Shown here piece by piece: positions 1-42,236 of a DNA stretch of 42,236 nt. Each line of letters begins with the position of its first letter. The stretch's first letter is position 1. Under the pieces are notes generated by a model. It saw only the letters and a list, made by a program, of their open reading frames with translations. It was not told the DNA's origin and did not search any database. A program made the translations under genes and the position numbers. Source of the stretch: Verrucomicrobiaceae bacterium (GTDB taxonomy: Bacteria > Verrucomicrobiota > Verrucomicrobiia > Opitutales > Intestinicryptomonadaceae); assembly GCA_015061955.1 (NCBI GenBank), contig SUVO01000020.1:1-42236 (forward strand). The letters are read 5' to 3'.

Positions 1-129
1 CAAAAGTGCGTCATAAGCTGTGAGGTGCCTCGATTGCGATTCTATATACAAAAAGAGCATTCCAAATGGAATGCTCTTATCTCTATATAAATATTTTTCG
101 CAATCGAGACACCGTCCTCGCACGTTTTA
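1..129 (-). repeat. Stop-codon-anchored three-way-junction repeat, copy 1 (cut by window edge)
   Basis: Read on the minus strand, the element starts with the stop codon of the PEP-CTERM gene (TAAAACGTGCGAGG, 129 to 116), the presumed 5' arm of helix P1. A 2-nt spacer (AC) follows. Helix P2 then pairs 113-98 with 39-24: 16 positions, 15 Watson-Crick plus one G.U. Inside the P2 loop sits an intrinsic terminator hairpin. After P2 comes a 5-nt spacer and GCTTATGACG, the presumed start of P3; the other arms of P3 and P1 lie beyond position 1. The first 13 nt are identical to the start of the copy after metG, 8.8 kb away and on the opposite strand. Confidence 0.7.
51..77 (-). terminator. Intrinsic terminator of the PEP-CTERM gene, inside repeat copy 1
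   Basis: AGAGCATTCC (54-63) pairs perfectly with GGAATGCTCT (68-77) around an AAAT loop. On the minus strand the stem is followed by TTTTTG, so it serves the gene ending at 127. It lies in the apical loop of helix P2 of the repeat element. Confidence 0.85.
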
Positions 130-2100
130 CTTTCTGCGACGATAGGCAATGAAGCCGAGTGCTATCGCTCCGAATATCATAGCCCATTCGGCTGGCTCTG
201 GTACTTGTTCGAGAGTAAACAAATAACCGTCTCTACCATTGATTTGTTTTTCAACCCATTCCCAGCCAGTGCCACCTAAATTACCTTCTCCATAATAGAA
301 CGACTCATCGTCAACAGCAACACCGTCAAAAGTTACAAAGCGGAAATCTTCACGCCATACTTCGCTATCGACATAATCTTTTGAGAACCATACTAAACCA
401 TTCTCAAAGCCTTTAAAGTTGATTATATTACCTTCGGCAAGAGCAACAGTGTTAGTAGTAACAGCTGCAATATCAATACCTACTTTTGTGAGTTGATCAA
501 ATTCAACTAATGCTCTACCCTCTTCAGCTACACCATTAGAAAGGTCGATAGTCAAAGTTTGTTTGTTGTCGGCAAAGCCTATGTATCTAATTCTATTACT
601 TTTTCTAATATCTATTGTTGCATTCTGACCGCCTTCTGTAGCCAAGTCGTATTGACGTGCGTGTGTAGTGTCGTAGTTTACGTCTATTGCATCTAATACC
701 AAAGTTGAGTTGTTGCGAATAGAGATACCACCATGTTTTGCTTGAGCTTTATCGTCATAAAACTTCGACTGCATTGTTAAAACAGAATTATTTCCCTGAA
801 TATATAAGGCCGAACCATACAACTTAGCTGTTGAAGTTATAGTAAAATTGCCGTTTGCTAAAACAATTTCAGCCGTTGGGGCAATTGTTGCTAATTTTGA
901 GGCATCATCACCAATTGCAAAATCTTTAAAATTACTATAAGCCGAAATAATCTGACCACTAATTACAGCGTCTACATAACCATCATTAGCCTTATCACCA
1001 CCTGCACCATTTATTCTAAAAACTTTAGAAACAAGTACACCACTAATATCTACATAACCATCTGTATAAATATTAGCCGTTGGTGCCATAGCTGTAACTT
1101 TACCAGTACCAGAGTCAGCCAAAGTAAAATCACCATTGTTAACAAGCAACGTATTACCAACCGACATCGTACCAGTTTCGCCTACATAGAAATCGTTGTA
1201 AATAGTAGTATTCCATGTATTAGTATAAGTACCATATACATTTGTTTTACCTTTTAATACAGATGATGTAGAAGTTGTAGAACCACCTTGTTGGATATTA
1301 ACTTCTGCCGAGCTTGACGAATTTATAAATGTTGTAGTACTTGTTACATCGGCAGTGCCATTGTTGTAGGTATATGTACCAACTTTGCCGTAAATATTGA
1401 ATACTTCCGAATTATTTTTTCTATATGAAGCAGAAATTCCACTCGTATTGTTAGTAGAAGTATCGTCACTATTATAGCCCAAGTAAATATTTTTATTTGA
1501 AGTAACAACTGCATCGCTATTGATGTTCAACGTAGTTGTATACGTTGCATCTGTTGATACATTACCACCATAAGCTTGGAAGCTTTGATCTTGGAAAATA
1601 AAGAGAGTATCGCTTGTACCTGTACCATTACCAATATTAAATGTACAATCAACAGTATAAGCCCCCATAAGGAAATCACTATACCCAAACTTTGAATTTT
1701 TTGAAATTAAAGTACCGTTATCGAAATTACTGTTGTTAGGTATTCCATTAACACTTTTTACCAAATAACGACGATTTTCATTTGATTGGCTTTGTGCCAA
1801 ATCGTGAGTGATTGTTTTCCCACCTAAATCAAAAGTTGCATTTACAGCTGTAAAGCGAAACTCCATGAAACTAACACCATCGCGATCTAATACCATAGTC
1901 TTATTAGCATCAATCTCAAGAATGGTTGTATTATTGATGTTAGAAGGATCGTATGGAGTTTCCTTTGGAGCCGTAACCTTTGTCCAATTAGCAGGATTTG
2001 CCCAAGAAGAATCAACGCCTCCGGTAAACTTAATTTCATCAGCACTTGCAAAAGTAGAAACAAATGCCATTATTGATAAGGTTGTAAGTAATTTTTTCAT
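127..2100 (-). CDS. Secreted PEP-CTERM sorting-domain protein with autotransporter-like repeats
   Basis: A 657-residue exported protein. The N-terminus is a signal peptide (MKKLLTTLSIMAFVSTFASA, cleavage expected before DE). The body is rich in Asn, Thr, Ser and Gly and holds short repetitive strands of the kind that form beta-solenoids, such as the recurring 'NNSTLVLDA' and 'NGNFTITSTAKLYG' style. The C-terminus is a PEP-CTERM tail: VPEPAEW, about 17 hydrophobic residues, then YRRRK. Proteins with this tail are recognised by an exosortase and placed at the cell surface or in the extracellular matrix. The exact role is unknown; adhesion or matrix formation is an inference. The gene has a strong promoter next to a run of nine G (see 2115-2158) and ends in a structured repeat. 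No exosortase gene is in the window. Confidence 0.85.
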   Translation of the reverse strand: MKKLLTTLSIMAFVSTFASADEIKFTGGVDSSWANPANWTKVTAPKETPYDPSNINNTTILEIDANKTMVLDRDGVSFMEFRFTAVNATFDLGGKTITHDLAQSQSNENRRYLVKSVNGIPNNSNFDNGTLISKNSKFGYSDFLMGAYTVDCTFNIGNGTGTSDTLFIFQDQSFQAYGGNVSTDATYTTTLNINSDAVVTSNKNIYLGYNSDDTSTNNTSGISASYRKNNSEVFNIYGKVGTYTYNNGTADVTSTTTFINSSSSAEVNIQQGGSTTSTSSVLKGKTNVYGTYTNTWNTTIYNDFYVGETGTMSVGNTLLVNNGDFTLADSGTGKVTAMAPTANIYTDGYVDISGVLVSKVFRINGAGGDKANDGYVDAVISGQIISAYSNFKDFAIGDDASKLATIAPTAEIVLANGNFTITSTAKLYGSALYIQGNNSVLTMQSKFYDDKAQAKHGGISIRNNSTLVLDAIDVNYDTTHARQYDLATEGGQNATIDIRKSNRIRYIGFADNKQTLTIDLSNGVAEEGRALVEFDQLTKVGIDIAAVTTNTVALAEGNIINFKGFENGLVWFSKDYVDSEVWREDFRFVTFDGVAVDDESFYYGEGNLGGTGWEWVEKQINGRDGYLFTLEQVPEPAEWAMIFGAIALGFIAYRRRK

Positions 2101-2114
2101 ATTGTTATCCTATA

Positions 2115-2158
2115 AATATAGTATTTAAATTATTTTCAGTCAAATACTACCCCCCCCC
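2115..2158 (-). promoter_or_regulatory. Promoter of the PEP-CTERM gene with an adjacent G9 tract
   Basis: Read on the minus strand there is TTGACT (2143-2138), a 17-nt spacer, and TATATT (2120-2115), close to the sigma-70 consensus. The -10 box ends only 14 nt before the ATG, so the leader would be very short. A run of nine G (2158-2150) lies 6 nt upstream of the -35 box. Such runs are prone to slippage and could vary promoter strength. Confidence 0.65.
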
Positions 2159-2189
2159 AATTATATTTGTCAAGCTTTTTTTTAAAAAA

Positions 2190-2219
2190 AATGCCCTCTT
2201 TTATTTTATAGAGAGCATT
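2190..2219 (-). terminator. Intrinsic terminator of the beta-propeller lipoprotein gene
   Basis: On the minus strand AATGCTCTCT pairs with AGAGGGCATT (one wobble) around an AT-rich loop and is followed by TTTTTTT. It lies 20 nt past the stop codon of the gene at 2240-3556. Confidence 0.8.
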
Positions 2220-2239
2220 CACAAAAATAAATGTAAATT

Positions 2240-3556
2240 CTACTTAATTAAATGCGAAATATCGAACATATATATTTGACGAGAACCACTATGAGCTGAA
2301 TCTACAATAACTTTTGTACCGTCGGGAGTCGCTCTTGGGTGGGTATCGCAACGCCACTCTTTACCTTTTATTTTTCTTGGCGAATATAACCTTGCAATAT
2401 CTATACGCTTACCTGTTTTCACGTTATACAAGAACACAGTCTGCATACTCTGTTTGTTGGGGTATGTATCATTTAAAATCCAATCTGGATTTTTCAGATA
2501 AGTACAATGTCCATTGACTTTCATTTTGTCTGGACCAACTTTTGTATAAGTTGGTTTTGGCTCGTCAGAAATCAGATAAAATGCGTTTCCTCTATCTGCA
2601 ATATTTGTCCATGCCAAGATATTTTTACTTTCCCAATCCCAAATAAAGTGCGATGCCATTTTATATGGAATTACAACACGAATATCACTTCCGTCAACAT
2701 TAGCTGTCAACATGTGTGTACCCCAATGTTTTGCATAGGCACATTTATTTTTGCAATCTGGTGTACACTGCCAACGATGAAAGAAAATGAAACGTTTGCC
2801 ATTGGGCGAAACCAACAAGTGATTTAACCAATGCTTTGAATTGCAGAAATTTATATGACTCGTTTCCTTGAGTGCAACAACATCGGCAAGTGACATTATA
2901 AGTTTGCATTCTCCCGTTTGCAAATCAACTTTCCAAATACCTGTTTCTTTAGGGGCTTTTATATCTTTGTATGGATCGGCAACGCCTTTGTACCCATACC
3001 CTGGTCGAGTATCATTCAAACGTGCGTAATCTAAAGTTATTGCCCATTTACCGTCAGGTGAAAGAGCATAAACTGCTGTATCGATAGTACGCATTTTACC
3101 TGTCTTTATATTCTTTATGCGAGACACAAATTTGCCATTTTCAAGATCGTTCCAAATAACTTCAAAATCAGACTGCGGAATGAACTGAAGTTGGCAACCT
3201 TGTTGCCAGCCCCACGCTGCCGATGTGCCTAAAGTCGTCCATTTGTTGTCTGAATGTGTATCGATAACGCCAATTTCGATAGTTTCAAAATCTTTAGGCG
3301 AACGATTTTCAAAATTTGCACGCATTGCCAAAACATAACGCCCAGTTGGGTCTGTTTCAAACTTGTCGTAATAAGCAAACCAATGAGCTCCAGGAGCTTT
3401 TGTTAGTTGTTTATATGGAACATAAATTTCAGATCCATTTTCAACAACAACCTTTTTACTTTCGAGGTTATCGAATTGAACTTGCTTGCTCGCACACGCA
3501 CAAAATAATAATGGTAATGCAAGCAACGCTATTTTTGTTTTTATGTAATTTCTCAT
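2240..3556 (-). CDS. Beta-propeller (TolB/WD40-like) lipoprotein
   Basis: A 438-residue protein beginning with a lipoprotein-type signal; the probable lipidated Cys is residue 21 (context LLFCAC). The body carries repeated beta-propeller blade motifs of the TolB/PD40 type: 'TDPTGRYVLAM', 'LSPDGKWAITL', 'VSPNGKRFIFF' and 'ATPDGTKVIVD'. It also has several His and Cys residues (HWLNH; FHRWQCTPDCKNKC) that could bind metal. Oligogalacturonate lyases share the propeller fold and some His placement, but I cannot assign that reaction. Next to it are two other exported carbohydrate proteins on the same strand (22-nt gap to the GH78-like gene upstream), so a role in glycan binding or cleavage at the cell surface is likely. 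Confidence 0.75.
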   Translation of the reverse strand: MRNYIKTKIALLALPLLFCACASKQVQFDNLESKKVVVENGSEIYVPYKQLTKAPGAHWFAYYDKFETDPTGRYVLAMRANFENRSPKDFETIEIGVIDTHSDNKWTTLGTSAAWGWQQGCQLQFIPQSDFEVIWNDLENGKFVSRIKNIKTGKMRTIDTAVYALSPDGKWAITLDYARLNDTRPGYGYKGVADPYKDIKAPKETGIWKVDLQTGECKLIMSLADVVALKETSHINFCNSKHWLNHLLVSPNGKRFIFFHRWQCTPDCKNKCAYAKHWGTHMLTANVDGSDIRVVIPYKMASHFIWDWESKNILAWTNIADRGNAFYLISDEPKPTYTKVGPDKMKVNGHCTYLKNPDWILNDTYPNKQSMQTVFLYNVKTGKRIDIARLYSPRKIKGKEWRCDTHPRATPDGTKVIVDSAHSGSRQIYMFDISHLIK

Positions 3557-3578
3557 GAGTTTTTTTTAGTTTATATTT

Positions 3579-5957
3579 TTACTTTACGTTGAAAATTACA
3601 ACTTCGTACTCGCCTGCTGGTAAAGCATAGCTACGTTTTGTTTTATGAGCAAATTTACCAACCTGAGCATATTTAGATAAATCGCTACTGCCATTTATCT
3701 TTACATCTTTACCATTTGCAAAATCTGGCAAATACAAGATACCCGTTGTATTTTGAGGAACTGAAATATTCATTTTGAAGTTGTTGCCAACATACTCGAA
3801 TGATGACTTCACATCGCCTGCTATACTTGGAACAGAAATTGCCATTCTGCCAAAATAAGCTGGCGTTGGCTCAATCTTAAATGTTTTCCAAGCAGGTTCT
3901 AACGGATACAAACCACAAACGTACTGTGCCAACACGGTCAATGCTCCACCACTCCAAGCGTGATTAGTTGAGCCACCACCGAAACCATCTATCTCCCAAC
4001 CTTCCCAAAGCGTTGTATGATGTTCGTCCATAACCATTTTGTCGAAACGCATCTGCGTGCGAGCCAAAGCATATTCAGGATACCCCATTACAAAGAGTGC
4101 CTCCATTACATACTTTTCCATATACGGACTTGCATGAAATTCCTTTTGTAATGTCTTGAAAATTGCTGGATACTTTGAACTATCGGCAATACCAGCAAGC
4201 ACTGCCAAAGCTTGTGGACGATCGTCGGTTTCGCCTTTGTAATCTGGGTGGCGATACGCAGTGCCATTCCACAATTTGTTATAAGCTGTTTTTATTGTTG
4301 CCATTGTAGCTCTGTAATTTGAGGCATCTTCAGGCTTGCCTAATACATCAGCCATATTTGCGGCAGCTTCAAGAGCAATATAATGCCAAGCTGAGAAAAT
4401 CATGCGAATATCTTTATTTTTGCCCCAGTCGCCCCATGTCCAACCACCTGCACGATGAGCTGTCAAGCCAGTTTCATCTAACTTCCAAAGCGACAAATAA
4501 TCTTTCACTGCTGGATAAACATAGCGAAGTGTTTCGATATCGCCCGTATTCATATAATAATTCCAGAAACCAAAACGACCTACACTTGCAAGCATTTGCG
4601 ATGGCAACTCGCTATTGAATATACCAGGAATTGGCGAGAACAACGCACCATCGGGATTACGCCAATCGACAAGCTCACGCATTGCCTTACGCATTAAAGC
4701 ATGATTTGATGGACAAAGTGTATAAAAACTTTCACTCATCAACAACACTGCATCGCCCCACCACTGACCACGTTCACGCTCAGGACAATCGAAGAAATTA
4801 TCACGCATATTTACATACAAAGTACGCACTGCCTTTTGCCAAAAGCGAGTATAATATACGTTATCGCAAGAGAATGTTCCGGCAAACTCGGTATTATAAC
4901 CTGTTTCACGATACTTGACCGACTCAACTTTTACATGGCGTGGAACATTTATAATAATGCGTTCGCCATTCAACCAACCGAGCGATTCGTAAGTTTGTGT
5001 ACCTTTCTTAGTAATGTACTCAGCACGCAAATTAAATTCACTGGCAGAAAACGAGTGGTCGGTCTGAATATCAATCAAACTTCCACCAACTTCGTCTGTA
5101 AGCGTTATAATTGGGGTCAACTGCATATTGTACGGAACACCAGCAATAATAATGTCTCGCTCGCCCTCACGCTTGATTGGAATAACCTGCTGACGATGAA
5201 TACTGCGATATAAATCGGTATCGGTTTGTTGCTTTCTACGGAATTTTGCTTCTTTTACGCCATAGTCTTTCCAAAATGGAATTGGACGCACAACCAACTT
5301 ATTCCAAGGTGCATGACCTTCGTATCCCAAAAACGACGCCTTTCTAAAGCCCATTTTTTCAGGGTTTTCAACAGTCTGCCAACCTTCAATATCTTTGTTT
5401 GCATCGAATAGAATATTTGTTTCTGAAAGACGGAAATTTGGATTGGGATACCCCGCAACAGAATACGCTGGATGCACACGAACAAACCAATTTTTATCGG
5501 AAACAACCGAAAATTCTGGAGTTTTCAGGTCGAAGAACAAACCCATTTTACCCGAGCTTCTGTGCGAAAATCCGTCTTTGCCAAAAAACCATACAAGCAC
5601 AGCAATCTGATTTTTACCACGTTTAAGGAACGGAGCAATATCGACTTCATCGCAATAAGTGTCGTATGGATTTGGTCCACGCTTCAAGCCTCCTTCAAAG
5701 ACAACCATTTTACCGTTTATCCAAAGCCAATATTTACTATCTACGGCAATTCGGGCTAATGCTTTTTCGGGAACTTTGTTTATTTTAAAATCATGGCGAT
5801 ATGCACTCCAAGTACCTGGAATATTCGCATTTTGATGTGGTACTGCCGTACGAGTATTGCGCGTGTACTCGTCTTTTACACTAATCCATGTGGCATCTTG
5901 AGCTAACGCCGACATTACTACTGTTGAACTAACTAACGATATTATAAACTTTTTCAT
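3579..5957 (-). CDS. Secreted GH78-like alpha-L-rhamnosidase
   Basis: A 792-residue exported protein (signal MKKFIISLVSSTVVMSALA, cleavage before QD). The N-terminal part is a beta-sandwich of the lectin-like type found in rhamnosidases ('YWLWINGKMVVFEGG', residues 76-90). An (alpha/alpha)6 barrel begins near residue 365. The barrel has the family signature DCPERERGQWWGDA, with D390, E393, E395 and D402 in the region of the GH78 acid residues. It also has TTLWEGWE with E652, matching the second catalytic Glu position, and a following STNHAWSGG motif. GH78 enzymes release terminal L-rhamnose from glycans and glycosides. The substrate cannot be told from sequence. It sits between the propeller lipoprotein and the WbsX-like lipoprotein, 16 nt from the latter, and is probably co-transcribed with both. 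Confidence 0.8.
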   Translation of the reverse strand: MKKFIISLVSSTVVMSALAQDATWISVKDEYTRNTRTAVPHQNANIPGTWSAYRHDFKINKVPEKALARIAVDSKYWLWINGKMVVFEGGLKRGPNPYDTYCDEVDIAPFLKRGKNQIAVLVWFFGKDGFSHRSSGKMGLFFDLKTPEFSVVSDKNWFVRVHPAYSVAGYPNPNFRLSETNILFDANKDIEGWQTVENPEKMGFRKASFLGYEGHAPWNKLVVRPIPFWKDYGVKEAKFRRKQQTDTDLYRSIHRQQVIPIKREGERDIIIAGVPYNMQLTPIITLTDEVGGSLIDIQTDHSFSASEFNLRAEYITKKGTQTYESLGWLNGERIIINVPRHVKVESVKYRETGYNTEFAGTFSCDNVYYTRFWQKAVRTLYVNMRDNFFDCPERERGQWWGDAVLLMSESFYTLCPSNHALMRKAMRELVDWRNPDGALFSPIPGIFNSELPSQMLASVGRFGFWNYYMNTGDIETLRYVYPAVKDYLSLWKLDETGLTAHRAGGWTWGDWGKNKDIRMIFSAWHYIALEAAANMADVLGKPEDASNYRATMATIKTAYNKLWNGTAYRHPDYKGETDDRPQALAVLAGIADSSKYPAIFKTLQKEFHASPYMEKYVMEALFVMGYPEYALARTQMRFDKMVMDEHHTTLWEGWEIDGFGGGSTNHAWSGGALTVLAQYVCGLYPLEPAWKTFKIEPTPAYFGRMAISVPSIAGDVKSSFEYVGNNFKMNISVPQNTTGILYLPDFANGKDVKINGSSDLSKYAQVGKFAHKTKRSYALPAGEYEVVIFNVK

Positions 5958-5973
5958 AAATTAACACTTTAAA

Positions 5974-7227
5974 TTATTTTTGTTCTTCACCACCAAATAC
6001 GCGCGCAATAGCATTCAAAAATCCATAACCATGACGCTTGTCTGGCTGAAGATAGCAACCTTCTGTCCATTCATTCCAAGCATTTATAGTAATAAGCTTG
6101 GGATGATTTTTACGAACATTTTTATCAATCCATTCTTTTGCTAAACGCAATCCACGTTCAAAATCCTTTGGATTTGAACCACCAACTGTTTGCATATAAT
6201 CACCCATTGGGAATCGTGGATTTGTATCCCACCCTATTGAGACATGTGGAAAATACTGAATATTTGGAAGAAGTGTTTTGTTTGTGTCGTATGTTTTTGT
6301 GCAGAAATCTACCCAATTTGAATAAGGATAATCTGTTTCAAGAGTCAAAACACTCCAATTTTCACATACCCAGTTGTATGTGGTGTAAGAATCAAATTCG
6401 AGATACTCCGAAATTTCGCGTGGCGTTGCTGTTGCTTTGTTAGGCAAGTTCATTTGTTTGAACGTACCTTTTGCAACTTTAGAATTTAACATAATATGAA
6501 CACCTGCAAAACCAGCTTTCTTTGCTTCTGTATCAAGATACTTAAAGGCTTCTTTTACGTTTGCCCAACTACCTCCCATTCCTCTAACTAAATTGCGTGG
6601 CTCGTAAATACTGAAAACAGGCTTGCCTGCAATCTTGTAGTAATTTGGCTTTTTGAAATAATTTATAAAACGTGGAACAAGCTTTTCTTTAAACTCATCA
6701 AGCGATACATCGGCACTCCACTGAACATCATTTTTCCCTTTAAAACCAACTTTATTGTTCCAAAGATTTGTTACATCGTGATTTGCCCACATCAAATAAA
6801 ACCACATTTTACCATTATTGCGAGCTTTCAAAAAGCCATTATTTAGCGCATTTTCGAGGAATGGACGCCCTCCATACCAATACCAATCATAAACAAATAC
6901 ATTTATACCAGCCTTTGTAGCTGCATTGATTTGCTTTTCCATCGACACTGGATCATCGTCCATTTCATATCCCCAAAGAGGTTCAAGTGGCTGAACATGA
7001 CCTTTACGTTTCGACTTTGCTTCGTAAACATTTTGCCATTCACCCTTACCATCACCAAAGATACCAAGTTCTTTCCAACGTGGTTCTGTTTGATATGCAG
7101 GCCACACATACGCTGCTATATCATACTCAGCCTTTGGAGGTACTATTGTTTTATCTTCACACACACAACTTCCTAAAAAAACTAAAACAAATACACTTAT
7201 TGTTAATTTTATTATGTAATTTCTCAT
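5974..7227 (-). CDS. WbsX-family (GH99-like) lipoprotein
   Basis: A 417-residue lipoprotein with a clean lipobox LGSC (Cys21). The mature part has the hallmarks of the Glyco_tran_WbsX / GH99-like TIM-barrel family: a start 'DIAAYVWPAYQTEPRW', 'GINVFVYDWYWYGGRPF' (residues 108-123), WDTNPR (333-338) and NAWNEWTEG (382-390). The family was named from O-antigen clusters but its fold resembles GH99 endo-mannosidases, so a glycoside hydrolase role at the outer membrane is more likely here. It is the first gene of a three-gene minus-strand group (WbsX-like, GH78-like, propeller), with gaps of 16 and 22 nt, and is divergent from metG. AAGG lies 7 nt upstream of the ATG. Confidence 0.8.
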   Translation of the reverse strand: MRNYIIKLTISVFVLVFLGSCVCEDKTIVPPKAEYDIAAYVWPAYQTEPRWKELGIFGDGKGEWQNVYEAKSKRKGHVQPLEPLWGYEMDDDPVSMEKQINAATKAGINVFVYDWYWYGGRPFLENALNNGFLKARNNGKMWFYLMWANHDVTNLWNNKVGFKGKNDVQWSADVSLDEFKEKLVPRFINYFKKPNYYKIAGKPVFSIYEPRNLVRGMGGSWANVKEAFKYLDTEAKKAGFAGVHIMLNSKVAKGTFKQMNLPNKATATPREISEYLEFDSYTTYNWVCENWSVLTLETDYPYSNWVDFCTKTYDTNKTLLPNIQYFPHVSIGWDTNPRFPMGDYMQTVGGSNPKDFERGLRLAKEWIDKNVRKNHPKLITINAWNEWTEGCYLQPDKRHGYGFLNAIARVFGGEEQK

Positions 7228-7365
7228 TTGCTACCTTATTTAATTTTTTATTTTCATCAATGCAATATACACACTAATAATATAGATATATAATAGATAA
7301 TACCACTGTTTGTAAATAAAAAAGTCCTTATTGCATTACTTGTTTGTAAAAACAAAGAGATGTTC

Positions 7366-7394
7366 TTGACATTGAATACCAAAAAAGCAATACT
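7366..7394 (+). promoter_or_regulatory. Promoter of metG
   Basis: TTGACA (7366-7371), a 17-nt spacer and AATACT (7389-7394; 4 of 6 consensus bases). The expected start of transcription is about 24 nt before the metG ATG. No clear Shine-Dalgarno sequence lies before that ATG. Confidence 0.6.
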
Positions 7395-7424
7395 GCTGAG
7401 CAACTTTATACAATTTTTTATATT

Positions 7425-8951
7425 ATGAAAAACTTTTACATTACAACAGCAATCGACTACGCAAACGGCTCGCCACACTTAGGTCACGCATACGAAAAAG
7501 TTTTGACCGACGTAATTGCAAGATGCCGTCGCTTAAAAGGCGATAATGTATACTTTTTAACAGGACTTGACGAACACGGTCAGAAAGTTCAACAAAGTGC
7601 TCGCAAAGCTGGTGTTGAACCAATCGTATTGTGCGACGCTCAAGCCGAAAAATTTCAAAATTTGTGCAAAATTCTAAATATATCGAACGACGACTATATT
7701 AGAACTTCGCAACCTCGCCACAAAAAAGTAGTTGCAGAAATCTTGCAAAAACTCTACGACAAAGGCGAGATTTACAAGGCTGAATACAAAGGCTTCTACT
7801 CTACTCGCCAAGAACAATTCCTACAAGAAAAGGATAAAGTTGATGGCAAATGGCCCGAAATTTTCGGCGAAGTTGTTGAAATTACCGAAAGCAACTACTT
7901 CTTCAAATTGCGTCAATATCAAGATTGGCTCATTGAATACATCGAAAAAAACGAAAGCTTTATATATCCACGATTCCGTGCAAAACAAGTTATCGAATTC
8001 CTAAAAGAACCTCTCAACGACTTGTGCATATCGCGTCCAAAAGAACGTTTGGAATGGGGTATTGAACTTCCTTTCGACACCGATTACGTTACATACGTTT
8101 GGTTCGACGCCCTTGTAAACTACATATCGGCAATAGGCTATGGCACAGATGATTTCAACAAAAACTGGCCTGCTGATTTCCACGTTATAGGCAAAGATAT
8201 TCTTGTACCACCACACTCGGTTTATTGGCCAATTATGCTACATGCTTCGGGTATTGAATTACCAAAATCGTTATTAGTTCACGGTTGGTGGTTATCATCT
8301 GGCGAAAAAATGTCGAAAAGCTTGGGCAACATTGTAAACCCACTCGACTTAATCGAAAAATTCGGTGCCGACCCATTCCGTTACTTCCTAATGCGTGAAA
8401 TGAACGTTGGGCAAGATTCAGATTTCTCGATGGACTTATTCGTAACCCGATACACTTCTGACCTCGGCAACGACCTCGGCAATCTCATCAGCCGTTTACT
8501 CAATATGGGCAAACGCTATTGCCAAAGTATAGTTCCAACTGCAAACGAAGACTTTGAGTTTGAAACCCAACTAAAAAACCTTGCTAAAGAAACTACCACT
8601 GATGTAATGGCATTGTTCGATGGTATGCAATTCCACATAGCATTAGAAAGAATTTTCAACTTCATTCGCGCTATAAATCGCTATGCAGAACAACGTGCAC
8701 CTTGGAAACTTGCAAAAAGCGAAGATTCAGCCGATCAAGAATTACTCAAAACAACATTGGCAAATATGGCTGAAGCTATCAGAATTTCTGCAGTTTTACT
8801 AGCTCCTATTATGCCATCGGTTTCTGAAAAAATTCTAAACCTCATTGGTGCAGGCAACATCGACAAATTTGAAGGAAACCTTGAATGGTCTGACAAGCTT
8901 GCTGGTACAAAGCTTGCAGACCAAGAAATTTTATTCCCTCGCCCCAACTAA
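7425..8951 (+). CDS. metG: Methionyl-tRNA synthetase, short form
   Basis: Charges tRNA-Met with methionine using ATP, in the cytoplasm. The 508-residue protein has the class I motifs HLGH (residues 18-21, the HIGH box) and KMSKS (295-299), followed by an alpha-helical anticodon domain ('RAPWKLAK'). It ends right after that domain, so it lacks the C-terminal tRNA-binding/dimerisation extension seen in longer MetG proteins. The insertion that holds zinc-binding Cys pairs in other MetG types reads 'YKGFYSTRQEQFL' here, without cysteines, so this is the zinc-free type. The start at 7425 gives the normal distance to the HIGH box. It stands alone, with its own promoter and two tandem terminators downstream. 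The stop codon is the first base-paired part of a repeat element. Confidence 0.97.
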   Translation: MKNFYITTAIDYANGSPHLGHAYEKVLTDVIARCRRLKGDNVYFLTGLDEHGQKVQQSARKAGVEPIVLCDAQAEKFQNLCKILNISNDDYIRTSQPRHKKVVAEILQKLYDKGEIYKAEYKGFYSTRQEQFLQEKDKVDGKWPEIFGEVVEITESNYFFKLRQYQDWLIEYIEKNESFIYPRFRAKQVIEFLKEPLNDLCISRPKERLEWGIELPFDTDYVTYVWFDALVNYISAIGYGTDDFNKNWPADFHVIGKDILVPPHSVYWPIMLHASGIELPKSLLVHGWWLSSGEKMSKSLGNIVNPLDLIEKFGADPFRYFLMREMNVGQDSDFSMDLFVTRYTSDLGNDLGNLISRLLNMGKRYCQSIVPTANEDFEFETQLKNLAKETTTDVMALFDGMQFHIALERIFNFIRAINRYAEQRAPWKLAKSEDSADQELLKTTLANMAEAIRISAVLLAPIMPSVSEKILNLIGAGNIDKFEGNLEWSDKLAGTKLADQEILFPRPN

Positions 8952-9176
8952 AACGTGCGAGAGCGCGTTTTCTTTGATGATGAGTTTTAATTTACACTAT
9001 AAGGCACTTCGTTGAAGTGCCTTTTTTTATTAAATAAACTCTTCAAAGAAAACGCTTTCGGCTGTTATTTGGTTTCGTATCGCCTCACGTACATAGTACG
9101 CTACGGCTCACAAAACACAAATTCCAGCTCGAATCTCGCACATTTTACTTCTTGCAACCTATGTTTATTCTAAACT
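8949..9176 (+). repeat. Stop-codon-anchored three-way-junction repeat, copy 2 (complete)
   Basis: A complete element that begins with the metG stop codon. P1 pairs 8949-8962 with 9134-9147 (13 of 14). P2 pairs 8965-8980 with 9040-9055 (15 of 16). P3 is the imperfect hairpin 9061-9128 (GCTG/CAGC base, ATTTG/CAAAT, GTAC-ATA-GTAC tip). Spacers are 2 nt (P1-P2), 5 nt (P2-P3) and 5 nt (P3-P1). An intrinsic terminator fills the P2 loop. After P1 comes a tail (CCTATGTTTATTCTAAAC) that resembles the tail of the other copies. No open reading frame lies in it. Confidence 0.8.
9001..9028 (+). terminator. First intrinsic terminator after metG, in the P2 loop of copy 2
   Basis: AAGGCACTTC (9001-9010) pairs perfectly with GAAGTGCCTT (9014-9023) around a GTT loop and is followed by TTTTT. 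Confidence 0.92.
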
Positions 9177-9191
9177 GATTTTATTTAACCA

Positions 9192-9400
9192 CGTTCTCTT
9201 TGATGATGAGTTTTAATTTATACTATAAGGCACTTCGATGAAGTGCCTTTTTTATTAAATAAACCAAATAAAACGCTTTGCCCTCCATTTTGGTTTTAGC
9301 TTCGACTCACGACCACAGGTCGCTCACACTCGTAAAAGCACGTTTTTAGCAGACACCACACACGTTTTTTATTTCCCGTTCCTATGTTAGTTCTAATCTA
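9192..9400 (+). repeat. Structured repeat, copy 3 (tandem, degenerate or chimeric)
   Basis: A second unit directly after copy 2, offset 226 bp. Its 5' part (9197-9262) closely follows copy 2, but the P2 arms no longer pair well. It has no P1 5' arm of its own. Its central hairpin has a CGACC-ACA-GGTCG tip. Its 3' part is not like copy 2: 9344-9398 matches 41998-42052 (after gpsA, 32.6 kb away) at 53 of 55 positions. It therefore looks like a hybrid of two subtypes. Confidence 0.75.
9227..9254 (+). terminator. Second intrinsic terminator after metG, in copy 3
   Basis: AAGGCACTTC (9227-9236) pairs with GAAGTGCCTT (9240-9249), loop GAT, then TTTTT. The stem is identical to the one at 9001-9023; only the loop differs. 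Confidence 0.9.
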
Positions 9401-9475
9401 TTTTTATAATAATGGTAAAGCAATCTCCGTCGGTGCACAACAGGTAAAAAACTCGCAAAAGCTCATTTTTAAAGA

Positions 9476-9504
9476 TTGACAGATTGAAAGGCTGTATATT
9501 TTAT
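9476..9504 (+). promoter_or_regulatory. Promoter of the unknown gene-def-coaE-rho operon
   Basis: TTGACA (9476-9481), a 17-nt spacer and TTTTAT (9499-9504; 4 of 6). The expected transcription start falls within a few nucleotides of the ATG at 9513. With no Shine-Dalgarno sequence nearby, this points to a leaderless or almost leaderless message. Confidence 0.5.
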
Positions 9505-9512
9505 CTACTATT

Positions 9513-9977
9513 ATGGCAAAAGTAGATATAGATTTGGTAGAAATGGTGCTAAAACGCTCTAAAGTCGACTCGGTTCAAATAGCAAAAATCCTTGAAGATA
9601 TAAAGTTTGAAACAGAAGCAGCAAAAGAAACAGGCGAAAAAGAACCTCCAGTAAAAAAACAGTTCGTATTTATAGCAAACGATCCATACGGAAAAATAGC
9701 AGAAACTGGTTTTGAGTTTTCAGGTTGGGTTGTTCAAATACCAGCCGACGATGCACCTCAAAGTGCCCTTCAAAAATTACACTTTGGTGCATACGACTTC
9801 AACATAACACCAAAAGGCAAAAAATTGCCGATAAAAACAATTGATGAAGCTGTTCGTTTTGGTTCAGCAAAAATATATAAAGAACATAATATTTGGTTGA
9901 AAACTAAAGAACCTGTTTTAATGATAACAACAAACGGAAAGCTTCCACGAGCATCCTCTACAGAAGAAGAATTCTAA
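9513..9977 (+). CDS. Conserved-looking protein of unknown function, first gene of the def-coaE-rho operon
   Basis: A 154-residue soluble protein that I do not recognise. It has no signal peptide or membrane segment. The first 40 residues are predicted helical and charged. A central part of alternating strands follows ('KKQFVFIANDPYGKIAETGFEFSG', residues 48-71; 'FGAYDFNITPKGKKLPIKTIDEA', about 91-113). The C-terminus is acidic (TEEEF). It is followed after 4 nt by def, with coaE and rho next in line, so it belongs to a housekeeping operon and probably acts in the cytoplasm. There is no Shine-Dalgarno sequence; a promoter just upstream suggests a leaderless start at this ATG. Confidence 0.75.
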   Translation: MAKVDIDLVEMVLKRSKVDSVQIAKILEDIKFETEAAKETGEKEPPVKKQFVFIANDPYGKIAETGFEFSGWVVQIPADDAPQSALQKLHFGAYDFNITPKGKKLPIKTIDEAVRFGSAKIYKEHNIWLKTKEPVLMITTNGKLPRASSTEEEF

Positions 9978-9981
9978 GATT

Positions 9982-10569
9982 ATGGTTCGCAGAGTTACAA
10001 AATATGGCGAAGACGTGCTAAAACAAGTAGTAGCACCTGTTGAAAATTTCGATGCCTCAATAAAAGAGCTTGCTGACGATATGGTCGAAACCATGTACGA
10101 AGCAAACGGGTTAGGATTAGCTGCTCCACAAGTAAACGAAAGCTTGGCAATGTTTGTAATAGATATGCGTCGTCGTTTGAATACCGATGCGCCTTGCGAA
10201 TTTACAATCGATGGCAAAACATTACCCTTAGACATTGCTATGCCTTTGGTAGCCATAAACCCAAAACTCGACCTGATTGGTGAATATGTTGAAGTTTGCG
10301 AAGAAGGTTGTTTATCGTTCCCAGGAATTTTCGCTGAAGTTGAACGTGTAGATGTAGTTAAGTTGAATTATCAAGATGTAAACGGAATAGAACACGAGCT
10401 TATTTGCAACGATTTATTTGCACGTTGTGTTCAACATGAATTCGACCATTTGCAAGGAATTTGTTTTGTAAATCGAGTAGAAAAGAAAAACATTTCAAAA
10501 ATAGAAACCAAGCTAAAAAAACTTCGTCGTGAAACTCGCGATTTTCTAAAATCGCAAAAGAACAAGTAA
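9982..10569 (+). CDS. def: Peptide deformylase
   Basis: Removes the formyl group from the N-terminal methionine of new proteins; a cytoplasmic metalloenzyme. The 195-residue protein has all three family motifs: GLGLAAPQ (residues 43-50), EGCLS (108-112, metal-binding Cys110) and HEFDH (152-156, two metal-binding His and the catalytic Glu153). Length is slightly above the usual 165-190 because of an insertion around residues 60-80 (the stretch with 'RRRLNTDAPCEFTIDGKTLP') and a basic C-terminal tail. The ATG lies 4 nt after the preceding stop codon, and coaE follows at once. Confidence 0.97.
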   Translation: MVRRVTKYGEDVLKQVVAPVENFDASIKELADDMVETMYEANGLGLAAPQVNESLAMFVIDMRRRLNTDAPCEFTIDGKTLPLDIAMPLVAINPKLDLIGEYVEVCEEGCLSFPGIFAEVERVDVVKLNYQDVNGIEHELICNDLFARCVQHEFDHLQGICFVNRVEKKNISKIETKLKKLRRETRDFLKSQKNK

Positions 10570-10582
10570 TAACTTGGCAACA

Positions 10583-11161
10583 ATGAGTAAAAATATCTGC
10601 ATAGGGTTGACAGGTAGTATGGGTAATGGGAAAAGTGCTGTCGCCCAAATTTTTGCAGAATTAGGCATAAAAGTTATTGATGCCGACAAACTTGCTCATA
10701 AGGTGTTAAATGAAGATATTTTGGTAAAATCTGAAGTTTTAAAAATTCTACCAAATGCCTATAACCCCGATGGTACAGCCAATAGAAAAGCAATAGCTAA
10801 AGAAGTTTTTGCCGATAAATGTAAATTAGACTTGCTTGAAAAAATAATACATCCGGCAATAGAAAAAATCTGGCAATCCGAAGTTACAAAGCATAACCTT
10901 TTGGTTGTAGAAGTTCCTTTGTTGTACGAAAAAAGGCTTGAAAACAAGTTCGATTTGTGCATTAGTGTATATTGTAGCGATGAACTTCGTCGAAAGCGTT
11001 TGATACAACGAGGTATGACTCCTCAAGAAATATCCGAGCGAGATGCATTTCAAATATCATCGAATCAAAAGGCTCAATTAGCCGATATTGTATTGTTTAA
11101 CGAAAGTTCTATTGAATTCTTAAAGATGCAAGCGATAAAAATTTTATCACGTTTAACCTAA
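10583..11161 (+). CDS. coaE: Dephospho-CoA kinase
   Basis: Catalyses the last step of coenzyme A synthesis, ATP-dependent phosphorylation of dephospho-CoA. With the start at ATG 10583 the protein has 192 residues, and the P-loop GSMGNGKS falls at residues 11-18, as usual for CoaE. 'VIDADKLAHKVL' matches the family DxD region and 'VEVPLLYEKRLENKFD' the conserved 'PLLFE' segment. An in-frame TTG at 10574 would add three residues (MAT), but the ATG fits the family better. No Shine-Dalgarno sequence is visible. The gene is 13 nt after def and 6 nt before rho. Confidence 0.95.
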   Translation: MSKNICIGLTGSMGNGKSAVAQIFAELGIKVIDADKLAHKVLNEDILVKSEVLKILPNAYNPDGTANRKAIAKEVFADKCKLDLLEKIIHPAIEKIWQSEVTKHNLLVVEVPLLYEKRLENKFDLCISVYCSDELRRKRLIQRGMTPQEISERDAFQISSNQKAQLADIVLFNESSIEFLKMQAIKILSRLT

Positions 11162-11167
11162 TAAAAG

Positions 11168-13804
11168 ATGGAAGAAAATCAATTACCACTTGAACAATCA
11201 GTTCAACCTAAAAAAAGAGGCAGAAAACCTAAAAATGCCCAGCTTGAAGAAAACCAAAACATTACATTGGTAGAAGAAAAAGCACCCAAAAAACGTACTA
11301 GAAAACCTAAGACGGAAATTTCTGAAACAGCCGACGTACTTGCTGAAAATATTGCACAAGAAAAAGCAAAGGCAAAAAAAGGAAAATCTCAAAAACGCCT
11401 TCCTCGAACAGATGGACCTCAGTGGCGCGATGCCCCAGAGCTTTCACAAACAGATTCGTCAGAAGAAAATCAACAGCAAGAAGAAATCCTTTTTGTAGCA
11501 TCGGAATCTGATGATTTTGCTTTTGCTACGCAGGTTGAAGAAGAAAAACCTGAAGAAATTGTTGAAGATTTTGATGAAGATATACCAACCTCGTATTCAA
11601 CAACCGATGACGATTTAATTCAAGATAACTATCAAAATTCGTGGTCAGCAGAAGATGATGAATTAGATGCCTCTAATGATTCTGTTGATGTTACCGAATC
11701 AGACTATCCTCTGCCCGATTCTGTTGAAACTGAAGATAAGCAAAACAATCAGCGTAATCAACAAAACAATCAACGCAATCAACAAAATAATCGTCAAAAC
11801 AAATGGCGTAATAATAAAGATAATAGGTTTAATAACAAAAATAATAATCAAAATCGCAACCAGCAAAATAATCAGCAAAATAATAAGTTTAATAAAAATA
11901 ATAACCAAAATCGCAATCAGCAAAACAATCAGCGCAACCAACAAAATAAAAAACAAAACCAGCAAAATAATAACAATAATCAAAATCAAAAAAACAAGTC
12001 TAATAAGCCAAAGTGGTTGCAACAAAATACACAAGGCGATTTTATAAATCCATCAGATTTGTTCGATTGGGATGTATTGAAATCGGTAGAAAATATTGAA
12101 AAATATATAGCCGAAATCTATTTTGGTAAAGTATCGCAACAACCTGAAAATTTAGAACAAGAACAGCAATCACAAACAGTAGATTTGCCCGAAGTTCAAG
12201 CCGAGCAAAATCAACTTCAAGATTGTATCGAAAATTTAGAAGAACAATCGGCTAAAGTTGAAGACGAAAATGTTGTTGTTGAGCAACAATCTTCTGAACC
12301 AGAACCATTAGTACAAGAACAACAAGCTATACCATCATATTGGGAAATGTTAGAACAATCGAATAAAGAAATGTTCGATAAATCAACAACCGATGTCCCT
12401 AATGAAGAAAAAGTACAAATAGAAATAGCCGAAGTTGAACAAACCAAACCGATTGATACATCAGCCTCTGAAAATGTAGAAGAAATTTTTGAAGAAACTA
12501 ACACTTTCAATGTTGCTGAATGTGGTGAAGTATTGAGTCTTGAAAACTTTAATACCCTCTATGAAAAGCCATTAAAAGAAATAGAAAATGAGCTTGTTGA
12601 AATGGGTATGCAAAAACGTTTTGGTCTAAATAAAAATGCACTTTTACAAGAATATTACAACATTGCATTAGAGCAAAAGAAACTTGTAAAAGTTAGTGGT
12701 ATACTCGATGTTTTTGACGATGGTTTTGGTGGTGCAATAGTTTTTAATTCCGATAATTATCGCTTGCGTAAGTTTTCGGTTTATGTGCCCAAGTTGTTTA
12801 TTGAAAAATACTCATTGGCTCGTGGGCATAAACTTACAGTACTTGCAGCACCTCCTAAACGCGAGGGAAGTTGTCCGTTTGCAGTAAAAATAACATCGGT
12901 AATGGACGGCAATCCAAATTCGATTAAAAATTTAGTAGCCTTTAACGATTTAGTTCCGTATTACCCAACAGAACGTATTATAATGGAAAGTTCCATTCAT
13001 AATGCACGAACAAACGTATCAATGCGTGCAGTTGACTTGCTTGCACCAATAGGCTTAGGACAAAGAGCGTTGATTGTAGCACCACCACGAACAGGTAAAA
13101 CAGTGCTTATGCAAACAATGGCAAAGTCTATTAGAGATAATAAGCCAAATGCCCATCTAATAGTGTTGCTTGTAGATGAACGTCCAGAAGAAGTTACAGA
13201 TTTCAAACGTTCGGTAGATGCTGAAGTAGTTGCCTCTACATTCGATGAAGAAGCTTCTAATCATGTGCATGCTGCAGAAATGGTAATAAGTTATGCTCGC
13301 AGAATGGTGGAAAAAGGCAAAGATGTTATAATATTGCTCGATTCTATCACACGTTTGGCTCGTGCGTATAATGCCCTAATGCCTAATGGAGGCAGAACAA
13401 TGTCGGGTGGTGTAGAAGCAAATGCGTTGCAAAAGCCTAAAAAATTCTTTGGCTCGGCAAGAAATATTGAAGGTGGTGGCTCGCTTACCATAATAGGTAC
13501 TGCCCTTGTTGAAACAGGTAGTAAAATGGATGAAGTTATATTTGAAGAGTTTAAAGGCACAGGAAATCTTGAATTGCACCTCGATAGAGCGTTGTCTGAT
13601 AAACGTATCTTCCCAGCTATCAATATGGAAAAAACTGGTACGCGTAAGGAAGAATTGCTGTATCACCCCGATGAACTCGAAAAAATTTATACTTTGCGTA
13701 GAGCTATGCATGGTGTTCCAATAACCGAATCTATGGAAATGCTCGTACAAAGATTAAAAAAGACAAAAACAAATGTTGAATTTTTGTTAGGATTGAATAG
13801 ATAA
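11168..13804 (+). CDS. rho: Transcription termination factor Rho with a very large N/Q-rich N-terminal region
   Basis: A hexameric RNA helicase that ends transcription. The last ~410 residues are canonical: an RNA-binding OB region ('[19 protein letters not shown]', about 511-529), Walker A APPRTGKT (638-645), Walker B DVIILLDS (719-726) and '[22 protein letters not shown]'. At 878 residues it is about twice the length of E. coli Rho. The added ~460 residues are low complexity: two AT-hook-like basic motifs ([16 protein letters not shown]), acidic Glu/Asp stretches, then residues 192-280, about three quarters Asn or Gln with scattered Lys/Arg, and another acidic Gln-rich stretch. Asn/Gln-rich, prion-like insertions are known in Rho of some bacteria (Clostridium botulinum is an example). 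Only 48 nt and no visible terminator separate it from the pilus ATPase gene downstream. Confidence 0.95.
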
Positions 13805-13852
13805 TATATACTCTACTTAAATAAATACCTTTTTTAAACTAAAAAATTAACA

Positions 13853-15553
13853 ATGACATCTGCAGACGATTTTGTATTACAACTGATGGACGAACGTGGT
13901 TTGGTAGCGGCGGATATCGTATCCGTAGCTAAGGAACAGTTGCGTTCAGAAGGCGTCTCGACAATCGAGTTAGACGCAAAAGCAATCGAGTTGCTCGTTG
14001 AAAAGCATTATTGCACATATGACGACATCTATAAAATACTCTCTGAGGAGTTTAGTATACCCTTAGTAGACCTAAACGAAATCAGAGTAAGCGAGCAAGT
14101 TAAAACACTTGTTAGCGATGATTTAGTTCGCAAACATAATTTCTTGCCAATAGATATTACAAACGGACAACTCGAAGCAGTAATATCGGACCCCATGGAT
14201 ATGGATATGGTCGATACTATGAGCCGTTTGGTAGGAATGCCAATAGATGTTCGCCTTGCTCCAGCCCACGCAATACACGATGCAATCGAAGCTGAGTATG
14301 GTTTGAAAGGCGAATTTGATGCTATATTTGGCGATGGCGCTGGTGTTAGCGATGTAAAAATGGATACAGGTGCAGCAACTGAAGAAGAAGCACCAATTAT
14401 TAAGTATGTACAGTCGCTCATAACCGAAGCTGTTAAACGTCGAGCATCTGACATTCACTTAGAACCATTAGAAAAACGTTTCCGTGTTAGATACCGTATA
14501 GACGGTGTTCTTGTTGAAGTAGAAAATCCACCAAAACGTTTGCAACCATCAATTATATCGCGTTTGAAGCTCATGGCAGATATGTCTATTGCCGAAAAAC
14601 GAGTACCTCTTGATGGTCGTATTCAGATTACTTATAACGATAAAGATATCGACTTGCGTGTATCGAGCTTGCCAACAGTTTATGGCGAAAGTATCGTTAT
14701 GCGTATTCTCGATAAAGAAGGTTTGCGTTTGGGTCTGCCAGAATTGGGTTTCTTCTCCGACGACCAATCAACCTTTGAACGCGTTGTTGGAATGGCAGAT
14801 GGTATATTCCTTGTTACTGGTCCAACAGGTTCTGGTAAATCAACAACATTGTACTCTGCCCTCAATTACTTAAATCACCCCGACAGAAAAATTATTACAG
14901 TTGAAGACCCTGTTGAATATCAAATGACAGGTATTAATCAGGTTCAAGTTCGCAGAGAAGTTGGTATGACCTTCGCAGCAGCACTTAGATCAATGTTGCG
15001 TCAGGCTCCAAACATCATTATGATTGGGGAAATTCGCGACTTGGAAACAGCCGAAATTGCAATTAATGCTTCGCTTACAGGTCATATGGTGTTCAGTACA
15101 TTGCATACAAACGATGCCCCAAGTGCAGTTACACGTTTGGTTGATATTGGTGTAAAGCCATTCTTGGTTTCGGCTTCGTTGCGTGCAGCATTAGCACAGC
15201 GATTGGTTCGTAAAAATTGTGCATCGTGTAAAGAAGCGTATCAGCCAGATCCACGCGTTTTACAGGCTATCGGCATAAATGAAATAGAAGCACAAGGTAT
15301 GAACTTTATGCATGGTGTTGGTTGCCCAAAATGTAATGGCATTGGTTATAAAGGCCGAATGGGTATATTTGAAATCTTTATTGTAAACGAAGAATTACAA
15401 CAAATGATTTACGAAGGTAGAACACTCGTTGAATTGCGTGCAAAAGCTCGCGAGCTTGGTATGCGTATAATGCGAGAAGACGGTGTAAGAAAAGTTGCAA
15501 GTGGCTTGACCACAGCCGACGAAGTTCTCAAGGTTACAATGAATGAAGCATAA
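13853..15553 (+). CDS. PilB/GspE-type assembly ATPase, first of two
   Basis: A cytoplasmic hexameric ATPase that drives pilin or pseudopilin polymerisation in type IV pili or type II secretion. The 566-residue protein has an N-terminal MshEN/T2SSE-N-like region (residues 1-160), then '[20 protein letters not shown]', Walker [10 protein letters not shown] (323-331), an Asp-box-like region, Walker B with 'MIGEIRD' (about 390-397), and a His box ('[14 protein letters not shown]'). A zinc-binding tetracysteine lies at CASC (456-459) and CPKC (491-494). It is followed after 11 nt by a second ATPase of the same family and then by PilC. Whether it serves a pilus or secretion cannot be decided because no pilin, secretin or prepilin peptidase is in the window. 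A PilT-type retraction role is unlikely given the MshEN domain and tetracysteine. Confidence 0.93.
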
Positions 15554-15564
15554 GGAGTTTTTCT

Positions 15565-17232
15565 ATGTTTGAAGATCATAATAATGCAATTTACGATATA
15601 ATGCTCTCAAGTGGGTTGTTGACAAAACCTCAACTTGAAGAATTCGATGAAACACATGTAAACACAGGGAAACCACTCGCCGATGTAATCTTAGACTCAG
15701 GGCTTGTTGATAAAGATACAATGCTCAAAGCAATAGCTAAGGATTTGCAGTACGAGTATATGCCAATTCCACCTGCTGATATCCCAGAGGATGCAATAAA
15801 GCAGTTGCGTGCAAATATGGCTCGAACATATGGCGTAGTTCCATTGCGTTTCGATGATACCACAATAACTTTAATAGCAAAAGATCCGTTCAATAACGCA
15901 ATTATCGACGACTTAACATTCTCGTTGAATAAAGATGTTTCGTTAATTGTAATGGACCCTGATAAAGTTGATTCGTTAATAGTTCAAAGCTATGGTGAAG
16001 ACAACTTGAGTATTGATGATATTCTATCTGAAATTAAAGATGATGATTTGGAAGGCGATGGAGCTTCAAAAGCAAACGAAACCCCAATTATTCGCTTTGT
16101 AAATTTGATATTGCAACAAGCAGTTAGAGATAAAGCATCAGATATTCACTTTGAGCCGTTTGAAGATCAGTTCCGTATCCGTTATCGTATCGACGGTGCG
16201 TTGTACGAAATGGCTCCACCTCCAAAAAGCTTGGCGTTGCCAGTGATATCGCGTATTAAAGTTTTGGCAAACTTGAATATTGCTGAAAATAGAATACCAC
16301 AAGACGGTAGAATAAAAATTACAATTTCAGGGCGTCCAGTTGACTTGCGTGTATCTACCTTGCCTACACAGTTTGGTGAATCGGTGGTACTTCGTGTTCT
16401 CGATAAAGGTGTGGTAAATCTCGACCTTGAAAAGTTGTCGATGTCAGACGAAATTATGGAAAATATCCGTCGTTTGGTAAAAATGCCAAATGGTATCTTT
16501 ATTGTTACTGGTCCAACAGGTTCTGGTAAAACAACAACCCTCTACTCTGCATTGCGAGAAGTTAATACCGTTGATGTTAAAATCTTGACATCGGAAGACC
16601 CTGTTGAATACGAAATCGATGGTATTATGCAAGTGCAAATAAACCACCAAGTAGGTCTAGACTTTGCTCGATGCTTGCGTGCGTTCTTGCGTCAAGACCC
16701 TGACAAAATAATGGTTGGGGAAATTCGTGACCTTGAAACTGCACAAATAGCAGTTCAAGCATCGTTAACAGGTCACGTTGTATTGGCAACCTTGCACACT
16801 AACGACTCGCCAGGTGCAGTAACACGTTTAATGGATATGGGCTTGGAACCATATTTGATTGCAGCATCGCTTGAAGGTGTACTCGGACAACGTTTGGTAC
16901 GTAGAATATGCCCAACATGCCGTACAGCATTTGAACCAGACCAAGAAACAATAGATAAACTTGGTGCTGATCCAATAGAAATTGCCGATAAAAAGTTCTA
17001 CTTTGGTAAAGGCTGTTCAGATTGTGGTGGTTCTGGTTATCGAGGCAGACAAGGTTTGTTCGAGTTGTTGCTTGTAAACGATACCTTGCGCGATTTAATT
17101 ACAGCACGCGCACCAACAATGGTTTTGAAACAAAAAGCTATTGAATTAGGTATGCGTACTTTGCGCGACGATGGTCTGCGTGCAATTTTCGATGGTGCAA
17201 CAACTGTCGACGAAGTTTTAAAATACACTTAA
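15565..17232 (+). CDS. PilB/GspE-type assembly ATPase, second of two
   Basis: A 555-residue paralogue of the preceding gene with the same order of parts: MshEN-like N-terminus, '[23 protein letters not shown]', Walker [10 protein letters not shown] (316-324), 'MVGEIRD', '[14 protein letters not shown]', and the zinc-binding CPTC (449-452) and CSDC (484-487). A strong Shine-Dalgarno sequence (AAGGAG) lies 8 nt before the ATG, unlike most starts in this window. The two proteins are clearly homologous but diverged well beyond a recent duplication, so they may drive different fibres or form a mixed motor. Gap to pilC is 30 nt. Confidence 0.93.
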
Positions 17233-17262
17233 TAAAAAATATCTCATCTCGTAAAGGAAATT

Positions 17263-18507
17263 ATGGCTAAGTTCAAATATATCGCCTCCGATAAGGAAGG
17301 ACATCAGTTAGAAGGAACAATCGACTCAACAAGCGAAAGTCGTGCCAGAAAAGAATTGGCAGCACAAGGCTTGACAGTGTCGAAGATATCAGAAGTTGTT
17401 GTTACAGAACGAAAGGCATCGGCAGCTTCTAAGAAACGTCCTAAGCCAGTATTTGGCACAGGGGTAAAAAATGAAAACGTAACAGTATTCTCGCGTCAGT
17501 TGGCAACATTGCTTAAGGCAGGTCTTCCATTGTTGCGTTCGCTCGAAGTTATTGGTCGCCAAGAAAAAAATCCTTACTTTAAGGGTATTCTTGAAGACAT
17601 AGCCGATAGCGTAAGAACTGGTAATAAGTTCTCTGATGGTTTGGCACAGCATCCAAAGGTATTCGATAAACTTTATATCAATATGGCTCGTGCTGGTGAA
17701 GCTGGTGGTGTTCTCGATACAGTACTCGATCGTTTGGCAACATTCCAAGAAAAAGCAATGAAAACAGTAAATAAGGTAAAAAGTGCAATGGTTTACCCGT
17801 TGGTAATTATGACTGTTGCTATTGCAATTGTTGCTATCTTGATGATTTTCGTTATTCCACAATTCCAGAAAATCTTTGCCGATATGCTCGATGGCGCTCC
17901 AATGCCAGCCCTCACACAAATGATTATCAATATATCCGACTTTATGCGAGTCAATTATATTGCAACAATAGGTATTATAGTTGGAGTGTTTGTGGCGTTC
18001 AAGTTGTTCTTCAAAACTAAAGTTGGTATCAAAACTTGGGATACAATGGCATTGAAAGCTCCAAAAATTGGCGATATGGTTATGAAATCAACAGTTGCAC
18101 GTTTCACAAGAACATTTGGTACATTGTTGGCTTCGGGTGTTCCAATTTTGGAAGCTTTGACAATCACACGTGGTACACTTAAAAACACCATCATTTCCGA
18201 CGCACTTCTTCGTGTTCACGATCGCGTTCGAGATGGTGAACCATTGGGCGCACCACTCGACCAACAAAATATCTTCCCAACAATGGTAACAAGTATGGTT
18301 GAAGTTGGTGAAGAAACTGGTCAGCTATCAGAAATGTTAACGCGTATTGCAGATAACTACGATGAAGAAGTTGATAACTCGGTAGGTGCTATTACATCGG
18401 TTATTGAACCTATAATGATTGTGTTCTTGGCTGTAGTAGTAGGTACAATCGTTATTGCATTGTTCTTGCCTATCATTCAGATCATCACAAAACTCACTGG
18501 TGGTTGA
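17263..18507 (+). CDS. PilC/GspF-type inner-membrane platform protein
   Basis: The inner-membrane protein on which the assembly ATPase acts to polymerise pilins. The 414-residue protein has the short N-terminal strand region seen in the family ('FKYIASDKEGHQLEGTIDS'), then two repeated T2SSF domains ('FSRQLATLLKAGLPLLRSLEVI' and 'FTRTFGTLLASGVPILEALTIT'). There are three hydrophobic membrane segments: about residues 178-200, 226-248, and near the C-terminus ('IMIVFLAVVVGTIVIALFLPI'). The Shine-Dalgarno AAAGGA lies 6 nt before the ATG. It is the last gene before a bidirectional terminator, so the ATPase-ATPase-PilC group closes here. Confidence 0.95.
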   Translation: MAKFKYIASDKEGHQLEGTIDSTSESRARKELAAQGLTVSKISEVVVTERKASAASKKRPKPVFGTGVKNENVTVFSRQLATLLKAGLPLLRSLEVIGRQEKNPYFKGILEDIADSVRTGNKFSDGLAQHPKVFDKLYINMARAGEAGGVLDTVLDRLATFQEKAMKTVNKVKSAMVYPLVIMTVAIAIVAILMIFVIPQFQKIFADMLDGAPMPALTQMIINISDFMRVNYIATIGIIVGVFVAFKLFFKTKVGIKTWDTMALKAPKIGDMVMKSTVARFTRTFGTLLASGVPILEALTITRGTLKNTIISDALLRVHDRVRDGEPLGAPLDQQNIFPTMVTSMVEVGEETGQLSEMLTRIADNYDEEVDNSVGAITSVIEPIMIVFLAVVVGTIVIALFLPIIQIITKLTGG

Positions 18508-18530
18508 TATCGAGAAATCAAAAGCACAAA

Positions 18531-18558
18531 AAAGCTCGCAGTTATGCGAGCTTTTTTT
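18531..18558. terminator. Bidirectional terminator between pilC and the acetyltransferase gene
   Basis: AAAGCTCGCA (18531-18540) pairs perfectly with TGCGAGCTTT (18545-18554) around GTTA. T-runs lie on both strands, so it can serve pilC (plus) and the convergent gene ending at 18570 (minus). Confidence 0.92.
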
Positions 18559-18569
18559 GTTTGTAAAAA

Positions 18570-19178
18570 TTATTGTTTACTCCAAAAATCTTCCAACATA
18601 GATATACATTTATTGATATCATCAAAAGGAAGTGTTGTAATGAAATCATCAGGACAATCCCACCATTTGAGGTTGAGAAGTTTTGCTATTGTGTTTTCGT
18701 CAAAACGATACCTTATAACCTTTGCTGGATTCCCCGCTACAACAGCGTAAGGAGGAACATCTTTTACAACAATTGAACCAGCCCCAATAACAGCCCCATC
18801 GCCAACAACTATACCCTTCTTTATAAAGGCCCCGTAGGCTATGTAAACATCGTTGCCAATAATAACTGGATTATTCTCTTTTTCCGATACACGATGTTCG
18901 TTTAAATTTAACAATTTATATGGTTTAGAACCTACTTTGCCATATAAGTCATCATTTCGCCAATAAATAAATGGATGCGTAGATAACAACGATAACGGAT
19001 GCGACCCCATTCCAATACATACATAGTCTGCAATAGAACAAAACTTACCAATTTTTGTTTGAGGTGTTATTTCGGTGTGATTATTTATATAAGAATGCTT
19101 GCCTATGTTGTATTTTTTTTGGATACGCTCGTAACGTGTAATGCCAAATTTTCTTTTTAGATACTTAAAAAAGCTCAT
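18570..19178 (-). CDS. Hexapeptide-repeat acyltransferase (CatB/xenobiotic-acetyltransferase type)
   Basis: A 202-residue left-handed beta-helix acyltransferase. Hexapeptide repeats are visible in 'TEITPQTKIGKFCSIADYVCIG' and again in 'PVIIGNDVYIAYGAFIKKGIVVGDGAVIGAGSIVVKD'. Between them is an extended loop 'GSHPLSLLSTHPFIY' holding the likely catalytic His. The 'YAVVAGNPAKVIRYRF' C-terminal motif is typical for the LbH_XAT/CatB group and for the acetyltransferases of polysaccharide clusters. The acceptor may be a sugar in a surface polysaccharide; chloramphenicol-type activity cannot be excluded but is not supported by context. It stands alone between pilC and a divergent unknown gene. Confidence 0.85.
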   Translation of the reverse strand: MSFFKYLKRKFGITRYERIQKKYNIGKHSYINNHTEITPQTKIGKFCSIADYVCIGMGSHPLSLLSTHPFIYWRNDDLYGKVGSKPYKLLNLNEHRVSEKENNPVIIGNDVYIAYGAFIKKGIVVGDGAVIGAGSIVVKDVPPYAVVAGNPAKVIRYRFDENTIAKLLNLKWWDCPDDFITTLPFDDINKCISMLEDFWSKQ

Positions 19179-19273
19179 ATTACTTATGTTGTCTGATACG
19201 CATTATTATGCAATAAAATTAATTCTAAAAACAATCAAATAGTGTTGATAAAAGCATAAAAAATCTTTTAATT

Positions 19274-20383
19274 ATGGTTATGAAAACTAAATTATTTGCT
19301 ATTTTAGGACTCTCACTATCGACTATATTGCCCACATTCGCTAGAATTGGAGAAACAAAACAAGAAATAGCCGATCGCCTATTCGCAAAAACACAACACG
19401 CCTACGTATATAATTCAAAAGAAGACCGTTTGCGTGAAACGTTGGAACTTCCATATAAATATAAAATAATGATGTTCCCCGATGGAGCTGAAAACTTCTT
19501 CTTGTTCAAAAATGCCACAATTGGAACATCGTCGCAGGGCGATACTATATCGCAACATGAACTCTATGGTTGGGAATTACATTTGGTTTTTTATCAGGGA
19601 AAATCTGTAATGGAATTTTATCGCCGACACACCGACCCACTTTCAGTTGAAGAAGTAGAAGAACTTATGAAAGTTTCCTCAACAAAGGCTTCAAAAGGTA
19701 ATTGGCAAAAAGTAGAATTTACACCAATAATAAAACAATGGAATTTTGAACATAAAAATGGATTTGTTGTAAATAAAAATATAACTGCATCAAAAACATT
19801 GCGCGATATTCTACCAGAATCTTCGCATCGTTTTGTATATGTTGAAATTCCAGACGATGTACAAAACGATGGTCATTTTAAAACATCGTTGGTATCCGAT
19901 TTGCTCACCATTGAAAACAGAAAAGCAAACGAAAAATACAGAAATTATGTAGCACAGCAAACAAAACAAAAAGCTGCAAAAACTGCAAAAAATAAAAAAG
20001 CACGCACAAATGCTCCTGCAAAAATAAATGTGTTCCCTATGCGAGTATACCGTGGAACAACACAATCATTCTACGATTCTACAACAGGTAAAATGTCGAT
20101 GATTGAGTATTTAATTCCTGATATAGAATTTGGGAATAGAGCACCAGTCAGATACGATAAAACAGTACAAATAACAACCTCTATACCACGTCAAGATGGC
20201 ACAGCTTTCGGCTATACTTACGAAACCGAAGATAAATCAATCCGAGCAACTCTGTACCAAAATGGAATACTTTTTATAGATGCAAAGTTCGACCAAAATC
20301 TGCGTTTGTATATGGAAGAGTTGTATTTAAAACAATCGCGTTTGCGTTCCGAAAAAGCAAAACAAAGTATTTCAAATTTTTAG
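19274..20383 (+). CDS. Secreted protein of unknown function
   Basis: A 369-residue protein that I do not recognise. It starts with a signal peptide; cleavage is expected after TFA in 'LSTILPTFARIGE'. The start may be the ATG at 19274 (MVMKTK) or the in-frame ATG at 19280 (MKTK), which makes a more regular signal. The N-terminal third has 'TKQEIADRLFAKTQHAYVY' and 'WELHLVFYQGKSVMEFYRR'. A Lys/Ala-rich linker ('KQKAAKTAKNKKARTNAPAK', residues 233-252) separates this from a C-terminal beta-rich part. Two short regions of similar kind, 'LHLVFYQGKSVMEFYRR' and 'IRATLYQNGILFIDAKF', suggest an internal duplication. No terminator is seen before the next gene, 118 nt on. Confidence 0.7.
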   Translation: MVMKTKLFAILGLSLSTILPTFARIGETKQEIADRLFAKTQHAYVYNSKEDRLRETLELPYKYKIMMFPDGAENFFLFKNATIGTSSQGDTISQHELYGWELHLVFYQGKSVMEFYRRHTDPLSVEEVEELMKVSSTKASKGNWQKVEFTPIIKQWNFEHKNGFVVNKNITASKTLRDILPESSHRFVYVEIPDDVQNDGHFKTSLVSDLLTIENRKANEKYRNYVAQQTKQKAAKTAKNKKARTNAPAKINVFPMRVYRGTTQSFYDSTTGKMSMIEYLIPDIEFGNRAPVRYDKTVQITTSIPRQDGTAFGYTYETEDKSIRATLYQNGILFIDAKFDQNLRLYMEELYLKQSRLRSEKAKQSISNF

Positions 20384-20501
20384 TTTAATAATAATTATAA
20401 TTTTCAAAAATATAATAAAAAACAAATATTCTAAATAAGATATTATCTTGCTAACATATCTTGCATAGGATTTTTTAATCAAGTAGAAAAGGAAATAAAT
20501 A

Positions 20502-22322
20502 ATGAGAAAAACAATATTAACACTATTTTGTGCATTATTAAGCACAAGTATATATGCCGCTATTGATCAAGTAACGGTCATAAAAAACTTAGAAGATGGT
20601 AAACAGATTACTACGGTTGAAAAATTGACGAAAGTTGGTCCCAATACATATCGTCTTCATATTCCAATGTCGGATATGACAACATCACGCCGTGGATACA
20701 ATAAAATTCAATCTATCGACATTAAACGCGATGAAGCAATGGCTGTTAAAGGCGATGAAGGTTATTGGGTATTGGCAGATGGTCGTTTGGGTAAGTTCGA
20801 TAAAGATAATGGTACTTTGATAGAACGTCGCCACCCTATGCCACTTTATGGTGTAAAGAAAGGCAATGAAGCTTTTGTAGGTATAATAAAAGGCTTGAAA
20901 TACGAATTCTCTATGGTTGTCGATGTAAAGAATGGCTCGTACGATATATTCCCACGTTTCCATATCAGAGCTATGTTCTCAAATAATGCAAAAACATTTA
21001 TGCTTCCATACGAAGACCTAATTATCGACTTTACTCATTTCAAGGGAAAGAAAGCTAACTATTCTTCGATGGGTAAAGAATATCGCAAGTATCAATTAGA
21101 TCGTGGCGAAGTAAGACCTCTAAAGCAAAGAGTTATTGATAATCCTCGCTTGAAATACACTGCTGAAGCTATATTCCTCAAGTTCCAAATGGCTCCATTT
21201 AACTACGACGAAAAACGTGGGCCACATTGGAATACAGAAGATGACCCACAACCTAAAGTTATCCGTTCATACGATAACATGATGTCTGTTATGAAAAAAC
21301 TCAAAGAATTGGGTATCGATAAAGCCGACTTCATTCTCACAAACTGGAATGAACGTGCAAATGGTCATAATCCAATGTGCTCGTTGGCAGAACCAGCACT
21401 CGGTGGAAACGCAAAGCTTAAACAACTCACAAAATTGGCAGCCGACTTAGGTTATCAAGTAATGCCACACATTTTGCATACAGAAAACTATACAACATCG
21501 CCATACTTTAATAAAGACCATATCCGTGTAGATGCAAATGGACAACTCGCATTTAATCATGGTATGTTGGGTAATGGTTATCGTCCATGTTTTAAGCAAG
21601 TTTATCGCTATCATATTTTGGATAACTACGAAAGAATGCAAAAGCTCGGATTTAACGGTCCAATACATATCGACGTAACATCGGCTATTGTTCCTGAACC
21701 ATGCTTTAGCCCAGACCACTACGCAACACGTAAAGACATTGCTGAATATATGAATCGTGTTGGTTTGCTCAGCAGATTATTCTTTGGAGGTTTCACATCA
21801 GAAGGTTCAATGGACCAAGTTGCAAATTCGTTAGACTACGTTTTGTATGTTAGTGGGTACCCATCATACTTAGGTGGAAAACATCCATTAATGACACGCA
21901 ATGTTCCAATTTGGCAACTTGCATATCATGGTATTATCTTGAGTAATCCATTTGCTTCTACAATCGACTACAACTGTATTACTCGTGGTGAAAATGAATG
22001 GGGTCCAAAGAACTCGTTCACACCAAAAACAAGAAGACTTAAAATGCACGAGTTCGGTGGTCGTTTGACATATTATTGGCACTTGAATTACGACCAAAAC
22101 TTCCCATATGTAAAACAAGCTTACGATGAATACCAAAAGGTAAAACACTTGCAATATGAGTTTATGGAATATCACGACGAAATTGCACCTGATGTATTCG
22201 TAACACGTTATTCAGATGGAAGTCGTATAGTTACAAACTATTCAGATAAACCATTCAATTATAAGGGTAAAGGCGTTGTTCCAGCATTGGAATACAAACT
22301 CTTTAATCCTGAAAAAAAATAA
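20502..22322 (+). CDS. Secreted TIM-barrel glycoside-hydrolase-like protein (DUF5696-like)
   Basis: A 606-residue exported protein (signal MRKTILTLFCALLSTSIYA, cleavage before AID). The first ~200 residues form a beta-rich domain. The rest reads as a (beta/alpha)8 barrel: 'LGIDKADFILTNWNERANG', 'LGYQVMPHILHTENY', 'FNGPIHIDVTS' with D391, and 'FTSEGSMDQVANSLDYVLY' with E434. A short beta-sandwich tail follows. Acidic residues at strand ends (D391, E434) are where retaining glycosidases of this fold place nucleophile and acid/base. The family resemblance is to DUF5696-type proteins, from memory; the substrate is unknown. A good Shine-Dalgarno sequence (AAAAGGA) lies 8 nt before the ATG, and a strong terminator follows the stop. 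Confidence 0.7.
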   Translation: MRKTILTLFCALLSTSIYAAIDQVTVIKNLEDGKQITTVEKLTKVGPNTYRLHIPMSDMTTSRRGYNKIQSIDIKRDEAMAVKGDEGYWVLADGRLGKFDKDNGTLIERRHPMPLYGVKKGNEAFVGIIKGLKYEFSMVVDVKNGSYDIFPRFHIRAMFSNNAKTFMLPYEDLIIDFTHFKGKKANYSSMGKEYRKYQLDRGEVRPLKQRVIDNPRLKYTAEAIFLKFQMAPFNYDEKRGPHWNTEDDPQPKVIRSYDNMMSVMKKLKELGIDKADFILTNWNERANGHNPMCSLAEPALGGNAKLKQLTKLAADLGYQVMPHILHTENYTTSPYFNKDHIRVDANGQLAFNHGMLGNGYRPCFKQVYRYHILDNYERMQKLGFNGPIHIDVTSAIVPEPCFSPDHYATRKDIAEYMNRVGLLSRLFFGGFTSEGSMDQVANSLDYVLYVSGYPSYLGGKHPLMTRNVPIWQLAYHGIILSNPFASTIDYNCITRGENEWGPKNSFTPKTRRLKMHEFGGRLTYYWHLNYDQNFPYVKQAYDEYQKVKHLQYEFMEYHDEIAPDVFVTRYSDGSRIVTNYSDKPFNYKGKGVVPALEYKLFNPEKK

Positions 22323-22343
22323 TGGATAATTGATAATACAAAC

Positions 22344-22376
22344 AAAAACACGTTCTCTTACGAGAACGTGTTTTTT
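22344..22376. terminator. Bidirectional terminator between the TIM-barrel gene and the FAD oxidoreductase gene
   Basis: CACGTTCTC (22349-22357) pairs with GAGAACGTG (22362-22370), flanked by A5 and T6. Convergent genes end at 22322 (plus) and 22396 (minus), so both can use it. Confidence 0.92.
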
Positions 22377-22395
22377 ATTTTTTAATTATAATAAT

Positions 22396-24447
22396 TTAAT
22401 ATGCCCTTACTTCAAAAATTCTGGCATATTTATCGCCTTGTGTGGCAATAGGCTTTATAGTTAGCGCTTTTACTTCAACACTATCAAAATCGCAAACAAC
22501 ACGCTTTTGATAATTCTCTCGAATTTCAGCAACAACCTTCGTGGAACCGTTCGATAAAGTTGCAATAATATCGCAGTCTTTTATAATTTCTGGTTGAGGT
22601 TGTTCTAAAACGTGAACGCGTCGAGAAGCTTCTTTGGTTATTGTTAGATGTCTCCTGCCAGAATCGAAGTTTAAAATAACTTTTGAAAGCTTTACAGCAC
22701 TATCCCATGCTAACATCAATTCAGGATGTTCGACCATTGAAGCAATCCATTTGTTTGCGTTGCTCTTTGGCTTGTCGTAAAATTTGCCATTTATCACAGC
22801 AGATGGCAATGTGCCAAAAGCAGAAGATGAGGCCGTAATACGAGCTTTTTTGGCAATGTCATCGGCATCTTCATTTTCTACATCTAAAATCAAATGTCCA
22901 TCACGCAAAAGAGTTTGTTGTAGATTTTTAATCAGAGATTTATCTTCGGTATAATCGGCAAGTTTGCGATTTGTTTTTGTAGCTAAGGCAACAGCAGTAC
23001 CTAAAGCCTGCCCCATTACAGAGCCTGTACACATAACGCGAGTACACGAAAACGCTAAATGCGAACAACTCATATTACGCCCTGCCATACAAAGATTATC
23101 AAAATCTTTTGAAATCATAACACGCAATGGCATATTGTAAACTTGAGCATTTGGCGAGTGCATTACGGGAGCTTCGTTTCTTGCAAAAATGCCACCTGAT
23201 GTTTGATCTTCGGGCTTCCAGCCACACGCAGCAACTTGGTCAGGATAATTTCGCCATGTCTTGTAAATATCGTGCTGAGTGAAAACGCCTAAGCCCTTAA
23301 TTCTGTACGATTCTCTGCGTGCAGGAATCATACCAACAGTATCGAGTGCCAAGTTTGCAGTTTCTGGATATTTGCCACAATTTTTTATGTAGTCCCATAA
23401 ACCAAGAACAACTGCTATAACTTCAAAACGAATTATCTCGTCATCGCGAATGGTATCGGCTAAACCACCATGCGAAACAAAGTAATAACCGTATGTAAAA
23501 CCAATGCGTTTTGGATCACGCATTTTGAGGTCGTCTGCAGTAATCTTGTGCGCCCAAGACGGAGCTTTGTAAGGTGTAGGCTTGCCAGTATCAACAGTTG
23601 TAAATAAAACAGATGAACATAATGTGCCACGTATATTGTAATCGGCTGCGAGATTTTCGCCGTACTTTCCAGAACCTTCACGTCCCCACATCATCTCGGC
23701 ACCAGCTTCCATAGCTAAGCGCCCATCACCAGTGCAATCGGCATAGTTCTTGGCTGTAATTTTAAATATCTTCAAAGTTAAATCGCTACGCGCATACACA
23801 CACGATATATTTCGTCCTTTAGTTTCAACAGAGAATACAGTGGTGTCTAAAAGCAAAGTAATGTTTGGTTCGCTTATGATTTTATCATAAAGCATCATAT
23901 CCCACATTTCCCAAGAGCGTTGTGGATTTGTTGATATATCTTCAAGTTTGAGTTCCTCGATAATGCCAGCTTCTCTATGCCCTGCTCTACGCTCAAAAAT
24001 GCCCAACGGGTGCATTTTGATTTCGCTACTTGAGTTGCCTCCTAATCGAGAACGATTTTGAACAAGCACAACTTTTATACCATTGCGAGCAGCTGCGAGG
24101 GCTGTAGATATACCAGCCAAACCACCACCAGCAACGAGTAAATCGCACTCGATTGCATGGGTGTTCATAAATTTTTCAGAAGCTGGAGTGTAGCTTGTAA
24201 AGTTTTCAAATTTTATTTGATTTGCATTTACAACATCGTGAATACGTTTACCAATTTTACTTTTGTAAGCAGGTTGTCCAATTGGTTTTGGTAAATCGGA
24301 AGCATTGCGCTTTACAGATACAGATAAACATTCATCGTTGCTAACACTTGTACAACTAGAAGGCAACGCAACGCATGCAGAGTATCCGAACATAGCCATT
24401 GCAGAGTTTGTTAAAAATTTTCTACGACCTACTTTTTCAAATTCCAT
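22396..24447 (-). CDS. Exported FAD-dependent oxidoreductase (FAD_oxidored family) with C-terminal carbohydrate-binding-like domain
   Basis: A 683-residue flavoprotein. The N-terminus has a twin-arginine export signal (GRRKFLTNSAMAMFG, residues 7-21). The FAD-binding dinucleotide fold starts at 'CDLLVAGGGLAGISTALAAA' (GGGLAG, 107-112). It continues with 'NSSSEIKMHP' and ends with 'MAGRNMSCSHLAFSCTRVMCTGSVMGQALGTAVALA', the typical second FAD-binding segment. Residues from about 535 on ('ITASSSAFG' to the C-terminus) look like a discoidin/F5-F8-type beta-sandwich that may bind sugars. Family members in glycan-degrading Bacteroidota, Planctomycetota and Verrucomicrobiota sit in polysaccharide loci, and the substrate is generally unknown. 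A divergent smaller member of the same family follows at 24773, with shared control sequences between them. Confidence 0.85.
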   Translation of the reverse strand: MEFEKVGRRKFLTNSAMAMFGYSACVALPSSCTSVSNDECLSVSVKRNASDLPKPIGQPAYKSKIGKRIHDVVNANQIKFENFTSYTPASEKFMNTHAIECDLLVAGGGLAGISTALAAARNGIKVVLVQNRSRLGGNSSSEIKMHPLGIFERRAGHREAGIIEELKLEDISTNPQRSWEMWDMMLYDKIISEPNITLLLDTTVFSVETKGRNISCVYARSDLTLKIFKITAKNYADCTGDGRLAMEAGAEMMWGREGSGKYGENLAADYNIRGTLCSSVLFTTVDTGKPTPYKAPSWAHKITADDLKMRDPKRIGFTYGYYFVSHGGLADTIRDDEIIRFEVIAVVLGLWDYIKNCGKYPETANLALDTVGMIPARRESYRIKGLGVFTQHDIYKTWRNYPDQVAACGWKPEDQTSGGIFARNEAPVMHSPNAQVYNMPLRVMISKDFDNLCMAGRNMSCSHLAFSCTRVMCTGSVMGQALGTAVALATKTNRKLADYTEDKSLIKNLQQTLLRDGHLILDVENEDADDIAKKARITASSSAFGTLPSAVINGKFYDKPKSNANKWIASMVEHPELMLAWDSAVKLSKVILNFDSGRRHLTITKEASRRVHVLEQPQPEIIKDCDIIATLSNGSTKVVAEIRENYQKRVVCDFDSVEVKALTIKPIATQGDKYARIFEVRAY

Positions 24448-24508
24448 AAAATCCTTAATCCTTATTAGTATATTAACGTTGCTGTATAAAACATTCAGTG
24501 CTACTAAA

Positions 24509-24537
24509 ATAATCTATTTTTTACTGAAAAAAGTCAA
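24509..24537 (-). promoter_or_regulatory. Promoter of the exported FAD oxidoreductase gene at 22396-24447
   Basis: On the minus strand TTGACT (24537-24532), a 17-nt spacer and GATTAT (24514-24509; 4 of 6). The -35 box lies inside the palindrome at 24531-24550. The same TTGACT-N17-GATTAT pair recurs at 37686-37658. Confidence 0.5.
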
Positions 24538-24550
24538 GTAATCTTGACTT
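24531..24550. promoter_or_regulatory. Palindromic operator candidate between divergent FAD oxidoreductase genes
   Basis: AAGTCAAG (24531-24538) and CTTGACTT (24543-24550) form a perfect 8-bp inverted repeat around TAAT. It overlaps the -35 box of the minus-strand promoter, where a repressor would block transcription. It could also fold as an RNA hairpin if the region is transcribed. Confidence 0.45.
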
Positions 24551-24569
24551 CAAAAGTAATAGCATAAAT

Positions 24570-24603
24570 AAAAGGTGTCAGAATTTTTCTGAAACCTTTT
24601 TAC
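24570..24603. terminator. Terminator-like hairpin in the divergent intergenic region
   Basis: AAAAGGT-G-TCAGAA (24570-24583) pairs with TTCTGA-A-ACCTTTT (24587-24600), with one G/A mismatch, followed by TTA. It lies between two divergent genes, where no terminator is needed, so it may end a short RNA. The rest of the 325-nt gap (24448-24772) holds the palindrome and promoters described separately and no open reading frame that I support. Confidence 0.5.
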
Positions 24604-24694
24604 TTTATATACGTTTAAAATCCATAGAATAGTATTAAATAAATAATACAAATATGGGGGATTTTTTAGTGATTTTTGAGACATATCAAAAATA

Positions 24695-24723
24695 TTGATT
24701 TTTTGTTTTTCAAAGATTACTAT
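24695..24723 (+). promoter_or_regulatory. Promoter of the FAD oxidoreductase gene at 24773
   Basis: TTGATT (24695-24700), a 17-nt spacer and TACTAT (24718-24723; 4 of 6). The predicted leader is about 43 nt. Confidence 0.45.
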
Positions 24724-24772
24724 ACTCTTATTATATAAAAGATAAACATTAACTAAACAAAGAAACAAAATT

Positions 24773-26161
24773 ATGCTCAGACGCAACTTTCTAAAATCTA
24801 CACCACTCGTAGCAACAGGAGTTCTTGCATCTACCACCGTTGATGCCGCAAAAAAATCTAAGAAAAAAAGCAATTGGCAAGAAAAATATTCTGCCATAAA
24901 AAATGCCGATGTAATAGTTGTTGGTGCTGGTCCGGCTGGAGTTCCTGCTGCTATTTCTGCGGCACGAAACGGAAGCAAAGTTATATTGCTCGAAGAAGAC
25001 GCTCTCCCTGGAGGCGCACCTGTTGATATGTTTGTGTCGTTCCCATGTGGTGGACCTCAAAACATAGGAATTTTCAGTGAAATAAAAAAGAAAGCCAAAG
25101 AGCAATTTGATATTTCTGGTGGAAAAATTCACGCACTTTGGTTTTTCCCTTCAACATGGGCTTTTGTGCTTTCAGAAATGATTGCTTCTGAAAAAAACAT
25201 TACATTTATATCTGGAGCACCTGTTTGCAATGTACTGAAAAAAGGCAAACGCATAGCTGGTGTTGAATACAGAAATGGCGAAGATAAATTATGCTTGGCT
25301 CGTGGTAAAGTTGTTATAGATTGCACAGGCAATGGTATATTATCGGAGCTTGCTGGTGCCGAAACAATGTTTGGTCGCGATGTAAAAACAAAGTTCAATG
25401 AAGAATACGCAATAGATAAGCCCGATGGTAAAGTTCAGCCTTGCACAATGATGGCAGTTGTTCAACGTTTCAAAAAAGTTGAGAATTGCCAAATTGAAAA
25501 GTTGTTGAAAAACGATTTCTTTAAAAAACGTCTGGTGGCCCATTCTGGTATCGGCTTTGCAAAAAATATTGACGACGAAACCTTGAAAAATGTAGATCAA
25601 TATTTAATGTGGGTGGGCGCACGTCCTTGTGATACTCGCGACAACAACGCATTGGCTGCGGCTCAGCAAAAAATAATAAATGAGTTTGCACCTCAGATTA
25701 TAAAAGATCTCTGGAAAGAGGGTTTCACTTTGCATATAGCTCCTAAAATTGGTGTTCGCGAATGTCGAAGAGTTGTCGGCGATAAAGTAATAACTATGAT
25801 GGACATCATGAGTGAGAAATTCCCCGAAGATGTAATATCGTGGGGTAAATATCGCATCGACACTTGGGGCCGTAAACTTCCAAAAGAAATTGCACATAAG
25901 TCGCTCACCTTTGGTATTCCATTTGGAGCAACCGTTGTTAAAGATATCGACAATTTAATGATGGCTGGCAAACACATAAGTGGTTCAAGCATTGCAATGA
26001 GTGCTTATCGCGTACAACCTATTGTTGCTTGTATGGGCGAAGCTGTTGGTTTGGCAGCATCTATGGCATCACAAAAAGGCGTAAATCCTCGTGAAATTAA
26101 CGTAAAAGAGCTTCAACAAAACTTAGTAAAGCGTGGTATTTTACCAAAACAATACGCTTAA
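24773..26161 (+). CDS. Exported FAD-dependent oxidoreductase (FAD_oxidored family), short form
   Basis: A 462-residue flavoprotein with a twin-arginine-type signal (LRRNFLKSTPLVATGVLAS, residues 2-20). The FAD-binding fold begins 'NADVIVVGAGPAGVPAAISA' (GAGPAG, 51-56). The second FAD segment is near the C-terminus ('NLMMAGKHISGSSIAMSAYRVQPIVACMGEAVGLAASMA'). 'GVRECRRVVGDKVITMMDI' matches the family's conserved 'R..R.I.G' stretch. It is about 220 residues shorter than the divergent paralogue at 22396-24447: the leader region and the C-terminal sugar-binding-like domain are absent. There is no clear Shine-Dalgarno sequence. It probably oxidises or reduces a small organic compound outside the cytoplasm; the substrate is unknown. 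Confidence 0.87.
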   Translation: MLRRNFLKSTPLVATGVLASTTVDAAKKSKKKSNWQEKYSAIKNADVIVVGAGPAGVPAAISAARNGSKVILLEEDALPGGAPVDMFVSFPCGGPQNIGIFSEIKKKAKEQFDISGGKIHALWFFPSTWAFVLSEMIASEKNITFISGAPVCNVLKKGKRIAGVEYRNGEDKLCLARGKVVIDCTGNGILSELAGAETMFGRDVKTKFNEEYAIDKPDGKVQPCTMMAVVQRFKKVENCQIEKLLKNDFFKKRLVAHSGIGFAKNIDDETLKNVDQYLMWVGARPCDTRDNNALAAAQQKIINEFAPQIIKDLWKEGFTLHIAPKIGVRECRRVVGDKVITMMDIMSEKFPEDVISWGKYRIDTWGRKLPKEIAHKSLTFGIPFGATVVKDIDNLMMAGKHISGSSIAMSAYRVQPIVACMGEAVGLAASMASQKGVNPREINVKELQQNLVKRGILPKQYA

Positions 26162-26236
26162 TTAAAAAAAAGAAGTTTGTTTATTATACACTTATAAATT
26201 GCATAAAAAAAATTGTAATTTTTTTGAAAAAAGTTG

Positions 26237-26265
26237 TTGACATTTATCTAAAAATAAAGGATAAA
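26237..26265 (+). promoter_or_regulatory. Promoter of the tRNA-Asn gene
   Basis: TTGACA (26237-26242), a 17-nt spacer and GATAAA (26260-26265; 4 of 6). The start of transcription would be about 14 nt before the tRNA. The remainder of 26162-26236 is A/T-rich with nothing I can identify. Confidence 0.6.
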
Positions 26266-26285
26266 TAAGACTTCAAAATCAGTGA

Positions 26286-26360
<75 letters not shown>

Positions 26361-26365
26361 CTGGT

Positions 26366-26399
26366 AAAAAAAACGATTTCTTGCGAAATCGTTTTTTTT
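26366..26399. terminator. Terminator of tRNA-Asn, symmetric
   Basis: A 15-bp perfect stem (A8CGATTTC with GAAATCGT8) around TTGC. With A8 on one side and T8 on the other it can also stop the minus-strand operon that ends at 26457. Confidence 0.92.
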
Positions 26400-26456
26400 G
26401 TTTTTAGATATTTAAATAAATCTAAGTAAGTAGAATAAGCCTATAAATTAGCTAAA

Positions 26457-26747
26457 TTACTTAAATCGCTTTCTTCTACTTTTTATTGTGTTTTTACTAT
26501 GTGTAAACATAGCTTGTTCGATACTCCTTGAAAGTCGTAAACCCTTTACAATTCCAAAAGCACAAACTCCACCAAAAACCATAGCAAGTATAAACGAAAA
26601 ATTTGTTGCGTATGTAAAAGCTATGCCATTTTCATCGAACATATTATCAACGCAACGCATAAATACATTTGTGCTAATGAATGTTGAAGCAATAAACGTA
26701 AAAACGAAAACAACACCAACAAACATTCTAATTAAAAAAAGTTTCAT
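26457..26747 (-). CDS. Small membrane protein of unknown function
   Basis: A 96-residue protein with two hydrophobic membrane segments: residues 4-26 ('FLIRMFVGVVFVFTFIASTFIS') and about 47-67 ('ATNFSFILAMVFGGVCAFGIV'). A basic C-terminal tail (KSRRKRFK) is expected to face the cytoplasm. I do not recognise the family. It starts 20 nt after the dtd stop codon on the same strand and so is probably the last gene of the epimerase-dtd operon. Confidence 0.6.
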   Translation of the reverse strand: MKLFLIRMFVGVVFVFTFIASTFISTNVFMRCVDNMFDENGIAFTYATNFSFILAMVFGGVCAFGIVKGLRLSRSIEQAMFTHSKNTIKSRRKRFK

Positions 26748-26767
26748 AACGATAAAATCGCAAAAAA

Positions 26768-27235
26768 CTAAATGTCTTTATTTCGAGTATCAATTATAAT
26801 TGTTACAGGGCCATCGTTTACTAAGTTTACGTTCATCATTGCCCCAAACTCCCCATGTGGAACTTTTTTATTCGTCAACAACTCTATTTCAGCCATAAAA
26901 TCCTCGTACAACGGAATTGCAGTTTCAGGGCGTGCCGATCTATTAAACGATGGTCGATACCCTTTACGCACATTTCCATACAACGTAAACTGACTAACAA
27001 CTAAAACATCGCCATCTACATCTTGCACCGACAAATTCATTTTTTCGGCATCATCTTCAAAAATTCTCAACCCTACTATTTTTGATGCAAGCCATTTTGC
27101 ATCGTCAATAGTATCGCCATTTTCAACACCCAACAATACCATGAGCCCTTTGTTGATTTCGCCAACAACCTCAGCCGAAGAATTCTCAATCACTTCGACA
27201 CTCGCCATTGAAACACGCTGAACTACTGCTCTCAT
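26768..27235 (-). CDS. dtd: D-aminoacyl-tRNA deacylase
   Basis: Hydrolyses D-aminoacyl-tRNAs (and glycyl-tRNA-Ala) so that D-amino acids are not used in translation. The 155-residue protein carries both active-site signatures: SQFTLYG (near residue 80) and NDGPVT, the Gly-cisPro motif near residue 138. The start '[15 protein letters not shown]' is standard and the length is typical. The start codon overlaps the stop codon of the aldose-epimerase-like gene by 4 nt (ATGA), which indicates translational coupling. Confidence 0.97.
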
Positions 27236-28134
27236 TTTACTTTAACTTCAACTTTGAATACGCCAGTAGATTTACCTGCAACAAATTGCAATGGCTTTGT
27301 TGCACAATTTGGAGGAGCCATCCATGGTTCTACTGCAAAAAACGCTTCTTCATCATCACGAGTTTTTCCGTAAGTCACAAAAACAAAGCTTGAATCTGGT
27401 TTACGATTATCGTTTATCACCAAAGAAATTTCTCCACCTTTTTTGCGAACAATTGTAGCTATACCAGTTTGCAAATTGCACAGAATGCGCCCTACCATCT
27501 CGCCATCGGCAAACGACATTTTATCGAGATTATCGGCTTTATATCGAGTTCCATCGCCTACGTTGTAAGTCGATAAACGAGCATCGGTTTTCAAGAAATA
27601 ATCGCGTTTTGAATCGCCCTTAACCCATGGAATTGTAAAATACGGATGCGTACCAGCCCCCCATGGCATAGCTTCTTCGCCCTTATTTTCAAGTATCAGC
27701 TCTGTTACAAAAGATTTTTCTGCAAAGGTATAACGAACAAAAAAGTTGTAATCGTACGGATAAGCATCTTTGCATTCAGCACAAGGAATAAATTTTAATT
27801 TGAGTTCGGTATCTGAAGAATACGCAACTTCAAATTTACCACTCCACGCATAACCATGACGTTGCATCGGACGAACATCGCCACGAGGCGTACGCCAAAT
27901 ATGTGGAGTTTTACCAACAAACGATGAGCTTGGGAATGGGAATAAGATTGGATTTCCACCATTCACCTTACCTTCTGTTGCATCGGAATTCCACGGAATA
28001 ACACTGCGTACTTGGTTATTACTTTCGATATTCCACGACAACAATCTAGCCCCCACAAACGGATTAACCAAATACGTAGAATTACCTACCTTAAATTCAT
28101 ACAAAGAAACATTTCCTTTTCTAACAACTTTCAT
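27232..28134 (-). CDS. Aldose-1-epimerase / galactose-mutarotase family protein
   Basis: A 300-residue cytoplasmic beta-sandwich enzyme of the aldose epimerase superfamily, which interconverts alpha and beta sugar anomers or hexose-6-phosphate anomers. Visible family features are '[13 protein letters not shown]' at the start, '[17 protein letters not shown]', the two likely catalytic His in 'QRHGYAWS' and '[10 protein letters not shown]', and the Glu in '[12 protein letters not shown]' near the C-terminus. There is no signal peptide, so it acts inside the cell. It is coupled by a 4-nt overlap to dtd. The exact sugar is not clear. Confidence 0.88.
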
Positions 28135-28183
28135 ATCTTCACCCTAAATCGAGTTTAACAAAATGCAACATTTTTTATAAAAA

Positions 28184-28217
28184 AAACAAGGACAGTCCAT
28201 CGGTACTGTCCTTGTTT
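28184..28217 (-). terminator. Terminator of the exported sugar isomerase gene
   Basis: AAACAAGGACAGT (28184-28196) pairs with ACTGTCCTTGTTT (28205-28217). On the minus strand the stem is followed by TTTTTATAAAAAA. It separates the isomerase gene from the epimerase-dtd operon. Confidence 0.88.
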
Positions 28218-28234
28218 GTAAAGTAATTTAAATT

Positions 28235-29026
28235 TTAGTTATTTTTCAAAAATTCAACATCGCGCTTGATTACCTGATATTTATCATCGTAATTGCCATG
28301 TTCAATTATAAAATAGCCATCGAAACCCTGTTTATCAAGCTCTGCAAGCATTCCCTTGAGATTGATACAACCCGTACCATAAATTTTTGCATTACTTTTT
28401 GGATCGCCCAACTTTTCTTGGTCTTTAAGATGAATTGTAAAAATCTTACCTTTCAAAACTTTTAAACCTTCAACGCTATCGGTACCTGCACGAGTCCAAC
28501 CACCATTATCTGGGCATGCACCAACGTTATCGTATGGAGCGATAATTTTTGCTACATAGTTAAAATCAACGTATGGTGGTTTATGGTGATTATGAATTGT
28601 AAGTTTCATATCACCGATATGTTTACGCCAAACCTTTATCATTTCTGGTGTAGATTCAGTCGAAACAAATTCGGCACCAAATTCCTTAACGAATTTGCAA
28701 ATATCTATAACATCTTGTTCCGACTTAACGTAATAAACGCCCGATGATACAACTTTTATGTTATACTTTTTGAACATATCTTTTACATATTGCAAATGCT
28801 CTGGCTTCATCTTGCGATTACATCTTACATTGGGATATTTACCACCTATTTTATGACCTTCGCAAAGTTCGATTTTATCAACGCCAAGAACATTTAACAT
28901 TTTACATACATCTTCAAGCGTATACGAATAACAAGTATATGTTTGTACTGCAATTTTACGTTCTTTTGCAAAAAGCGACATAACCGAAAATAACGCAACT
29001 GCAAAAATTACTAATATTTTTTTCAT
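28235..29026 (-). CDS. Exported sugar phosphate isomerase/epimerase-like TIM-barrel protein
   Basis: A 263-residue protein of the xylose-isomerase-like / AP-endonuclease-2 superfamily. It carries a signal peptide (MKKILVIFAVALFSVMSLFA, cleavage before KER), so it works in the periplasm and not on phosphorylated sugars. Conserved metal-site residues are seen in 'GVDKIELCEGH', 'FVSTEST', 'LTIHNHH', 'GACPDNGGW', 'FTIHLKDQ' and 'GYFIIEHG'. In gut Bacteroides and related bacteria, exported members of this family work with exported Gfo/Idh/MocA oxidoreductases on 3-keto sugars. The same pairing is seen here with the gene at 29107-30420, 80 nt upstream. Function by context is an inference. Confidence 0.82.
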   Translation of the reverse strand: MKKILVIFAVALFSVMSLFAKERKIAVQTYTCYSYTLEDVCKMLNVLGVDKIELCEGHKIGGKYPNVRCNRKMKPEHLQYVKDMFKKYNIKVVSSGVYYVKSEQDVIDICKFVKEFGAEFVSTESTPEMIKVWRKHIGDMKLTIHNHHKPPYVDFNYVAKIIAPYDNVGACPDNGGWTRAGTDSVEGLKVLKGKIFTIHLKDQEKLGDPKSNAKIYGTGCINLKGMLAELDKQGFDGYFIIEHGNYDDKYQVIKRDVEFLKNN

Positions 29027-29063
29027 ATAAATTTTCCTTTTTTACCATTTAAACAAAAACCAT

Positions 29064-29090
29064 GCATTGCATTGAAAAACAATGCAATGC
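29064..29090 (-). terminator. Hairpin between the Gfo/Idh/MocA gene and the sugar isomerase gene
   Basis: GCATTGCATTG (29064-29074) pairs perfectly with CAATGCAATGC (29080-29090). On the minus strand the T-run begins 4 nt after the stem (ATGGTTTTTG), so it is a weak terminator or an mRNA-stabilising hairpin that lowers expression of the downstream gene. Confidence 0.55.
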
Positions 29091-29106
29091 TACAATCTAT
29101 GCTTTA

Positions 29107-30420
29107 TTAAACAAGCTTATATGTAGATGGACATGGAACTGGTGCTATTGGCAACTTCATTCCAAGTTCAAATTTTTCAGGCATCAAGCTTTGTTTTGAA
29201 CGTTTCAAAATAAACTCACACTTAAAACGTTTACCAGAATAGCAAGCTTCACGACCTGCCACTGCAATATAACAAGAATCGGCACACGCCTTCATTGTAT
29301 TTACAGGCTTACCATTGCGAATTGAATTCAACAAAAATTCGTGTTCGCATTCTAATGCCTGACGCTTTGGTGTAGGTATTACACGAGCTTTCTTACCTGT
29401 TATAATTTGCTTACCAAACGACAATTCTACTGTACCTTCTGTACCATAAATCTTAAATGGTGCGTATGGAGTTGCTTTTGGCTCTTGACGACATGCTGTC
29501 GACAAATGAATGCCATTGGCATATTCAAAATCAGCATGATAATTTGAATAACGATTGCCCATTGCTGGGAATGGCAAGTCAAGTTGACGACCACCAGAAC
29601 CCACTACTACATCAGGCAAACCAGCTGGTTCTAACGCCCACAGTGCCATATCGAGATTGTGAATATACTGCTCTACATACTGACCACCACTACTCCAGAT
29701 AAATGCCAACCAATTCTTTAATTGGAACTCGGCATCTTCTGGCTTGAGATGTGCTGGTACTTTATCTTTAAGCGATGAACCTAACAAATACATTGGTTCA
29801 TAACGAAGGAACTGAGCCGAAATAACTCTACCAATATCACCATCATGAACACGTTGAACTGCTTCTTTAATGGCTTCCTGATAACGCATTTGTGTACCAC
29901 AAACAACACTGAGTTTCTTTGCGTTCGCAAGTGGAATGAGTTGTTCGTAAACCTGACGCAACTGAACAGCATCAATTGCTATTGGCTTTTCTGCAAAAAC
30001 ATTCTTATTGTTATCTAAGCATATTTTGATTTGTGCTGGACGGAACACTGGTGGAGTTGCCAATATAACAACATCGGCATCAGTCTTTACGACTTTATCT
30101 ATTGAATCTAAGCCAATAAATACGTTGTCGCCAACTTTCCAATAATCTTTAAATTTACCCTTGAATTTTTTTTCAATTCTTTCTTCTGTAATTTTTTTGC
30201 AACGTTCAACTGAGCATGCAAAAGCATCACCAATAGCAACGAGCTCTATATTTTGATCGGCACAATACATGTTAAATAATGCATTTGTACCACGAGCACC
30301 ACAACCTACTATGGCTACCTTAATTTTATCATTCCCCTTTACAGCAGCACCAGAGAACTTCGGCAAACCAAATGCTAACGAAGCTACTGCCGATGTTTTT
30401 AAGAATTCTTTTCTGTTCAT
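29107..30420 (-). CDS. Exported Gfo/Idh/MocA family oxidoreductase
   Basis: A 437-residue NAD(P)-dependent sugar oxidoreductase with a TAT-like signal (MNRKEFLKTSAVASLAFGLP). The signal has one Arg plus Lys in place of the strict twin Arg. The Rossmann motif is GCGARG (39-44). The family 'EKP' motif appears in 'NVFAEKPIAID', and the C-terminal sheet domain has 'GGQYVEQYIHNLDMALWAL' with the likely catalytic His. Proteins of this type arrive in the periplasm with a tightly bound cofactor and oxidise glycosides at C3. The following gene encodes an exported sugar isomerase, supporting a periplasmic keto-sugar pathway. The C-terminus is about 60-80 residues longer than that of small cytoplasmic family members. 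Confidence 0.87.
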   Translation of the reverse strand: MNRKEFLKTSAVASLAFGLPKFSGAAVKGNDKIKVAIVGCGARGTNALFNMYCADQNIELVAIGDAFACSVERCKKITEERIEKKFKGKFKDYWKVGDNVFIGLDSIDKVVKTDADVVILATPPVFRPAQIKICLDNNKNVFAEKPIAIDAVQLRQVYEQLIPLANAKKLSVVCGTQMRYQEAIKEAVQRVHDGDIGRVISAQFLRYEPMYLLGSSLKDKVPAHLKPEDAEFQLKNWLAFIWSSGGQYVEQYIHNLDMALWALEPAGLPDVVVGSGGRQLDLPFPAMGNRYSNYHADFEYANGIHLSTACRQEPKATPYAPFKIYGTEGTVELSFGKQIITGKKARVIPTPKRQALECEHEFLLNSIRNGKPVNTMKACADSCYIAVAGREACYSGKRFKCEFILKRSKQSLMPEKFELGMKLPIAPVPCPSTYKLV

Positions 30421-30550
30421 ATATTAAAAATATTGTTATTCGTTTTAGTTAAGTGAAATTTTCTTTTATAATTTCAACAAATATAAGTCAAGAAAATAAC
30501 ATATTAAATATGTGCTTGAGCAAACCACTTAAATATGCAAAACTGACAAT

Positions 30551-31099
30551 GTGTTTTTATTAGAAATAGTTTCAATTGCATTTGCGTTATCGATAGACTC
30601 ATTTGCTGTATCTGCAGCAGGTGGTTGTACACGAATGCGTATAAGAAAACGCATTCGCACAAGTGCAGCTCTATGTTTTGCATTCTGTCAAAGCTTATTG
30701 ACTTTTACAGGTTGGTTTATTGGAGATAAATCACTATCGTTAATCGAAAATTTTGTCCAGATTATAGCATTTTTGCTCCTCTTTATAATAGGCTCAAAAA
30801 TGTGCTACGATGCAATAAAGAACGAAGACGGTAAATCAGAAAATTTTCTATCGCCACTCGACATAAAAATGTTATTCATTTTGGGGTTAGCCACAAGTAT
30901 AGACGCCCTTGCAGTTGGTGTTACATTAGCTTTTACCAACACCGATATTATATCATCCTGCTTAATTATTGCCGTTGTAACATTTTTTATGAGCTACACA
31001 GGTATTGCTGTTGGCAAAACTGCTGTGCGAATTTCTAAACGTCTGCCCATGCTTGGTGGTTTAGTTCTTATTGGAATTGCTATTGGTATACTTCTTTAA
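30551..31099 (+). CDS. mntP: Manganese efflux pump MntP
   Basis: A 182-residue inner-membrane exporter of Mn(II). It has six hydrophobic helices and the two family repeats SIDSFAVS (residues 14-21) and SIDALAVG (about 117-124), each with the conserved Asp. The start is GTG at 30551: no ATG is in frame upstream before the TAA at 30530, and the start places the first helix normally. A yybP-ykoY manganese riboswitch often precedes mntP; I looked in 30421-30550 and see none. It converges on cydB with only 9 nt between the stop codons and no terminator. Confidence 0.93.
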   Translation: MFLLEIVSIAFALSIDSFAVSAAGGCTRMRIRKRIRTSAALCFAFCQSLLTFTGWFIGDKSLSLIENFVQIIAFLLLFIIGSKMCYDAIKNEDGKSENFLSPLDIKMLFILGLATSIDALAVGVTLAFTNTDIISSCLIIAVVTFFMSYTGIAVGKTAVRISKRLPMLGGLVLIGIAIGILL

Positions 31100-31108
31100 A
31101 ATTATATA

Positions 31109-32107
31109 CTATTTTTTACGCGAAAAAACTAAATGTGCGTAAATATTGTATGCAATAGCTAATGGCACACCAACTAAGGCAACCCACAACATAATTTCAA
31201 GAGTCTTTGCCGAAGACGATGCCTCTAAAATAGACAAGCCTTCGGTATATCCTTTCACTGCAGGAATTATATTTGGATATGTCAAAAACGACAGAGCAAA
31301 CACAGTAATTAATGCAAATGCAGATGTGCATACAAACGCCCACATAGCCTTGTTTTTACGCATTAAACGCGATGCTATTCTAAGAGGGATATAACAGGCA
31401 ACTAAAAATCCACATAACGTTGCAGGATTAACTTTGCCTTGATTTTTCCAAAGCAACACACCTGCAAATAATACAAATGCAAACAACAAACCAAACAACA
31501 TACGCTTTGCATATTTATTAAAAAGCACAACTAATTCGTTATAGTTGGCAGATTTTATAGAAGCAAATAATGCACCCTGCACACCAAAGAAGAAGAAACA
31601 CAACAAAGCCGAAGCCATACTTAATGGTGTGAATAATCGCAAGAAATTTTCAGTAAAACTTTCTTTACGCAATAATACCTCACCACCAAAGATTGCCCCT
31701 AATGCAACACCTATCAAAACAACAGATGTTATACTCGATATTGCCAACATTATAGCACAAAAATTTCGCCACCATCTTTGCTCTTCTGAAAAATAAAACT
31801 CTATTGCAACTACACGAATAACCAAAAAGCACAACAACAACATAACGGGAACGTACATCTGCGACAACACCTCTGAATACGCAACAGGAAAAGCTGCAAA
31901 TAAAGCACCACCTGCAGTTATCAACCAAACTTGATTGGCGTCCCAATAAGGCAAAATGTTTTTAATTAAATGTTCTCGTACTTTGGGATTTTTTGAAAAG
32001 GCACACAACATACCTTCGCCAAAATCAAAACCTCCCATTATCAGAAAAACGGCAAGCAATAATGCTGTAAGAACAAACCAAATAAATTGTAGTATATGCA
32101 ATTCCAT
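31109..32107 (-). CDS. cydB: Cytochrome bd oxidase subunit II
   Basis: The second membrane subunit of the bd-type quinol oxidase, which reduces oxygen to water with high affinity. The 332-residue protein has about eight to nine hydrophobic helices. It carries the family signatures 'MGGFDFGEGML' near the N-terminus and 'PYWDANQVWLITAGGALFAAFP'. It follows cydA by 11 nt, in the normal order. There is no cydX-like small gene and no cydCD in the window. Confidence 0.95.
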   Translation of the reverse strand: MELHILQFIWFVLTALLLAVFLIMGGFDFGEGMLCAFSKNPKVREHLIKNILPYWDANQVWLITAGGALFAAFPVAYSEVLSQMYVPVMLLLCFLVIRVVAIEFYFSEEQRWWRNFCAIMLAISSITSVVLIGVALGAIFGGEVLLRKESFTENFLRLFTPLSMASALLCFFFFGVQGALFASIKSANYNELVVLFNKYAKRMLFGLLFAFVLFAGVLLWKNQGKVNPATLCGFLVACYIPLRIASRLMRKNKAMWAFVCTSAFALITVFALSFLTYPNIIPAVKGYTEGLSILEASSSAKTLEIMLWVALVGVPLAIAYNIYAHLVFSRKK

Positions 32108-32118
32108 TTTATATCCTC

Positions 32119-33588
32119 TTAAAATTTTACACCAATTTTTATTTTCTTAAAAAACAACCAACAAAATACCCCTGATACCCCTACAAATAAAATCGTAAAC
32201 AAAATTATAGAAAACAACACTTCGCCACCAGAAACTACTGTTGAAACAGCATCTGAAGTTCTTAATATGTGCCATACAATCCAAGGCTGACGCCCAACTT
32301 CAGCTACAGCCCACCCTACTTGACTTGCAACCAATGGCAACAATACCGACCACATTGCACACTTCATAAACAAATTTGAAAGTTTTGAATTAACATTGAA
32401 CAAATCACGTTTAATCCACAAATATCCCCCTATTAATATCAGCAAGCAAATAGCACCACCAATATAAACCATAATTCTAAATGTCTGAAAACAAAATTGC
32501 ACTGGTGCCCAATATTTAGGACGAACCTCTGCTATCTCAACAGGTGTTAGATTTTTATTTTCGGCTTTTCTTATAAAATCATTACTTGGTAAATCGTTCA
32601 GACCTTTTATTTCGGTAGAAAAATCTCCATGAGTTAGGATATTAAAAAGGCTTGGAATTTTCAAACCATTCACTTTTTTATTTTCAACATCAACCCAACC
32701 GAACACATACAACGGGGCATTTGCCTCGGTAGAAAAATGTCCTTCTAATGCGGCGAGCTTTTCTGGTTGTGTATCGACTAACTTAGCAGCACTTTGATGT
32801 CCCGTAAATAGCATTACCACAGCCGAAAACATAGCAAAACCAAGTGCTATTTTTCCACATGGAATAGCAAACTCTACTTCTTTTCTACGACGCAAAACAT
32901 AGTACGAACAAATTCCTAAAGCTAAAAATGCCCCCGACAACCACGATGCACTTATTGTATGCGATAATCTATCAATAGTAGATTTATTTAAAGCCATTGC
33001 AGTAAAGTCAGTTATTTCGGCTTTCATCTTTGAAACTTGTTCAGACGTTGGAACTGTACCCTGTGGAACTTCAACCCACTCTGTTTTTCCATTATTATCT
33101 GATTGTTCTATAACTAATCTATACCCATCGGGAGTTTGCATAAAGGAATTTGCCGCAATTATCCAGACAGCACTCAAATGCGAACCTATGCAAACCATAA
33201 TAGTTGCAAAAAAATGAGCTTTTTTACTTATCTTATTCCACCCAAACAAAACTATCGCCAAGAATGTAGATTCCATAAAGAAAGCAAATACAGCCTCAAT
33301 AGCTAACGGACTACCGAATACATCGCCAACAAATTTTGAGTACACTGGCCAATTTGTACCGAACTGAAAAACCATAATCAGTCCAGTTACAACGCCAACT
33401 GCAAAAATCATAGCAAATAGTTTTGCAAAAAATTTACATGCCTTCAGATATTTTTCGTTTCCAGTACGCAACCAGAAAAGCTCTACTAAAACTAAGAACA
33501 CAGCAAACCCTATTGATATAGGAGGAAACAAGAAATGAAACCCAGCTGTTAATGCAAATTGAATTCGGCTTAAAATATCTACATCCAT
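32119..33588 (-). CDS. cydA: Cytochrome bd oxidase subunit I
   Basis: The catalytic subunit of the bd-type quinol oxidase. The 489-residue protein has the haem ligand His18 in 'RIQFALTAGFHFLF', the conserved Glu98 and Glu106 in 'LAIEAVFAFFMES', and the second haem-ligand His in 'RLSHTISASWLSG'. A periplasmic quinol-binding (Q) loop of the shorter type runs from about residue 250 to 330. The Shine-Dalgarno AAGGG lies 7 nt before the ATG. Together with cydB this gives respiratory oxygen scavenging, typical of gut or sediment bacteria that meet little oxygen. Confidence 0.96.
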   Translation of the reverse strand: MDVDILSRIQFALTAGFHFLFPPISIGFAVFLVLVELFWLRTGNEKYLKACKFFAKLFAMIFAVGVVTGLIMVFQFGTNWPVYSKFVGDVFGSPLAIEAVFAFFMESTFLAIVLFGWNKISKKAHFFATIMVCIGSHLSAVWIIAANSFMQTPDGYRLVIEQSDNNGKTEWVEVPQGTVPTSEQVSKMKAEITDFTAMALNKSTIDRLSHTISASWLSGAFLALGICSYYVLRRRKEVEFAIPCGKIALGFAMFSAVVMLFTGHQSAAKLVDTQPEKLAALEGHFSTEANAPLYVFGWVDVENKKVNGLKIPSLFNILTHGDFSTEIKGLNDLPSNDFIRKAENKNLTPVEIAEVRPKYWAPVQFCFQTFRIMVYIGGAICLLILIGGYLWIKRDLFNVNSKLSNLFMKCAMWSVLLPLVASQVGWAVAEVGRQPWIVWHILRTSDAVSTVVSGGEVLFSIILFTILFVGVSGVFCWLFFKKIKIGVKF

Positions 33589-33619
33589 AAAAAAACCCTT
33601 CTACATAACTATATAAAAT

Positions 33620-33647
33620 ATGATAAATATTATTTTTATATTTTCAA
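33620..33647 (-). promoter_or_regulatory. Promoter of cydAB
   Basis: On the minus strand TTGAAA (33647-33642), a 16-nt spacer and TATCAT (33625-33620; 5 of 6 consensus bases), about 31 nt from the ATG. Confidence 0.5.
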
Positions 33648-33684
33648 TAGAATAGTTTATATTTCATACAATAAGCTTAATTTC

Positions 33685-33706
33685 TTATGCTTACAAAATA
33701 GCATAA
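33685..33706. promoter_or_regulatory. Inverted repeat upstream of the cydAB promoter
   Basis: TTATGCT (33685-33691) and AGCATAA (33700-33706) form a perfect 7-bp inverted repeat with an 8-nt spacer, about 40 nt upstream of the -35 box. This is a suitable place for a redox or oxygen regulator, but the sequence is not a recognised FNR, ArcA or Rex site. Confidence 0.35.
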
Positions 33707-33770
33707 ATTCTGTTGAGACTTTTTGTATCAACAACATATCAAAAAAAAGTACAAATAAATAAAACAGTAA

Positions 33771-33793
33771 AAGGCATTCGTACGAATGCCCTT
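33771..33793 (-). terminator. Terminator of the sugar-acid operon
   Basis: GGCATTCGTACGAATGCC (33773-33790) is a perfect palindrome; on the minus strand it is followed by TTTTACTGTTTT. It lies about 30 nt past the stop codon of the RraA-family gene. Confidence 0.82.
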
Positions 33794-33820
33794 TATTTTA
33801 ATGAGTAAAATAAAATCGGT

Positions 33821-34564
33821 TTAGAAGTATCCACCTTTTTCTTTAATTTCTTTAATTGTTTCACCTGAATGAACCCAACCAAAGATTTTCTTTTCGTTAG
33901 CTTTTATTTCTTCTGCACGAATTAAAACATCGTAAGCAATATCGCGTGGAACTACCAACACACCATCAATATCGCCTAATACAACGTCTCCGGGACGGAT
34001 AACAACCTTACCAATTAAAATAGGCACTTGATAATGCGTAATTAAGCAACGTCCCAAACTTCCGTTTGAAGTTCTGTATTTGTAGAATACAGGGAAATCA
34101 GCTTCGAGAATTTGGTGTGTATCACGAATACCACCATCAATACAAGCAGCTTTCACCTTTTTACCTTTTGCAGTAGCAGTCATAACGCCACCCCACAAAG
34201 TAGCTTCTTCATCGTTTGAAGTATCCCAAACAACAAAGTGATCTTCCCCAAGTTCGTCGAGCATTTGAGTGCGAAAATCCATTTCGCCCTTAATCATTAC
34301 ATTTGGAGAGCTTTTTACTGTAAATGCAAAGCCAGCAAAAGTTCTGTATTCACGCAATGGTTTTACGTGATGTGGCAATGCTTGATTCAACAAGCAAAAT
34401 TCACGCAAAACGTCGCAAACAGCCCCTGTATAGAGTTGCTCGAAACGACTTAAAAGTTCCTTTTCTGGAATAGGAAACTCCTTTTTAGAAACATACTCGC
34501 GTGTTTCAATTAACTTTTCGAGATTCATCATCCCGACTTCTTTCTTATATTGATCTATACTCAT
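33821..34564 (-). CDS. RraA-family protein, probable 2-keto acid (HMG/CHA-type) aldolase
   Basis: A 247-residue cytoplasmic protein of the RraA / 4-hydroxy-4-methyl-2-oxoglutarate aldolase family. 'YTGAVCDVLREF' near residue 46, 'GVMTATAKGKKVKAACIDGGIRDTHQI' with the conserved Arg-Asp pair, and 'RPGDVVLGDIDGVLVVP' match the family. Members with this active site split hydroxylated 2-keto acids into pyruvate and an aldehyde or keto acid using a divalent metal. As the last gene of an operon with a dehydratase and an SDR, an aldolase role is more likely than RNase E regulation. The start at 34564 has no Shine-Dalgarno sequence; ATG codons 11 and 12 residues later (MMNLEK) are alternatives. Confidence 0.8.
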   Translation of the reverse strand: MSIDQYKKEVGMMNLEKLIETREYVSKKEFPIPEKELLSRFEQLYTGAVCDVLREFCLLNQALPHHVKPLREYRTFAGFAFTVKSSPNVMIKGEMDFRTQMLDELGEDHFVVWDTSNDEEATLWGGVMTATAKGKKVKAACIDGGIRDTHQILEADFPVFYKYRTSNGSLGRCLITHYQVPILIGKVVIRPGDVVLGDIDGVLVVPRDIAYDVLIRAEEIKANEKKIFGWVHSGETIKEIKEKGGYF

Positions 34565-34582
34565 ATTTTTTACTATTTGAAA

Positions 34583-35353
34583 TTACATAAACAAACTAAA
34601 ACCACCATCTACAAAGTAATCGGCACCAGTTATATATCTGCCAGCATCGGAACACAAAAGCAAAGCTGTTCCAGCGCAATCAACTGGCTCGCCAATTTTA
34701 CCAAGTGGAATTTTACTTTCGATATCATTCTTAAAAGCTTCGTCCGACAACACTTTATCATTGCGTGCAGTTCCAATTACTCCAGGGGCAAGATTATTTA
34801 CAGTTATGCCGAATGGAGCCAACGTTGTTGCAAAATTTTTAACCAAGTTTATAAGTGCTGCCTTTGACGACGCATACACTGGCAACTGCTTACTTGGACG
34901 CACTTGATTTACTGAACCTATATTCAAAATTCTACCCCACTTACGATTTTTCATAACTGGAATTACCGCTTGAATTAGCTCAATAGTTGAGCGAACGTTT
35001 ACGCTCATAGTTTCGACAACATCGCAAGCACAAATATCATCAAGAACTCCTCTTGGCTGAGCTGATGCATTGGCTACTAAAATATCAGCATGACAGTTGT
35101 TTTCATCTGCAAACGATGTCCATGCTTCTTTTACGTTTGCATTTGCTAAATCGAACTGCCACAACAAAACTTTTGCACCAAATTTTTCAGCATCAGCTTT
35201 TGTCTGGATAGCTTTTTCAACACTTGAGCGAAAATTTATAACAATAGTTTTAGCACCCATTTCAGCAAAGGCTAGCGTTATTGCTCTACCAATGCCCTGA
35301 CTTCCACCTGTAATCAACGCAGTTTTTCCTTTTAAACTAAATAATTCTATCAT
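34583..35353 (-). CDS. SDR-family sugar (or sugar-acid) dehydrogenase
   Basis: A 256-residue classical short-chain dehydrogenase with the cofactor motif TGGSQGIG (residues 15-22), 'NASA' in place of NNAG, the catalytic Ser in 'LNIGSVNQ' and the YASSK motif. 'APGVIGTARN' and the C-terminal 'YITGADYFVDGGFS' are typical of the family. Best-known relatives with this pattern are gluconate 5-dehydrogenase and sugar 1-dehydrogenases. In its operon it probably oxidises a sugar or a sugar acid before or after the dehydratase step. An AAGG Shine-Dalgarno sequence precedes the ATG; it follows the MFS gene by 17 nt. Confidence 0.85.
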   Translation of the reverse strand: MIELFSLKGKTALITGGSQGIGRAITLAFAEMGAKTIVINFRSSVEKAIQTKADAEKFGAKVLLWQFDLANANVKEAWTSFADENNCHADILVANASAQPRGVLDDICACDVVETMSVNVRSTIELIQAVIPVMKNRKWGRILNIGSVNQVRPSKQLPVYASSKAALINLVKNFATTLAPFGITVNNLAPGVIGTARNDKVLSDEAFKNDIESKIPLGKIGEPVDCAGTALLLCSDAGRYITGADYFVDGGFSLFM

Positions 35354-35370
35354 ACAAACCTTAGTTAAAA

Positions 35371-36612
35371 TTAGCCCTTATAATAATTTTTTCTGAAGAA
35401 AAACAAAGTTGCAATTAACAGGAAAATTGAGCCAGCTAAGAAAAAGCCTGAAAGCGACATCATTGCTACACTCATACTTGAAACTGCTTTAATTTCTGCC
35501 AACAATCTTGGCGCAATAGACCCAACCACGAATGCAAACGACAAATATATCCCCGATGCACTTGCTCTAAATCTCGGTTCAATAATATCAAATAAAGCTG
35601 CAAACAAATTGCTATCGTAAACACCTCTAAAAAAGCCAAAACACGCCATAGCAAAGCAACACAAGTAAAAGTTAGTTGTATAACCTAACAATACTATAAA
35701 TGGAACAGCCAAAAACATACCCAAAAATTCAGCATACATTCTAGCACTTTTAAATTTTTCAGAATATTTGTCGGAAAGTTTTCCACCAACCATCACACCT
35801 ACAAATGCAAACGCAAAATGCCACATCATTGAATGGAAACCTGCTGCAGTTAACGACATACCATAATCTTCGTGCAAATACTTAGGCATCCAAGTATTAT
35901 AACCAACGTTTACAAAACACTGACACGCAAATGCCAACGACAATAAATAAAAAGTTTCTTTTTTCAGAATTGCACCTAATACTTCGCTAAACTTTGGAGT
36001 ATTCTTTTGTACAGAAACATCGGCTACTGGCATTGCCGTATTGTGCATTACGAACATCGACACTACAGCCCAAACAACACCTACCGAACCAAAAACATAA
36101 AAAGCCGCACGCCAACCATAATTTTCGCCTATCCATCCAGATATTGCACCACTAGCAACAATACCTACGTACAACGATGTCTGATGAATAGATAATGCCG
36201 TTGCTCTTGTATTTACATGCAACTGACTCAACAACGAAGTTGCCGCTGGGTAATAAAATGCCTCACCTGCTCCTGTTGCAATACTTCTAAAAATAATCAG
36301 CAACACCAAACCACCACTTATGCCAGTAAGAAGCGTACCCAAGCTGAAAACCAACAAGCTCGATATTACAATCCACTTACGCGAAACAAAATCGCCCAAG
36401 AACCCCGAAACAGGAACAAGTATTCCGTATATAGCAGTAAATATCATTACGACATTACCTATTGCAACATCAGTTAACCCCAAATCTTTCTGAATTAGAG
36501 GAATAACTGTGTTAAAGATTTGTCGGTCGCCCTGATTTAGAAAATAAGCAAACCAAAGTATTCCAACAAGTGTCCACTTATACGGAATAAGTTCCTTTTT
36601 TGTTTTTATCAT
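35371..36612 (-). CDS. MFS transporter, likely for sugar acids (ACS family type)
   Basis: A 12-helix major facilitator transporter of the inner membrane. Starting at ATG 36612 (MIKTKKELIPYKW) it has 413 residues; a TTG six codons further upstream (36630) is possible but would abut the previous stop codon. The first-helix motif 'YFLNQGDRQIFNTVIPLIQKDLGLTD' and the loop 'GFLGDFVSRKW' (motif A) match the anion:cation symporter group that imports hexuronates, glucarate, galactonate and similar acids. The gene lies between the mutarotase-like and SDR genes of a sugar-acid operon, so import of an aldonate or uronate is the likely role. Confidence 0.87.
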   Translation of the reverse strand: MIKTKKELIPYKWTLVGILWFAYFLNQGDRQIFNTVIPLIQKDLGLTDVAIGNVVMIFTAIYGILVPVSGFLGDFVSRKWIVISSLLVFSLGTLLTGISGGLVLLIIFRSIATGAGEAFYYPAATSLLSQLHVNTRATALSIHQTSLYVGIVASGAISGWIGENYGWRAAFYVFGSVGVVWAVVSMFVMHNTAMPVADVSVQKNTPKFSEVLGAILKKETFYLLSLAFACQCFVNVGYNTWMPKYLHEDYGMSLTAAGFHSMMWHFAFAFVGVMVGGKLSDKYSEKFKSARMYAEFLGMFLAVPFIVLLGYTTNFYLCCFAMACFGFFRGVYDSNLFAALFDIIEPRFRASASGIYLSFAFVVGSIAPRLLAEIKAVSSMSVAMMSLSGFFLAGSIFLLIATLFFFRKNYYKG

Positions 36613-36630
36613 AATCCCAATAAATAACAA

Positions 36631-37608
36631 CTATTTTGTAGTGTAAAAATCGTATGTAATAGTCCAGTCGAATTCTTCGCCTGGCTTTACATTGACATCA
36701 ATAAATGGTTCGGCACACTGCGTATTGCGACATGCCCAGAACGTAATTTTTGTTACAGGACGATCACCACGGAAACGAACTGCAGCGCCTGACTTTGAAT
36801 TTTCTAAGCGAAAATCGTAGTTTTCTACTTTATTTTCGCCCTTCAAAGCACGGAACAAAATCATATCTCCAGGAGCAAAGTCCTTATTGAAAGTTAGCAA
36901 ATCTTTTACAATCTTGCCATTTTCTGGATATTTAATTAACTCTGGATTTTTAGGCTCAAATGCAAAACGCAACGATATTGCTTTACCTGTTGGCTCGCCA
37001 TCGAGCATAAAGAAATTGTGATTGTAAACCGATGTATTTATATCAACATCACCAATATTTTTAAAACTATGTTTAATTTTCATAACTGGTGAATTTGGAA
37101 CAAGCTCGATTGTCTTTTTATAAACATACGAACCCAACTTGCTTTTCAATGTATGAACATACGACACCGAATTTGCAGTTGTTGAACATTCCCACTTACC
37201 TTGATTTACGATTTCGTATGGTTCGCGAAAAGAATAGATGTCGTTAGATTTTTTCTTTAAAGTACCAACACCAATTTTCAAGAATTCTTCGCCAACCTTA
37301 GCATTTTCGTATCCTATTTGAGTAAATTCTTCAACAGGTCCACAAATTGTATCATGGAAGTATGGGTCGAATTTATCGAACCATTCGCCAAAGTACGAAT
37401 GCCCCTTATATTTCAAAGCATAGATAATACCCGACCAATCAAAACGTTGACCACGATAATAATTATCTGTGCGTTGAGTTTCAATACCCACTGTTGCAGT
37501 GATTTCTCCATTAGTGATTTCAGCTTGTGGATAGCCTCGCGATTCTGCGGGGCTACCCATACAAACCGACGACAACATTGTACATACTATTGCCATTTCT
37601 TTTCTCAT
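36631..37608 (-). CDS. Exported galactose-mutarotase-like beta-sandwich protein
   Basis: A 325-residue protein with a short N-terminal export signal (MRKEMAIVCTMLSSVCMGSPAES). The body is beta-rich and resembles the galactose-mutarotase-like superfamily. Cues are 'GYPQAEITNGEITATVGIE' at the start, 'RFDWSGIIYALKYKGHSYFGEWF', the His-containing 'SVYNHNFFMLDGEPTG' that corresponds to the 'NHTYFNL' region of aldose epimerases, and 'CAEPFIDVNVKPGEEFDWTITYDF' with a Glu near the C-terminus. It may speed anomer change or lactone handling of the sugar imported by the neighbouring transporter. It has its own promoter and is 18 nt from the MFS start. Confidence 0.7.
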   Translation of the reverse strand: MRKEMAIVCTMLSSVCMGSPAESRGYPQAEITNGEITATVGIETQRTDNYYRGQRFDWSGIIYALKYKGHSYFGEWFDKFDPYFHDTICGPVEEFTQIGYENAKVGEEFLKIGVGTLKKKSNDIYSFREPYEIVNQGKWECSTTANSVSYVHTLKSKLGSYVYKKTIELVPNSPVMKIKHSFKNIGDVDINTSVYNHNFFMLDGEPTGKAISLRFAFEPKNPELIKYPENGKIVKDLLTFNKDFAPGDMILFRALKGENKVENYDFRLENSKSGAAVRFRGDRPVTKITFWACRNTQCAEPFIDVNVKPGEEFDWTITYDFYTTK

Positions 37609-37657
37609 TTCGTCGCTTTCTAATTTGATTGTTTATGTGCTATACGAGTTAACTTAC

Positions 37658-37686
37658 ATAATCTACAAACCTAACTGACAAGTCAA
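37658..37686 (-). promoter_or_regulatory. Internal promoter before the mutarotase-like gene
   Basis: On the minus strand TTGACT (37686-37681), a 17-nt spacer and GATTAT (37663-37658), located just after the dehydratase stop codon. Same boxes and spacing as at 24537-24509. Confidence 0.5.
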
Positions 37687-37693
37687 GCCGAGA

Positions 37694-39016
37694 TTATGAC
37701 CAACGACGGTCGTTAGCCCATTCTTTATCCCACTGCGACGTATCCCCCCAGGCTTCTGGGAAATCTTCGTGTAATTTTTCCTTAATCAGCTCTTCATTGA
37801 GCGATTCAATACCCAAACCTGGGGTATTAGGAACATCGATATATCCATTATTTACCAAAGGTTTTGGAAGACCATTTACCAAACTATCCCACCATGGAAC
37901 ATCAACTGAATGGACTTCTAACGCAGTAAAATTGCGTGTTGCTGCTGCAACATGAACGGCAGCCATACATGCTATAGGGCTTTCAGCCATATGAATAGCC
38001 ATTGCAACATGATGTTCTTCGGCAAGGTCGCCAATCTTTTTGGTTTCCATTATACCACCAGCTGTAAGAACATCAGGGTGAATAACTGCCAACGAACCTG
38101 ACTCTAACAATGGTTTAAAGCCTTCTTTTAAATAAATATCTTCGCCTGTACATATTGGAGTTGTTGTAGAATTTGCCAAACGTACATACGAATCGGTATA
38201 CTGCCATGGAACAGGGTCTTCAATCCAAGAGAGATTATATTTTTCTAATCGACGTGCCAACTTGATACAATCTTCAAGAGGAATATGACCAATATGGTCG
38301 ATTGCTATTGGAATTTCGTAACCAATCTCGGCACGAACATCTGCCATATACTGTTCTAAATAATCTAATCCCTTTTCTGTTAAATGTATTCCAGTAAATG
38401 GATGAGCTGTATTAAACAAGTCGTATGCTTCGCCACGCATTGCTCGTGGGTCGATTGAGCCATGAGGTGTTGAAAATACAGTCTTTTTATACTCGCGCAT
38501 CTTTTCAAGAAATCCCAACGGAGCACACAACGCACCTTCTACATCGGTAAGCAATTCTATACCCAAGTCCATCTTCAAGAATGTAAAACCTTGAGCCATA
38601 CGTTCTTTCAATGCTTTACCCATATCGCGACCACCACCTTCGCTATCGGTATCGCAATATATACGGATTTTATCTCTATATTTTCCTCCCAAAAGTTGCC
38701 AAACTGGAACGCCCCAAGCCTTACCAGCTAAGTCCCACATTGCAACTTCTAAACCACACACGCCACCTGCCTGACGTGAATCGCCACCGAACTGCTTGAT
38801 ACGATTAAATATCTTTTCAACATTACATGGATTTTCACCAAGTATTCTACTTTTCAACATTGCCGCATATGTTCTGCTTGAAGCATCGCGAACTTCACCA
38901 TAACCAACCAATCCTTGATTAGTATAAACCTTTATAAGAGTACATCTTTTTGGAGCACCATCAATGTCGGCAAAACGTACGTCTGTTATTTTTAATGTAG
39001 ATGGATCTATTTTCAT
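37694..39016 (-). CDS. Enolase-superfamily sugar-acid dehydratase (mandelate racemase/muconate lactonising family)
   Basis: A 440-residue cytoplasmic Mg-dependent enzyme. It shows the capping domain (residues 1-115) and the barrel with KxD (K148, D150), metal ligands D240, E266 ('WIEDP') and E292 ('CTGED'), and the D315/H342 pair ('HPDVLTAGG', 'AIHMAESP') that acts as general base/acid in dehydratases. This layout fits gluconate, galactonate, rhamnonate or fuconate dehydratases, which make 2-keto-3-deoxy acids. It is the first gene of the minus-strand operon with transporter, SDR and RraA-type aldolase. The Shine-Dalgarno AGGA lies 11 nt before the ATG. The exact sugar acid cannot be read from the sequence. 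Confidence 0.87.
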   Translation of the reverse strand: MKIDPSTLKITDVRFADIDGAPKRCTLIKVYTNQGLVGYGEVRDASSRTYAAMLKSRILGENPCNVEKIFNRIKQFGGDSRQAGGVCGLEVAMWDLAGKAWGVPVWQLLGGKYRDKIRIYCDTDSEGGGRDMGKALKERMAQGFTFLKMDLGIELLTDVEGALCAPLGFLEKMREYKKTVFSTPHGSIDPRAMRGEAYDLFNTAHPFTGIHLTEKGLDYLEQYMADVRAEIGYEIPIAIDHIGHIPLEDCIKLARRLEKYNLSWIEDPVPWQYTDSYVRLANSTTTPICTGEDIYLKEGFKPLLESGSLAVIHPDVLTAGGIMETKKIGDLAEEHHVAMAIHMAESPIACMAAVHVAAATRNFTALEVHSVDVPWWDSLVNGLPKPLVNNGYIDVPNTPGLGIESLNEELIKEKLHEDFPEAWGDTSQWDKEWANDRRWS

Positions 39017-39161
39017 AAATTTTTGTTCCTATTTTTTGGTTCTTTTATAAATTTGCTTAAATTTTCACTATCAAAACAATATCTTCAAGCATATATTTCA
39101 TCTATTTAAGTTAACTGTTTACTTCCTTGAAAAGCAAGGCACTGTAAGACATATAAAAAAG

Positions 39162-39189
39162 AAAAAAGGCAACTCATGAGAATTGCCTT
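39162..39189 (-). terminator. Terminator of hpf
   Basis: On the minus strand AAGGCAA..CTC-AT-GAG..TTGCCTT forms a stem followed by TTTTCTTTTTT. It lies 20 nt past the hpf stop codon. Confidence 0.85.
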
Positions 39190-39208
39190 ACACTACACAT
39201 TAACTAAC

Positions 39209-39529
39209 TTAACATGCTTTACGTTTAATACGCTCTAACCTATGACGACGACGGATTTTGCGAGCAAGCTTTACAATGAGTTCATCAATCGATTTATACA
39301 TATCATCACTTGCCACAGTTATAATCATGTCGGGGCCTTGAATTTCTATGTGTCCCTTCGCCCAAAACTCATTGTGGTGCGATTTATTGGGTTTATAAGA
39401 CAATTCAATTCTCAGTCTGATAATTCTATCGTCGTGAGTAAAGAGCTTAGCCATTTTGCTTTGCACGCTTGCTTTTAGCGATTCAGTAAGCTCCATGTTT
39501 TGCCCAGATATGATGATTTCGTTATCCAT
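39209..39529 (-). CDS. hpf: Ribosome hibernation promoting factor, short form
   Basis: Binds the 30S subunit in stationary phase and helps form inactive ribosomes. The 106-residue protein has the HPF/RaiA fold: 'IIISGQNMELTESLKASVQSKM' at the start, central 'IRLRIELSYKPNKSHHNEFWAKGHIEIQG' and 'ASDDMYKSIDELIVKLARKIRRRHRLER', which matches the family's 'D.Y.AID....KL..Q..K.K' segment. The C-terminal long-HPF dimerisation domain is absent. The Shine-Dalgarno AAAGGA lies 5 nt before the ATG. Confidence 0.93.
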   Translation of the reverse strand: MDNEIIISGQNMELTESLKASVQSKMAKLFTHDDRIIRLRIELSYKPNKSHHNEFWAKGHIEIQGPDMIITVASDDMYKSIDELIVKLARKIRRRHRLERIKRKAC

Positions 39530-39649
39530 TTTGTCCTTTCAGGTTATAGCTGTCATCTATTAGATTTCAGCGCGTTTTATGTTTTTCCGTTCTTAGACGG
39601 AGTTATATTAAGCTACCAAAAGTTTTGATTTTTATCTCGTTAGCTGTTT

Positions 39650-39721
39650 TATTCGACACCAATAAAATATTTTTGTTCCAAATTTTTCAAAAAATATTTT
39701 TATTATCTGTTGTATCGAATA
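39650..39721. repeat. Long AT-rich inverted repeat upstream of hpf and the SDR gene
   Basis: TATTCGA (39650-39656) pairs with TCGAATA (39715-39721). Inside it AATAAAATATTTTTG (39661-39675) pairs with the mostly complementary 39689-39704 with one bulge. It can form a 72-nt hairpin or cruciform between the divergent hpf and SDR genes. The rest of 39530-39803 has no gene I can support. Confidence 0.55.
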
Positions 39722-39803
39722 GAACTACCTTCGGGAAAAATCACCCTTTCAGCAATAATAGTATCGCTTTTTTTTGAAAAAAAATCAAGGTATTTTTACA
39801 AAA

Positions 39804-40616
39804 ATGAAAAGAAAAACTAAATCAGAAAAAGAAGTATCTAAATACGACATTCTTATAATAACGGGGGCGTCTTCTGGAATAGGCGAAGGTTTCGCTAATT
39901 TTGCAGTAAACGCTATGAAATCTGATGCTAAAATAATCAATATTTCTAGAACGCCCACTAAAATAAATTCTAATTTGATTGAAAATTTTCAATGCGACTT
40001 AACCGACACAAACGCATTAAATTCTACAATCAACAAAATAAAGCTTTTTATTGCGAACTACCCAACACCTCCCAAGATACTACTCATAAACAATTCAGGC
40101 TTTGGAGCGTACGGAACATTCCCTGCGCCGACTATCGAACGCAATCTGAAAATGATTGACCTAAACATCAAAGCTTTAACTGCTCTATGTGGCGCTTTTC
40201 TACCAGAAATTAAAGCTGGCAAAGGCAGTATTATAAACATAGCAAGCACTGCATCATTTCAGGCGTGTCCACAATTGAGTGTATATGCAGCAAGCAAATC
40301 GTATGTAAAAAGTTTCACAATAGCACTATCGCAAGAAATTCAACAGTATGGTTGTAAATGCTTATGTGTATGCCCAGGACCAACATCAAGTATGTTTTTT
40401 AAATCTGCAGGTTTCGATTCGGCACCCTTACCTTCTAGCTTCGGACACAAACCTATTGACGTTGTTCTAAAGGCTTTCAACGGACTTTATTACAACAAAA
40501 AAATGGTTGTTGTAGGTAAATTAAACACACTTCAAGCAATTATAACTTCTCTTATTCCAGAATGCCTTATGGTTAAAATTTCAGCGTTAGTACTTGGCAA
40601 AATAAGAAAAGTTTAA
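39804..40616 (+). CDS. Short-chain dehydrogenase/reductase
   Basis: A classical SDR with the cofactor motif TGASSGIGEGFA, 'LINNSGFGAYG' in place of NNAG, the catalytic 'NIASTASFQACPQLSVYAASKSY' (Ser, Tyr, Lys), and 'CVCPGPTSSMF'. The pattern resembles the DltE/YohA-type group of SDRs whose substrates are unknown. Starting at ATG 39804 the protein has 270 residues; an in-frame TTG at 39774 would add ten residues (Lys/Asn-rich) and is less likely. AAGG lies 13 nt before the ATG, rather far. The C-terminus ends with a hydrophobic helix, 'TLQAIITSLIPECLMVKISALVLG', which may associate with membrane. Confidence 0.82.
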   Translation: MKRKTKSEKEVSKYDILIITGASSGIGEGFANFAVNAMKSDAKIINISRTPTKINSNLIENFQCDLTDTNALNSTINKIKLFIANYPTPPKILLINNSGFGAYGTFPAPTIERNLKMIDLNIKALTALCGAFLPEIKAGKGSIINIASTASFQACPQLSVYAASKSYVKSFTIALSQEIQQYGCKCLCVCPGPTSSMFFKSAGFDSAPLPSSFGHKPIDVVLKAFNGLYYNKKMVVVGKLNTLQAIITSLIPECLMVKISALVLGKIRKV

Positions 40617-40627
40617 AAACACCTACA

Positions 40628-40669
40628 CAAGCAAAAGAACAACTAAAATTATCTTTGCTTGCATTTTTT
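40628..40669 (+). terminator. Terminator of the SDR gene
   Basis: CAAGCAAAAGA (40628-40638) pairs with TCTTTGCTTG (40652-40661), one A bulged, followed by CATTTTTT. Confidence 0.75.
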
Positions 40670-40695
40670 ATAATTATGTGCAAGCATTACTACAA

Positions 40696-40827
40696 ATGTC
40701 AGTTTTATCAAAAATACTAAATCCTAAAGCTAAAATTGCCAACGTAGCTCTGGCTATTTTATACATAGCTGTTTTATCTTGCCTATTCGTAGGTGCTATT
40801 TTATGGCAATTCTCACTCGAAAAATAG
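40696..40827 (+). CDS. 43-residue single-span membrane protein upstream of gpsA
   Basis: An open reading frame of 43 codons, ATG 40696 to TAG 40825-40827. The protein reads MSVLSKILNPKAKIANVALA, then a hydrophobic span (about residues 17-37, 'VALAILYIAVLSCLFVGAILW') and a short tail QFSLEK. Lys residues before the span and the acidic/polar tail fit a small membrane protein with its N-terminus inside. It ends 6 nt before the gpsA start, so it is probably co-transcribed and coupled with gpsA. I do not recognise a family. Its length makes chance possible, but the position, start and amphipathic layout support it. Confidence 0.5.
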   Translation: MSVLSKILNPKAKIANVALAILYIAVLSCLFVGAILWQFSLEK

Positions 40828-40833
40828 AACAAT

Positions 40834-41826
40834 ATGAGAAATTTTGAAAAAGTTGCAGTCGTTGGTGCTGGAGCATGGGGAACATCGCTTTCAATTATTC
40901 TTGCTAAAAACGTAAAAGAAGTCGGCGTTTGGGCACGCGAACCTGAAGTTATTGAATCGGTAGAAAAAGAACGTCTTAACAAGTTATTTCTGCCTCAGGT
41001 AAAAGTTCCCGAAAATGTTAAGTTTTCAAGTAATCCACAAGAAGTTTTAGAAAATGCCGATATGATTGTATGGGTTGTGCCTATACACTTCCTCAAATCT
41101 ACTGCAGAAAACTTCTCACAATTTATTAAACCTAACTCAATTCAAGTAAATGCAGGCAAAGGTATTGAAATTGGTAGCTGGTTACGCCCTTCACAAATAT
41201 TGAGTTCTGCAATCCCACAAGCAAGTTCGTATGGCTCTTTAATGGGACCAAACATCGCTTACGAAGTTGCTCAAGACCGATATGCCGAAGCTGTTGTTGC
41301 CTTAAACAACCACAACGACAGCATCGAAGCTGCTCGTCTATTTTGCACACCACACTTCAAAGTTCGCGCAAGCAACGATGTTGTTGGCGTTGAAATAGGC
41401 GCTGCTCTTAAAAACATAGTAGCCCTTGCAGCTGGATTTTGCGATGGTATGAAACTTGGCGCCAACACAAAGGCCATTGTTATGGCCAGAGGTTTCCAAG
41501 AAATTTATCGAGCTGCTGCATCTTTAGGTGCTTGGAGCGATTCATTTATCAAAGAATCTGCCATTTTAGGCGACGTTCTAACAACTTGTATGAGTCCAGA
41601 CTCTCGCAACAGAACTACTGGCGAGCGTCTCGGTCAAGGGCTTTCTGTAAATGATGCAAAAGCTGCTTTAAATGGTCGCGTTTGTGCTGGTTTAGAAACC
41701 ATTCAAATTTGCAAGATGTTTGAGCAAAACTATCATTTAAAGCTTCCTATAATGCAATCGTTATGTGCGCTTGCAGAAGGACAAATATCCAACGAGCAAT
41801 GTCTTGAGCAAATGCTCAACTCATAA
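40834..41826 (+). CDS. gpsA: NAD(P)-dependent glycerol-3-phosphate dehydrogenase
   Basis: Reduces dihydroxyacetone phosphate to sn-glycerol 3-phosphate, the backbone for phospholipids. The 330-residue cytoplasmic protein has GAGAWGT (residues 11-17), 'MIVWVVPIHFLKS', 'SYGSLMGPNIAYEVAQ', the substrate-binding Lys in 'GAALKNIVALAAGFCDGMKLGANTKA', and 'MSPDSRNRTTGERLGQG', all standard. The start at 40834 puts the Rossmann motif in its normal place. Its stop codon (41824-41826) is the first part of helix P1 of the downstream repeat element, which also carries the terminator. Confidence 0.97.
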   Translation: MRNFEKVAVVGAGAWGTSLSIILAKNVKEVGVWAREPEVIESVEKERLNKLFLPQVKVPENVKFSSNPQEVLENADMIVWVVPIHFLKSTAENFSQFIKPNSIQVNAGKGIEIGSWLRPSQILSSAIPQASSYGSLMGPNIAYEVAQDRYAEAVVALNNHNDSIEAARLFCTPHFKVRASNDVVGVEIGAALKNIVALAAGFCDGMKLGANTKAIVMARGFQEIYRAAASLGAWSDSFIKESAILGDVLTTCMSPDSRNRTTGERLGQGLSVNDAKAALNGRVCAGLETIQICKMFEQNYHLKLPIMQSLCALAEGQISNEQCLEQMLNS

Positions 41827-42052
41827 AAACGTGTGTGGACGCACCACGAGGGCAATATTTTTTATAATAATGATGAAAGGCAATTCTTCGGAATTGCCTT
41901 TTTTTGTATTAGCTTGCCCTCGTGGTGCTTGTAGCTAAAAGAGCGTCTGCTCGGGTGGGCAGTGCGTAGCACAGCTCCACCAACTCGCAAACATCTCTTT
42001 TAGCAGACACCACACACGTTTTTTATTTCCCTTTCCTATGTTGGTTCTAATC
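41824..42052 (+). repeat. Stop-codon-anchored three-way-junction repeat, copy 4 (complete)
   Basis: A complete element starting at the gpsA stop codon. P1 pairs 41824-41838 with 42010-42025 (15 pairs, one T bulge). P2 pairs 41841-41855 with 41914-41928 (15 of 15). P3 pairs 41934-41943 with 41995-42004 (10 of 10), with inner helices GGTGG/CCACC (41954-41958, 41977-41981) and GTGC-GTA-GCAC at the tip. Spacers are 2, 5 and 5 nt, the same as in copy 2, although the arm sequences differ. A UUCG-capped terminator sits in the P2 loop. The tail CCTATGTTGGTTCTAATC matches copy 3. Confidence 0.82.
41876..41905 (+). terminator. Terminator of gpsA in the P2 loop of copy 4
   Basis: AAAGGCAATTC (41876-41886) pairs perfectly with GAATTGCCTTT (41891-41901) around a stable TTCG tetraloop, followed by TTTT. 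Confidence 0.93.
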
Positions 42053-42236
42053 CGAAAGCAATATTTTTTATTATAATGATAAAAGGCAATTCTAATTGCC
42101 TTTTTTTTGTATTTAGTTTCGCAAAGTGGTGCTTGTAGCTAAAAGAGCGTCTGCTCGGGTGGGCAGTGCGTAGCACAGCTCCACCAACTCGCAAACATCT
42201 CTTTTAGCAGACACCACACACGTTTTTTATTTTCCG
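42053..42236 (+). repeat. Structured repeat, copy 5 (tandem; continues to or past the window edge)
   Basis: A second unit directly after copy 4, offset 204 bp. Positions 42126-42232 are identical to 41922-42028 (107 nt), covering part of P2, all of P3 and the P1 3' arm. The first part has diverged: P2 is reduced to about CGAAA/TTTCG, and no P1 5' arm is present. The terminator (AAAAGGCAAT/ATTGCCTTTT, 42081-42104) is kept. The tail is cut by the window end. Together with copy 4 it fills the 410 nt after gpsA; no gene is seen there. Confidence 0.75.
42081..42108 (+). terminator. Second terminator after gpsA, in copy 5
   Basis: AAAAGGCAAT (42081-42090) pairs with ATTGCCTTTT (42095-42104) around TCTA and runs into TTTT. 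Confidence 0.85.

Follow-up and report, generated by a model that had tools for sequence, protein, structure and literature searches.

A three-way-junction repeat family on the stop codons of core genes in a Verrucomicrobiaceae bacterium

The window, the whole stretch of DNA analysed here, is the entire contig C10 (42,236 bp) of a 2.43 Mb Verrucomicrobiaceae assembly in 35 contigs (genome G000), whose MetG relatives point to a host within the gut Opitutales. Translation of its 533-codon metG frame places a TAA stop codon at 8949–8951 on the forward strand, and a 195-bp unit starts on that stop (gap −1 to the frame), its first helix reading AAACG.. from 8951. The unit (8951–9145, +) folds as a three-way junction both as RNA and as DNA and scores 175.7 bits against a covariance model that counts this copy among its own 18 sequences. 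Helix P1 joins a 5′ arm at 8949–8962 to a 3′ arm at 9134–9147 (both +) with one C-A mismatch, and hairpin P2 (8965–9055, +) has its outer stem at 8965–8980/9040–9055, where the original prediction had placed both helices; 15 of the 16 P2 pairs change on both sides across the 18 units. The P2 loop holds a hairpin resembling an intrinsic terminator (9001–9030, +), with a 10-bp stem and a T run. P3, which carries a terminal GTACATAGTAC hairpin and corresponds to helices 3–5 of the covariation analysis, had been predicted at 9061–9128; it is present in the folds but longer, at 9057–9133 (+), since 9057–9060 pair with 9130–9133. Most of the two supposed 5-nt spacers is therefore taken up by pairing, which leaves a junction of 2/1/0 nt in the minimum-energy fold. 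The region 8949–9147 folds with −75.1 kcal/mol as RNA and −48.1 kcal/mol as DNA, with z = −10.2 in both cases and none of 200 shuffles equally good. We confirm that the three-way-junction fold at metG is real; the feature as a whole is larger than first described.

The metG unit is followed by a tail of about 30 nt (9146–9176, +) with TTCTAA close to its end, and it forms an array with a second unit, decayed and missing the 5′ arm of P1 (9186–9367, +; 51.0 bits). Another copy lies on the stop codon of gpsA (41827–42021, +), with a gap of 0 to its 332-codon frame; it scores 196.8 bits and likewise belongs to the 18 sequences of the model. As had been predicted it repeats the plan of the metG copy with different arm sequences, and its junction is likewise 2/1/0 nt. 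Behind it follow a tail and a second, tail-led unit (together 42022–42225, +; the unit at 42055–42225, 102.6 bits). At the other end of the window a partial unit, cut by the contig start (2–127, −; 83.3 bits), sits on the stop codon of a PEP-CTERM-like gene on the minus strand (127–2100; gap −1 to a 660-codon frame).

These copies belong to a large repeat family. The covariance model R1, built from the 18 units, all of them from G000, gave at least 131 matches at E <= 0.001 in this genome, a lower bound obtained by scoring 150 of 1870 candidates and including 22 opposite-strand echoes of the P2 palindrome. DNA BLAST returned 93 pieces with the metG copy as query and 69 with the gpsA copy. For the P1 pattern AAACGTGYGWGR the genome holds 74 + 74 places, where the reversed control pattern gave 1 and 2. 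A unit measures about 195 bp and consists of P1, a short spacer, P2 and P3. Of 84 units folded, 60 formed the three-way junction; 46 of these 60 measure 192–199 bp and 38 have the 2/1/0-nt junction. Contigs often end inside an element (C4, C7, C10, C12, C15, C18, C20, C24, C26, C28 and C29, for example), so the copy number is probably underestimated, with the repeats breaking the assembly. Some units depart from the common form: L018 (1299–1600) and L019 (C9:76151-76431) have a longer P3 with additional small palindromes, and at L043 (1074–1247, 61 bits) P1 and P2 are quite different and a terminator was not found.

P1 (AAACGTGCGAGA, AAACGTGTGTGG, AAACCGTGAGGA, CAATGGGCGAGA and others), P2 and P3 all differ between subfamilies, with pairing kept throughout. 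In a MAFFT alignment of the 18 units, 94.9% of pairing cells hold a pair, compared with 71.5% in shuffled alignments and 34–52% in slid versions, and both partners have changed in 34 of 47 pairs. Covariation scores 0.608, versus 0.189 for shuffles, none of 500 reaching the observed value; by one measure, the number of further pair types, these units show no excess (53 versus 60 in shuffles). As read from the alignments, arm variation often comes in blocks, namely inner and outer halves of P2 and whole P3 modules. The covariation thus reflects both point change and block exchange between subfamilies, and part of it is not base-by-base compensation; recombination that swaps arms as blocks would produce covariation too. 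The proposal of a conserved geometry with changing arms that still pair holds in many copies of this genome and in other species, and the contrary outcome, copies losing P1–P3 or showing no covariation, did not appear when looked for in an equivalent form.

The most striking property of the family is its placement on stop codons. The original prediction had spoken of an element "rooted on a stop codon", and this proves to be its central feature. We scored 83 matches of at least 76 bits for distance to the nearest end of any open reading frame of at least 80 codons; 24 were flagged as array-internal and 5 lay too close to a contig end. Among the 54 units that come first in their array, 46 lie at −3 to 4 nt from the stop and two more at 5 nt, making 48 of 54 within 5 nt. 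The six others are C31:86963, C8:246, C19:53649, C22:13873, C8:51670 and C21:81468, the last of which is actually array-internal. One unit flagged as array-internal, C2:50768, in fact sits on a stop codon, and C28:18031, outside the 83, lies on a TAA after 438 open codons. First units share a single orientation, sense relative to the gene: at the 5′ end of units a sense frame ends within 5 nt in 50 of 78 cases and at 6–60 nt in three, while no antisense frame ends within 5 nt of the 3′ end in 67 (five do so at 6–60 nt). The T of the stop is separated from the CG of P1 by 3–7 A, with 4 or 5 in 33 of 41 units. Every element-bearing long frame in this genome ends in TAA (49/49), compared with 64 of 82 long frames without an element; exclusive use of TAA is ruled out outside G000 by two TGA cases, both weak model matches. 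We know of no mechanism that would find a stop codon.

The host genes are ordinary, unrelated core genes. A scan of 30 host proteins gave a model match for 23. At least one model exceeded its curated cut-off with the products of gpsA, recA, pckG, tpiA, pfp, leuA, rho, fabH, cysK, clpP, gapA, rplS, groEL and sdhB, together with an O-acetylhomoserine sulfhydrylase and a class I fumarase. Matches below the cut-off, many of them in partial frames, were to a GreA-domain protein, a pyrophosphatase, a B12-dependent ribonucleotide reductase, an LptF/LptG-type permease, a ROK protein, a family B polymerase and a sugar isomerase. Alignments of FabH, GapA, GroEL and CysK with solved chains run to the chain ends, give or take a few residues. 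These four proteins end natively, so the element respects the native stop there, and creation of the stop by truncation of the gene is ruled out for them. Twelve of 50 host proteins end in what we take to be a PEP-CTERM-like sequence (VPEPAEWA..AYRRRK), with the element on the stop codon, in the window (127–2100, −) and at 11 other loci. One of these was among the proteins scanned and had no model match, and the copies on the 12 genes do not count as independent.

Units are frequently stacked. Chains with more than one unit make up 28 of 72, and in 23 of the 28 the gene-adjacent unit has the higher model score. Units join either directly, as CACGTTT-TA-AAACGTG and close variants, or through tails, which follow 50 of the 83 units, are mostly 28–30 nt long and end in TTCTAA or a near form. 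Behind 19 of the 50 tails another unit picks up from its own position 21–26, with the 5′ arms of P1 and of outer P2 missing; the others lead to units resuming at 12, 18 or 36, to older remnants or to nothing recognisable. The tails suggest that a newer unit would be placed at the stop codon at a cost of about 21 nt to the older one. Tail-led units score low partly from the missing arm, so the layering is no clock.

The search of related genomes that had been proposed gave matches in several of them. DNA BLAST found no copy in 35 relatives. Among 18 genomes of the same bacterial family, R1, though trained on G000 sequences only, matched once in a congener (G003, 76.7 bits), once and doubtfully in a second congener (G009, 43.8 bits), and five times in G017 (best 74.1 bits) and four times in G015 (best 57.4 bits), both of another genus. 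It matched none of the other 14, one of which, G010, is uninformative, having no MetG match and hardly any candidates. The second model R2, which adds the sequences from other species, gave 12 matches in G017 and 11 in G015 (15 genomes, E <= 0.01). Folding of 21 units from other species yielded 14 three-way junctions with the same topology (G003 1/1, G015 6/7, G017 7/12, G009 0/1). Spacer lengths are less constant than supposed, the 2/1/0 junction occurring in 38 of the 60 three-way units of G000 and in 5 of the 14 elsewhere. The arms are mostly unlike those of G000 in sequence, and P3 ends are, by eye, of two types, each found in G000 and in G015/G017. On stop codons lie 13 of the 21 units (G003 1/1, G009 1/1, G015 4/7, G017 7/12), two of them on TGA. 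Since R1, trained on G000 alone, still matched in other genomes, we regard the family as common to several genomes and amplified in G000.

A search of the order with R2 (132 genomes, 20 candidates scored in each) gave no match outside the genus; it gave no copies from G015 or G017 either, the drawing of both being uncertain, so absence elsewhere does not follow. At the metG loci of 16 relatives with a long enough neighbourhood R2 found no match, whereas the locus of G000 itself did match; the neighbouring genes of metG differ among relatives and do not offer a clean empty site. The metG copy had no match among phages and plasmids, and seven pattern matches to the tail in viral contigs, none with a model match, are taken as chance. 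The earlier statement that no named RNA is known to have this plan agrees with Rfam, in which no family passed its gathering threshold for the element: the window gave only a tRNA, the best score in a further search was 22.7 bits where 51.4 were needed, and nine loci gave nothing. Nor did the literature searched for repeats describe one anchored on stop codons.

An intrinsic terminator inside one arm had been proposed as part of the plan, which does not hold for the family at large. A simple finder, asking for a GC hairpin and T run in gene sense, detected one in 76 of 84 units of G000, positioned in the P2 loop, and in 2 of 21 units elsewhere. Usually absent outside G000, the terminator looks like a local addition. 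Its position within P2 means that a terminated transcript lacks P1′, P2′ and P3.

Selection on RNA should favour G-U pairs. G-U and A-C stand at 10:15 in 22 units of G000 and at 10:10 in 10 units of other species, 20 to 25 in total, small numbers taken from an alignment fitted to the model. A likewise small control of 60 pairs from five tRNAs of element loci, with the tRNA 3′ end set for maximal Watson-Crick pairs, held five G-U and no A-C. A reading of the covariation as a sign of RNA is not supported: G-U is no commoner than A-C, and transcripts ending at the terminator would be incomplete. From the missing G-U excess, small as the numbers are, and the terminator within P2, the fold looks to act at the DNA level, with pairing like that of DNA.

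REP/BIME palindromes are extragenic and often lie at gene 3′ ends, and an integron attC site is a folded DNA site at a gene end whose structure is kept while its sequence is free. The present family shares with REP/BIME its nature as extragenic palindromes and differs from them in that they are 20–40-bp elements, according to PMC3733652, with RAYT (Y1) transposases: the Y1 transposase PF01797 was absent from all 19 genomes of the bacterial family and present in 5 of 14 controls, and a RAYT-type (Y1) element was rejected. A retroelement of the group II intron type was also rejected, as the reverse transcriptase PF00078 was found in none of G000, G003, G009, G015 and G017 (3 of 14 controls had it) and only in G018, a genome without an element match. 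The integron integrase TIGR02249 exceeded its cut-off in 0 of 19 family genomes and 0 of 14 controls, with weaker tyrosine-recombinase matches only; three tyrosine-recombinase-like genes are visible in G000. An autonomous transposase with matching ends was not found at three lone P1 places, among the 100 of 148 matches listed; the lone P1 at C2:47630 and C18:63798 are in coding-like sequence. At C9:28811-28822 (L237) of G000 a solo P1 3′ arm stands directly after a gene, scar-like, as from a lost element.

Taken together, the many copies, the plan kept under changing sequence, the single orientation on stops and the stacking behind the first unit suggest a mobile element living on gene ends in an undescribed way. 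We think it reasonably probable that the family is a mobile DNA element recognised by its shape and targeted to stop codons, within the limits that no transposase with matching ends was found at the three lone P1 places and that 6 of 54 "first" units and 8 of 21 units of other species lie off the stop. The unit would be recognised as folded DNA, single-stranded or cruciform, by a putative recombinase or a host repair activity, and its insertion at the stop codon would shift older units further downstream; in G000 the unit would also bring a terminator, at little cost to the host. More specifically, and only tentatively, it may represent a new type of element, a three-way-junction DNA that is recognised through its shape, independently of its sequence, and inserts in sense exactly at the ends of translated genes by a route linked to transcription or translation, without Y1 transposase, integron integrase or reverse transcriptase.

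Several properties of the units, at about 195 bp non-coding, in high copy number and with the P1 arms as terminal inverted repeats, are those of a MITE. One alternative considered is an ordinary MITE belonging to a DDE insertion sequence with a TA/TNA target, of IS630 or IS5 type for example, that inserts widely and survives only at gene ends through the stop and terminator it supplies. Inverted ends, a length below 250 bp, high copy number, TA/TAA at many junctions, and the direct joining of units around TA speak for it. The pneumococcal SPRITE, RUP and BOX elements offer a parallel as small, folding interspersed repeats that number 30 to 125 in the genome examined, RUP and SPRITE being comparable and SPRITE also terminator-like and close to gene 3′ ends (PMC3049150), and all three cluster and nest (PMC10969869). 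SPRITE, however, is a single 18-bp duplex with a U-rich tract, and the accessible portion of PMC3049150 describes neither a three-way junction nor placement on stop codons; bacterial MITEs, for their part, usually share their ends with an insertion sequence and target intergenic sites generally, and "stop codon" is absent as a term from a 2024 MITE review (PMC10969869). Selection among insertions in 3′ regions should moreover result in varied distances and in both orientations, which is not what the 48 of 54 units at the stop and the 0 of 67 with an antisense end within 5 nt show. P1 varies widely inside one genome and is ill-suited to sequence-specific end binding; the four host proteins with native C-termini received no new stop, and the terminator is mostly missing from units elsewhere. 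We consider an ordinary MITE unlikely.

A structured 3′ UTR RNA, serving regulation, stability or ribosome termination, which selection on RNA would maintain and recombination would spread, is rather less plausible still. Strong covariation and core genes as hosts agree with it, and a site just after stop codons fits ribosome termination structures, which are also mRNA structures in that position; as PMC7518266 presents them, these are a statistical folding signal of many unrelated sequences and not a repeat family. Against an RNA stand the G-U count and a terminator that keeps terminated transcripts from forming P1, P2 and P3, as well as the lack of the element behind metG in 16 relatives, and near-identical long copies on unrelated genes would in any case require a spreading mechanism.

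We give little credence to host terminators homogenised by gene conversion, with arrays from unequal crossing-over and no mobility: the terminator in 76 of 84 units, the block exchange between subfamilies and the arrays would follow from it, yet most host genes have no shared homology to place a unit exactly at the stop, congeners have 0–1 matches compared with 131 here, and other species mostly lack the terminator. An attC-like site of an integron-type system, gene and folded 3′ site forming a cassette, would explain the start at the stop codon, the kept structure with variable sequence and the single strand orientation, but can practically be set aside, with no integrase over the cut-off, no GTTRRRY/RYYYAAC core seen by eye in those ends that were read, and copies scattered behind core genes with no cassette array.

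It is rare for a mobile element to insert at a single position in the layout of a gene. If a shape-recognised element targeted to stop codons is indeed at work, landing on the stops of recA, rho, groEL and gapA without changing the protein would be among the most harmless insertions available, and the family would make it testable how DNA targets a feature defined only by translation. It is also a case in which covariation seems to reflect the pairing of DNA and not of RNA.

A separate feature of the loci is a set of promoter-like TTGACA and TA(G/A)(T/C)AT boxes whose spacer carries a run of 8–10 G. It occurs in the window at 2144–2173 (−) and at L020 427–457, L025 1538–1568, L027 1132–1162 (−), L028 2056–2085, L032 3820–3850 (−), L034 1272–1302 (−) and L051 195–225. 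In six of the eight cases the next ATG opens a signal-peptide-like start, and judging from the sequence these look like promoters for phase-variable expression of surface proteins.
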